From assembly GCF_014656435.1 (NCBI RefSeq), contig NZ_BNCK01000003.1, positions 248,001 through 312,000 on the forward strand: a stretch of 64,000 nucleotides of DNA, in the 5' to 3' direction. Under the pieces are notes generated by a model. That model did not search any database. It was not told where the DNA came from and saw nothing but the letters and a program-made list of their open reading frames with translations. This DNA is from Thalassotalea marina (GTDB taxonomy: Bacteria; Pseudomonadota; Gammaproteobacteria; Enterobacterales; Alteromonadaceae). The position numbers and the translations under genes were made by a program. Below are positions 1 to 64,000 of the stretch, in pieces; the stretch's first letter is position 1, and every line of letters begins with the position of its first letter.

Positions 1-507
1 CGTTTCTGCTTGAGTTACTATGCCATCTAAGCGCTGTTCTATCAGCACTTTCATGTTTTCGCCTTCGCGAGCACGGGCAGCAATAAAGTCTTCAAGCGCT
101 CGGTCAAAGCCTTTTAATAGGTCTACCTGAATTGCGTCCATGTCGGTTTCTTCGGCTTCCATCACACCCGGCCAACGCATAATTTCAACAGGGTTTACTT
201 GGCTGTTTAACGTTTGTTCGTTGATCCAACCTGCGTGCTCTAATAGTTGGCTCGCCAGTTCTTTGTTTAAACTTAACTTGCCTTTGGCCGATGGATTTGG
301 GTTAAAACGTAAACCACATTCTACTTTACCGCGAGCTAATGCTTTGCGAAAACGCTCACGTAAAACGGGCTCTATACCGCGAAATTGTTCAGGTAACCGA
401 AAGTAGTTTTCTAAAAAGCGTTGGTTAACGCTGCGAATTTCCCAAATCGCATTGCCCCAGTCTTCTTTAATTTCTACGCGGGCAAAGGCGGTCATGCTGT
501 GGATCAT
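1..507 (-). CDS. yicC: YicC/YloC family endoribonuclease, N-terminal part (cut by window edge)
   Basis: An open minus-strand frame begins at ATG 507 with MIHSMTAFARVE, the typical YicC N-terminus, and continues through NQRFLENYFRLPEQFR and RGKVECGLRF to base 1. It covers 169 residues of a family usually near 290, so the C-terminal DUF1732 part lies outside the window. YicC proteins are endoribonucleases linked to RNA turnover in E. coli and Bacillus. In many Gammaproteobacteria yicC is divergent from rph-pyrE. Here rph lies at 32182, so the usual neighbour is displaced by about 31.6 kb. The identification rests on recognised sequence; the activity is family knowledge. Confidence 0.93.
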   Translation of the reverse strand, partial: MIHSMTAFARVEIKEDWGNAIWEIRSVNQRFLENYFRLPEQFRGIEPVLRERFRKALARGKVECGLRFNPNPSAKGKLSLNKELASQLLEHAGWINEQTLNSQVNPVEIMRWPGVMEAEETDMDAIQVDLLKGFDRALEDFIAARAREGENMKVLIEQRLDGIVTQAET

Positions 508-695
508 ATAAAACACCGAAGTCATTGAAGTAGTGCGATTATGCCAAAGGTAGGCAAGGGTCGCCACTATTACCAACGTTTATTTGTTTTTGATCAGTAT
601 TTTGGGTGTGGCGCAAAGCAAGTTTGCACTTACTAAGCACCACCAAGGGAAGTAGGTTGCCAGTTGGCCATCCAGTGAACCAACCAGCGGGGAGC

Positions 696-1874
696 TTATA
701 CAGCGTTTAATTGGTTATAAACCTCAATACAAGCACCTAATGTGTGATAGTCACATTTAGCACCCGCTGCGCTTTTCTCATTTGAGTATTTGGTATTGTT
801 TAGTGTTAATACGCGATACCAAGCGCCGTGTTCATGGTCGATAAAGTTATCCCAGCAGTATTGCCACAAGGCGTTGTATTGCTGTAAATATTTTTCATCG
901 TTTGTTTGTTGATACAACATGGCGGCCGCCGCTAAGCTTTCGGCTTGTACCCAAAAGTATTTGTCGGTATCACACCAATTGCCCTGTGGATCAAAGCCGT
1001 ATATTAACCCGCCGTGTTCTTTGTCCCACGCTTGTTGGTAAGAGCGGTCAAAAAATTCAGCCGCCTTTTCCACTAACCAAGCTTCAGGCGCAAGTTCGTT
1101 AATTAATAACAGTAATTTTGCCCATTCAGTTTGGTGACCCGGTTGGAAACCCCACGGACGATATAAGTTTTTTGGATCGTCTTTGTTGTAATCCCAGTCA
1201 GGTTCGAAGTTATCGTGGTAGTGTTCCCACACTAAACCGCCTGTTTTTGCTGCTTGTACTTGGCAGATATTTTTGGCCACCGTTTGTGCACGCTGTAAAA
1301 ACTTGTCATCACCTGTTGCTTGGTATGCCGCGATCATGGCTTCACAAATATGCATATTGGCATTTTGGCCACGATACGGCGATAACTCACCCGAAGTTGA
1401 AAGTTCATCGGCATACAAACCGTATTCCGCTTGCCAAAAGCGCTGTTCAAGTAACTCAAATACTTTATCGAGTTTTTCATTGCTTGTGATCACACCAGCT
1501 TTATAACTGGCCGCATAAGCTAACAACACAAAGGCATAGCCGTAGGCTTGTTGTGTCATATCACTTGGCGCATTGTTGGCTATTGTCCACGCATAACCTT
1601 GAGCTTCTTCTTGCCAATGCACGGTTTCTAAGTAGTTTAGGCCGTGTTTAATTTTGTCTAGGTGCTGTGTTTGCCCTAGGTATTTAACTGCAAGCGCATA
1701 GTTAACGATAATGCGCGTGCTGCTAACTAAATGTCTGACATCTTTGTCGAATAATGATCCATCATCATAAAAATTTTGAAAATACCCCCCAGCATTATCA
1801 ATAATATTTGGCTCGTAGAAGGAATAGATAGACGCGCAGTGGTCTGCCAAGAAGGTACGACTGTAAAAATTCAC
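696..1874 (-). CDS. AGE-family sugar isomerase, probable D-mannose isomerase
   Basis: A 392-residue (alpha/alpha)6-barrel protein of the N-acylglucosamine 2-epimerase/YihS family. Conserved catalytic-type histidines are visible: H175 in NANMHICEAM, H247 with E250 in GFQPGHQTEWAK, and H377 in DYHTLGA. I take the start as GTG 1874, because AAAGGAAAG sits just before it and longer versions would run deep into the upstream kinase gene. It is the last gene of the minus-strand mannosidase operon, 10 nt after the kinase. Next to a fructokinase and alpha-mannosidases the likely reaction is mannose to fructose in the cytoplasm. AGE proteins also act on cellobiose or N-acylglucosamine, so the substrate is inferred from context. 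Confidence 0.85.
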   Translation of the reverse strand: MNFYSRTFLADHCASIYSFYEPNIIDNAGGYFQNFYDDGSLFDKDVRHLVSSTRIIVNYALAVKYLGQTQHLDKIKHGLNYLETVHWQEEAQGYAWTIANNAPSDMTQQAYGYAFVLLAYAASYKAGVITSNEKLDKVFELLEQRFWQAEYGLYADELSTSGELSPYRGQNANMHICEAMIAAYQATGDDKFLQRAQTVAKNICQVQAAKTGGLVWEHYHDNFEPDWDYNKDDPKNLYRPWGFQPGHQTEWAKLLLLINELAPEAWLVEKAAEFFDRSYQQAWDKEHGGLIYGFDPQGNWCDTDKYFWVQAESLAAAAMLYQQTNDEKYLQQYNALWQYCWDNFIDHEHGAWYRVLTLNNTKYSNEKSAAGAKCDYHTLGACIEVYNQLNAV

Positions 1875-1884
1875 ACACTTTCCT

Positions 1885-2895
1885 TTATAACAATTCGATA
1901 AGATTAGTAAAATGTTGCGATACGTTGTGCTCTTGAGCCCCAAACGCATGCATTGCTTGCTCAAATTGAGCAAATGCCGGAAATGCCCCTTGCTGACTGA
2001 CAGCAATACCGCCGCAGCAGCAGGCAAAATTGATGATATTACTTAGCAGCAATTCATCGCTTAACGCTGTGTCTATATCGTCAATTAATGACAACATAAA
2101 CAATAAAGCGCCAATAAAACCATCACCACCGCCTGTGGTGTCAGCAACCGTGACACTTGGCGGCGCGCAGCGAAACTCTCCGTGTGCTGATATAACTCGA
2201 ACCGCACTGCCACCGTCAGTAACAATTAGCAGTTTGCAGCCCTGTGCCATGCAGTTTTTGACATACTGAGGTTCGTTGCCTTCGGCAAGAAATTCTAGTT
2301 CTTCAGCAGAAAACTTAAGAACGTCGGCTTGCTCAACAAAGCGATTAACTCGAGCTTTGTCGGCATGGCCTGCTTGCCACAAATTGTGACGCAAATTAAC
2401 GTCAAAACTCACCAACGCCTGATGTTCTTTTGCCACAGTAATTGCTTGTAAAGTGCAATCAGCTATCGCTTCATTGGTTAAGGTATTGCTGCAAAAGTGA
2501 AAAATTACAGGTTTTGCAAACCAGTTAGCATCAATTTGGCTGGGTGAAAAAATCACATCGGCGGTGTTGTCTCGATAAAAGGTAAAACTGCGGTCATTGT
2601 CTTTATCAAGCATAACAAACGCCAAAGCCGTTGGTGCAGTAGCATGTTGATAGGTAAAACTCACATCAACGCCATATTCTTGCATTGAGGCAATTAAAAA
2701 ATCGCCAAAGGCATCTTTACCCACTTGGCCAACAAAAAATGCACTGCCGCCAAGTTTGGCAACCGACACCGCGGCATTGGCAGGAGCCCCCCCCGGAAAC
2801 TGGCGATAGCCTTTAATATTAAGTTTGTCTTGCGGCTGTTCATCAACGTTTAAAAAGTCGATTAGCGCCTCGCCAAAACAAATTACGGGTTTCAT
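1885..2895 (-). CDS. PfkB-family fructokinase
   Basis: A 336-residue ribokinase/PfkB-fold sugar kinase. The N-terminal motif GGAPANAAVSVAKLGG (about residues 35-50) and the C-terminal DTTGGGDGF (252-260, catalytic base D258) are intact. The third G replaces the more usual A of DTTGAGD. The ATG at 2895 overlaps the permease stop as ATGA, which indicates translational coupling. With the AGE isomerase just downstream, the expected reaction is ATP-dependent phosphorylation of fructose to fructose-6-phosphate, completing a mannose -> fructose -> F6P route that needs neither a PTS nor mannose-6-phosphate isomerase. Direct phosphorylation of another hexose cannot be excluded. Confidence 0.88.
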   Translation of the reverse strand: MKPVICFGEALIDFLNVDEQPQDKLNIKGYRQFPGGAPANAAVSVAKLGGSAFFVGQVGKDAFGDFLIASMQEYGVDVSFTYQHATAPTALAFVMLDKDNDRSFTFYRDNTADVIFSPSQIDANWFAKPVIFHFCSNTLTNEAIADCTLQAITVAKEHQALVSFDVNLRHNLWQAGHADKARVNRFVEQADVLKFSAEELEFLAEGNEPQYVKNCMAQGCKLLIVTDGGSAVRVISAHGEFRCAPPSVTVADTTGGGDGFIGALLFMLSLIDDIDTALSDELLLSNIINFACCCGGIAVSQQGAFPAFAQFEQAMHAFGAQEHNVSQHFTNLIELL

Positions 2896-4151
2896 GCAGA
2901 TGCTCCCACACTCGGCGTTCTTTTTGCGCTATATAAGCCGTAGAACAGAATATAAATATAGGCCAACGCTGGTACGATAAAGCTCATTTGTACTGAACTT
3001 ACATCAGCAACATAACCTTGAATTAATGGCAGAATTGCGCCACCAACAATACCTTGGCATAACAAGCCAGAGCCTTTAGAGGTTAAAGGCCCTAAGCCGC
3101 GAATCGCTAAGGTAAAAATCGTCGGGAACATAATCGAGTTAAAAAAGCCAACCGCTAACACACTGTACATCGCCACGTTACCTTCTGTGTTCATGGTAAC
3201 GATTAATAGAAGCATCGCCATCACGCCATTAAACGCTAAGATCAAACTCGGTTTGATAAAACGTGTTAAATATGCGCCAACAAAACGGCCTATCATGGCA
3301 GCACCCCAGTAGTAAGCTACCATGTCGCCCGCTTGCTTTTCAGTCATGGCTGCAATGTTGTTTTGCATAAAGTAGTTCACTAAAAAGCTGCCAATTGACA
3401 CTTCAGCGCCAACATATAAAAAGATCGCTAATGCGCCTAACAACAATGGTTTTTCTTGCCAAATGGAACGATTAGCATCGTCAGGCGCTGCATGTTCAGC
3501 ACTAATGTGTTTGATGGTTGGTAAATGTAGAAATTTAAACGCTACTGCAACTAACACAGTGGCACCAGCAATTAATAAGTACGGTAATTTAACCGCACTG
3601 GCATCAGCACTTGACGCTGTAGTGGCTACCGCACCAAAAATAAGGGCACTACCAAAGACAGGGCCAGCGGTGTGGCCAAGAGAATTAATAGCTTGCGCTA
3701 GGTTTAGTCGGCTTGCCGCTGTTGCTTCTTTACCTAGTGAAGCCACATAAGGGTTTGCTGATACCTGCAAAATCGTAATGCCAGAGGCAAGTACAAATAA
3801 ACCTGTTAAAAATACCCAATAAGCGCCCATATCAGCTGCTGGGTAAAAAATCACACACCCGGTTGCTATGGTAAGCAAACCAGTGATGATGCCTTTTAAG
3901 TAACCAATTTTACTGATCAATCTGCCGGCAAAGGGGGAAACAATAAAATACGCACCAAAGAAGCAAAATTGCACCAACATGGCTTGAGTATAATTTAAGT
4001 CAAACGCGCCCTTTAAATAAGGGATCAAAATATCATTTAACGCAGTGATAAAACCCCAAATAAAAAACAGGGTGGTCATGGCGCCAAAAGCAAAATGATA
4101 ATGTTCGTTATCGTTGCTCACGACCGTTGTAGTTGCAGGTTGAATCGCCAT
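2892..4151 (-). CDS. FHS/FucP-type MFS sugar permease, probable mannose transporter
   Basis: A 419-residue, 12-helix inner-membrane permease of the fucose/glucose/galactose:H+ symporter group (FucP/GluP-like). Typical early segments are FFIWGFITALNDILIPYLK and FCFFGAYFIVSPFAGRLISK, with a TM helix holding QVSANPYVASLG and the family signature LNLAQAINSLGHTAGP. The gene lies 5 nt downstream of the GH92 gene, whose last codons contain the AAGGAG ribosome site, and overlaps the kinase by 4 nt. In this operon it most likely brings free mannose released by the mannosidases into the cytoplasm. The family is certain; the exact substrate is inferred. Confidence 0.87.
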   Translation of the reverse strand: MAIQPATTTVVSNDNEHYHFAFGAMTTLFFIWGFITALNDILIPYLKGAFDLNYTQAMLVQFCFFGAYFIVSPFAGRLISKIGYLKGIITGLLTIATGCVIFYPAADMGAYWVFLTGLFVLASGITILQVSANPYVASLGKEATAASRLNLAQAINSLGHTAGPVFGSALIFGAVATTASSADASAVKLPYLLIAGATVLVAVAFKFLHLPTIKHISAEHAAPDDANRSIWQEKPLLLGALAIFLYVGAEVSIGSFLVNYFMQNNIAAMTEKQAGDMVAYYWGAAMIGRFVGAYLTRFIKPSLILAFNGVMAMLLLIVTMNTEGNVAMYSVLAVGFFNSIMFPTIFTLAIRGLGPLTSKGSGLLCQGIVGGAILPLIQGYVADVSSVQMSFIVPALAYIYILFYGLYSAKRTPSVGASA

Positions 4152-4156
4152 GTCAG

Positions 4157-6667
4157 TTACTCCTTGTTAGCCGCAGTGCTGTACGACGGTGGACGATCGT
4201 CCTTAGCCGCGCCAAACGCTGTATTTGGTGTTGTTGATAAAGTGAAGTCTAAGCTAACGGGTTGTTTAACGTGTTCGCTGTTGATCCAACTTTGATTTGT
4301 CGATTTACCATTCACTTCCAATGATTGAATATAGCGGTTTTCGTCAGAAGCGCCCGGCGCATTAATGCTAATATTGCCAATTTGTGCTTGGCTAAACAGT
4401 GGGCTAGACAACACCATATCCGCCTTGCCAGGGAAAAGTGGGTACATACCTAACGCAGAAAATACGTACCACGACGACATTTGACCTAAGTCGTCTTGCC
4501 CTGGAATACCCTTAGTAGTGTTATTCCAAAGCTGAGCCATGGTTTCGCGCACAGTATCTTGTGTTTTGTATGCTTTTCCTGAAAACAGGTACATCCAAGG
4601 TGAGGCAATTGATGGCTGATTAGATACATCTGAAAATTCGGCACTGTCTCTGAACAATACCCAAGAGCCATCAGGTTTATGGAAATGGCTGTCTAGGCGA
4701 TCCGCCATGATTTGGTCGCCACCTAATTTGTCGTTTAGGCCTTGACCATCAAACGGTAACATCCATAGGTATTGCGCGGGGCTGCCTTCAACAAATAAAT
4801 GGCCACTGTTGGCATCAAAGTTTTCTTTCCAAGTACCGTCTAAGTTACGACCTTGAATGTAGCCCAATTCAGCGGTTGCTTTTGGGTTATATAAGTTTTT
4901 CCAATAACCAGAGCGCTCAAGCAAAATGTTGGCGTGTTTGTCATCTTGCATGTTTAACGCTAATTGCGATAAGGCAAAATCAGCTGATGCTTGTTCTAAC
5001 GTTTCAGACGCTCCTTCCCAGCTATTTGATTGGTCAGAAATATAGTTAACCGACATCCACTGATCGAGTGACGGATGCTGACCACGACAAAACACTGGGC
5101 AGCCTTCATCACTTAAATCAAGTGGTGTTGGGTTCATTGCCGCAGTTATTAGTGATTGATATGCACCATCAACATCAAAATTATTGGCACCAAAAGCAAC
5201 AAAGTTGGCAATAGCAATACTAGAAGGATCGCCACTCATTACCCCCGTTGGGCCTGAGTTATGTGTCCATCTATCCCACACACCATTGTATTGAGAAGCT
5301 TGGTTATATAAAGATTGCGCAATATCGCTACCACGCTGTTGGTCAAGCATAGTCACTAACTGCAGTTGAGAGCGGTAAACATCCCAACCAGAAAAGTTAG
5401 CATATTGCGCCGTTTGTTTGTCTGTGATTTGATGAACTTGTTGATCAAAACCTTGATACTCACCGTTTACGTCACTGAAAATATTTGGATGATAAAGCGA
5501 ATGGAAAAGCGCTGTATAGAATGTGGTTAACTTGTTTTGGTTTTCAGAAACCACTTTAACTTTTGCTAATTCGTTATTCCACGCTTTGTATGCTTGATGT
5601 TTAACATCGGCCAAACTCGTGTTATTGGCTTGTTCTGCTGCTAAGTTTTTACGGGCGTTTTCTAAGCTAACGTAAGAGATACCAACACGCATGGTAACTG
5701 GCTGCTCTGCCGTTGCCGCGAGATTCACCCAAACACCTGAACCTTGGCCCAAAGTAGGAACGCCTTTTTCACCATACCCCATGCCACCTTTAGCTTCGGT
5801 TGCATCAGCATAAACTTTATCGTTAGTCCAACCACCCGAGCCGGTGATTTTAGTGTCTAACTTGGCAACAAAGTGTAAGGTGTAGTAGTCACGGCGATTG
5901 TATTCACCTAAGTAACCACAAAAATTACCACTGGTTACATAACCGGTAATTTCGCCTTTTTCAGCGTCCACTTTGGCATAAGCATCGCCACTGCCAATTT
6001 GAGAATACGATGAACGGAATAACAGCTTGGCATGTTCAGGTTGGCTAAAAGTAAATTCAGCAATACCAGTGCGCGCCGTAGCTGATAATTCAACATTAAC
6101 GCCGTTATCTAAACCCACTTGGTAATAACCCGGCACAGCGGTTTCGTCATGATGAGAAAAGCCTGCACTATAGTATGCATTTAAAAAGTCAGCGTCAGGT
6201 GAATGGGTAATATCTTGGGTAAATGGCATCACCGGTATATCACCCGAAGCACCTAAACAACCAGTGCCCGATAATCGTGTAAATGAAAAACCTTTTACTC
6301 TGCTTGCCGCATAGTTATAACCCCCCGGAGAGACAGGAATACGACCTTTTTCAACACGCACACGTTTATCAATGCCAGCGCTTTCTTTCAGCAAGTCTTC
6401 GGTATAAGCGTGTTCGGGGCCAAAGTTAAACATACCAAACGGGATCAACGCCCCAGGTGTTACGTTAGACGCCTGTCTGTGGTTGTACACACCTTCAGTA
6501 CCAATGAAAGGGTTTACATAAGACGCTGGGTCGGCTACCCAATTGGGCTCGGCTGGTGTTTGTGCAACTTGCGCTGCTGGCTCTTTAGGGGCTGACGCTT
6601 GTTCACATCCTAAGGTAGCAATACACGAGGTCAGTATCGCTAACGGGTAAATTATACGGTTTTTCAT
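4157..6667 (-). CDS. GH92 exo-alpha-mannosidase, lipoprotein
   Basis: An 836-residue glycoside hydrolase family 92 enzyme. The N-terminus has a lipoprotein signal (ATLGC, Cys about 21, followed by Glu, which favours outer-membrane sorting). The N-terminal beta domain carries YVNPFIGTEG and PGALIPFGM. The catalytic domain holds GASETLEQASADFA, corresponding to the family's general-acid region, and GQDDLGQMSSWYVF (about 723-736), which contains the conserved Asp residues of the base. GH92 enzymes are Ca2+-dependent inverting alpha-mannosidases that trim alpha-1,2/1,3/1,4/1,6 linkages. The motif RLSGTGCLGASGDIP differs from HFSGTGHSDLGD in the neighbouring GH92, so the two enzymes probably cleave different linkages. 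It is the second gene of the operon. Confidence 0.93.
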   Translation of the reverse strand: MKNRIIYPLAILTSCIATLGCEQASAPKEPAAQVAQTPAEPNWVADPASYVNPFIGTEGVYNHRQASNVTPGALIPFGMFNFGPEHAYTEDLLKESAGIDKRVRVEKGRIPVSPGGYNYAASRVKGFSFTRLSGTGCLGASGDIPVMPFTQDITHSPDADFLNAYYSAGFSHHDETAVPGYYQVGLDNGVNVELSATARTGIAEFTFSQPEHAKLLFRSSYSQIGSGDAYAKVDAEKGEITGYVTSGNFCGYLGEYNRRDYYTLHFVAKLDTKITGSGGWTNDKVYADATEAKGGMGYGEKGVPTLGQGSGVWVNLAATAEQPVTMRVGISYVSLENARKNLAAEQANNTSLADVKHQAYKAWNNELAKVKVVSENQNKLTTFYTALFHSLYHPNIFSDVNGEYQGFDQQVHQITDKQTAQYANFSGWDVYRSQLQLVTMLDQQRGSDIAQSLYNQASQYNGVWDRWTHNSGPTGVMSGDPSSIAIANFVAFGANNFDVDGAYQSLITAAMNPTPLDLSDEGCPVFCRGQHPSLDQWMSVNYISDQSNSWEGASETLEQASADFALSQLALNMQDDKHANILLERSGYWKNLYNPKATAELGYIQGRNLDGTWKENFDANSGHLFVEGSPAQYLWMLPFDGQGLNDKLGGDQIMADRLDSHFHKPDGSWVLFRDSAEFSDVSNQPSIASPWMYLFSGKAYKTQDTVRETMAQLWNNTTKGIPGQDDLGQMSSWYVFSALGMYPLFPGKADMVLSSPLFSQAQIGNISINAPGASDENRYIQSLEVNGKSTNQSWINSEHVKQPVSLDFTLSTTPNTAFGAAKDDRPPSYSTAANKE

Positions 6668-6679
6668 GATCTAGTCCTT

Positions 6680-6701
6680 GGCCTTGCACAATGGCAAGGC
6701 C
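6680..6701 (-). other. intercistronic hairpin between the two GH92 genes
   Basis: An 8-bp perfect inverted repeat (GGCCTTGC / GCAAGGCC, loop of 6) lies in the 55-nt gap between the two mannosidase genes. No U-tract follows in the direction of transcription, so it is unlikely to be a full terminator. An mRNA-stabilising or expression-tuning element is possible (inference). Confidence 0.5.
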
Positions 6702-6722
6702 TTGTCTATTTGTTGTTATCGA

Positions 6723-9119
6723 CTATCGGCTCATTGATGGTGGTCTGTGCTCAAGTGCACTGCCCCATGTTTTGTTTGGCTTGTCAGACATTTCGAAGGT
6801 TAAAACGCCACCTTGTTGAATATCATCATGAGTGATGTAACTGCGTTGTAAGGTTTTGCCATTTAAGTTAACCGACTTTATGTATTTATTCGCTTTAGAC
6901 AACCCTTTCGCTTCCACAGTAAAGGTTTTGTTTTTCGCTAAATTTAATGAAATTTTTGGCAATTGTGGTGCGCCAATGCTGTAGCTTAAGTTACCAGGAG
7001 CCACAGGATAAAAACCCATTGCAGAGAAGATATACCAAGCTGACATTTGACCAACATCATCATTACCGGCTAAGCCGTCTGGTTTGTCAGACGATAAGGT
7101 GTCCATGATTTGGCGAATACGCTCTTGTGTGCGCCAAGGTTTACCCGCATCGTTGTACATATAAGCAATATGATGACTTGGCTCATTGCCGTGAGCATAT
7201 TGACCAATTAAGCCGGCGATATCTTCATGTTCTTTGATTTTTTCGTGGCTTAACTCTTTTTCAAATAAGGTATCAAGGCGCTGCTCAAATGCTTTGTCAC
7301 CACCAATAAGCTTTATCAGCTCTTGTGCGTCATGCGGAACATAAAAGGTATATTGATAACTGTTACCTTCAGTAAATGGCCCCATCAGTTTTGCTTCTTC
7401 TGGATCAAACGCTGGGTTCCATCCACCTTTTGAGTCTTTACCGCGCATAAAACCTACCGACGGATCAAATACATTTTTGTACGATAAGGCGCGACGATAA
7501 AATTCATCAGCAATTTTCTGCTCACCTAACGCCTCGGCAAAACGAGCAATAGTGAAATCATCGTAGGCATATTCTAAAGTGATCGAAACCGACTCACTTA
7601 ACTTGTCCATTGGCACATAACCGTATTTGATGTATTCAGGAATAGCATCATATTTAGGATTGTTTGCTGTATCTAACATGGCTTTAAGCGCCAGTTCATG
7701 ATCAAAATCACGAATGCCTTTTAGGTACGCGTCAGCAATTACAGATACCGCGTGATAACCTATCATGGTCCATGTTTCGTGGGCATGGAATGACCAAATT
7801 GGCAACATGTCATCGTAGCTTTGTTGGTAATGCACTAACATCGATTGGATCATGTCAGACACTTTTTCAGGTGCTACATAAGTTAAAAGTGGGTGTAGCG
7901 CACGATAGGTATCCCACAATGAAAATAAGGTGTAGTGTTGGAAGTCTGTGGCTTTGTGAATTTCACCATCAACACCTCGGTATTCACCGTTCACATCTTG
8001 GTAAACAGAAGGTGCCTGTAGTGCGTGATAAAGTGAGGTGTACAACTGACGTTTTTCAGCTTTTGTACCCTCTGCATCAATTACATTGAGCTTATCACGC
8101 CATTGTTCTTTAGCCTCAGCGCGGACACGTTCAAAGTTCCAGTCAGGTAATTCAGTGGTTAAGTTCTCTAACGCATTACTTCTGCTCACAGCAGATAAAC
8201 CAACTTTCACTAATAACGGCGCTTGTTTTGCGTCATCAAAATGTGCAACCACTTTAATGTCTTTGCCTGCTGTAAACTGAATGGCGTCATTTACTATGGT
8301 TGACGGCTTGTTGCTTTTACCAGCATCTAAACAGCCATTGCAACGATAGCGAGCATTATCTTCATTTATTAGTTCAATACGGTCAAACGGGCGAGAAAAC
8401 TTAATGGCAAAATACATTTCACGGTGTTTTGCCCAACCATTTGTAGAGCGATACGCTAATAAAGTTTGATTATCGATTACACGCACATCACTCCACACCA
8501 CTTTATTTTTAAAGTTGTAGATTGATGAGGTTAAGTCCATCACCACGTGGCCATCTTTTTCACCATTAAAGGTGTATTTATGTAAACCGGTACGTGTTGT
8601 TGTGGTTAACTCGGCTTTAATTTGGTAATCATCAAGCTCCACCATGTAATAGCCAGGTGACGCTTGTTCTCTGTCGTGACTAAAACGTGAGCGATAACCG
8701 GAATCAGGGTCTTCTTCAGTTCCAGGTTTTGTATGAACTTTACCTGTACCCGGCATAATCAATAAGTCACCTAAATCAGAATGACCTGTGCCACTAAAGT
8801 GAGTATGTGAAAAGCCAATAATGGTGTGATCGTCATAATGATAACCAGCACAGTGTTTGTATATTTCATGCTGAGGGTCAACACCACGGCTTAACGCGGC
8901 AGTATCTGGGCTTAGTTGCACCATACCAAACGGCACAACGGCACCAGGGAAAGTATGACCGTCACCACCAGTTCCGATAAATGGGTCAACCCATACGGTA
9001 TTGTCTTTTTTAGCTTCTTTATTAGCGGCATTTGCCATGGTAGGTACACCTACCAAACAAACAACTGCTAACAAAGCGCCTAGAGAGCGCTTTTCAAATA
9101 CGCTTGCTAATCGCTGCAT
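6723..9119 (-). CDS. GH92 exo-alpha-mannosidase, exported
   Basis: A 798-residue GH92 alpha-mannosidase starting at ATG 9119, which has GAAGGAAG upstream and gives a clean Sec signal (about 30 residues ending PTMANA). Longer in-frame starts up to 9185 exist but would bury the signal peptide. Family hallmarks are WVDPFIGTGGDGHTFPGA, GFSHTHFSGTGHSDLGD, SVSITLEYAYDD with the Glu of the general-acid region, and GNDDVGQMSAWYIFSAMGFYP (about 685-705). It shares the family fold with the adjacent lipoprotein GH92 but is clearly a diverged paralogue. It is the first gene of the catabolic operon, 84 nt after the operator TTGGAACGTTCCAA. Likely periplasmic; together the pair would trim high-mannose-type chains to mannose. 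Confidence 0.93.
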   Translation of the reverse strand: MQRLASVFEKRSLGALLAVVCLVGVPTMANAANKEAKKDNTVWVDPFIGTGGDGHTFPGAVVPFGMVQLSPDTAALSRGVDPQHEIYKHCAGYHYDDHTIIGFSHTHFSGTGHSDLGDLLIMPGTGKVHTKPGTEEDPDSGYRSRFSHDREQASPGYYMVELDDYQIKAELTTTTRTGLHKYTFNGEKDGHVVMDLTSSIYNFKNKVVWSDVRVIDNQTLLAYRSTNGWAKHREMYFAIKFSRPFDRIELINEDNARYRCNGCLDAGKSNKPSTIVNDAIQFTAGKDIKVVAHFDDAKQAPLLVKVGLSAVSRSNALENLTTELPDWNFERVRAEAKEQWRDKLNVIDAEGTKAEKRQLYTSLYHALQAPSVYQDVNGEYRGVDGEIHKATDFQHYTLFSLWDTYRALHPLLTYVAPEKVSDMIQSMLVHYQQSYDDMLPIWSFHAHETWTMIGYHAVSVIADAYLKGIRDFDHELALKAMLDTANNPKYDAIPEYIKYGYVPMDKLSESVSITLEYAYDDFTIARFAEALGEQKIADEFYRRALSYKNVFDPSVGFMRGKDSKGGWNPAFDPEEAKLMGPFTEGNSYQYTFYVPHDAQELIKLIGGDKAFEQRLDTLFEKELSHEKIKEHEDIAGLIGQYAHGNEPSHHIAYMYNDAGKPWRTQERIRQIMDTLSSDKPDGLAGNDDVGQMSAWYIFSAMGFYPVAPGNLSYSIGAPQLPKISLNLAKNKTFTVEAKGLSKANKYIKSVNLNGKTLQRSYITHDDIQQGGVLTFEMSDKPNKTWGSALEHRPPSMSR

Positions 9120-9203
9120 TGTATAGCTTCCTTCACTGATTACACCTGAGTATTTTTTCATTGTATGCAACATAATGATTGCCAAATACTTATTATTTTA
9201 TTT

Positions 9204-9217
9204 TTGGAACGTTCCAA
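9204..9217. promoter_or_regulatory. LacI-family operator, copy 1 (TTGGAACGTTCCAA)
   Basis: A perfect 14-bp palindrome with the central CG typical of LacI-family operators, in the divergent region between the GH92 operon and the LacI gene. Its position suits control of both directions. The same palindrome recurs at 10449, 12055-12080 and 17255. Binding by the adjacent regulator is inferred. Confidence 0.85.
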
Positions 9218-9303
9218 TTATTGTGATTCAATATATCTTGAGTTAAGTTATAATTCAACCATCAAAAAATATTTTGCTCGCAGTTTTACCTAAGGAATAC
9301 CGT

Positions 9304-10302
9304 TTGAAGAAGCAAGAAACCATCACTGTAGTTGACGTAGCAAAAAAGGCCGGCGTATCGAAATCCACGGTTTCCTTAGTCTTGACCAATAGTAATAAGG
9401 TCAGTGAAAAGTCGAAACGAAAAGTGCTAAAAGCGATCGAAGAAACTGGTTATGTCTATAACCGAGACGCCGCCTCACTGCGCAGCAGACGATCAAATTT
9501 AGTTGCAATTGTTATTAACGATTTAACCAACCCCTATTCAACACAACTTACAGTTGCCCTAGAGCAGCAGATCCGCAGCATTGGCATGTTTGCTATTTTG
9601 GTGAGTAGTGGGGAAAGTGTTGAGCAGCAAAGCGAACTTATTCAGCGGTTAGAAGAATATAAGGTGTCGGCTTATGTCATTTGTCCTGCACCAGGAACCA
9701 GCCCTGACTTTTTAAATGGCTTAGTTGATAAAGGTCGCTTAGTGATCAACATCATGCGTGAGATTCAAGGCGCAAAAGTATCAACCATTATTCCAGACAA
9801 CGTCTCAGGTACTTACATGAGTACTAACTTGCTGATCAAAAAAGGCTATAAAAATATCGCTTTTTTAGGCGGTAACGAAAGTATTTCGGATTACCACCAA
9901 CGTTTAGCTGGTTATAACAATGCCATGCATGAACATTTTCAAGATGACGCATTAACGCAAGTAATTCAGTCAAATACGACACGAGATGGTGGTCGAAAAG
10001 GCATGAAAGAATTATTAAACCAATCACCAAATATTGAAGCGGTTGTCTGTTTTAGTGATGTTATCGCTTATGGCGCGATTGAATACATGAAAGAGCAGCA
10101 AATTAAACCCGGTGTTGATATAGGTATTATTGGCTTTGATGATTTAAAAGACTCTCAATTAATGTCACCAGCGTTAACCACGATACATATTGACGAAAAC
10201 CAAATTGCTCGTGCCGTTTGTCAGGAATTGATGGACGCCAATAGCAATGCGCGCAATAAGGTGCTTGTTGGTGTTGATTTAATCGAACGTTCTTCCTGTT
10301 AA
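9304..10302 (+). CDS. LacI-family transcriptional regulator of the mannoside locus
   Basis: A 332-residue LacI/GalR regulator. The N-terminal helix-turn-helix reads VVDVAKKAGVSKSTVSLVL with the hinge region following (about residues 10-65), then a periplasmic-binding-like effector domain (VAIVINDLTNPYS through GIIGFDDLKDSQLMSPALTT). The best start is TTG 9304, six bases after AAGGA. An upstream in-frame TTG at 9274 lacks a ribosome site. The gene is divergent from the mannosidase operon and immediately upstream of the plus-strand peptidase and TonB genes. It presumably binds TTGGAACGTTCCAA and is released by a mannose-derived or phosphorylated effector, as usual in this family; the effector is unknown. 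The locus operator in front of it suggests autoregulation. Confidence 0.92.
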   Translation: MKKQETITVVDVAKKAGVSKSTVSLVLTNSNKVSEKSKRKVLKAIEETGYVYNRDAASLRSRRSNLVAIVINDLTNPYSTQLTVALEQQIRSIGMFAILVSSGESVEQQSELIQRLEEYKVSAYVICPAPGTSPDFLNGLVDKGRLVINIMREIQGAKVSTIIPDNVSGTYMSTNLLIKKGYKNIAFLGGNESISDYHQRLAGYNNAMHEHFQDDALTQVIQSNTTRDGGRKGMKELLNQSPNIEAVVCFSDVIAYGAIEYMKEQQIKPGVDIGIIGFDDLKDSQLMSPALTTIHIDENQIARAVCQELMDANSNARNKVLVGVDLIERSSC

Positions 10303-10309
10303 TAAACTT

Positions 10310-10350
10310 AACGAGTAAGCTATTGATCATGGCTTACTCGTTTGTTTTGT
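10310..10350 (+). terminator. rho-independent terminator after the LacI gene
   Basis: An 11-bp perfect stem (AACGAGTAAGC / GCTTACTCGTT, 11-nt loop) followed by TGTTTTGT lies just downstream of the regulator stop. It separates the regulator transcript from the peptidase gene, which has its own operator. Confidence 0.75.
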
Positions 10351-10448
10351 CGATTTATTAGACAGAACGCAACTATCTTATTCCACCTTATTCCACAAAA
10401 ATATTCTGGCTTATACTTGACATTAGATGGCTTTTGGCAGAATCTAAA

Positions 10449-10462
10449 TTGGAACGTTCCAA
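10449..10462. promoter_or_regulatory. LacI-family operator, copy 2
   Basis: A perfect TTGGAACGTTCCAA palindrome about 87 nt upstream of the first peptidase gene, after the regulator's terminator. It indicates a separate repressed promoter for the peptidase gene. Confidence 0.83.
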
Positions 10463-10548
10463 GTCGTATTTTAATAATTATAAAATCAATTTCTGCGTTT
10501 CAGTTACACAAACCGCTGAGTTGATTGCACCTAAAAGTGAGAATATTC

Positions 10549-12006
10549 ATGTTGCCAACAAAGGTAAAACTGGCCGGTGTGGCCGCGTCTCTTGTTGTTA
10601 GCTTTACTGCTCTTGGCGGTAAATATGTAGCTACGCCTGTTGCTAGTAGTCAGTTATCTATTATCAGTCAGCACAGTAACTCACCCAAACAAGAACCAGT
10701 AGATGCTTTAATCGACGGGAAACTCGATTCAAAATTTTTAGTCTTTGATAACAATAGCCAAATTATTTTCCAATTAGATCAAGCACAAAGCTTAACAGGC
10801 TATCGTTTTACTTCGGCAAACGACGCACCAAAACGCGATCCCGAGCAGTGGCGTCTTGAAGGCTCTAACAACGCTAAGCAGTGGCATGTTATCGATGAAC
10901 AACAACAGCAAACTTTTACCGATCGTCAACAGTCACGTCAGTTTCAGCTTAACACTGCTACAGCCTATCGCTTTTATCGTTTAACACTATCTCATGATAA
11001 TACCTCACAATATGGTGATAACTATTTACAGTTAGCTGAAGTTACTTTTTTTGCCGATGATCAGCGCCCTATCGCCCGCTTTGGCAGCAGCCATCAACAA
11101 GCATCGGTTAACGACGTTGTAGAATTTTGGGATCACAGTCAAAACCACCCTACAAGCTGGCAATGGCAATTTGAAGGTGGTATACCTGCGACCAGTAATA
11201 AACAAAATCCAAGAGTCACCTTTGACAAACCAGGCGCTTACAACGTCACTTTAACCAGTCGTAATGCTTTTGGTGAAGATTCAAAAACGCAATCACGTCG
11301 TATAAAAGTGCTTGATGTTAATCAGCCGTGGCAAGGTTTTGAATTTCCTCAGGTTGAATTTCAACATGAAGATACCACCAGTGAAGGCTACCAACGTTTA
11401 ACACGATTAATGCCTGACATTGAAAAAATTATTCACAATATTTCATTAGAGGTCAATAAACGCCTTTATAAAAACTACACACAATCCCCCAACTTTGATC
11501 GCATTGTTGTTTCACTGCAATGGAGCGACGTTCTTGCATCACGCGGTGGCAGCGGCAAAACCATGTTACTGACTTTTTCAACAAAATATGTGGCAGAGCG
11601 ACTAAAAGACAAGTCAGATGAAGAGGTGTTGTACGAGCTTGAAGGTGTCTTTTGGCATGAATTAACCCATGGTTATCAATATCACATAGGTGCAGGGAAT
11701 TATCTTGGCGGCTCGGGATACCACGCTTTTATTGAAGGTATGGCAGATTTAATTCGCATTGACGCCGGTTACCACAAAACCAGAAAACCCGTTGCTTCAG
11801 ACTCATGGTTAGGTGGATACACCAACACAGGTTTCTTTTTACATTGGTTAAGTGAAAACTATCAACCTGACTTTGCTTATCTATTTAATCAAAGTGCAAA
11901 AACCTTACCTAACTGGACATTTGAAAAGGCCGTTGAATCCATTATCGGTGAACCGATTGACTCACTTTGGCAACGCTATCAAGCCGAGCTTGCCCAACAA
12001 GGATAA
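10549..12006 (+). CDS. secreted BSP-family metallopeptidase with F5/8C and PKD domains
   Basis: A 485-residue exported protein. ATG 10549 gives a signal peptide of about 30 residues; an upstream TTG at 10525 is less likely. Domains in order: an F5/8 type C (discoidin/CBM32-like) sandwich at about 45-165 (ALIDGKLDSKFL, DPEQWRLEGSNN); a PKD domain at about 170-255 (SWQWQFEGG, NPRVTFDKPGAYNVTL); then a catalytic domain like the plant basic secretory protein peptidases (Pfam BSP, peptidase of plants and bacteria). The zinc motif HELTHGYQ is at 370-377, with EGMADLIR following. No proteolytic target is known for this architecture. Its operator and neighbours suggest digestion of the protein part of mannosylated glycoproteins. 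It is a paralogue of the protein at 14981. Confidence 0.85.
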   Translation: MLPTKVKLAGVAASLVVSFTALGGKYVATPVASSQLSIISQHSNSPKQEPVDALIDGKLDSKFLVFDNNSQIIFQLDQAQSLTGYRFTSANDAPKRDPEQWRLEGSNNAKQWHVIDEQQQQTFTDRQQSRQFQLNTATAYRFYRLTLSHDNTSQYGDNYLQLAEVTFFADDQRPIARFGSSHQQASVNDVVEFWDHSQNHPTSWQWQFEGGIPATSNKQNPRVTFDKPGAYNVTLTSRNAFGEDSKTQSRRIKVLDVNQPWQGFEFPQVEFQHEDTTSEGYQRLTRLMPDIEKIIHNISLEVNKRLYKNYTQSPNFDRIVVSLQWSDVLASRGGSGKTMLLTFSTKYVAERLKDKSDEEVLYELEGVFWHELTHGYQYHIGAGNYLGGSGYHAFIEGMADLIRIDAGYHKTRKPVASDSWLGGYTNTGFFLHWLSENYQPDFAYLFNQSAKTLPNWTFEKAVESIIGEPIDSLWQRYQAELAQQG

Positions 12007-12054
12007 AAATACCACGCGTTAAATAATAGTTGCATTAACACGTATTGAAACCCC

Positions 12055-12080
12055 TTTTAATTGGAACGTTCCAATTAAAA
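12055..12080. promoter_or_regulatory. LacI-family operator, copy 3, in a 26-bp perfect palindrome
   Basis: TTGGAACGTTCCAA is centred here and the symmetry extends six bases on each side (TTTTAA...TTAAAA), the most extended copy in the locus. It lies 48 nt before the TonB receptor start, a position suited to blocking the promoter. Confidence 0.85.
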
Positions 12081-12127
12081 ATAAAAAAAAGAACAATTAA
12101 AAAATAATGATAAACAGGAGAGACAAT

Positions 12128-14959
12128 ATGCAGACGAGAAACAAAGCAACAGGCTTTAAACTCAGCCCTTTGGCCTTGCTCATTGGATTGGGTTTACAGT
12201 TGCCTGCTAGTGCACAAGAGGCACAACAGCAAAAGGCAGAGGAAGAGACTATCGAACGAGTGATGGTCACTGGTTCACGCATCAAGCGCACCGAAATGGA
12301 AGGTGTGGTTAATGTGCAGAGCATTACCTCAGACGACATGATCAAAAGTGGCTTTTCAAGTGTTTACGATGCGCTGAGTAACCTACCTGCAGCTAACGGT
12401 GCAATTTTAGGTGAAGTGGAAACAGGCTCTTATACACCTGGTGCAAAAGAGCTTAATTTACGCGGCCTTGGCCCTGAATACACACTGATCTTAGTTAATG
12501 GTAAACGCCTTGCCTATTACCCTATGCCTTTTGGCGGTCATACCAACTTTGTAAATTTGGATATGATCCCACAAGCTATGGTAGAGCGCATTGATATTCA
12601 AACCGGCGGTGCTTCGGCTATTTATGGCTCAGATGCCATGGCAGGTGTTATTAACATTATCACTAAACGTGGTATTGAAGGTCATCACGTTGAAGCTAAA
12701 TACGGCTTTGACAATTACGATTCAAACAAAACCAAATCGTTGTCCTTTGTTGGTGGCTTAAAAGAAGGCAATTTTTACTTAGACTACGCCTTAGAATACC
12801 GTCAAAACGATGGATTACATTCAGGTGATAGACCATTTCACGACAGCGTATGGGACAGCCCAGATCCCAATTCAAATCGTGAATTAAACCGCTCAATTAC
12901 TGTCTATTCAAGAGACACAGAGTATTTAAATAACTACGTCACTGAATATTGTAATACTGACGCAAACCCACACTCAAAAGCGATTCAGCACTTTATTGCT
13001 CGTAACAACTATGGCCCAAGCTGTGGATGGGACGAAACAGGTGAAGCACATCTGATCAACAAAAATGAAACCGCCAGTGTTTATGTGAATGCTCAATATG
13101 ACATTACAGACACCGACACCTTTTTTGCGACTGGTTATTACGTCACTCAAGAGAAAAAAGGTAACCGTGGCAGCTTATTCTTCTACGATAAAGCGTTTTG
13201 GGATCCTGATCTAACCAATAAAGATGGTAGTCAAGGTGGTGAAGTTACCTATATGTGGCGCAAGGTTCTTGACCAAGAATATACCAGTGACGGTTACGGC
13301 AGAACCTACGACGATGCGGCTTACACCATTAGCTTTGGCTTAGAAGGCACGTTAGGTGAATTTGATTATTCAATGGGCTTCACTCGCTCAGCCTATGACT
13401 TTAATGATCAATACGCCCATTCAACGGTAGCAGGTCGTGAAAAATTATTAGGTCCACAATTAGGTACATATAACAATTTACCCATTCACCGCCCTGACTA
13501 CCAAACATGGTTTGGCGGTTTTGATAAAGACACCTTTTTTGGTTTAGCCGACTGGGTGGAATACAAAGGTGAATCTTTCACAGAAATTTTTAATACTCAT
13601 ATCTCTGGCGAGCTTTATGAATTAGACGCCGGCCCAATCGCGTTTTCATTTTTACTTGAAGCAATGAAAGAAGGTACAAAAGCGATTCCAGATAGCCGTG
13701 TGATTAACAAAGAATTTACCGGTTTAACCGGTGTAATAACTGATGGTGAGCGTAAACGATATGCCGCAGCACTTGAGTTATTAGTACCAGTGCACGAAAC
13801 CTTCGATATTGAGGGTGCAATTCGTTATGACTACTACGACGACAAATCGAACGTTGGTGGCGCAATGTCTACCCAGTTAGGTTTTACCTATCGTCCATTT
13901 GAAGATTTTGTGTTTAGAAGTGCCGTTGGTACAACTTTTAGAGGCCCAGACATTTCTGCTGTTTACAAAGGTTTTAGTGGTAACTTTGGCAGTGGCGGTG
14001 ATCGAGTATTAGGCCATGCCTGTTTAGATTTGGCCAATAATGGTGCTGTTCCAGGTTACGATACTGACGCATTAACATTAACCTGTGCTACCGCTGATCT
14101 TACGACCAACCCAGAGCAACCTTCGTTAAATGTAAACTTTGAAAGTGAATCTGTTGGTGATGCAACGTTAAAAGAAGAAACAGGTGATACTTTCACGGCT
14201 GGATTTGTCTATGAATTAAATGAACATTTTTCATTTAACATTGATTATTACCAAATCACTATTAACGACAAAGTCGCATTATTAGATGCTGGCACCATTT
14301 TAAATATTAACTATGAGTGTTTTGCTGGCATTCAAGATAGCGATTCTGAACTGTGTAAAACGACCGCTGATCGAATTAAGCGTTACGACGCACAAGGAAA
14401 TGGGGTTGACCGTTTAGGCAACGCAATTACTGGCGATCCGTATACACCACACTCGATTACTGAAGGTTACATTAATGCCGCAGTAAGAAAACAATCAGGT
14501 ATCGATTTTGGTATTAAAGGCGCTTGGGAAACAGAGTTTGGTGAGTTTTCTTACAAGTTTGATTTAACCAAAGCACTAAGCAAAAAAATCAAACTACGTC
14601 ATGACGACCCACTGATCGAATACATCGATCGCCAAGACAACTTCGACTTTAAAACTATCGCCAATGCACAAGTGACGTGGCAAAAAGATGACTGGTCAGT
14701 GTCATTGTTAGCAAATCGCAAAGGAAAACTGTGGAACAACGCTAACTATGGTGAAAGGGATAAACTGCCTGCTTGGACACGTTACAACTTAACGATTGCT
14801 AAACAATATGATGACCTTCGTTTGTTAATGTCGGTAACTAACTTACTTAACGCTATGCCACCACAAGATGAAACATTTACCGGTTATCCGTTTTATCGCT
14901 CGGGCGCATACGACACGTTAGGACGCCAATTTTCATTCCAAGCGAAATATTCATTTTAG
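12128..14959 (+). CDS. TonB-dependent outer-membrane receptor (mannoside/glycopeptide uptake)
   Basis: A 943-residue TonB-dependent receptor. ATG 12128 follows AGGAG by 7 nt and starts a signal peptide ending LPASA. The mature N-terminus has a TonB box-like stretch (ERVMVTGSRIKRT). The plug domain (NLRGLGPEYTLILVNGKRLAYYP, IYGSDAMAGVINIITKRG) and a large beta-barrel follow, ending with the C-terminal aromatic signature KYSF. No SusD partner is present, as expected for Gammaproteobacteria. The lipoprotein peptidase gene starts 21 nt downstream, so the two are co-transcribed. With the LacI operator in front, it probably imports mannosylated oligosaccharides or glycopeptides; the ligand is inferred. 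Confidence 0.92.
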   Translation: MQTRNKATGFKLSPLALLIGLGLQLPASAQEAQQQKAEEETIERVMVTGSRIKRTEMEGVVNVQSITSDDMIKSGFSSVYDALSNLPAANGAILGEVETGSYTPGAKELNLRGLGPEYTLILVNGKRLAYYPMPFGGHTNFVNLDMIPQAMVERIDIQTGGASAIYGSDAMAGVINIITKRGIEGHHVEAKYGFDNYDSNKTKSLSFVGGLKEGNFYLDYALEYRQNDGLHSGDRPFHDSVWDSPDPNSNRELNRSITVYSRDTEYLNNYVTEYCNTDANPHSKAIQHFIARNNYGPSCGWDETGEAHLINKNETASVYVNAQYDITDTDTFFATGYYVTQEKKGNRGSLFFYDKAFWDPDLTNKDGSQGGEVTYMWRKVLDQEYTSDGYGRTYDDAAYTISFGLEGTLGEFDYSMGFTRSAYDFNDQYAHSTVAGREKLLGPQLGTYNNLPIHRPDYQTWFGGFDKDTFFGLADWVEYKGESFTEIFNTHISGELYELDAGPIAFSFLLEAMKEGTKAIPDSRVINKEFTGLTGVITDGERKRYAAALELLVPVHETFDIEGAIRYDYYDDKSNVGGAMSTQLGFTYRPFEDFVFRSAVGTTFRGPDISAVYKGFSGNFGSGGDRVLGHACLDLANNGAVPGYDTDALTLTCATADLTTNPEQPSLNVNFESESVGDATLKEETGDTFTAGFVYELNEHFSFNIDYYQITINDKVALLDAGTILNINYECFAGIQDSDSELCKTTADRIKRYDAQGNGVDRLGNAITGDPYTPHSITEGYINAAVRKQSGIDFGIKGAWETEFGEFSYKFDLTKALSKKIKLRHDDPLIEYIDRQDNFDFKTIANAQVTWQKDDWSVSLLANRKGKLWNNANYGERDKLPAWTRYNLTIAKQYDDLRLLMSVTNLLNAMPPQDETFTGYPFYRSGAYDTLGRQFSFQAKYSF

Positions 14960-14980
14960 TCGAGGCAGAGGATTTTTATC

Positions 14981-17041
14981 ATGATGAATTTAATACAAAA
15001 AAACAAAGTTAAAGTCACTCTGTTAGCGGTAACGATTAGCAGTGTTTTGTACGGTTGTAATGACGGCTCAGGCTTTACTTCAACACAAGCCGATAAAGAG
15101 CAACCCGTCGTAACGGATTCAAGCAGTGCAACGCGTAACATGGTATCTGATACCAATACCGCCATTGAAGCACCTGGTGCAGATTCACCGGGCGCGGAAG
15201 GTATTGCCAACTTAATTGATGGTGACATTAATTCTAAGTTTTTAACCTTTACTACTAGCGCAGAAGTGATTTTCACCGCTTCAAAACCCTATGTTTTGAC
15301 CCACTATGTGCTGGGTGCCGCTAATGATGCACCTGAGCGAGATCCTAGTCAGTGGACTTTAGAAGGTTCGAACGACAAGGAAAACTGGACGTTAATCGAT
15401 GAACAAAGTGGACAAAGTTTTGCCAATCGTTTTCAAAAACGTAATTTTGAATTGAACGAAGGGGATACTGAATACAAATATTTTCGCTTTAATTTTAATA
15501 ATACCAGTGGCGATATTTTCCAATTAGCCGAGCTTGAATTATTCGTTAAAGCTGATGCTCCACTTACTGAGTTCACCGTTTCATCAACAACACCGGCACC
15601 TGGTGATTATGTTATTTTCAAAGATACCTCTCTTGCCAACCCTACCAGTTGGCAATGGACCTTTGAAGGTGGCGAACCAGCGACAAGTACCGAAAAAAGC
15701 CCTCTTGTTCACTACAATGAGCTCGGCCCTAAAACGGTAACTTTAGTAGCAAAAAATGACAAAGGTGAAACAAAGCTGGTCAAAGAAAATTTCATTCGCG
15801 TATGGGATGAAAACAATCCTTGGGATGGCTTTCCTCAACCGAGCATAAGTTTTGTTAAAAACAACCCAGATCATGCAGGCCAAGCATTACTAGAGCAGGT
15901 TGTTCCTGATCTAGAAGAGCAAATTCAGGCAATTAGCTTAGAGATTGCCAAGAAACTCTATAACAATGTTACTGAAATTAAAGTGTTTAAAAGTGTGCAA
16001 TTTGAAACGGGATTATATGATTTTCCTGCCGCTAAATCTGGCACTGACGAACATATGATCTTGCTATTTGATTTACAGCATATCGCTAATGTCGCACAAC
16101 AAGGTGATGCAGCTTTACGCAACGAGATCCTCGGCGTGTTATGGCACGAACTGACTCATGGGTACAACATGGTGCCCGATTCTGGCGTATACCAACCAGG
16201 GAATGAGTTACACAGCTACTTAGAAGGTTTAGCTAACTATATACGAGTTGATGCAGGTTATTTAAATTTAACTCCTGCTTGGATCGAGAGCTGGAATCAA
16301 GACGCTTACAATCAAACATCATTATTTTTGAAGTGGGTTGCAGAAAGCAATCGCAATACTGACTTTATCCGTCTGTTTAATGCATCTGCCAACACCATTG
16401 ATAACTGGAGTTTTGATAAAGCATTTAAGTCAATTTTTGGTGAACAACGTGGTATTGAACAGGTATTTGGTGAATATCAATCTTATTTAAAAGATTTAGG
16501 CTTAGCACCTTTTCCAGAACCAGTTTCGGGTTATCGAAATATTGCTGTAGAAGAAGGTGTAGAAGTTACCACTAACGCTACTCATATTGGTGTTTGGGGT
16601 GAAGGCCCAGATAAAATCAACGATAACAATATTAACAAAAAGTTTAACGGCGTTATTGAAGCACCATGGTGGTTACCCCAGTATTTGCCAGATCTTATGC
16701 CAATCAACGAAATTGATGCGGTTGAACTGGTATTTGAGCTACCAACAGCTAAAACGGTAAGTAAGTATAGTTTAACTACTGGTAGTGATAACGTTCCTAG
16801 AGATCCAACAAGTTGGTCATTAAGTGGTTCAATCGATGGTACAACTTGGGTCGCATTAGATACAGCGAGCTATCCTCAAGCTCCTGCGCGATTAACCACT
16901 TTCCACTACGATGTTAGTGAAAACGTCGCGGCTTATAAGTACTACAAATTTACTTTAAGCAATGATCAAACAGAAGGTGTTGGCGGTGATAACGGTCGCT
17001 TGATCCAAATTGGTGAAATTGCACTGTTAGAGCAAGAATAA
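14981..17041 (+). CDS. surface-type lipoprotein BSP-family metallopeptidase with two F5/8C domains and PKD
   Basis: A 686-residue lipoprotein (lipobox VLYGC, Cys26, followed by Asn). Domains: F5/8C at about 60-190 (IANLIDGDINSKFL, DPSQWTLEGSND), PKD at about 195-275 (SWQWTFEGGEPATS), a BSP-type peptidase domain at about 285-505 with the zinc motif HELTHGYN (389-396) and LEGLANYIRVDAGY, and a second F5/8C-like domain at about 525-686 (DPTSWSLSGSIDGTTW). Compared with the paralogue at 10549 it has an extra C-terminal binding domain and a lipid anchor. One enzyme is therefore probably tethered and the other soluble. It follows the TonB receptor by 21 nt with AGAGGA before the start. The substrate is unknown; mannosylated protein is the contextual guess. 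Confidence 0.86.
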   Translation: MMNLIQKNKVKVTLLAVTISSVLYGCNDGSGFTSTQADKEQPVVTDSSSATRNMVSDTNTAIEAPGADSPGAEGIANLIDGDINSKFLTFTTSAEVIFTASKPYVLTHYVLGAANDAPERDPSQWTLEGSNDKENWTLIDEQSGQSFANRFQKRNFELNEGDTEYKYFRFNFNNTSGDIFQLAELELFVKADAPLTEFTVSSTTPAPGDYVIFKDTSLANPTSWQWTFEGGEPATSTEKSPLVHYNELGPKTVTLVAKNDKGETKLVKENFIRVWDENNPWDGFPQPSISFVKNNPDHAGQALLEQVVPDLEEQIQAISLEIAKKLYNNVTEIKVFKSVQFETGLYDFPAAKSGTDEHMILLFDLQHIANVAQQGDAALRNEILGVLWHELTHGYNMVPDSGVYQPGNELHSYLEGLANYIRVDAGYLNLTPAWIESWNQDAYNQTSLFLKWVAESNRNTDFIRLFNASANTIDNWSFDKAFKSIFGEQRGIEQVFGEYQSYLKDLGLAPFPEPVSGYRNIAVEEGVEVTTNATHIGVWGEGPDKINDNNINKKFNGVIEAPWWLPQYLPDLMPINEIDAVELVFELPTAKTVSKYSLTTGSDNVPRDPTSWSLSGSIDGTTWVALDTASYPQAPARLTTFHYDVSENVAAYKYYKFTLSNDQTEGVGGDNGRLIQIGEIALLEQE

Positions 17042-17063
17042 TCATAGTTTAAATATGAAAACC

Positions 17064-17092
17064 AAGCCGACTTCATTTGAGGTCGGCTTTTT
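17064..17092 (+). terminator. rho-independent terminator after the peptidase
   Basis: An 8-bp perfect stem (AAGCCGAC / GTCGGCTT, 10-nt loop) runs into a short T-tract 23 nt after the lipoprotein peptidase stop. It ends the TonB receptor-peptidase transcript. Confidence 0.85.
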
Positions 17093-17254
17093 ATTGTGTG
17101 TCAAATACTTACTCGTTATTTATATTGGCTTGTTTTTAACACGTTATCGTAATTTATCTACCAATCGTCACCATATCTCTACCAAGTTCTGCATAAATTT
17201 CATTTGAACAATTTGTAACAAGTATTTTTTGTAAAAATGTTCAAAAACCCCTTG

Positions 17255-17268
17255 TTGGAACGTTCCAA
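17255..17268. promoter_or_regulatory. LacI-family operator, copy 4
   Basis: A perfect TTGGAACGTTCCAA palindrome in the 466-nt gap before the second TonB receptor, 240 nt from its start codon. The rest of this gap (17093-17507) is AT-rich, contains the degenerate site at 17457 and shows no credible gene. Confidence 0.83.
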
Positions 17269-17456
17269 TAATGATTTAATGATTTTGTCTTTATTTTAAT
17301 CAAATCGATTATTACAAGGGCAAAAACCATTAACACATTGCTAAGTATTAATGGTTTATTTTGTGATTTTCGTTCCCGTAGCGTTTGTAAAGTAATGGTT
17401 TAATGGGTGTTAGCCATTACTTTACTTTTTTTAAAAGTATTTACTTCAAACCAAAA

Positions 17457-17470
17457 ATGGAACGATCCAA
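17457..17470. promoter_or_regulatory. degenerate LacI-family operator
   Basis: ATGGAACGATCCAA matches the locus operator at 12 of 14 positions and sits 38 nt before the TonB receptor start. Together with the perfect copy about 200 nt upstream it could allow looping repression (inference). Confidence 0.5.
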
Positions 17471-17507
17471 TTTTATAATAAATATAACGGCAATAAGGGA
17501 TATCAAG

Positions 17508-20321
17508 ATGAAAAACATGCCATTGGTCAAATGTACCTTAGCGCTTGCCATAGCAAGTGCTTGCACCACAACTTATGCATCTGCCTTTGATGAAGCAGAA
17601 TCAGTTAAAAAAACCGAAAAAATTGTTGTAACTGGCTCACGTATCGCACGAACCAATTTGGTTTCTGCTGGCGCGGTAACAGTTATTGATAAATCAGCTA
17701 TCGAAGCTAGCCCATATAAAAACATTGGTGATATTTTACAAACCATGACAGTGTCACAACCAGCAGAAAACTCACTTTCTGCCAATGGTAGTGGTGCGGT
17801 TCGTTTTGACCTTCGTGGTATCGGTGCTCGACGCACCCTTATTCTACTCAATGGCAAACGTTTACCAGCAGGTGGTAAGGGCGCTGACTCATCAGCAGAT
17901 TTAGGCGCAATTCCTACTTCAATTATTGAGCGTGTTGAAATTTTAATGGATGGCGCTTCAGCAATTTATGGCTCTGACGCGATCGGCGGTGTGGTGAACA
18001 TTATCACACGTAAAGATTTTGAAGGCTTTGAAATTAGCGCAAGCTATGGCGACACTTTAGATGGTGACGGCGCTAAAACGACGGTTGAGTTTATTGGTGG
18101 CGTATCAGGTGACAAGGGCAATGTTACCTTCTCAGCGAGTTATTCTGAAGATGACGCTATTTACTCTAGTCAAATACCGTTTTCAAAAAATGTAGTGCAA
18201 CTACAAAACGATGGTTCAGTAAGCCCATGGGGTAGTTTTTGGGTTCCATGGACAGCGGTCACCGACGCTGATGGTAATCGATTAACTCAAGGCGCGGATT
18301 ACGGTCCATTTAGAAAATTTACTGATGCCGATCGCTATAATCATCACGAGCAATCGTTCTTACAACAACCGACAGAAAAATACACTATGTCGGCTCTAGG
18401 TAATTACGAGTTTGGCAATATCATGGCTTCGCGTGATGTATTTTTAGATTTTGAAGTTTTGTATTCACATCGTAACAACGACTCAAACTCAGCTGCGCAG
18501 CCTCTTATTCCATGGATTGGTGGTTACGACGACATCCCAATTTCTAAAGACAACTATTACAATCAACAGTTTGGTCCAAAAGACGCCAATGGCAATGCCT
18601 ATGACATCTTTAAATGGTCAAAGCGCATGAACGAATTTGGTCCAAGACAAAGCCGCTTTTCTTCAAATCAATATCACATTGCGCTTGGTTTAAGTGGTGA
18701 CTTTAATGACGATTGGTCATGGCGTGCAGGTTATACTTTCGGCCGATATGAAAGCCAAGAAACTCGCGAAGGTGTATTTAACTGGGATAGAGTGCGTGAC
18801 GCTGTGGGCCCAACACACTTTAACGCCGAAGGTGAGCTACGTTGTGGTGTTGGTCCTGAAGCGATTCAATTTAAACAATCAACCTGTGTTCCACTTAATG
18901 TATTTTTAAAGCCAGGGGAAGCTCAAGATCCTCGCGCTATGGCTTATGTTTCTGGCGATTGGTCAAACGTAAGTTATGGTCACTCTTCAATTAAAACAGC
19001 AACGTTTGATGTTACTGGTTCGCTACTAGAACTTGATGCTGGCCCAATTGGCATTGCCGCTGGTGCATCATATATGGAACTTGATGGCCGTATTCAAACT
19101 GACAGCAACGCGGTACACGCAACAACAACTGACGGTAATGGTCGCCCAACAGGTGGTGGTTATCACGTATCAGAAGCCTATGTTGAAGTGAATATTCCAG
19201 TATTTACTGACGCTAGTTTCGCTAAATCATTAGAAGTTAACTTAGCTAGCCGTTATTCAAACTACAGCACTGGCGCTGGCGCAACAACGAATTCAAAAGC
19301 GTCAATTTTCTGGGCGATTAATGATGATGTAAGTGTGAGAACAACATTTTCTCAAGCTTTTAGAGCGGCAAATATTCGTGAATTGTTTGCTGGTCAATTA
19401 CCGTCTTTTGCCGATGGTATCGATCCATGTAAAACACTGGATGATGATGGTCCACTGCGCCCACTAACACAGGAAAATGACGCTGGTTGTTTAAAAACAG
19501 GTGCACCTGCATCGGGTTTTAGAGATGGCCTTCAACAGATCAGAACCAATACCGGTGGTAATCCAGATCTAGAGCCTGAAACCGCAAAAATCAAGACCTT
19601 TGGTGTGGTTTATACACCAACATGGTTAGAAGGTTTTTCCGTTAGTGCAGATTTTTACGACATCAAGCTTGAAGATACCATTTCGACCTTTAACGCCGTT
19701 CGTAAAATTGAGTTATGTAATGAAACAGGTGATTTCTGTGACGACATTCACCGTTACCAAAGTGGCCCACTACAAGGCGTATTATTAGGTGTTGATACCT
19801 ACAATGAAAACTTAAATGCTTCACACTATCGTGGTGTAGATTCTGAAGTTCATTATCAATTAAATACCCAAGAATACGGTGACTTTACCTTTGGTTTAAC
19901 TTGGCACCATACCATTAAACATGAAATCAGTATTTTTGACGGTGGTGTGACTGATTATGCCGGCACACATACGGCAAACGGTGGCTTCCAACCAGAAAAC
20001 AAGTTTAACCTAACAGTTAATTGGATATTAGACGATTGGTCAGTCAATTGGGCGACTTATGTGATTGGTGAGTTAACCACCGATGGCCGTGCAGTTGATG
20101 GAGTAACGCCTGACTACACCCTTGACGCTTGGACCTATTCAAACATTAACGTTAATTACTACCAATCGAACAATCTAAGTTATTCATTTGGTATTACTAA
20201 CCTATTTGACGAAGATCCAAGAAGAACCATGTTAACTAACGGTAATACTAACTCAGCGGGTGCTTATAGCCCTGCGTTCTTAGGCTCAACCTTCTTTTTA
20301 AGAACAAAATATTCATTCTAA
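17508..20321 (+). CDS. TonB-dependent outer-membrane receptor, second of the mannoside locus
   Basis: A 937-residue receptor. ATG 17508 follows AAGGGA by 8 nt and encodes a signal peptide ending TTYASA; an in-frame extension upstream to 17403 has no support. The mature start carries EKIVVTGSRIARTNL, then a plug (DLRGIGARRTLILLNGKRLPAGG, IYGSDAIGGVVNIITRKDF) and a barrel ending KYSF. It is only distantly similar to the receptor at 12128, so the pair may take up different chain types. It is transcribed alone, with one perfect and one degenerate LacI operator upstream and a terminator 20 nt downstream. The ligand is inferred from the locus. Confidence 0.92.
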   Translation: MKNMPLVKCTLALAIASACTTTYASAFDEAESVKKTEKIVVTGSRIARTNLVSAGAVTVIDKSAIEASPYKNIGDILQTMTVSQPAENSLSANGSGAVRFDLRGIGARRTLILLNGKRLPAGGKGADSSADLGAIPTSIIERVEILMDGASAIYGSDAIGGVVNIITRKDFEGFEISASYGDTLDGDGAKTTVEFIGGVSGDKGNVTFSASYSEDDAIYSSQIPFSKNVVQLQNDGSVSPWGSFWVPWTAVTDADGNRLTQGADYGPFRKFTDADRYNHHEQSFLQQPTEKYTMSALGNYEFGNIMASRDVFLDFEVLYSHRNNDSNSAAQPLIPWIGGYDDIPISKDNYYNQQFGPKDANGNAYDIFKWSKRMNEFGPRQSRFSSNQYHIALGLSGDFNDDWSWRAGYTFGRYESQETREGVFNWDRVRDAVGPTHFNAEGELRCGVGPEAIQFKQSTCVPLNVFLKPGEAQDPRAMAYVSGDWSNVSYGHSSIKTATFDVTGSLLELDAGPIGIAAGASYMELDGRIQTDSNAVHATTTDGNGRPTGGGYHVSEAYVEVNIPVFTDASFAKSLEVNLASRYSNYSTGAGATTNSKASIFWAINDDVSVRTTFSQAFRAANIRELFAGQLPSFADGIDPCKTLDDDGPLRPLTQENDAGCLKTGAPASGFRDGLQQIRTNTGGNPDLEPETAKIKTFGVVYTPTWLEGFSVSADFYDIKLEDTISTFNAVRKIELCNETGDFCDDIHRYQSGPLQGVLLGVDTYNENLNASHYRGVDSEVHYQLNTQEYGDFTFGLTWHHTIKHEISIFDGGVTDYAGTHTANGGFQPENKFNLTVNWILDDWSVNWATYVIGELTTDGRAVDGVTPDYTLDAWTYSNINVNYYQSNNLSYSFGITNLFDEDPRRTMLTNGNTNSAGAYSPAFLGSTFFLRTKYSF

Positions 20322-20340
20322 TCATTTGAATTTTTTGACT

Positions 20341-20369
20341 AAAAAAGCCATCGATTGATGGCTTTTTTT
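20341..20369. terminator. bidirectional rho-independent terminator
   Basis: AAAAAAGCCATC / GATGGCTTTTTT forms a 12-bp stem with a GATT loop between the convergent TonB receptor and chemoreceptor genes. Flanking A and T runs let it serve both strands. Confidence 0.88.
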
Positions 20370-20387
20370 ATAACGTCGATAATTAGA

Positions 20388-22013
20388 TTATTTAATTTCT
20401 CCAACATTAAATTTATCGGTGGCATCTAGAAGTTGCTCTGATAACGCATGCAAAGTTGTGCCAACACTTTTCACTTCATTTAATGAGTCTAATGTTGAAC
20501 GGAAAGATTCGTGCATGTTTGATACATTGTCGACAACCACAATGGCTACTGAAGTTTGTTCCTCTGTTGCAGTCGCAATTTGCGCGTTCATTGTGTTGAT
20601 TGACAGTATTTGTTCGGCAATTTTTTCAATGGAGGTACCCGTTTTCTTAGCGGTATCCGCGTTGTTCCTTGCCATTTCCATCGCTTTTTTCATGGCTTGC
20701 ACTGAGTCGTCAGCAGCAACTGTTAGTGCATTAAGTAATTCTCTGATTTCGTTAGTAGATTTTGCCGTTCTTGATGCTAATTCTCGAACTTCGTCTGCCA
20801 CTACCGCAAAGCCTCTGCCTTGCTCGCCTGCCCTAGCGGCTTCAATCGCAGCGTTTAGTGCCAACAAATTAGTTTGCTCTGCAATGGAGGTAATAACATT
20901 TAGAATTTGACCAACATTTTGTGTATCACTGGCAAGTTTGTCTATGGTAACGGCTGCTGCGTCTATTTCTTCACTTAACAGGCTAGACTCTCTCACGGAT
21001 GAACGAATTTGAGTTTGACTAACATCTACTTCTTTTTCAGCTTCTTGCGCGGCTTCTGCCGCTGATGCTGCGCTGTTTGATATATCTCCAACACTTAGTT
21101 TCATTTCTTCCATTGATTGTTTTACTACTTCAGCATCTTGCGACTGTTGATTTGTCGCTCTTTCTGCAGATTCCATACCTTGTAGCAATTGAGTGGATGA
21201 AAGAGTTAGAGGATCGACAACAGCGATAACGTTTTCGACAGTGCCTTTTAATAAAGCAATAAAATCATTAAAGTTTTTCGACACTAAACCGATTTCATCT
21301 TGCCCTCTGACCGTGAGTCGGGTGTTAAGACTTCCGCCCCCTTTTGCAAGTTGGTCAAGTGAATTGGCTACATCTTTTGCAGACTCGCTAATTGTTTTTG
21401 CAATATAAATAGCCAATCCAATAATAATAATTAACGAAACAACGGTTATCGACATACCCAAAGTTAACGCTGAGTTTGATCTATCTTTAGTTGTCTCTAT
21501 CAGCTGAACAAAGCGTTTATCTGCTTGTTGTTGAATGCTTCCCAATGATTCCGTTAAGGTTTGAAACTTTTCCGTTTTGTCTTTTGCTACTTGCTGAATA
21601 GTACTAAAGTCTATTGTTTCATTGATCATACCGTTAGCTATGTTTGAAGCTATGGTGCGGTAATCTGATAACAAGCTAAGATATTTTTGCGTATTATAGG
21701 CGCTATCTAAGCTATTTAATCGATTTAAATTCTCTTCAATTTGTTTAGCAGTTTCTTCTGCTTTGCTGATCAGCTCCTCGTCTCCAAATGTCACCGCCTG
21801 CGTAAATTGTTCGTCTAGCTTTTCAATCAGGTACTTATTCGCGGTAGCTAACTGGACAACTTGATAACTCACTTCAGAAACTTCTTCCAGCGAAGCTTCA
21901 TTTTCCACTAGCGTTGTATAGTTTTCTAATAACATGACCACCAATATAAGCGCGGTGATACTGGTTATAATGTGAATTTTTTTATTAATGCTTAAGTCTG
22001 CAAAAGAGAGCAT
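20388..22013 (-). CDS. methyl-accepting chemotaxis protein, four-helix sensor type
   Basis: A 541-residue chemoreceptor. TM1 is at about 14-33, a helical periplasmic domain of about 150 residues follows, TM2 is at about 188-208, then HAMP ([20 protein letters not shown]). The signalling domain has the near-invariant hairpin tip region [31 protein letters not shown]. The sensor looks like an all-helical (4HB/HBM-like) domain, not a Cache domain. It stands alone at the border between the mannoside locus and the porin pair, convergent with the TonB receptor. The stimulus is unknown. A role in sensing the locus substrates is possible only by position. Confidence 0.93.
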
Positions 22014-22104
22014 ATTTCCCCACCTTCACTTAGGTAAACGGTTTAGTTTTTATTCATTACTTTTCATCTAAAGTGTTATCTAAAATAAAAAAATTGCTAG
22101 TTTT

Positions 22105-22132
22105 TTGGACATATTTACATTTTGTCTATACT
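22105..22132 (+). promoter_or_regulatory. sigma-70-like promoter of the porin pair
   Basis: TTGGAC and TATACT separated by 16 bp lie about 70 nt before the porin start. This is a visible consensus match only. Confidence 0.5.
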
Positions 22133-22204
22133 TGGTGTGGGAAACAATAAGAATAAGCTACGGCCACTCCCAATTGAAATTGCACCAAACTAGGAAACTG
22201 TGAT

Positions 22205-23281
22205 ATGAAAAAAACACTAAGTTTGATAGCGGTTGCGACGATGTTAAGTAGTCCTTGTTCAGCCGAAATAAATCTATCTGGATTTGCCAGCATAAACGCG
22301 GGTAAAGTACTAAGTGGAACAGGAGTGCCGCAATTTGGCATTGACGAACCGACCTTCTTAGCCGATTACCCAATAGTAAGTACCTATAATGATGAAATCA
22401 CCTTTGAGCCTGAAACCTTATTTGGCCTTCAAATCTCAGCCAATGTTGGTCAAGGTTTAAGCATTATTGGACAAGTTGTTGCACGTGGTGCTGATGACTT
22501 TGATCCAACGTTTGAGTGGGCCTACTTGTCTTACGAGATCAACGAAAATTGGACAGTGCAAGCAGGTAAAAAACGTTTGCCACTGTTTTATTATTCGGAT
22601 TTCTACGATGTAGGGTACGCCTATGTTTGGATGAGAGCACCGGCAGACAACTATACATGGCAAATATTCAATTACAGTGGTGCCAATGTTTTATACACAG
22701 GCGAATGGGGCGATTGGTCTATTTCTACCAATATTTATGCTGGTCGAGAAGATGACAAAGAAAATAAATTGTTATCTGAGTTTTTCTTTAGTGAACCTAC
22801 TCGAGAAATATGGAAAGATATTGTTGGTGGTGTATTTCAAGCCAGTTATGATTGGTTTGAAATTCGCTTAACGCACATGCAATACACTAACCAACGCTAC
22901 CAGTCGGGCGAACCTGTATTATGGGATGGTAAAGACGAACGAGATGGCAAATTTTATGGCATTGCCATGAATGCGGATTGGGGGAATATTTTTGTATTAA
23001 CCGAGTTAAATCGGCTTGATTTAGGTGGTAACTTAGATACACAAATGATCACCCTTGGCTATCGATTTAACGATGTCACTCCCTACATTTCTTACGCCGC
23101 CTTTGAAGAGGACTCCGTAGGAGGTGAAGAACACAATACCACCTCTTTAGGTATTCGTTGGGACTTTCACCCGTCAGCTGCATTTAAAATCCAATACGAC
23201 GACGTTCAAGATAAGTCTTTCGATTTAGCCGTCGCAGGGGATAGTAAATCACTTACTGTCGGCGTCGACATAGTATTTTAG
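22205..23281 (+). CDS. outer-membrane porin-like beta-barrel, pair A
   Basis: A 358-residue exported protein with a Sec signal (about 20 residues ending CSA). The mature chain has alternating aromatic beta strands and ends in VDIVF, a typical barrel C-terminus. Strand motifs FYDVGYAYVWMRAP and LPLFYYSDF recur in the paralogue at 26312 (YSEVGYAYPWMRPP, IPMYYFSEY). It resembles bacterial porin families found in marine Gammaproteobacteria, but I cannot name a substrate. It is followed after 12 nt by the mini PstS-like gene, with GCAGGAGG as ribosome site, so the two form an operon. Confidence 0.75.
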   Translation: MKKTLSLIAVATMLSSPCSAEINLSGFASINAGKVLSGTGVPQFGIDEPTFLADYPIVSTYNDEITFEPETLFGLQISANVGQGLSIIGQVVARGADDFDPTFEWAYLSYEINENWTVQAGKKRLPLFYYSDFYDVGYAYVWMRAPADNYTWQIFNYSGANVLYTGEWGDWSISTNIYAGREDDKENKLLSEFFFSEPTREIWKDIVGGVFQASYDWFEIRLTHMQYTNQRYQSGEPVLWDGKDERDGKFYGIAMNADWGNIFVLTELNRLDLGGNLDTQMITLGYRFNDVTPYISYAAFEEDSVGGEEHNTTSLGIRWDFHPSAAFKIQYDDVQDKSFDLAVAGDSKSLTVGVDIVF

Positions 23282-23293
23282 CAGGAGGCCATT

Positions 23294-23704
23294 ATGAAAC
23301 ATTTCATTTTAGGTGTAGCAATTTTTGCCATGGCAACCTCAGCAATCGCTGGTGTTGATGTGATCGTGCACCCATCAAATAATAACGAAATTGACGAAGG
23401 TACTATCAAAAAAATCTTTACCGGTAAGGCAAAATCATTTGCAGATGGCAGTAAAGCAATTCCGGTAACGCAGCAAGATGGCAGTGCGGTAACCGATGAA
23501 TTTAATAGTAAAGTCGTGAAAAAATCGTCTAGTCAGTTAAAAGCATATTGGTCAAAACTAGTTTTTACTGGAAAAGGTACGCCACCAGAAGAAGCAGCAA
23601 GTGATGCAGAAATGCTTAAACTGGTTGCTAACAACCCTAATTTAATTGGCTTTGTTGAGACAGGCAAAGCGTCGGGGGATGTTAAAGTCATCAAGTCATT
23701 TTAA
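23294..23704 (+). CDS. small PstS-like periplasmic protein, pair A
   Basis: A 136-residue exported protein with a signal of about 19 residues ending AIA. The mature domain (VIVHPSNNNEIDEGTIKKIFTG, SSQLKAYWSKLVFTGKG) matches the N-terminal lobe of phosphate/PBP-like substrate-binding proteins but is less than half the length of PstS. The YWSKLVFTGKGTPP segment is characteristic of this short family. No ABC permease genes are near, so classical ABC uptake is unlikely. It is co-transcribed with the porin at 22205. A close paralogue at 27458 is also paired with a porin. The ligand and partner are unknown. Confidence 0.78.
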   Translation: MKHFILGVAIFAMATSAIAGVDVIVHPSNNNEIDEGTIKKIFTGKAKSFADGSKAIPVTQQDGSAVTDEFNSKVVKKSSSQLKAYWSKLVFTGKGTPPEEAASDAEMLKLVANNPNLIGFVETGKASGDVKVIKSF

Positions 23705-23723
23705 CGCTTAAATAACATTTAAT

Positions 23724-23752
23724 AAAACCTGCCTTAATAAAGCAGGTTTTTT
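23724..23752 (+). terminator. rho-independent terminator of pair A
   Basis: AAAACCTGC / GCAGGTTTT with a 9-nt loop and a following T-run, 20 nt after the mini PstS-like stop. Confidence 0.85.
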
Positions 23753-23939
23753 CTTTTATGCAGACTCCTGATATCTGTTTAGTTATCGCAATAACATTGC
23801 ATTGTGTTTCTAGAGCCTTTATGTCCATTTCTCATTTAAAGTTAACTGATTAATGAATATCTCAGAAGTGAACATACAAAACTTATCTAAAGTATCGATA
23901 AAACTATGAATGTCATCAAAACTAATATAAGTTCACTTT

Positions 23940-25973
23940 TTAAAACTCATATCTTAATCCAAATTGGAAATATCGTGGCAATCGTCTAACGTCAAAATAG
24001 CCGTCCGGCGCATATGTTGGATTATAGTGATTTTTATTGCCTAAATTTGATATTTTTAATATGAAAAACAAATTAGGTTGAAACACATTTTTTACGGTCA
24101 AATTTGCATCGGCAATTAAATAGCTGCCTTTATTGTCCTGCACTCTTTTGACGACATTGGTCACTCGATTATGGTACGTGTCGCTAGGATTTCTGCTTCC
24201 ACTCCAGTTTAGGCTAAGAAACAGGTTAACATCTCTTTTTTCAAAATTAAGTGACACATTAACCGTGTCTCTTGCCACGTTAGGCTGGTCGGAGTTCAAA
24301 TGAGTCAAATTAACGTTCATTGCCAAACTGTTCAAACAACATGACTGAAAAATCACTGCTTTTTCCCACTCAAGTTCAGCACCATATATCGTGGTCTTAT
24401 CATCCGAATTTTGATAAGGTCCGCCATCAAATGAACGAATAAAGTCCTTTAACTCACTTTTAAAAGCTCTTGAGGTGAGTTTTTGATTTTCATCGATGAA
24501 ATAACTCAACTCCCACTCTGTTGTCGATATACTCTCAGGTTTAACAGCAGGGTTTCCTGGAACATTATTGTCTGCTCTAATTTCATATTGTTGAATAAAG
24601 GTAGGTGGCCGAAAAGCAGAACCCCACAAAATTTTTGTAGACCAATAATCATTAGACTGCCATGTTAACCCTATGCGAGAAGATATTTGAGAGCCGAAAG
24701 TAGAGTGATAATCGTATCTTGCACCTACAATCAATTCGAGCATATTGTCCAAAAACGAAATATCTTGCTGCCAAAATGCGGCATAATTCTCTCGGCTTGG
24801 CTTATCATTCCCTTTTTGATCGAGTTTGGAGAGAATTATTTGCTGAGTGACATTATCTTTTTTATGAATAGTTTCATGATAGTTAGCTACAGACCATTTA
24901 TCATAGAACAAACCAAAATTTGTCTTTAACTCATTTGAATGTTCATAAGATAGCTTGCTATTGATCCCTAGGACTGAGGAGTCTAGATCCGATGTTGAAA
25001 AAAACTCCAACTCATTTGTTAAAGGGTCAATCACTCGATGATCAAATATTCGAGACAACTTATTGTAGTAGGCAACCGTTTTTACAGAATACGACTGTGT
25101 TTCTTTATCATGTTTTAATGAAAAGTTGTTTGACTTATATCTTTGTTCCTTGTGCTCATTGCTGCGATACAAAGGATACTCTGTCATATAGTTAGTATGA
25201 TTAAAATTAAACTGCCAGTCATTTAATTCGATCTTTAATTGGCCATATTTACTTTCTACATTATTTAAATGTGTTGAAGGTTGGCCACTTCTATCATACT
25301 GCTGCTCAAAACCATCAGTTTGATAAACTCGAGCGTTGAAAAATACATTCGCCGAACTTAACGCTAAATTTTTCTTTACACTCACTTCCTTGCTAGCAAA
25401 ACTTCCAATCTTACCTTCAAACAATTGCGGAGAAGAAAACTGCTTGGTTGTGATTGACACAATACCGGAATAGGCACTGCCGCCATAAAGCGCTGACCCT
25501 GGCCCTCTTATCAATTCAATTTTTTCAATATTTTGAGCATTAAACTGTTCATCAGGAGACCAGCCCCCGAATACGGCATCATTTTGCGGCACACCATCAA
25601 TAATCAACAATACTTTGGTATTTCTGCCACTAGTCACCCCACGGATCCAGACCATATCTCTGCCATTTCTTCTGTGGTTAATTTGAATGCCCGGAAATAA
25701 TCTGAGTAACTCAGATAATGTACTTGCGCCTGAGAGCTCTATACGGTTTCGATCAATTACACTGACAACATTTGGTGCCCTAGCCAATGATTTGTTTGAA
25801 AGAGATGAGCTCTCAATTTGTAACTGAGATAATTCTCTTAAAGACAGTTCTAATAAGCCATCGTTATTCGTTTTACTGCTAAAAGCATTACATGGAAGCG
25901 ATCCCATCATTAAAGCAAATGCCGCCACATTCATGGCTTTATGTAATTGAACTGAAGATCTCCAATACCACAT
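23940..25973 (-). CDS. TonB-dependent receptor, vitamin/siderophore-receptor size
   Basis: A 677-residue receptor, much shorter than the two at 12128 and 17508. After a weak, atypical N-terminal signal it has a plug domain (PNVVSVIDRNRIELSGASTL, ELLRLFPGIQINHR, VLLIIDGVPQNDAVFGG, IRGPGSALYGGSAYSGIVSI) of the BtuB/FepA/CirA type. The barrel ends FGLRYEF. ATG 25973 is the likely start; a TTG directly before it is an alternative. It lies between the two oppositely oriented porin/mini-PstS pairs and has no TonB or ExbBD genes beside it. The ligand is unknown. No Fur site was recognised upstream. Confidence 0.88.
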   Translation of the reverse strand: MWYWRSSVQLHKAMNVAAFALMMGSLPCNAFSSKTNNDGLLELSLRELSQLQIESSSLSNKSLARAPNVVSVIDRNRIELSGASTLSELLRLFPGIQINHRRNGRDMVWIRGVTSGRNTKVLLIIDGVPQNDAVFGGWSPDEQFNAQNIEKIELIRGPGSALYGGSAYSGIVSITTKQFSSPQLFEGKIGSFASKEVSVKKNLALSSANVFFNARVYQTDGFEQQYDRSGQPSTHLNNVESKYGQLKIELNDWQFNFNHTNYMTEYPLYRSNEHKEQRYKSNNFSLKHDKETQSYSVKTVAYYNKLSRIFDHRVIDPLTNELEFFSTSDLDSSVLGINSKLSYEHSNELKTNFGLFYDKWSVANYHETIHKKDNVTQQIILSKLDQKGNDKPSRENYAAFWQQDISFLDNMLELIVGARYDYHSTFGSQISSRIGLTWQSNDYWSTKILWGSAFRPPTFIQQYEIRADNNVPGNPAVKPESISTTEWELSYFIDENQKLTSRAFKSELKDFIRSFDGGPYQNSDDKTTIYGAELEWEKAVIFQSCCLNSLAMNVNLTHLNSDQPNVARDTVNVSLNFEKRDVNLFLSLNWSGSRNPSDTYHNRVTNVVKRVQDNKGSYLIADANLTVKNVFQPNLFFILKISNLGNKNHYNPTYAPDGYFDVRRLPRYFQFGLRYEF

Positions 25974-26311
25974 CAAATTGTTAACCCCATCCTACTATTA
26001 CTGTAATTTCAAGCCAATTTAGGCGTTTATAATCCCTTGGCACTATGAATTCACTATCAGAATTTTGTCTTTATGTGCATCATAAATAACAAAATCAAAC
26101 AGCTTAAAAAATACATGCGTATAATATAGGAATCTCGACAGCACCAGAATTCGTATTTCTTATTTATAAGATATTAGTTCACCGCAATAGCAAGTCGACA
26201 TTTTGTGTTTATTATCGTTTATTTACAGTCAAGTATGTATCAGAAAGGTTTTGAAACCTATTTATGTTTATAAATAGGCTTCAATATTAAATTATTAAAC
26301 GTGTTCAGGTA
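25974..26311. other. 338-nt AT-rich intergenic region with an imperfect hairpin
   Basis: No credible gene is visible. A 13-bp stem with one mismatch (GAAACCTATTTAT / ATAAATAGGCTTC) lies at 26253-26282 just 3' of the minus-strand porin gene. It could mark transcript termination or processing, but no clear U-tract follows. The remainder probably holds the promoter of the TonB receptor gene. Confidence 0.5.
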
Positions 26312-27448
26312 TTAAAAAACAAAATCAATACCAAAACTTATCGCTTTTGCATCACCATGATATGCCCAACCTGTTGGCTCGTCTCCTTGGTCGACAAAGT
26401 TGTCATACTGCAGCTTCAGAGCGATATTTGACATAATGTCATAACGAACCCCCACGCTTAACACATAGTGTTCTTCGAGAGCTTCTGTGGGCACTTTGCT
26501 ACGTTCATGATCTGCCTTGGAATAAACAATATAAGGCTTTACATCACCCCAATTATACACAACAGAAGCAAGGTATGTCGGGAATTCAGTCCCTAAATCA
26601 TCATCATACTCGACATAGTTCATATCAAATAAAAACGTAAAGTTTTCTAGCCAAATTGTGCCACCAAAACCAACAAACGACTGTGAGAATGGGGTGTATG
26701 GATCAATACTGCCGTCTTGCTGAATAGTTTCTCTGTCCCTATCATTTTGAAAATAAACAAAGCGTAAGTCGAAGTTATCACCTGAGATATTCCAGTTCAT
26801 GCCCAAAATATCTGTCCAAAACTCATTAACGGTTTGAGCACTTCCGCCGTACAACCTGTCGTAATACAACATTTCTACGTTGTCGTTTGAGTATTCGTTA
26901 CCATAAAAAGCGGTGATGGTACTGGATAGCTCTCCTATATCAAAGTTATACATTGCATTTATGCCATCAAACTGAGTCACTTGCCACCAATATAGATTTG
27001 ATGGTGGCCGCATCCAAGGATAGGCGTAGCCGACCTCTGAATACTCTGAAAAGTAATACATAGGAATGTTTCGGCGACCGAACATAAAAGTCAGATCGTC
27101 TTTCGCTTTATAAGTTAAATAGTACCAATCAAACTCTGGTTCAAAATCATCTACCCCTTTTGCTACCAATTGTGCGGTAAATGAAAATTTCTCATTAAAC
27201 TTATACGTGCCCTGCAAGGCCAATATTGACTCGGCCTTGATGGTTATATCATTATCATATTGACCAACATCATAAAAATCTGCCGTGAGAATCTCATCTC
27301 TTTTTTGACCAGGACTTAACGGATCATTAACAGTGCCAAATGTTTTACCAGCAATTAAAGAACCATAGCCACTTATCTGAAGAGCAGCATTAGCACCCAG
27401 CGATACAAAATACATACAAATTGAAATTGCAAATAAGATCTTATTCAT
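26312..27448 (-). CDS. outer-membrane porin-like beta-barrel, pair B
   Basis: A 378-residue exported barrel paralogous to the protein at 22205. The shared segments are GYGSLIAGKTFG, FDWYYLTYKAKDDLTFMFGRRNIPMYYFS and YAYPWMRPP, and the C-terminus is FGIDFVF. The start is one of two consecutive ATGs (27451/27448); the second has better spacing from AGGAG, which overlaps the stop of the upstream mini PstS-like gene. In this copy the gene order is binding protein then porin, the reverse of pair A. Both copies keep the partners adjacent, so a functional partnership is likely. Substrate unknown. Confidence 0.75.
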   Translation of the reverse strand: MNKILFAISICMYFVSLGANAALQISGYGSLIAGKTFGTVNDPLSPGQKRDEILTADFYDVGQYDNDITIKAESILALQGTYKFNEKFSFTAQLVAKGVDDFEPEFDWYYLTYKAKDDLTFMFGRRNIPMYYFSEYSEVGYAYPWMRPPSNLYWWQVTQFDGINAMYNFDIGELSSTITAFYGNEYSNDNVEMLYYDRLYGGSAQTVNEFWTDILGMNWNISGDNFDLRFVYFQNDRDRETIQQDGSIDPYTPFSQSFVGFGGTIWLENFTFLFDMNYVEYDDDLGTEFPTYLASVVYNWGDVKPYIVYSKADHERSKVPTEALEEHYVLSVGVRYDIMSNIALKLQYDNFVDQGDEPTGWAYHGDAKAISFGIDFVF

Positions 27449-27457
27449 CATGTTCTC

Positions 27458-27895
27458 CTAGAAAGTCGCAACAACTTTAACACTATCATCTACAACACTT
27501 GGATCTAGGTAACCTATAGCGTCTTGATTTGACGCGACCGCTTGCAGTACCAGAGCACTAGAATCTAACTCTTGAGGAGGGGTTCCCTTGCCAGTAAAGA
27601 GAATCTTTGACCAATAAGCTTTTACTTGGCTGCTCGATTTGCCAATAACCTTGCGGTTAAACTCTTGGGTAATATCATCAGTACTGCTAAGGCCAATTAA
27701 TATGGTAGACTTGCCATTTGAAAAGCTCTTAGATTTTCCTAAAAAAGTCTTCTTAATTATTGTTTCATCAAATTCAGAGTTATTAGATGGATGAACGACT
27801 ACTGCAACATCTGCCGAGACATTTCCCGTATACAACAAACTCAGTGAAATAAATAAAGGCATAACTTTCTGTAAGCTTTGCTTAAATCTTTTCAT
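27458..27895 (-). CDS. small PstS-like periplasmic protein, pair B
   Basis: A 145-residue exported protein, starting at ATG 27895 with a signal peptide ending VSA. The mature part parallels the 23294 product almost throughout (VVVHPSNNSEFDETIIKKTFLGK, SSQVKAYWSKILFTGKGTPP). It is a truncated PBP/PstS-like fold with no ABC permease genes nearby. An upstream in-frame TTG at 27934 would spoil the signal peptide and has no ribosome site. The porin of pair B follows after 9 nt. Function unknown: a ligand-delivery or sensing accessory to the porin is a guess. Confidence 0.78.
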   Translation of the reverse strand: MKRFKQSLQKVMPLFISLSLLYTGNVSADVAVVVHPSNNSEFDETIIKKTFLGKSKSFSNGKSTILIGLSSTDDITQEFNRKVIGKSSSQVKAYWSKILFTGKGTPPQELDSSALVLQAVASNQDAIGYLDPSVVDDSVKVVATF

Positions 27896-27938
27896 ATAAA
27901 ACCCTGTTGTTATCAATATTGAGGTTAGTTTCAAATTA

Positions 27939-27966
27939 ATACTAGTAACGATTCTGTTTTGTGCAA
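27939..27966 (-). promoter_or_regulatory. sigma-70-like promoter of pair B
   Basis: On the minus strand TTGCAC and TAGTAT are separated by 16 bp, about 45 nt before the mini PstS-like start. Consensus match only. Confidence 0.45.
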
Positions 27967-28144
27967 ACTTTGTATGGTAGTCTTTTTAATGAAAAAATTA
28001 AGTAAATAAACTTTTTACAACTAAACTTTAAAAAGGTTTGTGAGTTGTTAACCTCATTTTCCTATAAACTTTTGGTACAGAATTAATAGTCTATTCATCT
28101 TCATAGACTACTTTTATAGCATTGAAATTATTGTGGTTAGTTGC

Positions 28145-28921
28145 ATGTCCTACACATTGAAACTCGTTTTTTGTTTGCTGTTTTTTTCTATTTCATCTCA
28201 TGCAAAACAACAAAATCAAATCAGCGTTGTTACCGAGCATTTCCCTCCTTATCAAATAAACGCAGTTGATAGAATTGAAGGAATGGCCGTCGATATATTT
28301 TTTGCATTAAACAAACTGAATGGCGACACGTACGAGATAAATTTATTTCCATGGGCTAGGGCCTACGAGAAAGCCATAACTACCCCAAACACACTAATTT
28401 TTACTATTGCAAGAACAAAAAGTAGACAACCTTTATTTAAATGGATTGGCGATTTACCTTTTGAAGATCAACTAGGTATTTGGACAGTAGCCGATTTACA
28501 TTTAAGCTCCAATATAAGTAGTATGGATCTCAGTAATTTAACAACGGCCATACCAAGATACGATTCCAATATTGCTTTATTGAGAGAAATAGGCATCGAA
28601 GAAGGTAAACAGCTTATATATGTAAACCAATTTGAACAAGCAATAGAAATGCTTTTGCACAGGCGAATAGATTATATAGCAGCAGGAAAAATATCGATGT
28701 GCTTTCAATTAAACAAACTTAATAAAAAACTAGCTGCTTTCAAATTTACACCTCTAAACGTCAGAAAGTCCGCACCTCTGTCTTTTGCATTCAATGCACA
28801 AAGCAATAAAGAATTAGTATCAAAATATCGCTTGGCATTTAGAGAAATTAAAGACAATGGCACGCTCGATAAAATAACAAATAACTGGCTTAAATTGATA
28901 AGTAATCAATGCAAGTTTTGA
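28145..28921 (+). CDS. solitary SBP_bac_3-type periplasmic binding protein
   Basis: A 258-residue exported protein with signal peptide MSYTLKLVFCLLFFSISSHA. The mature part begins ISVVTEHFPPYQI, typical of family 3 extracellular solute-binding proteins (amino-acid-binding fold), and ends with the usual YRLAFREIKDNGTLDKITNNW. A GTG at 28133 is an alternative start; neither has a strong ribosome site. No ABC permease or ATPase gene adjoins it. Such orphan proteins in Alteromonadales may act in sensing and not in uptake. It is divergent from the porin pair B. The ligand cannot be deduced. Confidence 0.82.
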   Translation: MSYTLKLVFCLLFFSISSHAKQQNQISVVTEHFPPYQINAVDRIEGMAVDIFFALNKLNGDTYEINLFPWARAYEKAITTPNTLIFTIARTKSRQPLFKWIGDLPFEDQLGIWTVADLHLSSNISSMDLSNLTTAIPRYDSNIALLREIGIEEGKQLIYVNQFEQAIEMLLHRRIDYIAAGKISMCFQLNKLNKKLAAFKFTPLNVRKSAPLSFAFNAQSNKELVSKYRLAFREIKDNGTLDKITNNWLKLISNQCKF

Positions 28922-29068
28922 CAAGCTGTATTTAAATAGGCGCTTACATGGCTAAATGACTAATGGTTTGCGCTTGTGACTATTTTAATACTCTTAATAT
29001 AGTAGCCTGAACTTAGCTTAAGCCCGTAATCAAAGACTCAACCTATCCAAGACGAATACTTAAACATG

Positions 29069-30772
29069 TTAATCGCCTTGCCATTTTTGTTTAATATGTT
29101 CAGCGACCCGAAACGCATTGGCATAAATCGTATAGGTATGGGGAACACTACCACCTGTTGGCATAAAAGAGCCGTCAGTGACATATAAGTTGTTAGACTC
29201 ATGAGCTCGACAATATTTATTCAACACAGAGGTTTTAGGATCGTTGCCAAATCGGCAACCGCCCGCCATTAAATTAGTTGGCGGGTACTGACTAACGGAC
29301 GTGGAAATATTTTTTGCGCCCATTTTTTCGAGTAACTGTGCGCCTTTTTCAGCGAGGTATTCACCAACCAATACGTCTTGCTCATGTGCGCCAATTCGAA
29401 TTTTAGCAACTGGATCACCCCATTTGTCTGTTACTTCATCGTCAAGTTCAACAAAACAATCGTCAGTAGGTAGCCAATCGTTAAACACTTCAAATCTAAG
29501 TGTTTTATAAGAAGTAAATTCTTCAAACAGATTTTTCTTGAGCGCTTCGCCCCAAACTAATGCGCCGTCTTCATCATATTGGCTGCCAGATGCTCGTGAA
29601 ATTGGGTTTCGGAAAAATAAAAAATCGATAGTGCCGCCTTTCGCTTTACCTGCTTTATTGGCACCGTTAAATGTTTTATCGTCAATTTGATACCAATCTT
29701 GCAGTGCTCTATTAAGAAACGGCCCATCCGATTTTAGTGCTTGCTGTTGCTCTGGTGTTAAATCGGAAAAGATAAAGTCCCCACGGCCAGTACCACCACC
29801 ACTAAACACCAGATTTTTGCCTACTTGGCCATTGTTGTTGGCTAAACCGTTTGGAAAAAACTTACTTTTTGACTGCAATAATAAACGGCTGGTTTCCACT
29901 GCCTGACAAGCAACAACAAAAGTACGGGCATTTACCAACTGCTTTCGACCCGCTTGGTCATAATAATGCGCCGCAGTTACAGCACCTGAATCATCACTGG
30001 CTAAATGAAACACTTTGGCATTGGGGATAATGGTTAAGTTACCTGTTGCCACCGCATGATTTAATAGCGCAGCTCTGCCACTACCTTTTGCGCCAGAGGA
30101 ACACCCATAACGACTGCAATAACCTGAATATTCGCAGCTTTGTCGTCCCATATCGGGGCGTGACAAAATAGCTCTGGGTACTGGAATTGAGTGAAAGCCG
30201 AGCTTTTCTGCGGCGGTATCAATCCACTGTGCAACAGGGTGATCAATCAATGGCGGATAAGGGAAGTCGGCCGATCTAGGCTCTTGATATGGGTGTTCAA
30301 CTACTTTACCTGACACCCCCACTTGTTTATCAACTTGAGCATAAAATGGCTCTAACTCGTCATAGCTAATCGGCCAATCAACAATGTTAGCCCCTTCAAT
30401 GTCACCAAAGGTAGATTTAAGTTTAAAGTCGACGGGTTTTAACCGGTGAAAGTAGCCGCTCATAAAATTAGAAGAGCCACCCACAACATTGCCATTCCAA
30501 AAACTCCAGTCTGACTCACTGGTCGCTTCTTTATGCCAATGTGTTTGCCCATCGTCTTCAACATGCCCTTCTTCAATCACATGTTGTTCATCAGAGAGTT
30601 TTGGGTTGTAGCTATCACGAATATTTGCTGCAAGTTCGTCTTTGTAAAAATCATCCTCAGTCAGCCAAGGGCCCTTTTCAAGTACAACAACTTTGGCGCC
30701 AGCTTTTGCAAGAATATAAGCAATAGGCGATGCGCCAGCACCGCTACCAACAACACAAATATCATATGTCAT
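29069..30772 (-). CDS. GMC-family FAD-dependent dehydrogenase, large subunit
   Basis: A 567-residue glucose-methanol-choline oxidoreductase. FAD-binding GSGAGASPIAYILAKAG is at about residues 8-24, GGSSNFMSGYF is the second flavin loop, and the C-terminal VPHTYTIYANAFRVAE carries the catalytic His/Asn pair. A cysteine cluster CEYSGYCSRYGC (about residues 213-224) resembles the region that binds a 3Fe-4S cluster in FAD-glucose dehydrogenases. It has no signal peptide of its own. It overlaps by 4 nt the Tat-signalled small subunit gene, so the complex is probably exported folded. The substrate (a sugar, polyol or sugar acid) is unknown. No cytochrome c subunit gene is present. Confidence 0.85.
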   Translation of the reverse strand: MTYDICVVGSGAGASPIAYILAKAGAKVVVLEKGPWLTEDDFYKDELAANIRDSYNPKLSDEQHVIEEGHVEDDGQTHWHKEATSESDWSFWNGNVVGGSSNFMSGYFHRLKPVDFKLKSTFGDIEGANIVDWPISYDELEPFYAQVDKQVGVSGKVVEHPYQEPRSADFPYPPLIDHPVAQWIDTAAEKLGFHSIPVPRAILSRPDMGRQSCEYSGYCSRYGCSSGAKGSGRAALLNHAVATGNLTIIPNAKVFHLASDDSGAVTAAHYYDQAGRKQLVNARTFVVACQAVETSRLLLQSKSKFFPNGLANNNGQVGKNLVFSGGGTGRGDFIFSDLTPEQQQALKSDGPFLNRALQDWYQIDDKTFNGANKAGKAKGGTIDFLFFRNPISRASGSQYDEDGALVWGEALKKNLFEEFTSYKTLRFEVFNDWLPTDDCFVELDDEVTDKWGDPVAKIRIGAHEQDVLVGEYLAEKGAQLLEKMGAKNISTSVSQYPPTNLMAGGCRFGNDPKTSVLNKYCRAHESNNLYVTDGSFMPTGGSVPHTYTIYANAFRVAEHIKQKWQGD

Positions 30773-31452
30773 GCTTTTTGAAACCTTTTACTTTGTTCTA
30801 ATGGTGCTACTTGTTTAATAGCGATTGTTTGTGTTTTTGGCGCAGTTGAATTGCTACGAGCGGGTAATTCGAAATAGCGCTTACCTTCGGGAGGTAGTGG
30901 AAAACCCATTGGATGTTGAAGCCATTGCCAGCCTATACCGTCAGGATTGCCTCCATAAGACGGAGGTGCCAGCATGGCTTCGTACATATTAACAATCAAC
31001 ATATTTAACCAGTTAGTACCTGCCTGCGAACGGCTAATACCGACAAGTACTTGCTCTTTATCTTCATTGGCTAATTGATAAAAGGCTTTATTAAAACGCT
31101 TTTGAGTAAAGCCCTCTAACCAAGTGACACCTTGATAGATAAAATCAATTTCTTGTTGTGCGCTAGGTTGAATGTGAACTAGCTGATACAAATAAAACGT
31201 CGCTTGTATTTCTTTGGCGCCAGGCCCAGAAGGAGAACTAGGTAACAAATGATTTAAAACCGCATCTAATGTTTGCCATTTGTCTTGTGTTAAGGCTTGT
31301 TGAAATTGACTAACAACGTTAGGTGTCACTTGAGCGAAAGTAGGGGTAGCCGCAACAACAGTAGCGCCCGCAGCCGCTTTGAGTACATGACGCCTCGTTA
31401 ATTTATTTTTTAACCAAGCTGGGGTTTGTTGGTACTTTTGTTCAAAATCCAT
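30769..31452 (-). CDS. gluconate 2-dehydrogenase subunit 3-like small subunit, Tat substrate
   Basis: A 227-residue protein with a twin-arginine signal (LTRRHVLKAAAGATVVAATP, about residues 18-37). It belongs to the family of small subunits that accompany GMC-type gluconate, sorbitol and glucose dehydrogenases (Pfam Gluconate_2-dh3). The stop overlaps the large subunit start (ATGA). In this enzyme class the small subunit carries the only export signal and co-exports the flavoprotein, which fits here. The gene begins 2 nt after the thioredoxin-like gene. Activity is inferred from family and gene order. Confidence 0.85.
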   Translation of the reverse strand: MDFEQKYQQTPAWLKNKLTRRHVLKAAAGATVVAATPTFAQVTPNVVSQFQQALTQDKWQTLDAVLNHLLPSSPSGPGAKEIQATFYLYQLVHIQPSAQQEIDFIYQGVTWLEGFTQKRFNKAFYQLANEDKEQVLVGISRSQAGTNWLNMLIVNMYEAMLAPPSYGGNPDGIGWQWLQHPMGFPLPPEGKRYFELPARSNSTAPKTQTIAIKQVAPLEQSKRFQKA

Positions 31453-31454
31453 GA

Positions 31455-31976
31455 TTATTCCGCCGAAACTTGTTTGATATTGGCTGTATTGTTGCTAACC
31501 TGCCATTTATCCAAAAAGCTTAACCAAGCTTTTCTTGAGTGTTCACCATCTTTATCTAAAAATTCCCCAGTATCTTTTGACAGCAGCATCTTGCCCTTGC
31601 CGGTTGATACATACATATGAGGATAGCCCAGTACCGGAGGTAAAGATTTCATAAAATCGGCGTTGTCATTGGTATCGCTAACATTAATTTTTAATAACAC
31701 GTATTTACTGTGTAACGCGTGATAAACATCTGGATTCTTTTCTAAAAACACATCCATTTTTTGACACCAAACACACCAATTTCCGCCAATTTCAATCAAA
31801 ATATTGCGATTGGTACTCGACGCTAGCTTTATCGCATCACGTGCATCAACAAAAGGGTCGCGAGCTTCATCGTATATTTTGCTATACAAAGGCAAAGTTA
31901 ACGTCTCAGCCTTACTACTCATCGCCAGCAAAGAAGTAAAAACTAAAGCAAGTGTGAGTATGTAGGATTTTTTCAT
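31455..31976 (-). CDS. exported thioredoxin-like protein
   Basis: A 173-residue periplasmic thioredoxin-fold protein. The signal peptide ends SKA (about residue 23) and the active site is WCVWC within IGGNWCVWCQKMD (about residues 68-72). Later it has a PHMYV cis-Pro-like position. It is the first gene of the three-gene dehydrogenase operon. A role in making or repairing thiols of the Cys-rich dehydrogenase is plausible, but the family also contains general periplasmic reductases. Its promoter must lie in 31977-32100, opposite the rph promoter. Confidence 0.82.
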   Translation of the reverse strand: MKKSYILTLALVFTSLLAMSSKAETLTLPLYSKIYDEARDPFVDARDAIKLASSTNRNILIEIGGNWCVWCQKMDVFLEKNPDVYHALHSKYVLLKINVSDTNDNADFMKSLPPVLGYPHMYVSTGKGKMLLSKDTGEFLDKDGEHSRKAWLSFLDKWQVSNNTANIKQVSAE

Positions 31977-32118
31977 TTTAAAGCTACCCTGTTGTTGTAA
32001 TAAAGAGCCTATTTGTTAAAACAAGACCTTTATACACCTAACTTTCTTTCATGTTCAATAACCTACAATACAAGGTTTATACCCACTCAGTAAAATTGTT
32101 GTCAAAAGCCATTAAGCG

Positions 32119-32148
32119 GTGTCAAAATTTATCACAAGCGCTTATAAT
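32119..32148 (+). promoter_or_regulatory. sigma-70-like promoter of rph-pyrE
   Basis: GTGTCA and a perfect TATAAT at 32143-32148, separated by 18 bp, lie 34 nt before the rph start. Consensus match only. Confidence 0.6.
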
Positions 32149-32181
32149 TGCCGCGTCTATCGAACACAAAGGAAAAACACC

Positions 32182-32895
32182 ATGCGTCCTAGCGGAAGAA
32201 CCACTGGCCAGATTCGCCCGGTCACCATTACTCGTCAATTTACAGCCCATGCTGAAGGGTCTGTTTTAATTGAGTTTGGCGAAACAAAAGTTATTTGTAC
32301 AGCGTCAGTTGAAGAAGGTGTACCTCGCTTTTTAAAAGGTGAAGGCAAAGGTTGGATTACCGCAGAGTATGGCATGCTGCCACGTTCAACTCATACACGT
32401 ATGCGCCGCGAAGCAAGTGCTGGTAAACAAAGCGGTCGTACACAAGAAATTTCTCGTTTAATTGCTCGTGCACTTCGCGCGGCAGTTGACTTAAAAGCCC
32501 TAGGTGAAAACACTATCACCATTGATTGTGATGTTATTCAAGCCGACGGTGGTACACGTACAGCGTCAATTACGGGTGCTTGTGTTGCGTTAGTTGACGC
32601 TCTTAATTACATGCGCGCAAAAGACATTATTCAAACAAATCCACTTAAGCACATGATTGCTGCTATTTCTGTTGGTATCTACAAAGGTGAACCGGTTGCT
32701 GATTTGGATTACCCAGAAGATTCAGCCGCAGAAACCGACATGAACGTTGTAATGACAGATACTGGCAAGCTGATTGAAGTACAAGGTACTGCTGAAGAAG
32801 AGCCGTTTTCTTTTGACGAAATGCAACAAATGATGACCATGGCAAAACATGCTATTAATGAATTATTTGATGCGCAAAAAGCCGCTTTAAACTAG
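32182..32895 (+). CDS. rph: ribonuclease PH
   Basis: A 237-residue phosphorolytic 3'-5' exoribonuclease that trims tRNA 3' ends. The start is ATG 32182 (MRPSGRT), preceded by AAAGGAAA; a longer in-frame ATG at 32119 is upstream of the promoter -10 box. Family landmarks are [35 protein letters not shown]...GR(T)[13 protein letters not shown] and [19 protein letters not shown]. It is full length, unlike the frameshifted E. coli K-12 gene. pyrE follows after 8 nt, as usual. Its usual divergent neighbour yicC is at the far left of the window. Confidence 0.97.
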
Positions 32896-32903
32896 GAGTA
32901 ACC

Positions 32904-33545
32904 ATGAAAGATTATCAACGCGAATTTATTGAGTTTGCTCTTGAAAAACAAGTATTACGCTTTGGTGAGTTTACCTTAAAGTCAGGCCGTACAAGTCCTT
33001 ACTTTTTTAATGCAGGGTTATTTAACACCGGTAAAGATTTAGCACGTTTGGGCCGCTTTTACGCAGCAGCCCTGGCAGATGCAGGTTTAGCATTTGATTT
33101 ACTGTTTGGCCCAGCCTACAAAGGCATTCCTATTGCAACAACAACGGCGGTGGCTCTAGCTGATCATCACGACCAAGACGTACCTTATTGTTTTAACCGA
33201 AAAGAAGCTAAAACGCATGGCGAAGGTGGTAACTTAGTTGGCTCTGAACTTAAAGGTCGTGTGATGTTGGTAGACGACGTGATCACTGCTGGTACAGCAA
33301 TTCGTGAGTCGATGGAAATTATCCAAGCAAACGGCGCAGAATTAACAGGTGTATTAATCGCCCTAGATCGACAAGAAAAAGGTAAAGGTGAGTTGTCAGC
33401 GATTCAAGAAGTTGAACGCGACTTTAACACCCAAGTCATTTCTATTGTTACTTTGTCAGACTTGATCAGTTATTTAGCCGAAAAAGACGCTGACAGCGAA
33501 AGCTTAAAGGCCATTCGCGCTTACCGTGAGCAATTTGGTATTTAA
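32904..33545 (+). CDS. pyrE: orotate phosphoribosyltransferase
   Basis: A 213-residue enzyme of de novo pyrimidine synthesis that joins orotate and PRPP to OMP. The sequence shows [13 protein letters not shown] near the N-terminus, [10 protein letters not shown], the lysine-rich loop [13 protein letters not shown] and the PRPP motif [18 protein letters not shown] precedes the start, 8 nt after rph, so it forms the classical rph-pyrE operon, ended by a strong hairpin. In E. coli pyrE responds to UTP through coupled rph translation. A pyrE attenuator hairpin was not seen inside the 8-nt gap here. Confidence 0.97.
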
Positions 33546-33572
33546 TCGCTAAGCATTAAATATTTGAAATAT

Positions 33573-33605
33573 AAAAGCAGTCAGTTTCTCTGACTGCTTT
33601 TTTTA
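33573..33605. terminator. bidirectional terminator between pyrE and the META gene
   Basis: An 11-12-bp perfect stem (AAAGCAGTCAG / CTGACTGCTTT, 5-nt loop) is flanked by A- and T-runs and touches the stop of the convergent META gene. Confidence 0.9.
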
Positions 33606-34034
33606 ATGGCTTTTTCCTTGAAAGGTCAACAACACTTGGCCAGATGCATCTTTCAGTGTCATTACTTTTCCGTTTACCTCCATGGCTGCCGTTTGTTTCA
33701 ATGCCTCAGCAAATGCCATCTCCAGCGCCATACTCTGCATGCAATAACGTTTAGAGCTCATCACAGGGCCAAATACTGCGCTGCCTGCCTGCAAAGAAAT
33801 TGCACTTTGAAAACGATTGCACCCTAAATAACCTGACACCTTGTTTTCTGGCAAAAAGTCTAAATAAGGCACTAACTCCGCTTTTTCTGGAATTTCTTGT
33901 GCTGAAGAAATAGCGATTAGCTGCCAGCGATAAGCACTAAGCGTATCTATATCTAATGATTGCGTGTTAGACGAAGATTGAGGCTGGCACGCACTAATTA
34001 ACAATAACAATAATAAAGAAAAATATTTAGACAC
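33603..34034 (-). CDS. META-domain lipoprotein (HslJ-like)
   Basis: A 143-residue lipoprotein with lipobox ISAC (Cys16). The mature part fits the META/HslJ domain: YRWQLIAI at the start, GYLGCNRFQSAISLQAG and MSSKRYCMQSMALEMAFAEALK. Two cysteines in the GCN and YCM motifs could form a disulfide. META proteins of this kind (E. coli HslJ) are heat-inducible and linked to novobiocin resistance; the molecular role is unknown. It is convergent with pyrE and shares its terminator. Confidence 0.85.
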   Translation of the reverse strand: MSKYFSLLLLLLISACQPQSSSNTQSLDIDTLSAYRWQLIAISSAQEIPEKAELVPYLDFLPENKVSGYLGCNRFQSAISLQAGSAVFGPVMSSKRYCMQSMALEMAFAEALKQTAAMEVNGKVMTLKDASGQVLLTFQGKSH

Positions 34035-34125
34035 ACATCACCCTGAATAAAAATGCCTCCAAAACCAATATTGTAATGCTTTTAACCAATATGTCTGTTA
34101 CAAAGTGTCAAAATTAGACTAAAGT

Positions 34126-34396
34126 TTAGGGGCTGTTGATCTTTGCTGTTTGAATTTTGTTCAAGGTAAACGCCTTCTGATCGCGACACTTGGATTCTTG
34201 CATAGTCATTCTATGGTTAATTCAAGTAACAAAGAGCAGGAGGCGTTTAGTTGAACCCTTTGGGCAGCATCTGGTCGACATTTCTACTGTGTTACCGCTT
34301 GACTTGGGTAGAGTAAACACAAGGCGCAAGCGCTATCTTGTATAAATACCAAACAAATAGCTGCAAAAACAAACTTGAAAGATCAATAGCCCCTAA
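34126..34396. mobile_element. MITE-like element with 19-bp terminal inverted repeats
   Basis: A 271-bp non-coding segment bounded by TTAGGGGCTGTTGATCTTT (34126-34144) and its inverted copy AAAGATCAATAGCCCCTAA (34378-34396), one mismatch in 19. Inside is a second long imperfect hairpin: GTTCAA...AAACGCCTTCTG (to 34179) pairs with CAGGAGGCGTTT...TTGAAC (34237-34256), enclosing a small CATAG/CTATG stem. No transposase is encoded. It fills the gap between the META and peroxiredoxin-like genes, and its right end supplies the last base positions of the latter's stop codon. Copies elsewhere in the genome would confirm mobility. Confidence 0.7.
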
Positions 34397-35019
34397 TCTT
34401 GATAGACCTTTGCAGCGGCCAATAGAAGTTCACTACTTAAACGCACACGAAAGTTTGGGTTAACATAGTTAAACTGTACACGTCCTGTTTCATCCACTAA
34501 ATATACCGCAGGCGCAGGCAATACTAAACGCTCTTCACCGGCAGCATTTTTTTGCAGCGGATTTTGTAAATTCATACCAGCTAAATAACGCTCAGTTGTT
34601 TTTGCTGAGGTAAAAAATGCTAAACCAAATGCCTGGCTAAGTTTTGAGTCAAAATCAGAAAACAGTTGATAATCCAACTTCATTGACTTGGTACTGTCTT
34701 TTAACATATCCACTGAATCAGTAGAAATACCAACAAGTTGATATCCCATTGCGACTAATTTAGGTTCAATTTCCTTTAATTGGCCTAGTTGGGTATTACA
34801 AAATGGGCACCAACCACCTCGGTAAAAAAAGACAATCGATTTTTTACCTTTGATCAGCTCCGAAAACTTACCTTGTTGGCCTGTGCTAGTGGTTATTAGT
34901 GTATCGGGAACCATCTGACCATTGAGTAGTGGTGAAACGGCTTCTGCATGTTCAGCAATGTCTTTAGCCTGTGTTACAAAAGACAAAACTAGCAGAGTTA
35001 GCGAAATAATTTTTTTCAT
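34393..35019 (-). CDS. exported peroxiredoxin-like (AhpC/TSA) protein
   Basis: A 208-residue protein with a signal peptide (to about residue 18, TQA). The AhpC/TSA thioredoxin fold contains FFYRGGWCPFCNTQLGQL, where WCPFC replaces the single peroxidatic Cys environment of typical Prx, as in the PRX-like2 group. A later VYLVDETGRVQFNYV is typical of the family. It is probably a periplasmic thiol peroxidase or reductase for peroxide defence. The stop codon (34393-34395) lies inside the right inverted repeat of the MITE-like element, so the insertion may have altered the C-terminus. Confidence 0.82.
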   Translation of the reverse strand: MKKIISLTLLVLSFVTQAKDIAEHAEAVSPLLNGQMVPDTLITTSTGQQGKFSELIKGKKSIVFFYRGGWCPFCNTQLGQLKEIEPKLVAMGYQLVGISTDSVDMLKDSTKSMKLDYQLFSDFDSKLSQAFGLAFFTSAKTTERYLAGMNLQNPLQKNAAGEERLVLPAPAVYLVDETGRVQFNYVNPNFRVRLSSELLLAAAKVYQD

Positions 35020-35151
35020 TTTATGGTCCTAATTTAAACTTCGCCAACAAAGACCGTGACAAAGCAAAATAGCTTTCATCATTAAACGGCTTGATATTTA
35101 ATAGGGTAAAGTGTTTACTTTTTATAGCCCTATCATTTTATTTGGAACAAT

Positions 35152-38100
35152 ATGAGTACTGACATGCAAAATCGATCAGCAACTTCTTGTCAGTCCTTAA
35201 AAAAACGCCTATTCAAGCTGTTAACTGTTTGTTTACTGGTAATCCAAGTACCCATTTTTGCTCAGGTATTTACGCCATCTGAAAGTGCTAAACCTGTTCG
35301 AAAGATCCGCATCGCACTGCCTGATCAACAAAGTATTACCGCTTCATCCCCAGAAAGATTTCAATTATTGGTTAACTTTTTAAAAGAGTATTGGCAAATT
35401 TGGGGCATAGATAATCATGCCGCAGTGGAGTTTGTTTATTTAAGTACAGCTAAAGCCGAACAGGAGTTGCGAGCCAATAATATCGATGTTATCTCTATTA
35501 TCAATTTGCAACTGGCGCCCGCTGATTTTCTCTACAGCATGCCCTTTGCAAGCTACAAACAGAGCATTTTTCGGCATCAAGATAAAACGTCCAGACAAAA
35601 ATTAAAAATCGCCGTACTTGATGAAAATAAACGAGCGCTTAATTTTTTACCCAATAACGTTGAACGCATCTACTTTGAAGATTTAGCCTCATTACTCGCC
35701 CAACATCATCAATTTGACGCGCTTTATTCGGTGCGTCCTTGGTTACTTAAAAGTGCTTTGGAAGAGTATGGTATTGCTCAGCAATATTACGTCAATCAAG
35801 AAGAAGTACCTGAAGTCACTTTGCACTTTGCAACCCGTAAAGCTAACAGAGCACTAATGTTAGAACTCAACGAGTACATCAGACAAATTAACCCTGCGCA
35901 AGCTAAGTTGTGGCAAGATAAATATTTAAATTACGAGGGCAGTAATTTTACCTTATCGCTAGGTAAGTATTTAACCAATATTAGTTTGGCTGAGAAACGC
36001 TACCTTATCGACAATAACACGATACATTTCGCCATCGATGCACTTGGTTCGCCACCGTTTGTTATTACACGCACCAGTAATTATCTTAATGACCGTGGCT
36101 TTTCCATTGATCTGTTAAAAATCATGAGTGAACGTACTGGCTTGGTATTTAAGCCAGTACGTTTTACCGATTACCAATCGGTATTAGAAAGTATTGATCA
36201 AAATACCGCACAACTATTGCCTATTGTTGAGATAAGCAACGACATCTACGATGATCATTTATTTACTATTCCTTTTCTAGATGCACACTACAGCGGCTTT
36301 TATAACCCGAATATATCTGATTTCACTAAACTAAGTGATGCCAATCAGCAAACCATCGCTTTGGTCAAAATGTTTCCCGTCAGCCAAGAGATAAAACAAG
36401 CGTTTCCAAAGGCAAAATTTATTGAGTTTGATACCATCGAACAAGCAATATCTTCTGTTGCTATTGGTAACTCTACCTTGTTTATTGGCCGCTCTTTACT
36501 GGCCGCTTCTATTGTTAAACAGCGGGGATACGCCAACTTAACATCGATTCCGTTAACTAACTTTCGACCTAATGCCAAGTTTGCGTTTGCAGCAAACAAG
36601 TCACATCAAGAACTTGTATCGCTGCTGAACAAAGCACTTAACAATGTTAGCGCGGATCAGTTTGATTCTCTATATGCCAAATGGAGCCAAAGCGCTTTTC
36701 CTGTTGCCGATGTTCAGGCTAAGGTTGCTGATGCTTATCGACATGCAAGTTACGTTTTTTTCGCCATTTTGTTTGTCGCGTTAATTCTCTTTTGGATTTA
36801 TTACCGACAACTCAGGGTAAGAAAAGCCGCGCAACAAAAAGTTGAACAAGCCTTAGCAATTGCTGAAGTCGCCCGCAAAGACGCGGAAAAGTCAGCACAA
36901 GCTAAAATTAACTTTCTTGCAAGAATGAGTCATGAAATCCGAACACCAATGAACGGTGTTTTAGGTATGGCGGAAGCGCTTTCATATAGTCAATTAAACC
37001 AAGAACAATCTGAACTTTTGGAGACATTAGAGGGCTCTGCAAGGCATTTAATGGCACTGCTTAATGACGTATTAGACTTTTCTAAAATGGATGCAGGCAA
37101 GATGACATTAGAATCTGTGCCGGTGAATTTACACCTGTTGGCAAAAAACTTATTAAAAAGTTTTCACCACATTCAAGTCGAGAGAAATTTAGATCTGCAG
37201 CTTAACATTGATGATCAAATTACTCACAGCTACTTCACTGACCCAACGCGACTTAATCAAGTACTGAATAATTTGATCAGCAACGCAATAAAATTTACCG
37301 CAAAGGGTTCAATTACGCTTAGCATTCAAAGGGTTTCTCAACGTGCTGATAAGTTAGATATTTTTGACACGATACGCATATCAGTTAAAGACACCGGCAT
37401 TGGCATTTCACCCGACAAACAAAAGCTGTTGTTTTCACCGTTTACTCAAGCCGACACAGATATTACACGTAAGTTTGGCGGTACGGGATTAGGGCTAAGT
37501 ATTTGTCACGAAATAGTTTCAGCCATGGGCAGTCAAATTCAGGTCAAATCAGCACCAGAACAAGGTAGTGAGTTTTATTTTGAACTTACACTAAAAGAAG
37601 CTGAATTTGAGCGCGAAACAGAAGATAGAAGAAAAAATAGCAGAGCCGTTAACAGCCCATATGATGATCGCTTTAACGCCGTTCGTGTGTTAGTTGCTGA
37701 AGATAATATAGTTAACGTTAAAGTATTAACCGCGCAGTTGGCGAGATTGGGCATAAACGCTGATGTTGCTGAAGATGGTGTGCAGGCGTTGGTTAAACAT
37801 GAAGAACATCCTTACGACATTATCATTTCCGATTGTCATATGCCTAATATGGATGGTTTTGAATTAGCTAAACATATCTCTAGCACCTACACCGCGCCCA
37901 TTTGGTTGATTGCGGTTACAGCTGACGCATTGAGCGGTGCAGCTGAAAAATGTTTAGCCGCTGGCTTTGACGACTATATGGCTAAGCCTTGCCCTCAAGA
38001 GGAAATTACTGACAAGTTAAATCATGCTTACCGCGCCTTGCAAAAGAAAAAGCAATATCGCTCGTCAACGGTTGAATCAGTAAATCAGAACTACCTTGTT

Positions 38101-38433
38101 TTTCGCCCACAGGACATTGAAAGGGCTTACCCGAATGACTTCACCAAAATCAATGTGGTACTGACTGAATTTATGGCTAAATGGCCAAATGAAAAAGACA
38201 AATTATTAATCCACTTAGATTTAAAAGACAGATTAAAACTAAAAAATGATGTAATGCACTTAACAGATATTCTCAATGTGTTCCATCATGAGTATTTAAC
38301 ACAACTTTTAAATGATTGTTTACAAGAGCTTTCTTCAGAACAAAGTGACGTTCACCAATCAATATTGAAGTTATGCAGTAATTTAGACCTGTTGTTTGTT
38401 GAAATTGAGCAGTGGCTAACTGCAAGTTCTTAA
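35152..38433 (+). CDS. hybrid sensor histidine kinase with two periplasmic SBP_bac_3 sensor domains
   Basis: A 1093-residue BvgS/EvgS-like kinase. After a signal/TM segment (about 20-38) come two periplasmic SBP_bac_3-like domains (about 50-260 and 290-515), TM at 533-552, and a short coiled linker. HisKA follows with phospho-acceptor H594 (FLARMSHEIRTPMNG), then an ATPase domain (NLISNAIKFT, N707/N711; DTGIG 747; GGTGLGLS 776) and a receiver domain with D894 (IIISDCHMPNMDG) and K945. The C-terminal 110 residues look like a degenerate Hpt domain: H1036 is followed by LTDILN where the usual SLKG is expected. No response regulator is adjacent. Ligand and output unknown; amino-acid-like sensing is a family-based guess. 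Confidence 0.9.
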   Translation: MSTDMQNRSATSCQSLKKRLFKLLTVCLLVIQVPIFAQVFTPSESAKPVRKIRIALPDQQSITASSPERFQLLVNFLKEYWQIWGIDNHAAVEFVYLSTAKAEQELRANNIDVISIINLQLAPADFLYSMPFASYKQSIFRHQDKTSRQKLKIAVLDENKRALNFLPNNVERIYFEDLASLLAQHHQFDALYSVRPWLLKSALEEYGIAQQYYVNQEEVPEVTLHFATRKANRALMLELNEYIRQINPAQAKLWQDKYLNYEGSNFTLSLGKYLTNISLAEKRYLIDNNTIHFAIDALGSPPFVITRTSNYLNDRGFSIDLLKIMSERTGLVFKPVRFTDYQSVLESIDQNTAQLLPIVEISNDIYDDHLFTIPFLDAHYSGFYNPNISDFTKLSDANQQTIALVKMFPVSQEIKQAFPKAKFIEFDTIEQAISSVAIGNSTLFIGRSLLAASIVKQRGYANLTSIPLTNFRPNAKFAFAANKSHQELVSLLNKALNNVSADQFDSLYAKWSQSAFPVADVQAKVADAYRHASYVFFAILFVALILFWIYYRQLRVRKAAQQKVEQALAIAEVARKDAEKSAQAKINFLARMSHEIRTPMNGVLGMAEALSYSQLNQEQSELLETLEGSARHLMALLNDVLDFSKMDAGKMTLESVPVNLHLLAKNLLKSFHHIQVERNLDLQLNIDDQITHSYFTDPTRLNQVLNNLISNAIKFTAKGSITLSIQRVSQRADKLDIFDTIRISVKDTGIGISPDKQKLLFSPFTQADTDITRKFGGTGLGLSICHEIVSAMGSQIQVKSAPEQGSEFYFELTLKEAEFERETEDRRKNSRAVNSPYDDRFNAVRVLVAEDNIVNVKVLTAQLARLGINADVAEDGVQALVKHEEHPYDIIISDCHMPNMDGFELAKHISSTYTAPIWLIAVTADALSGAAEKCLAAGFDDYMAKPCPQEEITDKLNHAYRALQKKKQYRSSTVESVNQNYLVFRPQDIERAYPNDFTKINVVLTEFMAKWPNEKDKLLIHLDLKDRLKLKNDVMHLTDILNVFHHEYLTQLLNDCLQELSSEQSDVHQSILKLCSNLDLLFVEIEQWLTASS

Positions 38434-38437
38434 GCAT

Positions 38438-38998
38438 TTATGCATTCAATCTTGACCATTCATCTTGTGATATTTTAAACAAAACGTGTTCAGCTAATGG
38501 ACTATCTTTCGAAACATCTGGATGTGTAAAATTTCCAGCGTGACACATACCAAGGTTACGCATTACTTGTTGAGATGGGGTGTTTATGATCGAGGTAAAA
38601 GAGACAACTTGGACTATATCTAGCTCAGAAAAGGCAAATTTGAGTGCTGCGTTGGCCGCTTCTGTAGCATATCCTTTTCCCCAATGCTTTGCTGCCAACC
38701 GCCAGCCAATTTCAACACAAGGACTAAAAGGCAAGTTACTTTTGGGTACGTGTAAGCCCACAAAACCAATAAAACTTTCTTGCTCTAGCAACTCCACAGC
38801 CCAAAAACCCCAACCGCGCTCATGAATGAGAGATTGAATCTTTAAAGCCATGGCATTGCTTTCTTTTTCGGTCAATTTTGCTGGAAAATACCGCATAACA
38901 TCAGCATCCTTTCCCATCTCGACAAATTTCGGGAAGTCTCCTTCCTGCCACTGGCGTAGTAATAAGCGCTCGGTTTTCAAAGCGCTAGGTATAGTCAT
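38438..38998 (-). CDS. GNAT-family N-acetyltransferase (RimJ/RimL type)
   Basis: A 186-residue acetyltransferase of the ribosomal-protein/streptothricin-like group. It has TERLLLRQWQEGDFPKFVEM at the N-terminus and the acetyl-CoA loop WRLAAKHWGKGYATEAANAAL. The stretch FTSIINTPSQQVMRNLGM is typical of the RimJ/RimL family (N..S..v..klGm). The gene is convergent with the hybrid kinase, with only 4 nt between stops. The substrate is unknown; these enzymes may acetylate proteins or small molecules. Confidence 0.88.
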   Translation of the reverse strand: MTIPSALKTERLLLRQWQEGDFPKFVEMGKDADVMRYFPAKLTEKESNAMALKIQSLIHERGWGFWAVELLEQESFIGFVGLHVPKSNLPFSPCVEIGWRLAAKHWGKGYATEAANAALKFAFSELDIVQVVSFTSIINTPSQQVMRNLGMCHAGNFTHPDVSKDSPLAEHVLFKISQDEWSRLNA

Positions 38999-39010
38999 TA
39001 ATAAAAATGT

Positions 39011-40888
39011 TTATACTTTAAACTTGCTGACCAATTCATTTAAGCCAGAAAATTCATCCTGCAAGCTATCACACGCTTGATCGGTTTGTTGTAAGTTATT
39101 GACACTTTGCTGGTTTAATTCCATCAATTGCATAATGTCTTCATCTATTGATTTAATCACATCACTTTGCTGACGAGTTGCTTCGGCAACAGCATGGTTT
39201 TCATTATCAACATCTTGCAACGACATCACAATCGCTTGCATTCTCTCATCAGCAATATTGGCTTTCTCAACACTTTCCGTGCTGTTTGATTGGCTTTGCT
39301 CCATAGAATCAACCACGGACACTGTACCTTGCTGCAAGTTCTCTATCATGGTTTCAATTTCAGTGGCAGCTTCTTGAGTTCGTTGTGCCAGTTGTCTAAC
39401 TTCATCAGCTACTACCGCAAAGCCTCTGCCTGCTTCGCCAGCACGAGCAGCTTCAATCGCTGCGTTTAACGCAAGTAAGTTGGTTTGTGAGCTAACCCCC
39501 ATGATTACATCTAATATACTGGCAATGTTTTGCGCATTGGCTCTAAGCTTTTCAATGTCACCACTGGAGCTTTGCATGGTACTTGAAAGCTGTTTAATTG
39601 AATCGATATTAGCATTAAGCGCTGCCATCCCTTCTTGCGATTGAGCACGAATGGCTGAAGTTAATTCGGAAGCATTGTTAGCATTAGATGATATTTCAGT
39701 CGACGAACTATTTAATTCAGTAATAGCGCTAGAGACGTTAGTACCACGGCTTAGTTGTTGCTCCGCCATCTGAATACCTGAATAAGCGCTTTGTCTTACT
39801 TGCTCAATATGCTGCTCGAGCGCTTGGGCTGATAACTTCACTTGTTTCATTGAGTTATGTACGGTTTCAATAAAGCCATTGAAGTTTGCTGACAACTGAC
39901 CAATTTCATCTTGGCTGTCTATGGTGAGTCGTTGGGTTAGGTCGCCATCACCTTCAGAGATATCTTTAATAGCGGCATTTAAACGGTAAATAGGTTTCAT
40001 TAAGTGATTAAACAACACTTGTAACAACACGACAGTCACTAGCAAACTAATAATGCCCACTACAATCGCGGTATTTCGTGCGGACACTAACGGCTGGTAT
40101 GCTTTTTCACGATCTAAAATAACACCTACATACCAGTTAACCGACTCGATTCCTTTGATAGGAATAAAAGAGACAATGTTGTCATCTAGCTCTTTTAATT
40201 GAGAATTAAAAGAAACATTTGCACCTAAAACTTCACTAATATTTTTATTGACCATCTCGATATTTGGGTGGCTTAAAATTTTACCTTCAGCGGTCACCAA
40301 ATAAGCATACCCTAAGTCAAGAAAGTCAATTTCATTAAGTATTTCTGCAATGGCATCAAGAAAAATATCGCCACCAGCAACGCCCAAGAAACGGCCGTTA
40401 TCATATACAGGCGCAACAACAGAAATAACTTGCTGATTTATCGTGGCGTCTAAATAAGTTTCAGTGAATGAAGGGGCGTTGTTATTTTTACCCAACAAAT
40501 ACCAAGGGCGCTGACGTGCATCGAATCCCGCAGGGAGCTGTATAGTCAGGTCATCGAGAATAAACTGACCTGTACTTTCCACCCCAATGTAGGTGTTTTT
40601 AAGCTTGCCTGATTTAACCGCTTGTTGAACAGCATCTAACATAGTTTCAGTATCATCATCAGACTTAGTGTTTTGTGCAATGGCTTGTACAATCTGCAGT
40701 TTTCCACCTAACCAGTTGGCAATGTTACCCGCAACCGAATGACCAATTTCGTCAATGGCTCGATTTAGGTTAGTTTGAGTACCTTGTTTGAGAGAAATGT
40801 AGTTAATGGTAGTAGAAGCCGTAAGTGCCAAAATCAATAAAACGACACTGACCAAGATAATTTTATGGGCAAATTTAAGCTGTAACAC
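39011..40888 (-). CDS. methyl-accepting chemotaxis protein with dCache sensor
   Basis: A 625-residue chemoreceptor. TM1 is at about 8-28; a dCache_1-type periplasmic domain follows ([51 protein letters not shown]). TM2 is at about 275-298, HAMP is next ([18 protein letters not shown]), then the signalling hairpin ([35 protein letters not shown]). dCache domains with the RPWY...D motif often bind amino acids directly. The ligand here is not established. It is transcribed alone, divergent from purU. Confidence 0.94.
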
Positions 40889-41144
40889 GGGGACATCACT
40901 CTTGTAATTATTAGATTTAGTGATCTATTACATTACCACTGTGTTAAGTTTTAGCCAACAGACATGACCAGCAATTTTTACCAGAATCAAATCTTTGTTT
41001 TATAAAGATTAATGCAAATGTAAATTAAACTCTCCAAACAGTAAGGCACCGGTTATTCCAAGCGTTTCTAACTGAACAACAAAATGTTCTGATACATCAG
41101 CTCAAAAAGCTGGCACACTCATTATGCTAACAGGAGGAAGTGCG

Positions 41145-42005
41145 ATGACAGACATTAATCACTATATTTTAACTTGGCAATGCCCAGACAATACTGGTGT
41201 ACTCGCAAAAGTTTCACAGAATTTATATGAACACGGAGCGTTTATAACGGAAACAGCTCAATATAGTGATCCATACACAGAAACCTTTTTTTCTCGCATC
41301 GCTTTTGATGACCGGAATATGACAGTAGGCATTGACGAATTTCGTTTGGGTATTGAGGAACTTGCATCACCTTTGAACTTACAGTTTCGCTTACGCCAAC
41401 AAGAAAGTGTGCCTAATGTCGTTATTGCAGTGTCTAAATATGAACATTGCTTAGTTAATTTATTAACAAAATGGCGAGCTGGTGCATTGCCAGTCAATAT
41501 CGTTGCCGTAGTTTCCAACCATGAAGATTGCCGTTCTCTTGTTGAGTGGCACGGTGTTGACTATCATTTCCTTCCAATGGAAAACGGCAACAAACCTGCC
41601 CAAGAAACAGCACTAATGAAGGTGTTTCAAGACTACCAAGCTGACTTACTCATTTTAGCCCGTTATATGCAAATTCTGTCTGATGATTTATGTGAACAGC
41701 TAAAAGGCCGCGCCATTAATATACACCATTCCTTTTTACCTAGCTTTAAAGGCGCTCGTCCTTATCATCAAGCGCATCAACGTGGGGTTAAAGTCATCGG
41801 TGCAACAGCACATTACGTTACTGCAGATTTAGACGAAGGCCCTATCATTGTGCAAGAAGTAAAACCCATCAATCATACCTTTACCATCGAACAAATGGTG
41901 CATATGGGACACGATCTTGAAGCAACGGCATTGAGCCACGCTGTAAAAATGCATGCCGAGCAACGCGTTTGTCTAAATGGCGATAAAACCGTCATTCTCG
42001 TTTAA
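41145..42005 (+). CDS. purU: formyltetrahydrofolate deformylase
   Basis: A 286-residue enzyme that hydrolyses 10-formyl-THF to THF and formate, balancing one-carbon pools and supplying formate for PurT. ATG 41145 follows AGGAGG by 7 nt. An N-terminal ACT domain (YILTWQCPDNTGVLAKVSQ, about 6-85) precedes the formyltransferase domain with INIHHSFLPSFKGARPYHQA and GATAHYVTADLDEGPII, which contain the catalytic Asn/His/Asp set. Length is normal for PurU. It is a single gene. No riboswitch-like structure was recognised in the 256 nt upstream. Confidence 0.95.
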   Translation: MTDINHYILTWQCPDNTGVLAKVSQNLYEHGAFITETAQYSDPYTETFFSRIAFDDRNMTVGIDEFRLGIEELASPLNLQFRLRQQESVPNVVIAVSKYEHCLVNLLTKWRAGALPVNIVAVVSNHEDCRSLVEWHGVDYHFLPMENGNKPAQETALMKVFQDYQADLLILARYMQILSDDLCEQLKGRAINIHHSFLPSFKGARPYHQAHQRGVKVIGATAHYVTADLDEGPIIVQEVKPINHTFTIEQMVHMGHDLEATALSHAVKMHAEQRVCLNGDKTVILV

Positions 42006-42078
42006 CTACTTCTTGCAGCTATTGATCTTTTGAAGGTTTGAGGTATAACCAAGTTATCACCTTAAAACCTTCAATATT

Positions 42079-43851
42079 ATGACCATCAAGTATCAAATTT
42101 CTCCCAACCAAGTTAATGAACATCTTTTTGATGTTTCAATCATATTTACCGCAAAACATTCCAGTGAAAAGCTGAGCTTACCTGCTTGGCTACCGGGCAG
42201 CTATATGATCCGTGACTTTGCGAAAAATGTTGTCAATTTTAAGGCCATCAACGAGGGTAAACCTGTTGAAATAGAGTTAATTGATAAACAAACTTGGCAA
42301 CTGAACAACGTAACGGGTGAAGTTAAAGTTAGCTATCAAGTATATGCTTTTGACCTATCGGTAAGAACTGCTTATCTAGACCAAGAAAGAGGCTTTTTTA
42401 ATGGCAGCTCTACGTTTATTTGTGTTGAATCTCAACAAGATTCGCCTTGTGAACTGGAAATTACTGCTCCTATACATGCATCAAACTGGCGAGTAGCAAC
42501 AGGTATGCGTCGAGCCAAGTCCACAGAATGTTTTACTTTTGGCCAATATGTCGCCGATGATTATGCCGAATTAATTGACTGCCCAGTTGCAATTGGCGAT
42601 TTCAGCCATATAGATTTTCAAGTAGAAGGCGTCACTCACCATTTGGTATTCACCAGTAAACATTATGGTGACATGCAACGCATGGCAAGTGATATAGCCA
42701 AATTGTGTCAACATCATATTTCGTTATTTGGAGAAGCGCCATTTAAGGAATACTGGTTTATCACACACTTGCTGGAATCCGGTTTTGGCGGCTTAGAACA
42801 TAAAAATTCAACTATTTTACAAGCCAGTCGTTTTGACTTACCCAACCCTCAAAAACCGCAGGAACTCACCGATGATTACAAAACCTTTTTATCGTTGTGT
42901 TCACATGAATATTTTCACGCTTGGAATGTTTGCCGTATAAAGCCTAAAGCATTTGTGCCATACGATTTGTCAGCGCCATCATACACGACTCAATTATGGG
43001 CTTATGAAGGTATCACATCTTATTACGATGATTTTTCATTGTACCGAGCCGGCATCATATCGTTTGAAGATTATCTTACGATTTTAGCAAAAACGGCAAC
43101 GCGTGTTTTTCGAGGCGAAGGCGAGTTAAAACAATCCGTTACCGAATCAAGCTTTTATGCTTGGACTAAGTTTTATCAGCAAGGACCTGATGCACTAAAC
43201 CATATTGTCAGTTATTACACAAAAGGCAGTTTAATTGCTCTATGGCTTGATTTAACCATCAGAGAAAAGTCAAATGGACAATATAGCTTAGACCAATTAA
43301 TGCGTGAATTGTGGATCCATTTTGGTCGACCACAACAAGGCACCAGCGAAGAAGATTTTATTAACATTGCCAACATCCTGTGTGGCGAAGATATAAGTGA
43401 AGCATTTAATGATATTTTGCATAGCGCCAAGCGCTTGCCAGTAGCAGATATTTTAAAACGCTTTGGCACAGACTTTACTGCGGCAAAATTTGAGAAGTTA
43501 AACGATTTAGCAACAAAATCCACCCAAGATTACCATGCATTTTTAGGCGCACATTTTAAAGCTCAACCATTGGGATTAAAAATTACGCAAGTGGTTGAAC
43601 AATCACCTGCCGCCAAAGCTGGACTTGCGGTAGACGATATACTTGTTGCTGTTGATAATTTAAAAATGACTGAAAAAAACATAGCTGCACTGGCTAATCA
43701 TTTACCTGAAGGGCAAAAGGTCAACTGTCATTTTTTTAGAGACGACCAATTATTGCAGTCAGAGCTAGGCTTTATCGATTCACCACTATCTGGAATAACG
43801 ATAAAAGAGTTCGATCAATCCTTGAGTGCTAAATGGCGTAACATCATATAA
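42079..43851 (+). CDS. M61-family (glycyl aminopeptidase-like) metallopeptidase with PDZ domain
   Basis: A 590-residue cytoplasmic-looking peptidase without a signal peptide. The N-terminal half has LPAWLPGSYMIRDFAKN, typical of M61. The zinc motif HEYFH is at 276-280 with the third ligand E310 in LWAYEGITSYYDDF. A C-terminal PDZ-like domain spans about 495-580 (GLKITQVVEQSPAAKAGLAVDDILVAVDN). M61 enzymes remove N-terminal Gly or Ala from peptides. The gene is 73 nt downstream of purU and may be read from the same promoter, but a functional link is not evident. Confidence 0.93.
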   Translation: MTIKYQISPNQVNEHLFDVSIIFTAKHSSEKLSLPAWLPGSYMIRDFAKNVVNFKAINEGKPVEIELIDKQTWQLNNVTGEVKVSYQVYAFDLSVRTAYLDQERGFFNGSSTFICVESQQDSPCELEITAPIHASNWRVATGMRRAKSTECFTFGQYVADDYAELIDCPVAIGDFSHIDFQVEGVTHHLVFTSKHYGDMQRMASDIAKLCQHHISLFGEAPFKEYWFITHLLESGFGGLEHKNSTILQASRFDLPNPQKPQELTDDYKTFLSLCSHEYFHAWNVCRIKPKAFVPYDLSAPSYTTQLWAYEGITSYYDDFSLYRAGIISFEDYLTILAKTATRVFRGEGELKQSVTESSFYAWTKFYQQGPDALNHIVSYYTKGSLIALWLDLTIREKSNGQYSLDQLMRELWIHFGRPQQGTSEEDFINIANILCGEDISEAFNDILHSAKRLPVADILKRFGTDFTAAKFEKLNDLATKSTQDYHAFLGAHFKAQPLGLKITQVVEQSPAAKAGLAVDDILVAVDNLKMTEKNIAALANHLPEGQKVNCHFFRDDQLLQSELGFIDSPLSGITIKEFDQSLSAKWRNII

Positions 43852-43978
43852 ACCCAGAGCTATACAATCACTGTAAAGAATAGACAACACTCAGTAATTA
43901 ACCTATTGAGTAAGCAACTAGTAACATTTGTTACTTTTAGCTTAGTATAGTGTCAATCAACTTAATGAGAGCCTGATC

Positions 43979-44509
43979 ATGATTAAAATTGAAAAAGTAC
44001 ATCATGTAGCGTATCGCTGCAAAGACGCCAAAGAAACAGTTGAATGGTACAAAGATAAACTGAATATGGACTTGGTTTTAGCCATTGCAGAAAATGAAGT
44101 TCCTTCTACTAAAGCGCCAGATCCATATATGCATATCTTTTTAGATGCAGGCATGGGTAATGTATTGGCTTTCTTTGAGTTACCAAACAGTGAAGAAATG
44201 GGTCGAGATCAAAATACGCCAGCTTGGGTACAACATTTAGCATTAAAAGTAGCCGACGTTGATGCACTAGTTGCTGCTAAAGAATCATTACAATCAAAAG
44301 GCGTAGATGTTCTAGGCCCAGTACACCACGGTGTTTTTAAATCAATCTACTTTTTTGATCCAAGTGGTCACCGTTTAGAGCTAGCTGCAGATATTGGTAC
44401 ACCTGAGCAATACAAGCAACTTAATGAAGTTGCACACGACATGATTGAAGAGTGGTCACAGACTAAACGAGCACCAAAACATGCCGCTTGGTTACATGAA
44501 CACGACTAA
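43979..44509 (+). CDS. VOC-family (glyoxalase/extradiol dioxygenase-like) protein
   Basis: A 176-residue vicinal-oxygen-chelate protein with two beta-alpha-beta-beta-beta modules. IEKVHHVAYRCKDAKETVEWYKDKLNM supplies the first metal-ligand His. HLALKVADVDALVAAKESL and YFFDPSGHRLELAA supply the later His and Glu positions. The family holds glyoxalases, dioxygenases and resistance proteins, so the reaction cannot be named. It is a single gene with AGAGCC upstream and a strong terminator downstream. Confidence 0.85.
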   Translation: MIKIEKVHHVAYRCKDAKETVEWYKDKLNMDLVLAIAENEVPSTKAPDPYMHIFLDAGMGNVLAFFELPNSEEMGRDQNTPAWVQHLALKVADVDALVAAKESLQSKGVDVLGPVHHGVFKSIYFFDPSGHRLELAADIGTPEQYKQLNEVAHDMIEEWSQTKRAPKHAAWLHEHD

Positions 44510-44524
44510 TACCAATTGAATTAA
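44509..44524. repeat. ATACCAATTGAATTAA repeat, copy 1
   Basis: A 16-nt sequence directly at the end of the VOC gene that recurs exactly at 49376-49391. Similar short repeats are common near gene ends in Alteromonadales genomes (recollection, not checked). Confidence 0.5.
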
Positions 44525-44549
44525 AGCAATCAATCGCAAGTTTAACGAT

Positions 44550-44575
44550 AAAAAGGCACCTTTAGGTGCCTTTTT
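44550..44575 (+). terminator. rho-independent terminator of the VOC gene
   Basis: AAAAAGGCACC / GGTGCCTTTTT, 11-bp stem with a TTTA loop, 40 nt after the VOC gene stop. Confidence 0.9.
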
Positions 44576-44789
44576 AACTCTTTGACACTATAGATTTCAA
44601 GTTGCTTGTGAGTTTTTGACGTTTACTTTTGTAAGACATTGACCATTACTAAAAGGTGTTAACGATTAAAGTGATATTTGTAAAAATATTTTTCTGTTTG
44701 TAAAACATTGTGTTAACCAAAATTTAACCAATTCGGGTAATTTTCAATCACTTTATTACTTGCCTTCACTTCTAAGTGCTGTAAAGTAA

Positions 44790-45122
44790 GGGCAGCTACT
44801 GGAGAGTAGCAGACAACAAGGATAATGAGCTAAGGAAGCAAAACATACCTCTGCGTATGTCATATTCGAATATGGATGGTTTACTCTGCATCAGGAAGAT
44901 GACTTTGAGTCCAGGTGGGCGTAAGGAAAGCCGTAAAAAAGTGTCAGGATTGACCGAGAAAAAGAAACATTAAGGGAAGCTAAATAACAACATTCAGGAC
45001 ATTGTCAGACTACAGGGACTGTACTAGTTAGGTAAGGAAAACCTGTACGATATTTGAGGTTTAATTGTCATAGCACATTGATAAACCCTCCAAAAACGAT
45101 GGCATTGCCATCGTTTTCTTTA
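44790..45122 (+). ncRNA. csrC: CsrB/CsrC-family CsrA-sequestering small RNA
   Basis: A 639-nt gene-free region holds an RNA-like segment with eleven GGA motifs, mostly as AAGGA, CAGGA or AGGGA in short loops (for example near 44820, 44834, 44892, 44933, 44945, 44973, 44995, 45014 and 45034). It ends in a perfect rho-independent terminator (AAAACGATGGC / GCCATCGTTTT, 45093-45122). CsrB/CsrC RNAs bind several CsrA dimers through such motifs and free CsrA targets. The place directly upstream of yihI-hemN is exactly that of csrC in E. coli. The 5' end is estimated to about 20 nt. Upstream 44576-44789 would hold the GacA/UvrY-dependent promoter; only a half-site TGTAAG at 44630 was seen. Confidence 0.85.
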
Positions 45123-45214
45123 TTTGTCTAAAAAAATACCAAGCTAGTTGTACCAATTAGCCCCTATTCTACGTAAAATATATACCATTAATGTCTATTC
45201 CATAGAGCGCGATC

Positions 45215-45790
45215 ATGACTCGTCACAAGAAAACCAGAAAGCCACCACAAGAGGCGGCAAAGACAAGATTGTCTAAAAAAGAAAAGCAGCAAATTGCTGA
45301 GTTAAGAGATAAAAAGCCGAAAAAACAAACCGGTAATAAACCAGGTAACCGCCAACAAGAAGCCGTAGCCAACAAGCGCAATCAACATGGCGCCAAGGAT
45401 AATAAAGATCCTAGATTGGGTAGTAAAAAGCCGATTGATTTAGGCGTACCTGCAGTAATGTCTCAACTTAAGCCGAACAAGAAATCTACAAAGTCAGCAG
45501 CAACTGCTGGTATTGCAGCTATTCGAGTGTTAGATGAAACAAAATCTATCTCTGCTCAAATTGCTGAAATAGAGCAAGACGAAGCTTTATTGGCCATCAT
45601 TGCAAAACAAGAAGATGACATTGAGTTAACAGAGCAAGAAGTTGATTATTACAATGAGTTAATGGAACGCCACGAAACGCTTTCTGCACAGCTACCAGTA
45701 GAGGAAGATACCGAATCAAGCGAAGAAGAGCTTGATGAAGATAGCTTATGGGACAAATTGGATAAAACTGATTTTTCCGAGTATCAATAA
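45215..45790 (+). CDS. yihI: Der GTPase-activating protein YihI
   Basis: A 191-residue, very hydrophilic protein. It has a lysine-rich N-terminus (MTRHKKTRKPP, LSKKEKQQIAELRDKK, DPRLGSKKPIDLG) and an acidic C-terminus (about 165-191), the signature of YihI. YihI stimulates the GTPase Der (EngA) in large-subunit ribosome assembly. The central LGSKKPI segment is conserved in the family. It lies after the csrC-type RNA and before the DUF2489 and hemN genes, a synteny kept in many Gammaproteobacteria. Confidence 0.94.
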   Translation: MTRHKKTRKPPQEAAKTRLSKKEKQQIAELRDKKPKKQTGNKPGNRQQEAVANKRNQHGAKDNKDPRLGSKKPIDLGVPAVMSQLKPNKKSTKSAATAGIAAIRVLDETKSISAQIAEIEQDEALLAIIAKQEDDIELTEQEVDYYNELMERHETLSAQLPVEEDTESSEEELDEDSLWDKLDKTDFSEYQ

Positions 45791-45803
45791 TCTAGAGTAA
45801 AGT

Positions 45804-46298
45804 ATGACTGATTTTTGGCTTTATTTATCTATTGCTGGTGCTTTGATTATTGCTGGTTTGGCGTTTTATGCTGGCATGTTGCTAAAACAAGTTAAACGAC
45901 AGCAACAGCAGCAACAAGAGGCGGAAGTCGCACATCAACAGCGTTTAAAACAGCACGACAAAAAAGTGCTAGACAGTGTCATCATTATTGTTCGCGCGAT
46001 GAAAGAAGAACAGTGTGATCTCTCTGAAGGGTGCTGGCGATTAAGCGTATTGTTAGACTCATTAAAAACCTCAAGTGAGTTATCGCAACAGTTTCCTAAT
46101 ATTTTTGAGCTGTATAACGAAATTAAACACATGCCAATTTTGGAAGAGCGTAAAAAATTAGAGAAAAAAGCACGCATGAAGCTCGATCTTGAGCGAATGA
46201 AACAAGAAAGTCGTTTAGCGCCAGCCATTCACAACGACTTGGAACAATTGCATCAATATGCCAATGAAAGAGTGAGTGTTTTACAACAAGCGCATTAA
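45804..46298 (+). CDS. DUF2489-family membrane-anchored protein
   Basis: A 164-residue protein with one N-terminal TM helix (about 6-27) followed by a Gln-rich coiled segment and a helical cytoplasmic domain (VLDSVIIIVRAMKEEQCDLSEGCWRLSVLLD). This matches DUF2489 proteins, which habitually lie between yihI and hemN in Vibrio and Alteromonas-type genomes. The start is 13 nt after the yihI stop, so the two are co-transcribed. Function unknown. Confidence 0.85.
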   Translation: MTDFWLYLSIAGALIIAGLAFYAGMLLKQVKRQQQQQQEAEVAHQQRLKQHDKKVLDSVIIIVRAMKEEQCDLSEGCWRLSVLLDSLKTSSELSQQFPNIFELYNEIKHMPILEERKKLEKKARMKLDLERMKQESRLAPAIHNDLEQLHQYANERVSVLQQAH

Positions 46299-46302
46299 AA
46301 CT

Positions 46303-46344
46303 TTGCGCCTGATCAAATAACGCGGACGCGCTTTTCGATATAAT
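46303..46344 (+). promoter_or_regulatory. probable FNR-activated promoter of hemN
   Basis: TTGCGCCTGATCAA (46303-46316) matches the FNR consensus TTGAT-N4-ATCAA at 8 of 10 defined positions. A perfect TATAAT lies at 46339-46344. A start site about 7 nt after the -10 puts the FNR site centre near -41.5, the class II activation position. No good -35 box is present, which suits an activator-dependent promoter. Binding is inferred. Confidence 0.6.
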
Positions 46345-46373
46345 TGCTTGGTGATTAACCATTGGACACCTTG

Positions 46374-47744
46374 ATGAAAACCGAGCAATTTTTTGACCCT
46401 TCACTGTTAAAAAAATACAACACCAGCGGACCAAGATATACGTCTTACCCAACCGCGCTCGAATTCAACGACAGTTTCAATGCAACAGCTGTTGAAACAG
46501 CTGTTAACGCGTCAGAAAATAACGAGTTATCTCTATATATTCATATCCCATTTTGCCATTCATTGTGCTACTACTGCGGCTGTAACAAGGTAGTGACCAG
46601 ACATAGAGGTAAAGCAGATACTTACTTAGAATATTTGTTTAAAGAAATTCAGCAAAAAGCTAAGTTATTTTCACGCTACAAAATAAAGCAATTACATTTA
46701 GGTGGTGGCACACCAAGCTTTTTAACAAAAGCTCAACTATCACTATTAATTAATACGCTTAAACAAGCGTTCAATTTTGCTTGCACATTAGAGATGAGCA
46801 TTGAAATTGACCCTCGAGAAATCACCTTAGATTATGCCGACCATTTAAGAACACTTGGGTTTAATCGCATCAGTATTGGTGTACAAGATATTGATGAGAA
46901 AGTACAGCAAGCCATTAACCGTACCCAATCAACTGAGTTTATTGCTGACTTTATTGCTCATGCAAAAAATATTGGTTTTCGTTCGGTCAACGTTGATTTG
47001 ATTTACGGCTTGCCACACCAAACACCTGAAACTTTTGCACGTACTTTGAAACAAGCAAAAGACATGGACGTCGACCGCATTTCGCTGTTTAGTTATGCAC
47101 ACTTACCTAGCCGCTTCGCCGCACAACGTAAATTGCGTGACGAGTGGTTGCCAAATGCTAGCGAAAAATTTGCCTTAATGAAGCAGGCGATAGAAACCTT
47201 AACCGATTATGGCTACGAGTTTGTTGGTATGGACCATTTTGCCAAACCGGATGACGAGCTAGCAGTTGCTCAACGCTATGGTACATTGCACCGTAACTTT
47301 CAAGGGTATACCACACACGGTAATTACGATTTACTCGGTTTGGGTGTGTCTTCTATCAGTGCTATTGGTAACTGTTACAGCCAAAATGAAAAAGATTTAA
47401 AAGCGTATTATCAACAAATTGACCAACAGGGTCACGCCATTGTTAAAGGCTTAACCTTAAGTCAAGATGATAGCTTACGTGGTGAGGTGATTCGTGAACT
47501 CATGTGTAATATGTATCTAGATATTGAACACATTAATCAAAAATATCAGATCGACTTTTTTCAATACTTTGAACAAGACATTAACATGTTATCGTGTTTT
47601 ATCGATGATGACTTAATTGAAATTTCAGACAAAGATATCAAAGTGCATCAACGCGCGCGCCTGCTGATCCGAATTATATGTATGACCTTTGACTCATACA
47701 TGAAACAGCACATTAATCAGCAACGATTTTCACGCGTCATTTAG
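46374..47744 (+). CDS. hemN: oxygen-independent coproporphyrinogen III oxidase
   Basis: A 456-residue radical SAM enzyme that converts coproporphyrinogen III to protoporphyrinogen IX without oxygen in haem synthesis. The 4Fe-4S motif C61-H-S-L-C65-Y-Y-C68-GC is in YIHIPFCHSLCYYCGC. HLGGGTPSFL, ISIGVQDID and the conserved N-terminal YNTSGPRYTSYPTA typical of true HemN (as against HemW) are present. ATG 46374 is preferred over the upstream TTG 46362. It follows yihI and DUF2489 and has an apparent FNR-type promoter, in line with anaerobic induction of hemN in relatives. Confidence 0.96.
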   Translation: MKTEQFFDPSLLKKYNTSGPRYTSYPTALEFNDSFNATAVETAVNASENNELSLYIHIPFCHSLCYYCGCNKVVTRHRGKADTYLEYLFKEIQQKAKLFSRYKIKQLHLGGGTPSFLTKAQLSLLINTLKQAFNFACTLEMSIEIDPREITLDYADHLRTLGFNRISIGVQDIDEKVQQAINRTQSTEFIADFIAHAKNIGFRSVNVDLIYGLPHQTPETFARTLKQAKDMDVDRISLFSYAHLPSRFAAQRKLRDEWLPNASEKFALMKQAIETLTDYGYEFVGMDHFAKPDDELAVAQRYGTLHRNFQGYTTHGNYDLLGLGVSSISAIGNCYSQNEKDLKAYYQQIDQQGHAIVKGLTLSQDDSLRGEVIRELMCNMYLDIEHINQKYQIDFFQYFEQDINMLSCFIDDDLIEISDKDIKVHQRARLLIRIICMTFDSYMKQHINQQRFSRVI

Positions 47745-47803
47745 CGTTGCCATTGAACCAATCCCCAACCTAGCCGGCAGCAATTAGTCGTAACGTTGTC
47801 GGC

Positions 47804-48337
47804 TTACTCCAAAAAACCTATATTTATTTGACAATTTTGGCTGGTAAATGCCAGTGCTTTTTGGCCGTCAATCATGGTTTCTTTAGCAAGGTCAATCCAC
47901 TGATAATAGACATTTCGATGCACCTTTGCCATCAGATTACGTCTTACGATAACAGTTAACAAACCATCATCAGTGATGGTAACAGGATGTTCGTTATCCA
48001 AAATGAATTTATCGTCAAGGTTAGTGGTTAACTGCATTACTGTTTGTTCGCTATCCAACCATTGCCACTGTGTAATTAGAAAGGGATAGTCTTCAACTTG
48101 AATTTTTACTTTTTCTACCGGCGTGACTAAAAAATAATCGTTGTTTTCTCGTTTTAATACAGAGGCAAACAACTTCACTAATGACATACGTTTAAATATC
48201 GTGCCGTTGTAAAACCAACTGCCGTCTTGTTTAATTTCTAAGTCAATTTCACCACAATAATCGGGGTTCCATTGCTCAACTGGCGGTATTTTGTTTTGTG
48301 ACGCTTTTAACGCCTCAGCGATCTTTTCAAGTGACAT
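47804..48337 (-). CDS. DUF1285-family protein
   Basis: A 177-residue cytoplasmic protein starting at ATG 48337 after AAGGGATT. An upstream in-frame codon at 48373 lacks support. The sequence CGEIDLEIKQDGSWFYNGTIFKRMSLVKLFASVL and the later VKIQVEDYPFLI are hallmarks of DUF1285, whose structures show two small beta-rich domains. Function unknown. It is convergent with hemN. An imperfect 10-bp hairpin with two G-U pairs (47772-47804) lies between the two stops and may help to end transcription. Confidence 0.88.
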   Translation of the reverse strand: MSLEKIAEALKASQNKIPPVEQWNPDYCGEIDLEIKQDGSWFYNGTIFKRMSLVKLFASVLKRENNDYFLVTPVEKVKIQVEDYPFLITQWQWLDSEQTVMQLTTNLDDKFILDNEHPVTITDDGLLTVIVRRNLMAKVHRNVYYQWIDLAKETMIDGQKALAFTSQNCQINIGFLE

Positions 48338-48447
48338 GATTAATCCCTTTGTGTAATAACAAAAGCGTAGCAAATTATTACTTACTTTAGGTTCAGTTGG
48401 CCTTTATTTACAGTGTAACAAATTTTTAGAAAATTCAGCCAAAACAC

Positions 48448-48476
48448 TTGTCATCATACGGGCTTTACTATAGAAT
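48448..48476 (+). promoter_or_regulatory. promoter of tRNA-His with GC-rich discriminator
   Basis: TTGTCA and TAGAAT separated by 17 bp, followed directly by TCGCGC, a discriminator type seen at stringently controlled stable-RNA promoters. About 40 nt before the tRNA. Confidence 0.65.
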
Positions 48477-48519
48477 TCGCGCACTTTTCGGAAATGCCCA
48501 ATTTTCGAAACATATCAGT

Positions 48520-48596
48520 GGTGGCATTAGCTCAGTTGGTAGAGCCCTGGATTGTGATTCCAGTTGTCGTGGGTTCAAGTCCCATATGCCACCCCA
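48520..48596 (+). tRNA. tRNA-His (GTG anticodon)
   Basis: A full cloverleaf is visible: acceptor GTGGCAT pairs with ATGCCAC, the D-arm is GCTCAGTTGGTAGAGC, and the anticodon stem CTGGA/TCCAG encloses GTG at 48554-48556. The T-arm is GTGGGTTCAAGTCCCAT, and CCA is encoded at 48594-48596. The extra G at -1 (48520) opposite discriminator C73 is the identity feature of tRNA-His. Confidence 0.97.
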
Positions 48597-48795
48597 CTCT
48601 TTTCTTCTTAGCTTTCATCAATTAATCTACTACGATACAGTTTCCACGACCGAATCACTGGTGATTCCGCTATTGCCATTTTTGCGTGGGTGATTGAAAT
48701 CCCATATGCCACCCCACTCTTCTTTTCTAGATTCTTTACATTACATCCAACAAAGAAAATATAGCCACGACCGAATCACTGGTGATTCCGCTATT
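48580..48795 (+). repeat. tandem ~120-bp duplication of the tRNA-His 3' end and downstream hairpin
   Basis: The 22-nt end of the tRNA (48580-48601) is repeated exactly at 48700-48721. A 31-nt block containing the hairpin GAATCACTGGTGATTC at 48644-48674 is repeated exactly at 48765-48795. The offset is 120-121 bp in both cases while the sequence between has diverged. It looks like a tRNA-tail duplication or a relic of a second tRNA or integration site. Confidence 0.85.
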
Positions 48796-48811
48796 TCTAG
48801 CTACTGATAAA

Positions 48812-49315
48812 TTATGTTAATCGATCGAGCCGTTTTCTTTCTTCAATTATCATATTTAACATATTAAGCTTTAGTTCCGCTTCTTGACGTTCATATTCGC
48901 TTAATTGTTGCTCTAAGGCTTCTACTTCACTTTTTGATGATTCATCATGATAGGCTTTAATACCTGCTGCAACCCTTGAATTTCCAGAACTTTCAATGGG
49001 GTGGTCACTTTTAATATTTACCGTTGGATTTTTTAGTTTGTTGATTTTCTCTCGCAAACGTAGCGCTAACGCTCTGACTATCTCGATAGCTTTTTCTAAC
49101 GATTCATAATCATCTTTAAAGGTTGCATTACCTTCTTTATACGCAGCAGCTTCGTTATCGAGTTGTTTTGAAAAAATGTATTCTGGCTCTTTTTGTTTAT
49201 CTTTTTCTTGTACATTTTCTGAGTTTGCTGAATTGTCATTAGTAACCTCAGCGCTGTGCCTAGCCCTCTCGCGAAGGGGCTGGGAGATTGACAAGTTTTC
49301 CTTTCTAATTTCCAT
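48812..49315 (-). CDS. hypothetical coiled-coil protein
   Basis: A 167-residue, highly charged protein without signal peptide or TM segment. Residues about 70-95 and 125-165 (VEALEQQLSEYERQEAELKLNMLNMIIEERKRLDRL) are predicted by eye to be long helices or coiled coil; the first 50 residues are low complexity and probably disordered. I do not recognise a family. The start at ATG 49315 has only a weak ribosome site. It lies next to the duplicated tRNA-His tail, a typical place for accessory genes, and has no operon partner. Confidence 0.6.
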   Translation of the reverse strand: MEIRKENLSISQPLRERARHSAEVTNDNSANSENVQEKDKQKEPEYIFSKQLDNEAAAYKEGNATFKDDYESLEKAIEIVRALALRLREKINKLKNPTVNIKSDHPIESSGNSRVAAGIKAYHDESSKSEVEALEQQLSEYERQEAELKLNMLNMIIEERKRLDRLT

Positions 49316-49375
49316 TCGACGTCCATGTAAAAAGCGTTTATTGATTTATCGGCTGAGAAAACAATAACTAAAGCT

Positions 49376-49391
49376 ATACCAATTGAATTAA
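49376..49391. repeat. ATACCAATTGAATTAA repeat, copy 2
   Basis: An exact second copy of the 16-nt sequence at 44509, here in the 277-nt gap before the DUF1328 gene. No longer flanking similarity was seen. Confidence 0.5.
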
Positions 49392-49592
49392 CTTTATTTT
49401 GAGTTCTCTAGTTGATCATCACGCAAGTTTTACATTTATACCATGTAAACTTTTCATTAAATGAAAATAGTTTTCTTTTGAAACGCTCATGAAAAATCAA
49501 TAACCATTTGTTTAAATTGGATTTTTAACTTTTGGCATAATAACCGCTATATCCATATCGAAGACAAACAATTCACTAAATGGAGGTTTATT

Positions 49593-49769
49593 ATGCTTGG
49601 TTGGGCACTAACATTTTTTGTCATCGCTATTGTTGCAGCAATTTTTGGTTTTTCTGGTATCGCAGGCGCAGCAGCAGGTATAGCAAAAATAATCTTTTTT
49701 ATCTTTGTTGTGTTATTGGCAATTTCTTTGGTTGCCAACGCCATTCGGGGCAAAGCGCCAAGGGCTTAA
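49593..49769 (+). CDS. DUF1328/YtjA-family small membrane protein
   Basis: A 58-residue protein of two hydrophobic helices: [20 protein letters not shown], the small-residue stretch [12 protein letters not shown], and [19 protein letters not shown]. This is the compact pattern of DUF1328 (E. coli YtjA). GGAGG precedes the ATG by 6 nt. Such proteins are typically induced under envelope or stationary-phase stress; the function is unknown. It is followed by a small lipoprotein gene and then by other stress-type genes. Confidence 0.9.
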
Positions 49770-49817
49770 ACAAAAGTTTTAACGATTTAATCATTTTAAC
49801 AATTTAAGGAGAAACAC

Positions 49818-50012
49818 ATGTTAAACAAAAAGACACTTTCAGCCACACTATTAGCACTATTTGTTACTGCAGGTTTAGGTGCATGTTCAGATGATTCAGC
49901 AGAAGAAGCTGGCGAGCACATTGATGAAATGGTCGATGATGCGGGTAACGCAGTAGAAGATGCCTGCGAAAAAGTTAAAGAAGGCGTCGATGCAAAAGAT
50001 AAAGACTGTTAA
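49818..50012 (+). CDS. small acidic lipoprotein
   Basis: A 64-residue lipoprotein: signal MLNKKTLSATLLALFVTAG with lipobox LGAC (Cys22), then a very acidic tail (DDSAEEAGEHIDEMVDDAG) with two more Cys (CEKVKEG and the C-terminal Cys). It resembles small entericidin-like or uncharacterised marine lipoproteins, but I cannot assign it to a family. AAGGAGAA precedes the start. It is 48 nt after the DUF1328 gene, so co-transcription is likely. A terminator follows. Confidence 0.8.
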   Translation: MLNKKTLSATLLALFVTAGLGACSDDSAEEAGEHIDEMVDDAGNAVEDACEKVKEGVDAKDKDC

Positions 50013-50028
50013 TCAGCATTTGAGCGAC

Positions 50029-50071
50029 AAAAAAGCTCTCGGTTGTCATCGTTACACCGTGAGCTTTTTTA
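50029..50071 (+). terminator. rho-independent terminator of the lipoprotein gene
   Basis: AAAAAAGCTC / GAGCTTTTTT forms the base of a hairpin, extended by CGG/CCG pairs across one mismatch, 17 nt after the stop. Confidence 0.8.
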
Positions 50072-50116
50072 TTACTTTCATCAACAAGCCAGCTTATTAA
50101 ATCTTTAGAGGACTAT

Positions 50117-50278
50117 ATGCGCTGTAAACCTAATCACACTAAAGTACACACCATGGCAAACTTTAATTGGTATGCCCGTCATAACATCACACCAATTTCT
50201 AGAATTTATAGTTTATCACGGTTAAAAAACACATCATCAAACAACAAAGAAAAACATTTGGCGACCAATGTTGGCTAA
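50117..50278 (+). CDS. putative 53-residue small protein
   Basis: An ORF starting at ATG 50117 with AGAGGA about 5 nt upstream, encoding MRCKPNHTKVHTMANFNWYARH and ending just before the convergent OsmC gene. The product is basic with no signal or TM helix. The good ribosome site is the only support; it could be chance. No family recognised. Confidence 0.35.
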   Translation: MRCKPNHTKVHTMANFNWYARHNITPISRIYSLSRLKNTSSNNKEKHLATNVG

Positions 50279-50283
50279 ATGTT

Positions 50284-50757
50284 CTAAGGTTTAAACAAAA
50301 TCTCAGTCACCACCTCTGTTTTAACTGAGTTTGCAATAAAACATTCATCATGTGATTGATGATGCATAATTTTCAGATCTTCGATGGTTGGTTGTTTATC
50401 TCCCGAAAAAAGAATATCTGGGCGAAGCATCACTTTGGTTATACTGATTTTGCCTTGCTCATTTTTCTTCATCTCGCCAATAGCATCATCAATATAACTT
50501 TCTACAACAAACCCTTTCTGTGCAGCGATATGTAAAAATAACAACATATGGCAGCTTGATAACGAAGCAACAAATGCCTCTTCAGGGTCAACATTTTCCT
50601 CTACAGAATACGGTTTAGGGACAATATGGGGAGACGCTGAGGCTGCTACCTTGGCGCCGCCATCAAATTCCCACCAATGCGCCCTGTTGTATTTACAATC
50701 GACAAAAGTTTCATCATATTGCCTTTGCCACACGATCTTAGCAGTGTAACTTGCCAT
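50284..50757 (-). CDS. OsmC-family peroxiredoxin-like protein
   Basis: A 157-residue OsmC/Ohr-fold protein starting at ATG 50757 after GGAGA. The motif NVDPEEAFVASLSSCHMLLFLHIA holds the first catalytic-type Cys, and HHQSHDECFIANSVKTEV holds the second, as in OsmC proteins that reduce organic hydroperoxides. The segment ARHWW-like (NRAHWWEFDGG) near the N-terminus is typical of a marine subgroup. The gene is divergent from a LysR regulator, which may control it. The preferred oxidant is not known. Confidence 0.9.
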   Translation of the reverse strand: MASYTAKIVWQRQYDETFVDCKYNRAHWWEFDGGAKVAASASPHIVPKPYSVEENVDPEEAFVASLSSCHMLLFLHIAAQKGFVVESYIDDAIGEMKKNEQGKISITKVMLRPDILFSGDKQPTIEDLKIMHHQSHDECFIANSVKTEVVTEILFKP

Positions 50758-50866
50758 AAATTCTCCAGTCACTATGAGTATTTTTAATGACACTATTATG
50801 GCTTGATAGTTTTACTTTGAAGAAGCGATAATATTTCAATCTCACATGAGGATTACTCACACCACA

Positions 50867-51778
50867 ATGACGAACAACATTTCATATTCAGCAATACACA
50901 CTTTTACCGTCGTGGCCAAAGAGCTTAGTTTTACACGAGCTGCAGAAGTGCTGCACATTACGCCAAGTGCCGTTAGCCACCAAATGAAACTGTTAGAAGG
51001 CCAGATGGGTGTCACGCTATTTATTCGACAATCAAAGGGAGTGAGCTTGTCATTAGCTGGGCAATCTTTATTTAGACATGCTTTGTCTGGCATAAGAAAT
51101 ATTCAACACGGTATTATGCAGAGTCAATTTGCCAGTCAAAATGAAAAGTTGGTCATTGCGGTTATTCCTTCGTTATGCCAGCTGTGGCTCATACCACGCT
51201 TAAAAGATTTTTCCGATAAATTTCCTCATATAGAGTTAGAGATAACGGCTGTTGATCAACTCGTAGATTTCACCACTGGTCAGTTTGACGGGCATATTCA
51301 TTTTGGCGCAGGAGATTATCGTGTCAATCAGGCTTTGTATTTGAGTTCAGAAAAAGTCTACCCGGTTTGTCACCCTGATCTCGCAGCTAACAATGACCAT
51401 AGTGCTTTAGATAACTTATTAAAAAGTAATAAGTTACTCAGTTACAAAGCAGGTATTGAAGATGAACCTGGCGGTGTCACGTGGTTAGACTGGTTTAAGC
51501 ATTTTGCTATTGAAAAACCAAACCATTTAAGCCAAATGTCATTTAGTCACGTTTCAATGGCTACCTTGGCAGCCAAATTGAAACAGGGAATTGCGTTAGG
51601 CTGGCATAAAATGGTGCAAGATGATATTGCTCAAGGGCAGTTGATTAGATTGACAGAAAACGAGATTACAACAAGTTATAACTATTATTTAGTCGCACCA
51701 CATCGCTCATGGCAGAAGGCAACGTTCAGTACTTTTTCAACTTGGTTGTTGCAACAAATGACAGACGAGAAAGATTAA
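50867..51778 (+). CDS. LysR-family transcriptional regulator (GcvA-like)
   Basis: A 303-residue LysR regulator. The N-terminal winged helix-turn-helix reads IHTFTVVAKELSFTRAAEVLHITPSAVSHQMKLLEGQMG (about residues 9-47), followed by a substrate-binding domain (LVIAVIPSLCQLWLIPRL, GHIHFGAGDY). The SAVSHQ helix and the FAxGxxxLTRAAE-like start place it near GcvA/AmpR types. ATG 50867 is used; ATG 50846 is possible. It shares a short intergenic region with the divergent osmC-like gene, the usual layout for a LysR target, so control of that gene is likely but unproven. Confidence 0.9.
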   Translation: MTNNISYSAIHTFTVVAKELSFTRAAEVLHITPSAVSHQMKLLEGQMGVTLFIRQSKGVSLSLAGQSLFRHALSGIRNIQHGIMQSQFASQNEKLVIAVIPSLCQLWLIPRLKDFSDKFPHIELEITAVDQLVDFTTGQFDGHIHFGAGDYRVNQALYLSSEKVYPVCHPDLAANNDHSALDNLLKSNKLLSYKAGIEDEPGGVTWLDWFKHFAIEKPNHLSQMSFSHVSMATLAAKLKQGIALGWHKMVQDDIAQGQLIRLTENEITTSYNYYLVAPHRSWQKATFSTFSTWLLQQMTDEKD

Positions 51779-51842
51779 GGTTATTGATATGATAAAAGCC
51801 GTAAATCGAATGACTTATTCGACAGCTCAAACGTCTACTTAT

Positions 51843-52100
51843 TTAAACTAACATGCCTAAGTAGAGCCGTTTTAATAATACCAGTTGTCGAAGTGCACCA
51901 AATCTTCCATATCGGGCTGTTAACGCACCAAGTAAAAAGCTAACGGCCAATCCTTGTGGAGAGCTGAGCACTGACTTAGCAGTCTGCTCACCGCGATCCT
52001 GATAATATTGTTTAAGCTGCTGCGCTAACACCAAATCTTTTTTAGCAGGTCTTAGCTCTTGTTGAAGCTTACTGGTAATGTATTTTGCTAATCTTGTCAT
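51843..52100 (-). CDS. small hypothetical protein of the yqjDE-like operon (YqjK-like position)
   Basis: An 85-residue basic protein with one hydrophobic segment (QGLAVSFLLGALTARYG, about 50-66). Two consecutive ATGs (52103/52100) are available; the second has better spacing from GGAGA. It is the third gene after the YqjD- and YqjE-like genes, the place of YqjK in Enterobacteria. Similarity to YqjK itself is only in size, charge and position. Function unknown. Confidence 0.65.
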   Translation of the reverse strand: MTRLAKYITSKLQQELRPAKKDLVLAQQLKQYYQDRGEQTAKSVLSSPQGLAVSFLLGALTARYGRFGALRQLVLLKRLYLGMLV

Positions 52101-52118
52101 CATTTCTCCAAGTCACGA

Positions 52119-52520
52119 TTATTGAATATCAAATACTGACGTTAGCTGGCTTAAGCTCTGATTGAACAATACCACACCTGTTTTAAGTAAATACCGTATA
52201 CCAACAATGTTAAGGCTAAGTACCAACACAGTGGACAGTAGCCAGTGCATACCTATTTGGATCAAGCCGTATGACAACATCACATTTAAGCTCACCCAAA
52301 CACAGGTCGCCAGAATGAGAGAAAACCAGATGATAGCGAGTGATATAAATAAAGTTTTAAGATTCACTCTTAGTCGATTACCCATTAACTTTAAGTGAGA
52401 TTTAATTAAATTTTTATAAGCCGCTATCAACACAGTGCCATCACGGCGAAGCTCGGTGAGCGAAGGGGATCGCTCACCGGCTTGTGTGTGGTTCTCATGA
52501 TGATGAGAATTTTTTTCCAT
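52119..52520 (-). CDS. YqjE-like/phage-holin-superfamily membrane protein
   Basis: A 133-residue protein with a His-rich hydrophilic N-terminus (about 1-25), an amphipathic LTELRRDGTVLIAAYKNLIKSHLKL segment, and two TM helices (about 55-80 and 87-108) with a helical tail. This is the architecture of YqjE and the broader holin-X superfamily. It starts one base after the YqjD-like gene ends, so the two are translationally coupled. In E. coli the yqjDE operon is RpoS-dependent. The role is unknown; there is no phage gene nearby. Confidence 0.75.
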   Translation of the reverse strand: MEKNSHHHENHTQAGERSPSLTELRRDGTVLIAAYKNLIKSHLKLMGNRLRVNLKTLFISLAIIWFSLILATCVWVSLNVMLSYGLIQIGMHWLLSTVLVLSLNIVGIRYLLKTGVVLFNQSLSQLTSVFDIQ

Positions 52521-52521
52521 G

Positions 52522-52851
52522 TTATTTCTTCCTTAATAACATTGAAGCAAGCATACCAATACCAAAAGCGATACCCGCTGTTTTTACTGGGTTTTCAACC
52601 GCATACTTTTTCACACCTGAGGTATTCCAGCTCTTTTCAAATGCTTTGCGCTTCTGGTCAAACGCTTTACCCGAAGCTACCTGTTTATCACGTAGTGAAG
52701 ATTCTGTAGTCGCTGCTGATTGGTGTAGTGAATCCACTGACGCATGAAGTGTGCTAGCAATTTGGTCTGCAACAGGATGTGATGAATCGCGACCATTCGC
52801 TTTAGGCGCAGGATTATTTTCTGACTTTGATGGGCTAGTTTGATTACTCAT
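52522..52851 (-). CDS. YqjD/ElaB-like (DUF883) membrane-anchored protein
   Basis: A 109-residue protein with a disordered N-terminus, a central helix (ADQIASTLHASVDSLHQSAATTESSLRDK) and a C-terminal single TM anchor GIAFGIGMLASMLLRKK that ends in basic residues. This is the DUF883 pattern of YqjD, ElaB and YgaM, which tether stationary-phase ribosomes to the inner membrane in E. coli. AAGGAGATAT precedes the start. It is the first gene of a three-gene operon with the YqjE-like and small basic proteins. Ribosome binding here is by family analogy. Confidence 0.8.
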   Translation of the reverse strand: MSNQTSPSKSENNPAPKANGRDSSHPVADQIASTLHASVDSLHQSAATTESSLRDKQVASGKAFDQKRKAFEKSWNTSGVKKYAVENPVKTAGIAFGIGMLASMLLRKK

Positions 52852-53227
52852 ACATATCTCCTTTTTGATAAGTCATTAAAATCACTTATAGACAATGCAA
52901 CGTGTTTGCCAACTTTTTATCCCTTTAAATACAACAACTTAAAATATCTTCAATATTTTGTACTTGTAGGGTTTATACGCTAGTTGTAAAAGTTACAACC
53001 TTGGGAAATAACGAAAATGACACATCGCCTATGATTGGATTTTATCGATTTTTATGTGAGCGCCAGCAGATAAAAAAATCGGGAAATATCTTGTTTACAC
53101 TTATTGTTTATTTGGCCCAAAAGTAGGTCATTCTCCGGCAATATTTTTAAGTCTAGAAATAAAAAACCCTCTGCTGGGGAAGCAGAGGGAACAACAACAG
53201 GAAGGAAGTGTTGTTAAAAAGCGAGCA
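52852..53227. other. 376-nt intergenic region
   Basis: No gene is visible. The left part is AT-rich and should carry the promoter of the yqjD-like operon. The right part holds the terminator of the outer-membrane protein gene (53161-53189) and a second small stem AACAACA / TGTTGTT at 53193-53215. Confidence 0.5.
53161..53189 (-). terminator. rho-independent terminator of the small outer-membrane protein gene
   Basis: On the minus strand CCCTCTGCT / AGCAGAGGG (5-nt loop) is followed by TTTTTT, about 40 nt after the gene's stop. Confidence 0.9.
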
Positions 53228-53815
53228 TTAAAATACGTATTCAACAGAAATAGATGCTACATCCATGTCTGGGTTGATATGCTGATCTATCTCATAACGT
53301 TCGTATTCAAGACGCACGTTAATATCTTGGGTAAGCGCTAAGCCAGCACCTACACCGTAAAACCAATCTCCACCACTGTCACTGCCAGTGATTGCCCCAA
53401 CTTCAGGAATACGGGTTTTATAGTCAGTATCCCATTCCATCCAGCCGCCCTTAGCGTATAAAGCAACAGTTTCGTTTAGCGGCGCAGAAAAACGTAAAGC
53501 AAGAGAATAACCATCGAACTCGGCTGTGTTGTCAAAATCACTCACTTCATCAAAATTTAAGTAAGCAAGTTCGGTACTAATATATGGGTTAAATGCCGCA
53601 CCGATATAAGCCTTGATCATCGCTGCGTCATCGTCGAAGCTGGTATCATTTGATCTGTCTTTCCATTGAAAAGAATACTGACCGTAACCTACACCTGTAT
53701 AAACTTTAGTGTCGTTCATAAACTCAAAATAATTGTCGTCAGCGAGCACTGCAGTGCTTGATAAACCTAGTAATAATCCTAATGAAATAGCGGGAAATGA
53801 TTTAATTGAAGGCAT
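53228..53815 (-). CDS. small outer-membrane beta-barrel protein
   Basis: A 195-residue exported protein (signal to about residue 25, VLA). The mature chain has about eight amphipathic strands (TKVYTGVGYGQYSFQW, MIKAYIGAAFNPYISTELAYLNF, WFYGVGAGLALTQDINVRLEYERYE) and ends VSVEYVF-like (ISVEYVF), the OmpA/OmpX-type porin-like barrel pattern. AAGGAG precedes the start. It lies after the BON-domain gene with a strong hairpin between them and before its own terminator. The role is unknown; OmpX/Ail-like or OmpW-like envelope proteins are possible relatives. Confidence 0.8.
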   Translation of the reverse strand: MPSIKSFPAISLGLLLGLSSTAVLADDNYFEFMNDTKVYTGVGYGQYSFQWKDRSNDTSFDDDAAMIKAYIGAAFNPYISTELAYLNFDEVSDFDNTAEFDGYSLALRFSAPLNETVALYAKGGWMEWDTDYKTRIPEVGAITGSDSGGDWFYGVGAGLALTQDINVRLEYERYEIDQHINPDMDVASISVEYVF

Positions 53816-53862
53816 AACTTCTCCTTAGTGATATATATTCTTTTTTGCGGTCTAACGGAAGG

Positions 53863-53894
53863 AAGGAGTAGTGCTGTTACCAGCACTACTCCTT
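53863..53894. terminator. strong 14-bp hairpin between the BON and OMP genes
   Basis: A perfect inverted repeat AAGGAGTAGTGCTG / CAGCACTACTCCTT with a TTAC loop. The T-run lies on the plus-strand side, so for the minus-strand BON gene it is not a standard terminator. It may act as an attenuator or RNA-processing barrier. The stem also contains AAGGAG. Confidence 0.6.
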
Positions 53895-53899
53895 ATTTT

Positions 53900-54469
53900 T
53901 TAAGATTGCTTAACAATTTTTAGCTTGTCTTCAACGTCTTTAACGTCATCGGCATTTTTTGCGATGTTAAGGACAAGTTGTTTTTCAGAAGAAGAATCGA
54001 CTTTACCTGTTAAGGTTACTTTAGCGTTTTTAACGTCTACATCGATATCTGTACCTGTGATATCCGAATCGAATAACAAGCGTGTTTTAATCACAGTTGC
54101 GATTTTTGCGTCAGTTAACGCTGATGTTTCCATACCACGCTCTTTTTCTACTTCTTTACTGTCTTTCTCTTTATAAACAGTAATTTTGTTATCAACTGAT
54201 TTTACACCGTCAATGCCAGCGACTAATTCATAGGCAAGCTTTTTATCAACACTGTGCTCAACTTTACCTGTTAGCGTCACTACACCGTTTTTAACATCAG
54301 TATTAATGTCAAAAGAGTTCAAGTTAGTGTTGAACAGTAAAGTCGCTTCTGCTTTACCATCTATCCATGCATCTTGTGCACCTTTTTCCCAACTATTGTC
54401 TTTCGCTTGTACTGCTGTCGTTGCTAATACTGAACACATTGCTAGTGAAATAATTGTGCGTTTCATCAT
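53900..54469 (-). CDS. exported protein with two BON domains (OsmY-like)
   Basis: A 189-residue periplasmic protein: signal to about residue 22 (VQA), then two BON domains (about 35-100 and 120-187). Each has the family pattern of an alpha-beta unit ending in VKNGVVTLTGKVEHS... and VKNAKVTLTGKVDSS, with GIDGVKSVDNKI and NADDVKDVEDKL. OsmY-type BON proteins are osmotic and stationary-phase induced chaperones or envelope-binding proteins. AAGGAGAAAA precedes tandem ATGs at 54469/54466. It fits the surrounding group of stress-envelope genes. Confidence 0.9.
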   Translation of the reverse strand: MMKRTIISLAMCSVLATTAVQAKDNSWEKGAQDAWIDGKAEATLLFNTNLNSFDINTDVKNGVVTLTGKVEHSVDKKLAYELVAGIDGVKSVDNKITVYKEKDSKEVEKERGMETSALTDAKIATVIKTRLLFDSDITGTDIDVDVKNAKVTLTGKVDSSSEKQLVLNIAKNADDVKDVEDKLKIVKQS

Positions 54470-54807
54470 TTTTCTCCTTAAATTGAATGTCCGACCTTCA
54501 CGTTACAGAATGCATGCCAAAACAATATTTCTTTTATATTTCAACATTTTAATCATACTCCTTTGTTAGAAATGTATCTGTTAATGTGAATTATTTTCAG
54601 TAGCGTTGTAGTTTTTACAGGAAGCTAAAATGAGATAAAAAGAACTAAGTAAAGTTTATAAATGACCAAGTAACTATTACATGCCTTAAAAACAAAAGAT
54701 AAATAACACATTGTTTTTATTGATTATAATTTGTGGCATATCATCTGCAACCTCTAGGTTGAGAGTCATTCTCATGAAATAGAATCACTTAAAACACGGA
54801 GGATAAA
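54470..54807. other. 338-nt divergent intergenic region
   Basis: AT-rich region between the divergent BON-domain and DUF2383 genes, no credible gene. It should hold both promoters; a TATAAT at 54725-54730 and the Fur-like palindrome at 54760 are the only motifs recognised. Confidence 0.5.
54760..54774. promoter_or_regulatory. probable Fur box
   Basis: TGAGAGTCATTCTCA is a 7-1-7 inverted repeat matching the Fur consensus TGATAATCATTATCA at 12 of 15 positions, 33 nt before the DUF2383 gene. Binding is inferred. Confidence 0.6.
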
Positions 54808-55254
54808 ATGAATAACTCAAACTATGACTTAAGCCATGTTGAGCATTTAATTAAAGTATTAAACAGTGGTATCGACTTTTACGGTGAAGCTAAAAGTAAA
54901 TTAGACAACCATGAATTGATTCGCATATTTGATCAAAATTTAACGGAGAAACATAAAGCGGTAACCGAGTTACAAAATTATGTGATGGCAGACAAAGGGG
55001 AGCCAGAACAAGATAGTGCGTTATCTGTAGAATTACGCGCAGCGTACACGAAAGTATTGGCTTTGGTCAGCTCAGACACTGAACATACTTATATTTCACA
55101 ATTGGAAGAAGTGGAAGATAAAGTCCTTGAGGCTATTGATAAATCGCTGAAAAACGTAATGCCTCCACAATTAAAAGAAACCTTACTGCGCATTCAAATT
55201 CGTATGCAAGTTTGTCACGACGACATGAAACACCTTCAAGAGGTGACTGCATAA
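54808..55254 (+). CDS. PA2169/DUF2383-family four-helix-bundle protein
   Basis: A 148-residue protein predicted by eye to be a four-helix bundle (HVEHLIKVLNSGIDFYGEAKSKLDN, LIRIFDQNLTEKHKAVTELQNYV, LEEVEDKVLEAIDKSLKN), matching DUF2383 proteins in the ferritin-like superfamily. Carboxylate/His pairs that could bind metal are present (EKHKAVTE, SDTEHTYISQLEEVEDK) but a full diiron motif is not clear. The Fur-like box upstream would link it to iron. ACGGAGGA precedes the start. Function unknown. Confidence 0.8.
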   Translation: MNNSNYDLSHVEHLIKVLNSGIDFYGEAKSKLDNHELIRIFDQNLTEKHKAVTELQNYVMADKGEPEQDSALSVELRAAYTKVLALVSSDTEHTYISQLEEVEDKVLEAIDKSLKNVMPPQLKETLLRIQIRMQVCHDDMKHLQEVTA

Positions 55255-55280
55255 CAAAAGCTAATTCTTGTTATGTTATA

Positions 55281-55306
55281 GCCGCTTACTTAACTCAGTA
55301 AGCGGC
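55281..55306 (+). terminator. hairpin after the DUF2383 gene
   Basis: GCCGCTTACT / AGTAAGCGGC, a perfect 10-bp stem with 6-nt loop, 26 nt after the stop; no T-tract follows, so termination is uncertain. Confidence 0.5.
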
Positions 55307-55362
55307 ATACCTAAACTCTTCAATTAAATTTCAAAACACACGATTTTAATAAGGAGCAATCC

Positions 55363-55521
55363 ATGGATTTTATACGCATACTTTTTTCAGTTTTATTACC
55401 GCCGTTAGGTGTATTTTTACAAGTTGGAATTAAAGGAGCATTTTGGCTGAATTTGCTTTTTACCTTACTAGGTTACATTCCTGGCATTATCCATGCGGTG
55501 TGGGTTATCGCTAAAAACTAA
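55363..55521 (+). CDS. YqaE/Pmp3-family small membrane protein
   Basis: A 52-residue protein of two TM helices: ILFSVLLPPLGVFLQVG, then the family's short loop, then FWLNLLFTLLGYIPGIIHAVWVIA. The LPPLGVFLQ and LGYIPGIIHAVWV motifs are diagnostic for Pmp3/YqaE proteins, which are induced by osmotic, cold and stationary-phase stress and affect membrane potential in yeast. AAGGAG lies 6 nt before the ATG. It starts the stretch before the AsmA-like gene, only 25 nt away. Confidence 0.95.
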   Translation: MDFIRILFSVLLPPLGVFLQVGIKGAFWLNLLFTLLGYIPGIIHAVWVIAKN

Positions 55522-55546
55522 CCAGTTGAAGTTTGTTAGGGGCGGC

Positions 55547-56665
55547 ATGCAAATGAAAATCTTAAGTAAAAAAATCAATACCACTTGGCTTAAAACCTTA
55601 TTAATTTTATGTTTGGTTTTACTGATTTTGCGTGCGATTGCCCCATACGCGGTTAAATATACCGTTAACAGAGCACTAGCAAATCAATCCAGTGTTACTG
55701 GCTATATCGGTGATGTTGATTTACACCTGTACCGCGGCGCCTATGAAATAGAAGACATCGCGCTTTATTCTGTCGATGTTAATGATAATAAGCAGCCGTT
55801 TTTATCCATGAAAGAGCTAGATATCTCCATTTTGTGGTCGGCGTTATTTCAAGGTCGAGTTGTTTCGTCAATGACCATGTACCAATTAGACCTATCAATA
55901 TATGACCAAGAACCCGAAACTGTCGCCGACTCAACGGATGTTGCTAAAAGCAAAACTTGGGTAGAGCTTGCCAACGATATTACCCCCTTCTCTATTGATG
56001 CTATCGTTTTAGTTGATAGTAAAATGACTCTAAAAACAGATAATGAAAGCGCCATCAAAACCACATACATTGATGGTATCTACGGTCTGATCACAAACAT
56101 CAATAATGATAAACACACTGAAAATTCTCTAAGTGGTGCATTAAAACTCACCGGAGATTTAATGGGCCAATCAAACATTACCATTGAAGCAGGTTTTGAT
56201 CCTTTCGCTGAAAAGCCTAATTTTGATCTTGATGTTACAGTAGAAAAATTTCCTATTAATCATTTAGATAATCTTATTAAGTTTTATACAGTTTTTGATA
56301 TCGAAGGCGGTATTGTGGACGGCGCCATGGAGCTAGCTGCCGTAGACGGCGATGTTGATGGCTACATAAAGCTAGGAGTGTATCAGCTTGATGTATTCAC
56401 TTGGCAAGAAGATGTTATTCAAGATGGCGACAACCCCTTTGTTATACTTGCTGAAAATATTACCGAGCTTCTGGGTAATATTTTAGAAAACGACGAAAAG
56501 AAAACGGTAGCCGCTCAAGTGCCAATTGAAGGCACACTTAACCAAACGGAAATATCAACCTCAGCCGCCATTTATTCTATGGTTGAAAATGCCTTTATTG
56601 AAGCAATTGAACTTAATCTCGATCAAGTGGTTTCATATGAAGCATTAACACAAGAAAGCAAATAA
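55547..56665 (+). CDS. AsmA/DUF748-like membrane-anchored protein
   Basis: A 372-residue protein with one N-terminal TM helix (about 15-32) and a long periplasmic beta-rich chain (GYIGDVDLHLYRGAYEIEDIAL, FLSMKELDISILWSALFQG, GEIAL-type repeats). The pattern matches DUF748/AsmA-family proteins, which form beta-taco structures for lipid transfer between envelope membranes. ATG 55547 with AGGGG upstream is preferred over an in-frame start at 55493 inside the Pmp3 gene; ATG 55553 is another option. The role in lipid transport is by family analogy. Confidence 0.78.
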   Translation: MQMKILSKKINTTWLKTLLILCLVLLILRAIAPYAVKYTVNRALANQSSVTGYIGDVDLHLYRGAYEIEDIALYSVDVNDNKQPFLSMKELDISILWSALFQGRVVSSMTMYQLDLSIYDQEPETVADSTDVAKSKTWVELANDITPFSIDAIVLVDSKMTLKTDNESAIKTTYIDGIYGLITNINNDKHTENSLSGALKLTGDLMGQSNITIEAGFDPFAEKPNFDLDVTVEKFPINHLDNLIKFYTVFDIEGGIVDGAMELAAVDGDVDGYIKLGVYQLDVFTWQEDVIQDGDNPFVILAENITELLGNILENDEKKTVAAQVPIEGTLNQTEISTSAAIYSMVENAFIEAIELNLDQVVSYEALTQESK

Positions 56666-56750
56666 CTGGCCTTTAGTCATTGAAGTGTCAAAGATAACTC
56701 GCTATAAGATAAATTAATTAAAAGCCATTCGATGTCTGTAGAGGCTTGTT

Positions 56751-57878
56751 TTGCCATTTAAACATTTGTCCATTATCGCCGTTTGCCTCAGCTTAATGAG
56801 TTGTCAAAGCACTCCCCATGTTGAACAACTCGTTAAACAGGTTAAAAATAATCCTAAGCGTATTGATAAAGTCATTATCCAAGCAGAACGCACCCACAAA
56901 GCGATAAACGCAGACATTAAACAAATTCAGCAAGCTTATGCCGCTTTAGAGCAACTTGTTGAAAGTGTCTGGGGTAAAAAACATGTGCAATTACCCAGTA
57001 GTAAAAAATACGTTAAATACAGCAATGATTACAAAGCCAGGGCCATTGTTGATTTTGCTACGGGAAAAGTCACCGTTGAAACCATCGCTAAGAAACAAGC
57101 GGTTCATTTCTTAAAAAAGGCGATAGTGACAACCGTTTTAACGCCTGCTGACCCTAGAGCTAATGATATTTTTTCAAGCCAAGCGCCCCAGTTAGGCGCA
57201 CAGCCTTTTTTATTTAACCAAGTGTTAGATCAAGACCAACGTGCAATACGCTATCAATGGCGAGCCAATCGATTTGCCAATCATATAGTTGCCAAGAATC
57301 TGGTAAAACGATCCAATATTCACCAAGTAACTTTTGACTTAGTGGATAACCATCAACATCTGCGCCAGCAGTTGTATAGTGATTATGTGTTAGCAGCAGC
57401 TAAACGTTACCGAGTAAAACCTGATTTGATTTATGCCATTATTGAAACGGAAAGTAGCTTTAACCCTTATGCGGTAAGCCGAGCGAATGCCTATGGTTTG
57501 ATGCAAGTAGTACCGGCTACTGCTGGCAGAGATGTTTATCAAAAAGTGAAAAATAAAAGCGGTCAGCCAACTAAACAATTGTTGTTTACTCCTTCAGCCA
57601 ATATTGATATTGGCACCGCTTATTTGCATCTTTTACAAACGCGATATTTAAAGGCAATACAAAACCATACCAGTAAAGAATACAGTGTGATCTCTGCGTA
57701 CAATGGTGGTGCAGGTAACGTGTTAAAAACCTTTGATAACAATAGAGCGCGCGCGATGAAAGATATCAACCAATTAAAACCCAAATCGGTTTTTTGGGCG
57801 TTAACCAACAAGCACCCAAAAGCCGAATCTCGACGTTATCTAAAAAAAGTGACGCAGTTTAAGAAAAACTATCAGTAG
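56751..57878 (+). CDS. mltC: membrane-bound lytic murein transglycosylase C
   Basis: A 375-residue outer-membrane lipoprotein that cleaves peptidoglycan between MurNAc and GlcNAc. The start is TTG 56751 with GAGG upstream and gives lipobox LMSC (Cys18). The N-terminal region is MltC-specific. The C-terminal SLT domain has the catalytic Glu in IIETESSFNPYAVSRANAYGLMQV, then NIDIGTAYLHLL and ISAYNGGAGNVLKTF. The length agrees with MltC (about 360). It is a single gene; a regulatory site was not seen. Confidence 0.93.
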   Translation: MPFKHLSIIAVCLSLMSCQSTPHVEQLVKQVKNNPKRIDKVIIQAERTHKAINADIKQIQQAYAALEQLVESVWGKKHVQLPSSKKYVKYSNDYKARAIVDFATGKVTVETIAKKQAVHFLKKAIVTTVLTPADPRANDIFSSQAPQLGAQPFLFNQVLDQDQRAIRYQWRANRFANHIVAKNLVKRSNIHQVTFDLVDNHQHLRQQLYSDYVLAAAKRYRVKPDLIYAIIETESSFNPYAVSRANAYGLMQVVPATAGRDVYQKVKNKSGQPTKQLLFTPSANIDIGTAYLHLLQTRYLKAIQNHTSKEYSVISAYNGGAGNVLKTFDNNRARAMKDINQLKPKSVFWALTNKHPKAESRRYLKKVTQFKKNYQ

Positions 57879-57982
57879 CTGATAAAGCATTTGCTTAGTG
57901 TGCTTTTAAGAAAAATCTGACTAACACTAAACATTATTCTCGCTTTTCAGTATGCTTAACAAAAAGGTCAGACAATCTCCCC

Positions 57983-58444
57983 ATGAAAGTGTTAGAACTA
58001 AAAGTGCCCCCCGTTTTATTAATGCTAATATTTGCCATTGCCATTTGGTTTAGCCAGCCATTGTTGCCACAAGTGATCCAACCCAGCACGGCAACGTTGA
58101 TAGTGGCGTTGGTATTAATGTTTGCAGGTATTTTAATCGCGTTGTTGGGTGTTTACGCTTTCAAAAAAGCACAAACCACTGTTGATCCAACCAAGCCGGA
58201 CGCTAGCTCAAGTTTGGTCAGTTCGGGAATTTATCAGCTTACGCGCAACCCTATGTATGTTGGTTTTAGCTTATGTTTAGCGGCATTTTCTGTGTATTTA
58301 GCTAGCCCTTTTTCATTATTTTTAGTGGTGTTATTTGGCTGGTATTTAAAACGTTTTCAAATTATGCCAGAAGAGCGCATTTTACAAGGTAAATTTGGTC
58401 AACCTTATCAAGATTATTGTCAGCAAGTAAGGCGTTGGTTATGA
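57983..58444 (+). CDS. isoprenylcysteine carboxylmethyltransferase-like membrane protein
   Basis: A 153-residue integral membrane protein with four to five TM segments. The motif LVSSGIYQLTRNPMYVGFSL followed by EERILQGKFGQPYQDYCQQVRRW is the SAM-binding core of the ICMT/PEMT superfamily (RNPMY...EE...G..Y..Y...VRRW). Bacterial members methylate unknown small molecules or lipids. The stop overlaps the next gene start as ATGA, so the two genes are coupled. The substrate is unknown. Confidence 0.88.
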   Translation: MKVLELKVPPVLLMLIFAIAIWFSQPLLPQVIQPSTATLIVALVLMFAGILIALLGVYAFKKAQTTVDPTKPDASSSLVSSGIYQLTRNPMYVGFSLCLAAFSVYLASPFSLFLVVLFGWYLKRFQIMPEERILQGKFGQPYQDYCQQVRRWL

Positions 58445-59427
58445 GAACTTATTTACAGCGACTAGCCATTGTTACCGCGCTTATGGTGTTAGCAGCTTGT
58501 AGTAAACAAGTAGTTTATACCTCAGAAGCTGAAGTTACCCAGCGCTATACAGACAATATTATCAAGGCAGCTGACATCAGTGACGATGGGCAATTTACCC
58601 TTTGGAGCGATAACCAGATTGTTTGTCTTTGGGATAACATCAACAATAAAAAGCAATATTGTTTAGAAGGATTAGAAGCACAACTGATTGAGCTACTTGG
58701 GATCTCAGCGTCTAAACAATTTTTTTATACATCAAATCGCGTAAATGTTCATTTGTACGATCTCAAAACCGGGCGCTTAATGGCCGTGTGGTCAGCCGGA
58801 GACAACATTATTAACGATATCGCCATGGCGAAAAACGACAGCACTTTAGTCTTTGGATTTCGCAACGGTCAAGCCAGTGTAGTATCAGTAAAAAGTAATA
58901 AAGTCAGTACCTTTACACCACATCGTCTCGACATTAACAGTGTAAGCATTTCAGCTGATGGCAGTAAAGCATTCACTGGCTCAAGTGATAAACAAGCAGC
59001 TTTATGGAATACCGCAAATGGTGAAATTCTAAAAAGTTTTAATCATCAAACGCGAGTCAACCACGTGACCTTAAGCGATGATGCAAACATTGCCTATACC
59101 CTAGATGCCATTCGTGACCGATTTTTCTGGCAAGTAGAGCAACAAACTCAGCTGGCAGAGCTTGGTACGCCAATAAAGTTTATTGAATTCAATGATGCCT
59201 GTTTTGATAAACAAAACAAATGGTTATTAAGTGGTTCACCTAAACAAAAACTGATATTGTGGCAAGTCAAAGACGGCTTAAAACTGGCAGAGTGGCAAAC
59301 GTTTAAAATAGAAAATAGAGACCGCGCATCAGTCATTGCTGTGGCCATTGTTAACGATAAACTCGTGGCGTCATTTACCAGTGACGGGGTTTACCAAACA
59401 TGGCCAGTACATTTAGTTAAAAACTAA
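58441..59427 (+). CDS. lipoprotein with WD40-like repeats
   Basis: A 328-residue lipoprotein starting at ATG 58441 (lipobox LAAC, Cys20). The mature part has about six WD40/beta-propeller-like repeats: FTLWSDNQIVCLWDN, SADGSKAFTGSSDKQAALWN, NKWLLSGSPKQKLILWQV, where the DxxxxxWxx pattern is clear. It is translationally coupled (ATGA) to the ICMT-like gene. Bacterial WD40 lipoproteins usually act as scaffolds in the envelope. Partner unknown. Confidence 0.8.
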   Translation: MRTYLQRLAIVTALMVLAACSKQVVYTSEAEVTQRYTDNIIKAADISDDGQFTLWSDNQIVCLWDNINNKKQYCLEGLEAQLIELLGISASKQFFYTSNRVNVHLYDLKTGRLMAVWSAGDNIINDIAMAKNDSTLVFGFRNGQASVVSVKSNKVSTFTPHRLDINSVSISADGSKAFTGSSDKQAALWNTANGEILKSFNHQTRVNHVTLSDDANIAYTLDAIRDRFFWQVEQQTQLAELGTPIKFIEFNDACFDKQNKWLLSGSPKQKLILWQVKDGLKLAEWQTFKIENRDRASVIAVAIVNDKLVASFTSDGVYQTWPVHLVKN

Positions 59428-59434
59428 TACTGCG

Positions 59435-60313
59435 TTATCTTTTAGCAAGTCTAAAGTTTGCAACGGTACGTTGCGGCGTGAACTCAACTAAACAATTTGC
59501 TTTTTTGGGCATACAAGTGAAGCTGTGCTCGGTTAGACGTTGAAAGTAGCTAACAAAATGAGCCACGTCTGCGTCTGACATCACTTTGTCTTGCTGCAAA
59601 CTGTTACGTTTTAATTGATGTTCTTGCTGTAAGCGCCATTGATAAACACAATCAAACGATGGTGCTTTTAAATAAATCCAATAATCCATTAGTTCAAATA
59701 AAGGCGAATAAGCTTGCGCTAATTGGCGATTGACGTAGCTGCGCCATTGAGCCTTTTGATCTTGTTGACGTTCCAAATCATTAACAGGTGTTGATAATTC
59801 ACCAGCTGTTTGTGGCTCAGTTCCCCAACACCAACCTTCTATTAGCACAATATCGGCACTTTGTTGCACGTAACTCCAGTTGTTGGGTAGTTCTGGTTCA
59901 TCCGTTGCCTTGTTAAAGCGGGGAATCACAACGTCTTGTTCGCCTTTAGCCAATTTTGATAAAACGACAGTTAACTGATTAATATCGTGAGTGCCTGGCA
60001 CACCGCGTGTTGCCAATAATGGGTGCTCTTGTTTGGCCAACTTGCGACGCTGTTCACCAGGATAATAAAAGTCATCCAAAGACATCACTACAACATGCAA
60101 TTGGCTAGTGTTGATAACGATATGTTCAATAAATGCCGCTAACGTTGACTTACCACTGCCTTGGCAACCATTGATACCGACAAAAAATGGCTTATATTGC
60201 TTAGAGCTAAGTTCAATCAGTTGTTTGGCAATTGGCAAGTACACTTGCTTTGCCAATGTTAGAAAACCTTGGGGCAACTGGTGTTGTTGGGCAAAACGGG
60301 TCAACAAGTTCAT
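59435..60313 (-). CDS. P-loop kinase of the glycerate kinase/YggC-Tda10 group
   Basis: A 292-residue cytoplasmic protein with a perfect Walker A (GINGCQGSGKSTLAAF, about residues 47-62) and the kinase segment MSLDDFYYPGEQRRKLA. GVPGTHDINQL and VLIEGWCWGTEP complete the pattern of the plant-type D-glycerate 3-kinase/YggC family. It follows on the opposite strand of the WD40 gene. ATG 60313 is used, although TTG 60316 directly precedes it. Phosphorylation of D-glycerate is likely from the family but is not proven. Confidence 0.82.
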   Translation of the reverse strand: MNLLTRFAQQHQLPQGFLTLAKQVYLPIAKQLIELSSKQYKPFFVGINGCQGSGKSTLAAFIEHIVINTSQLHVVVMSLDDFYYPGEQRRKLAKQEHPLLATRGVPGTHDINQLTVVLSKLAKGEQDVVIPRFNKATDEPELPNNWSYVQQSADIVLIEGWCWGTEPQTAGELSTPVNDLERQQDQKAQWRSYVNRQLAQAYSPLFELMDYWIYLKAPSFDCVYQWRLQQEHQLKRNSLQQDKVMSDADVAHFVSYFQRLTEHSFTCMPKKANCLVEFTPQRTVANFRLAKR

Positions 60314-60340
60314 CAATAATTAAAAAGGGCCAGCCTAGAA

Positions 60341-60377
60341 AAACAAAAAAGGAGCATCGATATATTCAGCTCCTTTT
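60341..60377 (-). terminator. rho-independent terminator after fghA
   Basis: AAAAGGAGC / GCTCCTTTT, 9-bp stem with a 13-nt loop, followed on the minus strand by TTTTTTGTTT; it closes the formaldehyde operon. Confidence 0.75.
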
Positions 60378-60399
60378 AACATAACTCATCTTGGCCGTT

Positions 60400-61233
60400 T
60401 TAATCCATTAAACACTTATGGTGGAACGCTAAATGCTGGTCGATAAACGTTGAGATAAAGTAATAGCTGTGATCGTAACCTGGCTGCATTCTCAATTCTA
60501 ACGCCGACCCGTGCTCATTAGCTGCACGTACTAAATTAGTAGGCTTTAACTGCTCTTTTAAAAAGTTATCGGCATCACCTTGGTCAACCAACATTGGTAA
60601 TACCGCGTGTTTGTCGCTAAGCAACTCACAAGCGTCGTATTGTTTCCATGTTTGTTTATCTTCTCCCAAATAGGCGCTGAATGCCTTTTGCCCCCAAGGA
60701 CAGTTAATGGGGTTGGTAATGGGACTAAATGCCGAAATTGAACAATAGCGTTCAGCATTGCGCAGACCTATCACCAAAGCACCATGACCGCCCATGCTAT
60801 GCCCAGCGATACTTCGGCGATCACTGACGGGAAAGTTTGCTTCAATCAACTTTGGTAACTCTTTGACAATGTAGTCATACATTTGAAAATGTTCTGCCCA
60901 CGGCGCTTGTGTGGCGTTAACATAAAAACCTGCACCTTGCCCTAAGTCATAAGCATCATCATTGGCAACCGAATCACCTCTGGGGCTAGTATCTGGCGCT
61001 ACTATCGCAATACCAAGTTCCGCCGCCTTACGAAATGCTCCCGCTTTTTGCACAAAGTTTTCGTCAGTACAGGTTAAACCTGATAGCCAGTAAAGCACAG
61101 GAACCGGCTTTTTATCACTTGCTGCTTCAGGCAAAAATACCGAAAAGCGCATATCACCTTTCACCGTTGACGACTGGTGACTATATTGCAAATAGCGGCC
61201 ACCAAAGGTTTTTGATTCATTCAATAACTTCAT
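60400..61233 (-). CDS. fghA: S-formylglutathione hydrolase
   Basis: A 277-residue esterase-D family serine hydrolase that releases formate and glutathione from S-formylglutathione. The nucleophile motif GHSMGGHGAL (Ser about 146) is present with LSGLTCTDENFVQKAG (oxyanion region) and the C-terminal GYDHSYYFISTFIDQH that supplies the catalytic His. Length is typical (about 280). It lies 11 nt after the dehydrogenase gene, forming the standard adhC-fghA pair for formaldehyde detoxification. Confidence 0.96.
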   Translation of the reverse strand: MKLLNESKTFGGRYLQYSHQSSTVKGDMRFSVFLPEAASDKKPVPVLYWLSGLTCTDENFVQKAGAFRKAAELGIAIVAPDTSPRGDSVANDDAYDLGQGAGFYVNATQAPWAEHFQMYDYIVKELPKLIEANFPVSDRRSIAGHSMGGHGALVIGLRNAERYCSISAFSPITNPINCPWGQKAFSAYLGEDKQTWKQYDACELLSDKHAVLPMLVDQGDADNFLKEQLKPTNLVRAANEHGSALELRMQPGYDHSYYFISTFIDQHLAFHHKCLMD

Positions 61234-61244
61234 GGTAAATCCTG

Positions 61245-62405
<1,161 letters not shown>

Positions 62406-62476
62406 TTAGCTTTTATTTATTTTAAGTACGACAAAGTATAGAGCCCTTGATCAATTGCCTAAAGCAAAAATCATAT

Positions 62477-62884
62477 TTATTTCTCTTTTGCGGCAAATCG
62501 CTCGACCACTTTCAGTAATTGCTGGAAAGACGGGCAAGCTAAGTGATCTTCATTTGGACACGTTACCACATGTTGCATAGTGTCTTTTACCAGAGAGAGC
62601 TTTTTTATTGTCTGCGCTAATTCATCAACTTTGTTTTGTAGCATGTCACGGTCAATCGCTAAATCTCGTTTATTGGTAAACATGGTGGCGATTTCGTCAA
62701 GCGTAAGCCCAGCCATACGCCCTAAATTAATCAAGGTTAAGGTTTGTAGAACTTGCGGTTCGTATTGCCGCCTTAAACCATGACGCGACACCGATCTAAT
62801 CAAACCCTTTTGTTCGTAAAAACGCAGTGCTGACGCTTTCACGCCACTGGCTTTAACAACTTTTCCAATATCTAATAATTTCAT
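62477..62884 (-). CDS. MerR-family transcriptional regulator
   Basis: A 135-residue regulator with the MerR winged HTH (LLDIGKVVKASGVKASALRFYEQKGLIRS, then RRQYEPQVLQTLTLI) and a long dimerisation helix. The C-terminus carries VTCPNEDHLACPSF, a C-x7-C pair that may sense metal, thiol or carbonyl stress; it is not the SoxR iron-sulfur pattern. It is co-directional with adhC-fghA, and a MerR-type operator faces the divergent DUF2938 gene. Some small MerR regulators (NmlR/AdhR) control adhC, so control of formaldehyde detoxification is plausible. Confidence 0.9.
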   Translation of the reverse strand: MKLLDIGKVVKASGVKASALRFYEQKGLIRSVSRHGLRRQYEPQVLQTLTLINLGRMAGLTLDEIATMFTNKRDLAIDRDMLQNKVDELAQTIKKLSLVKDTMQHVVTCPNEDHLACPSFQQLLKVVERFAAKEK

Positions 62885-62885
62885 C

Positions 62886-62919
62886 TTGACCTAAAGTTAA
62901 CTTCAAGTTGCATGCTAAT
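62886..62919 (+). promoter_or_regulatory. MerR-type operator and promoter for the DUF2938 gene
   Basis: TTGACC at 62886-62891 is followed by CTAAAGTTAACTTCAAG, close to the SoxR-type palindrome CCTCAAGTTAACTTGAGG. The CATGCTAAT region lies 19-22 bp after the -35, the long spacer typical of MerR-activated promoters. It begins 1 nt from the merR start, so it probably serves both directions. Confidence 0.65.
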
Positions 62920-62964
62920 AGCCAATCTATCAAGCCACTATTTTTCAAACAAGGGGATTGGCAC

Positions 62965-63453
62965 ATGAATTATGAAACTATTTATTTCGCGGTATTAATT
63001 GGCATTGGCGCTACCATCACTATGGATATTTGGGCTTGGCTTAAACGCGTACTGTTTAATCAAGCATCTCTAGATTATCGCTTGGTTGGCCGTTGGGTTT
63101 TACATTGGTTTTGTTTAACCTTTTCCCATCAGAGTATTCAACAAGCACAAGTTAAATCAGGTGAACTTGCCGTAGGTTGGTTAGTTCATTATTTAACAGG
63201 TATTGTATTTGCCTTTGGATTTGTTGCTGTTTGGGGTGATCAATGGACATCGCCAGAATTTATTCCCGCAATTATCACTGGGGTTGCCACTATTGTTTTT
63301 CCGCTATTTGTCATGCAACCCTCTTTTGGTATGGGAATAGCAGCCCGTAAAACACCAAAGCCTTGGTTAGCTCGCAAAAATGCGCTGATCACTCATAGTA
63401 TTTTTGGTTTAGGCTTATATTTCAGCTCCTTGCTAATTTATTGGATTCTTTAA
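62965..63453 (+). CDS. DUF2938-family membrane protein
   Basis: A 162-residue protein with four TM helices (YFAVLIGIGATITMDIWAW, LAVGWLVHYLTGIVFAFGFVAV, FIPAIITGVATIVFPLFVM, SIFGLGLYFSSLLIYWI). The patterns TMDIWAWLKR and QPSFGMGIAARKTP are typical of DUF2938, a family of unknown function common in marine Gammaproteobacteria. ATG 62965 with AGGGG upstream is chosen over an in-frame start at 62908. It is divergent from the MerR gene and has a MerR-type promoter; the inducing signal and transport role are unknown. Confidence 0.88.
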   Translation: MNYETIYFAVLIGIGATITMDIWAWLKRVLFNQASLDYRLVGRWVLHWFCLTFSHQSIQQAQVKSGELAVGWLVHYLTGIVFAFGFVAVWGDQWTSPEFIPAIITGVATIVFPLFVMQPSFGMGIAARKTPKPWLARKNALITHSIFGLGLYFSSLLIYWIL

Positions 63454-63467
63454 AATCATGATGAAAG

Positions 63468-63505
63468 GTTAGCCACTTACACCTTGCAAGTGGCTAACAA
63501 TTTTT
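63468..63505 (+). terminator. terminator between DUF2938 and cydB
   Basis: GTTAGCCACTT / AAGTGGCTAAC, a perfect 11-bp stem with a 9-nt loop and trailing T-rich sequence, between the convergent genes. Confidence 0.85.
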
Positions 63506-63516
63506 GATTTTTTAGC

Positions 63517-64000
63517 TTAGTAGTAACGTAAGTCTTGTACTTTTCCCCAAAATACTCGATACGAATAGGCGGTATAACACAAGATAGTTGGCACCACGAC
63601 AATAGCACCGTAGAGGATAAAGTTAAGTGCTTCCGGCGCTGCAACCGATTCCCATATGGTCAGTTGGTTTGGCACTATGTATGGAAAGAAGCTAAACGCT
63701 AACCCAAAAAAGCTTAAGCTAAAAATAAATACCACGATAAAAAATGGTAATCCAGAGCCCGGTTCAGATTGTTTAGCCAAGTGATTTAAAACCAGTCGAC
63801 AAATAACAAATAACACACAACACACCATAGGTAAGGGCAATAAAAACATAGCATACGGCCAAGAGAACCACTTTTGATACACTTCAGGGTTTACCCATAA
63901 GTTAACCGCAGATACCAGTAAAATACCAACAAAGGTGATCACGACACTGCGTTGAGCAATTTTAATTGCTTTTTGCTGTAGCTCACCCTCAGTTTTCATC
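63517..64000 (-). CDS. cydB: cytochrome bd ubiquinol oxidase subunit II, C-terminal part (cut by window edge)
   Basis: The last 160 or so residues of a CydB-type protein with four TM helices: VVITFVGILLVSAVNLWV, YAMFLLPLPMVCCVLFVICRLV, FFIVVFIFSLSFFGLAFSFFPYIVP and ALNFILYGAIVVVPTILCYTAYSYRVFWGK. The segments NLWV..EVYQKWFSW, FPYIVPNQLTIWESVA and the C-terminal YSYRVFWGKV are CydB landmarks. The N-terminal half and cydA should lie beyond the window. No cydX-sized ORF fits in the 63-nt gap downstream. The bd oxidase is the high-affinity quinol oxidase used at low oxygen. Confidence 0.93.
   Translation of the reverse strand, partial: MKTEGELQQKAIKIAQRSVVITFVGILLVSAVNLWVNPEVYQKWFSWPYAMFLLPLPMVCCVLFVICRLVLNHLAKQSEPGSGLPFFIVVFIFSLSFFGLAFSFFPYIVPNQLTIWESVAAPEALNFILYGAIVVVPTILCYTAYSYRVFWGKVQDLRYY

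What the first reader, a model, noticed from the sequence alone, without database searches (positions are those of the whole stretch)
22205..27895. Duplicated, inverted porin plus mini PstS-like modules around a TonB receptor
Two operons each pair a barrel protein (about 360-380 residues) with a truncated PstS-like exported protein (about 140 residues, YWSK(L/I)(V/L)FTGKGTPP). Gene order is reversed between copies and a TonB receptor sits between. The short binding protein has no ABC partners. Conservation of the pairing in both copies argues for a physical or functional partnership, perhaps a periplasmic gate, carrier or sensor for the porin.
Basis: partly seen in the sequence, partly recalled or inferred. 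Interest (0 to 1): 0.6.

Follow-up and report, generated by a model that had tools for sequence, protein, structure and literature searches.

The report
Porin plus half-PstS sensory input modules
Two outer-membrane pore genes, each paired with a gene for half of a phosphate-binding protein, look like interchangeable front ends of bacterial sensing systems related to the cholera bacterium's VpvABC biofilm switch, and one of the two is probably wired to swimming control.

Summary
In detail: two same-strand pairs of a porin (358, 379 aa) and a short PstS-like exported protein (136, 145 aa), in opposite gene order, flank a TonB receptor. The partnership is real: in 40 genomes 67 of 71 short proteins have this porin family beside them, and 67 of 71 such porins have the short protein; partners co-evolve. 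The short protein is one lobe (domain II) of PstS and lacks PstS's phosphate motif. In 96 of 140 cases a signalling gene (cyclase, GGDEF-EAL, kinase, HD-GYP or chemoreceptor) lies within 400 bp; 13% of random placements do. The pair corresponds to VpvAB of Vibrio cholerae VpvABC, a predicted porin / binding-protein / cyclase module already reported without vpvC in many genera (PMC12456836). New here: interchangeable outputs and, for copy A, a chemoreceptor (20388-22013) whose sensor-domain family was found only in genomes with the pair (29 of 37 against 0 of 22). The genome's five pairs sit beside a chemoreceptor, nothing, a GGDEF, a GGDEF-EAL and a hybrid kinase. The TonB receptor is incidental; phosphate uptake is unlikely; the ligand is unknown.

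The parts
20388..22013 (-). Methyl-accepting chemotaxis protein (541 aa), divergent from porin A; probable output partner of copy A. Periplasmic domain about residues 31-190 (my reading)
   Evidence: Pfam MCPsignal 8e-40 and HAMP; sensor domain similar to 19 of 23 pair-adjacent chemoreceptors, 0 of 6 control ones; found in 29 of 59 genomes, all 29 with the pair
22205..23281 (+). Porin A (VpvA-like), outer-membrane barrel of about 16 strands, 358 aa, N-terminal signal-like helix, C-terminal F
   Evidence: Pfam Porin_4 5.8e-10, 39.9 bits; AlphaFold2 pLDDT 83.0, porin fold matching OmpT, PorB, OmpF, DcaP
23294..23704 (+). Short protein A (VpvB-like), exported single PstS lobe, 136 aa
   Evidence: AlphaFold2 pLDDT 89.8; Z 10.0 to E. 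coli PstS residues 77-209 (1pbp) and Z 14.6 to 1twy; family profile matches PstS in PDB
27458..27895 (-). Short protein B (VpvB-like), 145 aa from ATG (a TTG start at 27934 is also open), first gene of pair B
   Evidence: 48% identical to A; TIGR02136 ptsS_2 positions 122-229 of 295, E 2.6e-4, far below that model's cut-off
26312..27451 (-). Porin B (VpvA-like), 379 aa, second gene of pair B; no signalling gene beside this pair
   Evidence: Pfam Porin_4 7.2e-6, 26.4 bits against a cut-off of 27; found with porin A's family and adjacent to short protein B

Best explanation
Each pair is a VpvAB-like sensory input unit spanning outer membrane and periplasm. The porin (VpvA-like) lets a small solute in, or itself changes state at the surface; the one-lobe PstS-derived protein (VpvB-like) is the periplasmic relay, which docks on its cognate porin and on the periplasmic domain of an inner-membrane receptor, and sets that receptor's output. 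The receptor is interchangeable: diguanylate cyclase, GGDEF-EAL protein, hybrid kinase, HD-GYP protein or chemoreceptor. Window copy A most likely feeds the divergently transcribed chemoreceptor at 20388-22013, giving chemotaxis. Copy B has no receptor beside it and may act in trans or have another role. Shown: architecture, pairing, co-evolution, association with signalling genes, loss of the phosphate motif, and (by prediction) the single-lobe and porin folds. Inferred: physical docking, direction of signal, ligand.
For: Reciprocal adjacency in 40 genomes: 67 of 71 short proteins and 67 of 71 porins. Survey: 132 of 140 short proteins have the porin within 100 bp on the same strand, 77 porin-first, 55 short-first; the seed profile from the own genome's five barrels alone finds 130 of these 132. 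In 37 random loci the porin profile finds 1 of 467 genes, and that one is the porin of a separated pair in G023. 96 of 140 lie within 400 bp of a signalling gene (GGDEF-EAL 33, chemoreceptor 23, GGDEF 19, kinase 16, HD-GYP 5) against 13% of random placements; 10 of 10 neighbours that I chose for Pfam carry GGDEF, EAL, HD or HisKA/HATPase domains. Cognate co-evolution: in 41 genomes with several pairs the right porin is picked for 91 of 115 short proteins, 41 expected; rank correlation 0.69 against a within-genome shuffle mean of 0.14 and maximum of 0.36. The window chemoreceptor's sensor domain matches 19 of 23 pair-adjacent chemoreceptors at E below 1e-4 (E for a set of 23 proteins) and 0 of 6 control ones; it has 30 matches in 29 of 59 genomes, 20 of them (the window's own included) within 3 kb of a short protein, and all 29 genomes have the pair. 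Named record: Pseudoalteromonas donghaensis porin + short protein + convergent chemoreceptor, sensor domain 41% identical. A locus that looks like vpvABC by synteny (L183: porin, short protein, 412-aa cyclase, with BarA/VarS, pdxJ and recO around) is matched by profiles of the own genome's five alone: short protein 4.6e-22, porin 7.3e-35 (short protein also). [quoted passage not shown]
Against: No experiment on these genes. 44 of 140 short proteins have no signalling gene within 400 bp (the window's two are not in the 140, and copy B is of this kind). 10 of 30 matches of the chemoreceptor sensor domain lie away from a pair, and the pair-adjacent chemoreceptors of L077, L106, L156 and L181 do not match it below 1e-4; nor do those near the short proteins of L293 and L296. 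Where Pfam names the receptors' periplasmic domains they differ (dCache_3 in L064, L070, L072; dCache_1 in L078; none named in the other six), so one small protein docking on all is not obvious. Related genomes are not independent, and several genomes without the pair are small, so the counts overstate significance. In V. cholerae the effects of VpvA and VpvB are weaker than that of VpvC (PMC12456836, passage), and full deletion of vpvABC did not change c-di-GMP in strain E7946 (PMC8754643, passages).
Confidence: 0.68

Rival explanations
1. Uptake pair: a substrate-specific porin with a periplasmic carrier that hands a solute (phosphate or another anion) to a transporter elsewhere; the signalling neighbours merely respond to the same nutrient.
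For: PstS ancestry of the short protein; porin fold similar to solute porins; 12 of 20 plasmid records label it phosphate ABC transporter substrate-binding protein; 44 of 140 pairs have no signalling gene within 400 bp.
Against: One lobe only, so no two-lobe ligand clamp; phosphate motif in 0 of 140 aligned (the shorter string SGT occurs in 9); 0 of 140 pairs have an ABC-ATPase-like gene within 400 bp (motif search without its own control); 96 of 140 have a signalling gene; the genome has three longer PstS-family frames, one above the family's cut-off.
Confidence: 0.15
2. Gate or plug: the one-lobe protein closes or stabilises the porin from the periplasmic side (or helps it fold), and signalling genes are neighbours because they regulate outer-membrane permeability.
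For: Near-exclusive pairing with one porin family and cognate co-evolution; the conserved W86, G93 and P98 are not at the PstS phosphate motif and could be a docking surface (inference).
Against: Other porins of this fold need no such partner (established knowledge); a dedicated chemoreceptor sensor family and VpvC-type cyclases travel with the pair; 5 of the 8 short proteins without a porin beside them still lie beside a signalling gene, and Pseudoalteromonas Bsw20308 has one near a chemoreceptor without a porin beside it.
Confidence: 0.12
3. Remnant or chance: truncated pstS fragments that happen to lie beside porins.
For: Short length; no Pfam match at E 0.01 for window copy A, and PBP_like_2 in only 4 of 52 relatives scanned.
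Against: Matches in 39 of 59 genomes, the own included, of which two by full-length PstS only; 30 of 150 genomes spread over the phylum, the own and some full-length-only ones included; W86 in 136 and G93 in 139 of 140 aligned; confident fold; adjacency far above random loci.
Confidence: 0.01

Closest known systems
VpvABC of Vibrio cholerae (PMC12456836, PMC8754643)
   Same: Kinds and order of parts: porin, periplasmic binding protein, inner-membrane diguanylate cyclase; the paper's survey reports vpvAB without vpvC in Shewanella, Alteromonas and others. The own genome's locus L063 has the full porin / short protein / GGDEF order. Of 56 named loci found with this type, 56 have the porin just upstream and 53 a GGDEF protein just downstream. 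L183, a vpvABC-like locus by synteny, has the same families.
   Different: Window copies have no cyclase; copy A sits with a chemoreceptor, copy B alone and in reversed order. The main text of PMC12456836 has 0 hits for 'histidine kinase' and 'methyl-accepting', and 'chemotaxis' only in a legend and a reference.
YfiBNR (Pseudomonas aeruginosa; starts of abstracts PMC4655355, PMC4887326)
   Same: Outer-membrane part, small periplasmic part, inner-membrane cyclase; the cyclase of L183 is closest to YfiN/DgcN in NCBIfam (150.8 bits, below the cut-off of 325).
   Different: [quoted passage not shown] YfiR is not a PstS lobe (recalled); here outputs are not only cyclases.
PstS phosphate-binding protein
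   Same: Fold of domain II (Z 10.0, rmsd 2.5 over 106 residues with E. coli PstS 1pbp; Z 14.6, rmsd 2.9 over 118 with 1twy).
   Different: Domain I absent; phosphate motif absent; no ABC-ATPase-like neighbours.
General porins (OmpT, PorB, OmpF, DcaP)
   Same: Predicted fold (Foldseek E 3e-12 to 5e-10 in the 50 rows shown).
   Different: 10-14% identity in those rows; only 14 of 41 family members match Pfam Porin_4 at E 0.01; nearly always beside the short protein.

Membership tests
VpvAB(C) module | Adjacent porin and small periplasmic binding protein on one strand | tested here: met
   Both window pairs, 12 and 6 bases apart
VpvAB(C) module | Parts homologous to VpvA and VpvB | tested here: met
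   Indirect: profiles of the own genome's five pairs match the short protein (4.6e-22) and porin (7.3e-35) of L183, a vpvABC locus by synteny (BarA 1406 bits, pdxJ, recO). No named V. cholerae record was compared; that pdxJ/recO flank vpvABC is recalled, and varS as its neighbour rests on locus numbers in PMC12051071 (passages)
VpvAB(C) module | Diguanylate cyclase as third gene (vpvC) | tested here: not met
   Not met for the two window pairs; met for the genome's locus L063. So the window pairs are vpvAB-like, not vpvABC
VpvAB(C) module | Controls c-di-GMP or rugosity | not testable with these tools
   Needs an experiment
PstS phosphate-binding protein | Two-lobe Venus-flytrap | tested here: not met
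   136 aa, one alpha/beta lobe, aligned to the domain II stretch
PstS phosphate-binding protein | R-x-x-G-S-G-T motif of domain II (seen in 4q8r; its role in phosphate contact recalled) | tested here: not met
   0 of 140 aligned (window's two plus 138 of the 140 survey proteins)
PstS phosphate-binding protein | Encoded with the ABC transporter parts PstC/A/B | tested here: not met
   None among the window genes around the pairs; 0 of 140 survey pairs with an ABC-ATPase-like motif gene within 400 bp
Gram-negative porin (PF13609) | Pfam gathering score | tested here: inconclusive
   Porin A 39.9 bits (above the cut-off of 27), porin B 26.4 (just below); fold agrees for A
YfiBNR | YfiB lipoprotein and YfiR-family periplasmic protein | tested here: not met
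   Short protein is a PstS lobe, outer-membrane part a porin-type barrel; neither window porin nor short protein has a Yfi match in NCBIfam at E 1

The most novel reading that the evidence does not exclude
A general plug-in front end for bacterial sensing: a dedicated porin with a half-PstS relay that reports from the outer membrane to whichever inner-membrane receptor is encoded beside it (chemoreceptor, cyclase, phosphodiesterase, kinase). In one cell five such pairs run several different outputs, and copy A makes a chemoreceptor respond to events at the outer membrane rather than to a freely diffusing ligand alone. The PstS lobe has been turned from ligand clamp into protein-docking adaptor.
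Probability: 0.35. Interest if true: 0.8.

Novelty: new variant of a known kind. Interest (0 to 1): 0.55.

Why it matters
VpvABC drives biofilm switching in a major pathogen, yet its signal is unknown and what VpvA and VpvB do is open (PMC12456836, PMC8754643). If the same pair serves chemoreceptors, kinases and phosphodiesterases in harmless marine bacteria, its ligand and its docking can be found there, with simple read-outs such as chemotaxis. It would also make porins part of signal transduction. And the label 'phosphate ABC transporter substrate-binding protein', borne by 12 of 20 plasmid records with this protein, is probably misleading.

Tried and rejected
Phosphate uptake as main role: rejected on the missing lobe, missing motif and missing ABC neighbours, not excluded by experiment. 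TonB receptor as part of the system: only 2 reading frames like it (L161, L179) in the 136 survey loci, neither of them beside the counterpart pairs in G022. The SBP_bac_3 gene at 28133-28921 as partner of copy B: one similar frame in the survey loci (L108). Inverted order as meaningful: at least 12 changes on the tree (61 of 136 inner branches open, so a rough number). Local duplication: rejected. The promoter and terminator scan of 21900-28300 gave no more sites than shuffles. PDB sequence searches with single proteins found nothing useful, nor did the porin alignment. Paper searches for the pair with other outputs and for vpvA/B/C gave, among the rows listed (three lists were capped: 20 of 80, 12 of 1,518 and 8 of 12), only PMC12456836, PMC8754643 and PMC12051071 as relevant; of these I saw abstract, passages and section 14 of the first and passages of the other two. 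The original vpvC study was not found in the library. Complex prediction of porin with short protein could not be run: the structure tool takes one chain.

Rows dropped or set apart: matches with E above 1e-10 (open frames of 270-354 aa, full-length PstS-like) were not fetched as survey loci. The survey of 140 is 3 other copies of the own genome, 100 rows and 37; the window's own two are not in it. Searches use another 140: the window's two plus the 138 survey proteins with frames under 260 aa. One search uses 130 pairs (132 with a porin, plus the window's two, less 4 with an over-long short-protein frame or a short porin frame). Three of 40 random control places fell on or beside a pair locus and were left out before fetching. 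In one search the two genomes whose only match was a full-length PstS (G036, G044) count as lacking the pair. Of 20 plasmid records I looked at 8. The two structure alignments hold the window's two plus 50 and 39 of the 56 named loci. Profiles were rebuilt from the survey itself; one search gives the counts with the five-member seeds.
Full report
What is there. The window holds two pairs, each a porin and a short exported PstS-like protein: porin A 22205-23281 and short protein A 23294-23704 on the plus strand; short protein B 27895-27458 and porin B 27451-26312 on the minus strand; a TonB receptor (23940-25976, minus) lies between. A methyl-accepting chemotaxis protein (20388-22013, minus) is divergent from porin A. 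The short proteins are 48% identical and share YWSK(L/I)(V/L)FTGKGTPP.

The same genome has five. A search of the window's own genome found five short proteins, each beside a barrel of 358-445 aa. The three outside the window lie beside: a 528-aa PAS-GGDEF protein overlapping by a few bases (L063), an 829-aa dCache_3-GGDEF-EAL protein (L064) and a divergent 900-aa hybrid histidine kinase (L065); domains by Pfam. Copy A has the chemoreceptor; copy B has no signalling neighbour.

Survey. With the five as a profile, 39 of 59 genomes of relatives (own included) and 30 of 150 genomes spread over the phylum (own and a few relatives included) have matches; those weaker than 1e-10 are full-length PstS-like frames and were left out. 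I fetched about 4.5 kb on each side of the stronger matches, less where contigs end and somewhat less for the first set of 20, giving 140 short proteins in 136 loci. 132 of 140 have a barrel of one profile within 100 bp on the same strand, 77 porin-first and 55 short-first; 8 do not, 5 of them still beside a signalling gene. The seed profile of the own five barrels alone finds 130 of the 132. In 37 random 15-kb loci from the same genomes the profile finds 1 of 467 genes, and that one is the porin of G023 that lies apart from its short protein. The reverse test, searching 40 genomes with the barrels, gave 71 barrels, of which 67 have a short protein within 500 bp on the same strand, and 67 of 71 short proteins have the barrel; 26 genomes have both and 14 neither. 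The misses include the separated pair of G023 and barrels in two frames (G008, G035).

Cognate partners. Distances between short proteins and between their barrels correlate at 0.69; shuffling barrels within each genome gives 0.14 on average and 0.36 at most in 1000 draws. Given the nearest short protein of another genome, the right barrel among a genome's paralogues is picked for 91 of 115, 41 expected. This fits a pair that has been inherited, moved and multiplied as a unit; it does not by itself prove contact.

Neighbours. 96 of 140 have a signalling gene within 400 bp: GGDEF-EAL 33, chemoreceptor 23, GGDEF 19, kinase 16, HD-GYP 5; 44 have none. Random placements give 13%. Related genomes are not independent, so I draw no probability from this. 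No ABC-ATPase-like frame lies within 400 bp of any of the 140, but this motif search found only 5 in all the loci and had no control. Named records: of 56 loci in Colwellia, Alteromonas, Pseudoalteromonas, Nitrosomonas and others found with the GGDEF-type short protein, 56 have the barrel just upstream and 53 a GGDEF protein just downstream (the query was of that type). Of 8 plasmid or chromid records examined out of 20, Massilia putida has barrel, short protein, chemoreceptor and cyclase, Caballeronia barrel, short protein, EAL protein and cyclase, Pseudoalteromonas donghaensis porin, short protein and chemoreceptor. Against: P. xiamenensis and A. mediterranea have the pair with no signalling gene beside it, Saccharobesus likewise with only a weak barrel match (1.2e-10), Bsw20308 has a short protein without porin, with a chemoreceptor two genes on; the Photobacterium stretch carries no annotation and I did not read it.

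The chemoreceptor. The periplasmic domain of the window's chemoreceptor (about residues 31-190; no Pfam match) matches 19 of 23 pair-adjacent chemoreceptors at E below 1e-4, where E is for a set of 23 and several are close kin, and 0 of 6 chemoreceptors from the random loci. Searched alone in 59 genomes it has 30 matches in 29 genomes; 20 of the 30, the window's own included, lie within 3 kb of a short protein and 10 do not. All 29 genomes have the pair: 29 of 37 with it, 0 of 22 without (shared ancestry and genome size inflate this). The P. donghaensis chemoreceptor matches at 41%; those of Massilia and Bsw20308 do not. The closest relative of copy A (L084) has the same divergent arrangement. 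I take this chemoreceptor to be the partner of copy A.

The short protein is half of PstS. AlphaFold2 gives one alpha/beta lobe (mean pLDDT 89.8). The first 33 rows of the structure comparison are phosphate-binding proteins, aligned at the domain II stretch (E. coli PstS residues 77-209, Z 10.0, rmsd 2.5 over 106; 1twy Z 14.6; Foldseek); the sequence profiles say the same. Domain I is missing. The R-x-x-G-S-G-T motif seen in 4q8r (its role in phosphate contact is recalled) occurs in 0 of 140 aligned proteins, the string SGT in 9; conserved instead are F70 (137), W86 (136), G93 (139), P98 (130) and G119/Y120 (122, 126). A two-lobe clamp on phosphate is therefore unlikely; a docking role for the conserved residues is inference. 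The porin is predicted as a barrel of about 16 strands, by my count of the elements, with general-porin fold (pLDDT 83.0).

What it is. Vibrio cholerae VpvABC is described as porin, periplasmic binding protein and membrane-bound diguanylate cyclase, with an unknown signal, and a survey in the same paper reports vpvAB without vpvC in many genera, suggesting 'a conserved sensing unit' (PMC12456836: abstract, passages and section 14). Profiles of the own genome's five match its short protein at 4.6e-22 and its porin at 7.3e-35. I could not compare with a named V. cholerae record. So the window pairs are vpvAB-like; as they lack the cyclase they are not vpvABC.

How it probably works. Porin admits or senses; the half-PstS relay contacts its own porin and the receptor's periplasmic domain; the receptor gives the output encoded beside it. 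For copy A that is chemotaxis. YfiBNR is the nearest working analogue (starts of abstracts), but with different outer and periplasmic parts. What seems new beyond print, as far as reach: outputs other than cyclases, the dedicated chemoreceptor family, near-exclusive reciprocal pairing, and the single-lobe nature with loss of the phosphate motif.

What is ordinary. The TonB receptor and the inverted arrangement are local accidents: in G022 the counterparts of A and B lie about 230 kb apart with neither beside a TonB receptor, and gene order changes at least 12 times on a poorly resolved tree.

Noticed in passing
L063 6472-8433 (own genome, contig C10): The fourth gene of the vpvABC-like locus, an EAL/GGDEF protein of 604-689 aa in many named relatives, lies in two reading frames here (about 358 and 290 aa): a broken gene or an assembly error.
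   Followed up: no
L122, L147, L149, L193: The barrel gene beside the short protein is in two frames in these loci, so some pairs may be decaying or misassembled.
   Followed up: no
L085 and L209 1438-2568 (G023): One genome carries a short protein without barrel (beside a kinase) and, elsewhere, a barrel without short protein: apparently a separated pair.
   Followed up: partly
L105, L114, L127, L161: Two pairs in tandem or near-tandem in the same locus.
   Followed up: no
window 28133-28921: Stand-alone SBP_bac_3 protein (262 aa), divergent from pair B; the neighbouring reading frames do not look like ABC transporter parts.
   Followed up: partly
window 29069-31976: Large oxidoreductase-like protein, a protein with a Tat-like signal, and a thioredoxin-like protein in a row (names from reading the sequence, not searched).
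   Followed up: no
L294 4974-10372: On an Alteromonas mediterranea plasmid the pair lies near type IV CRISPR genes csf1, csf2, csf3 and csf5, so the pair can travel on plasmids.
   Followed up: no
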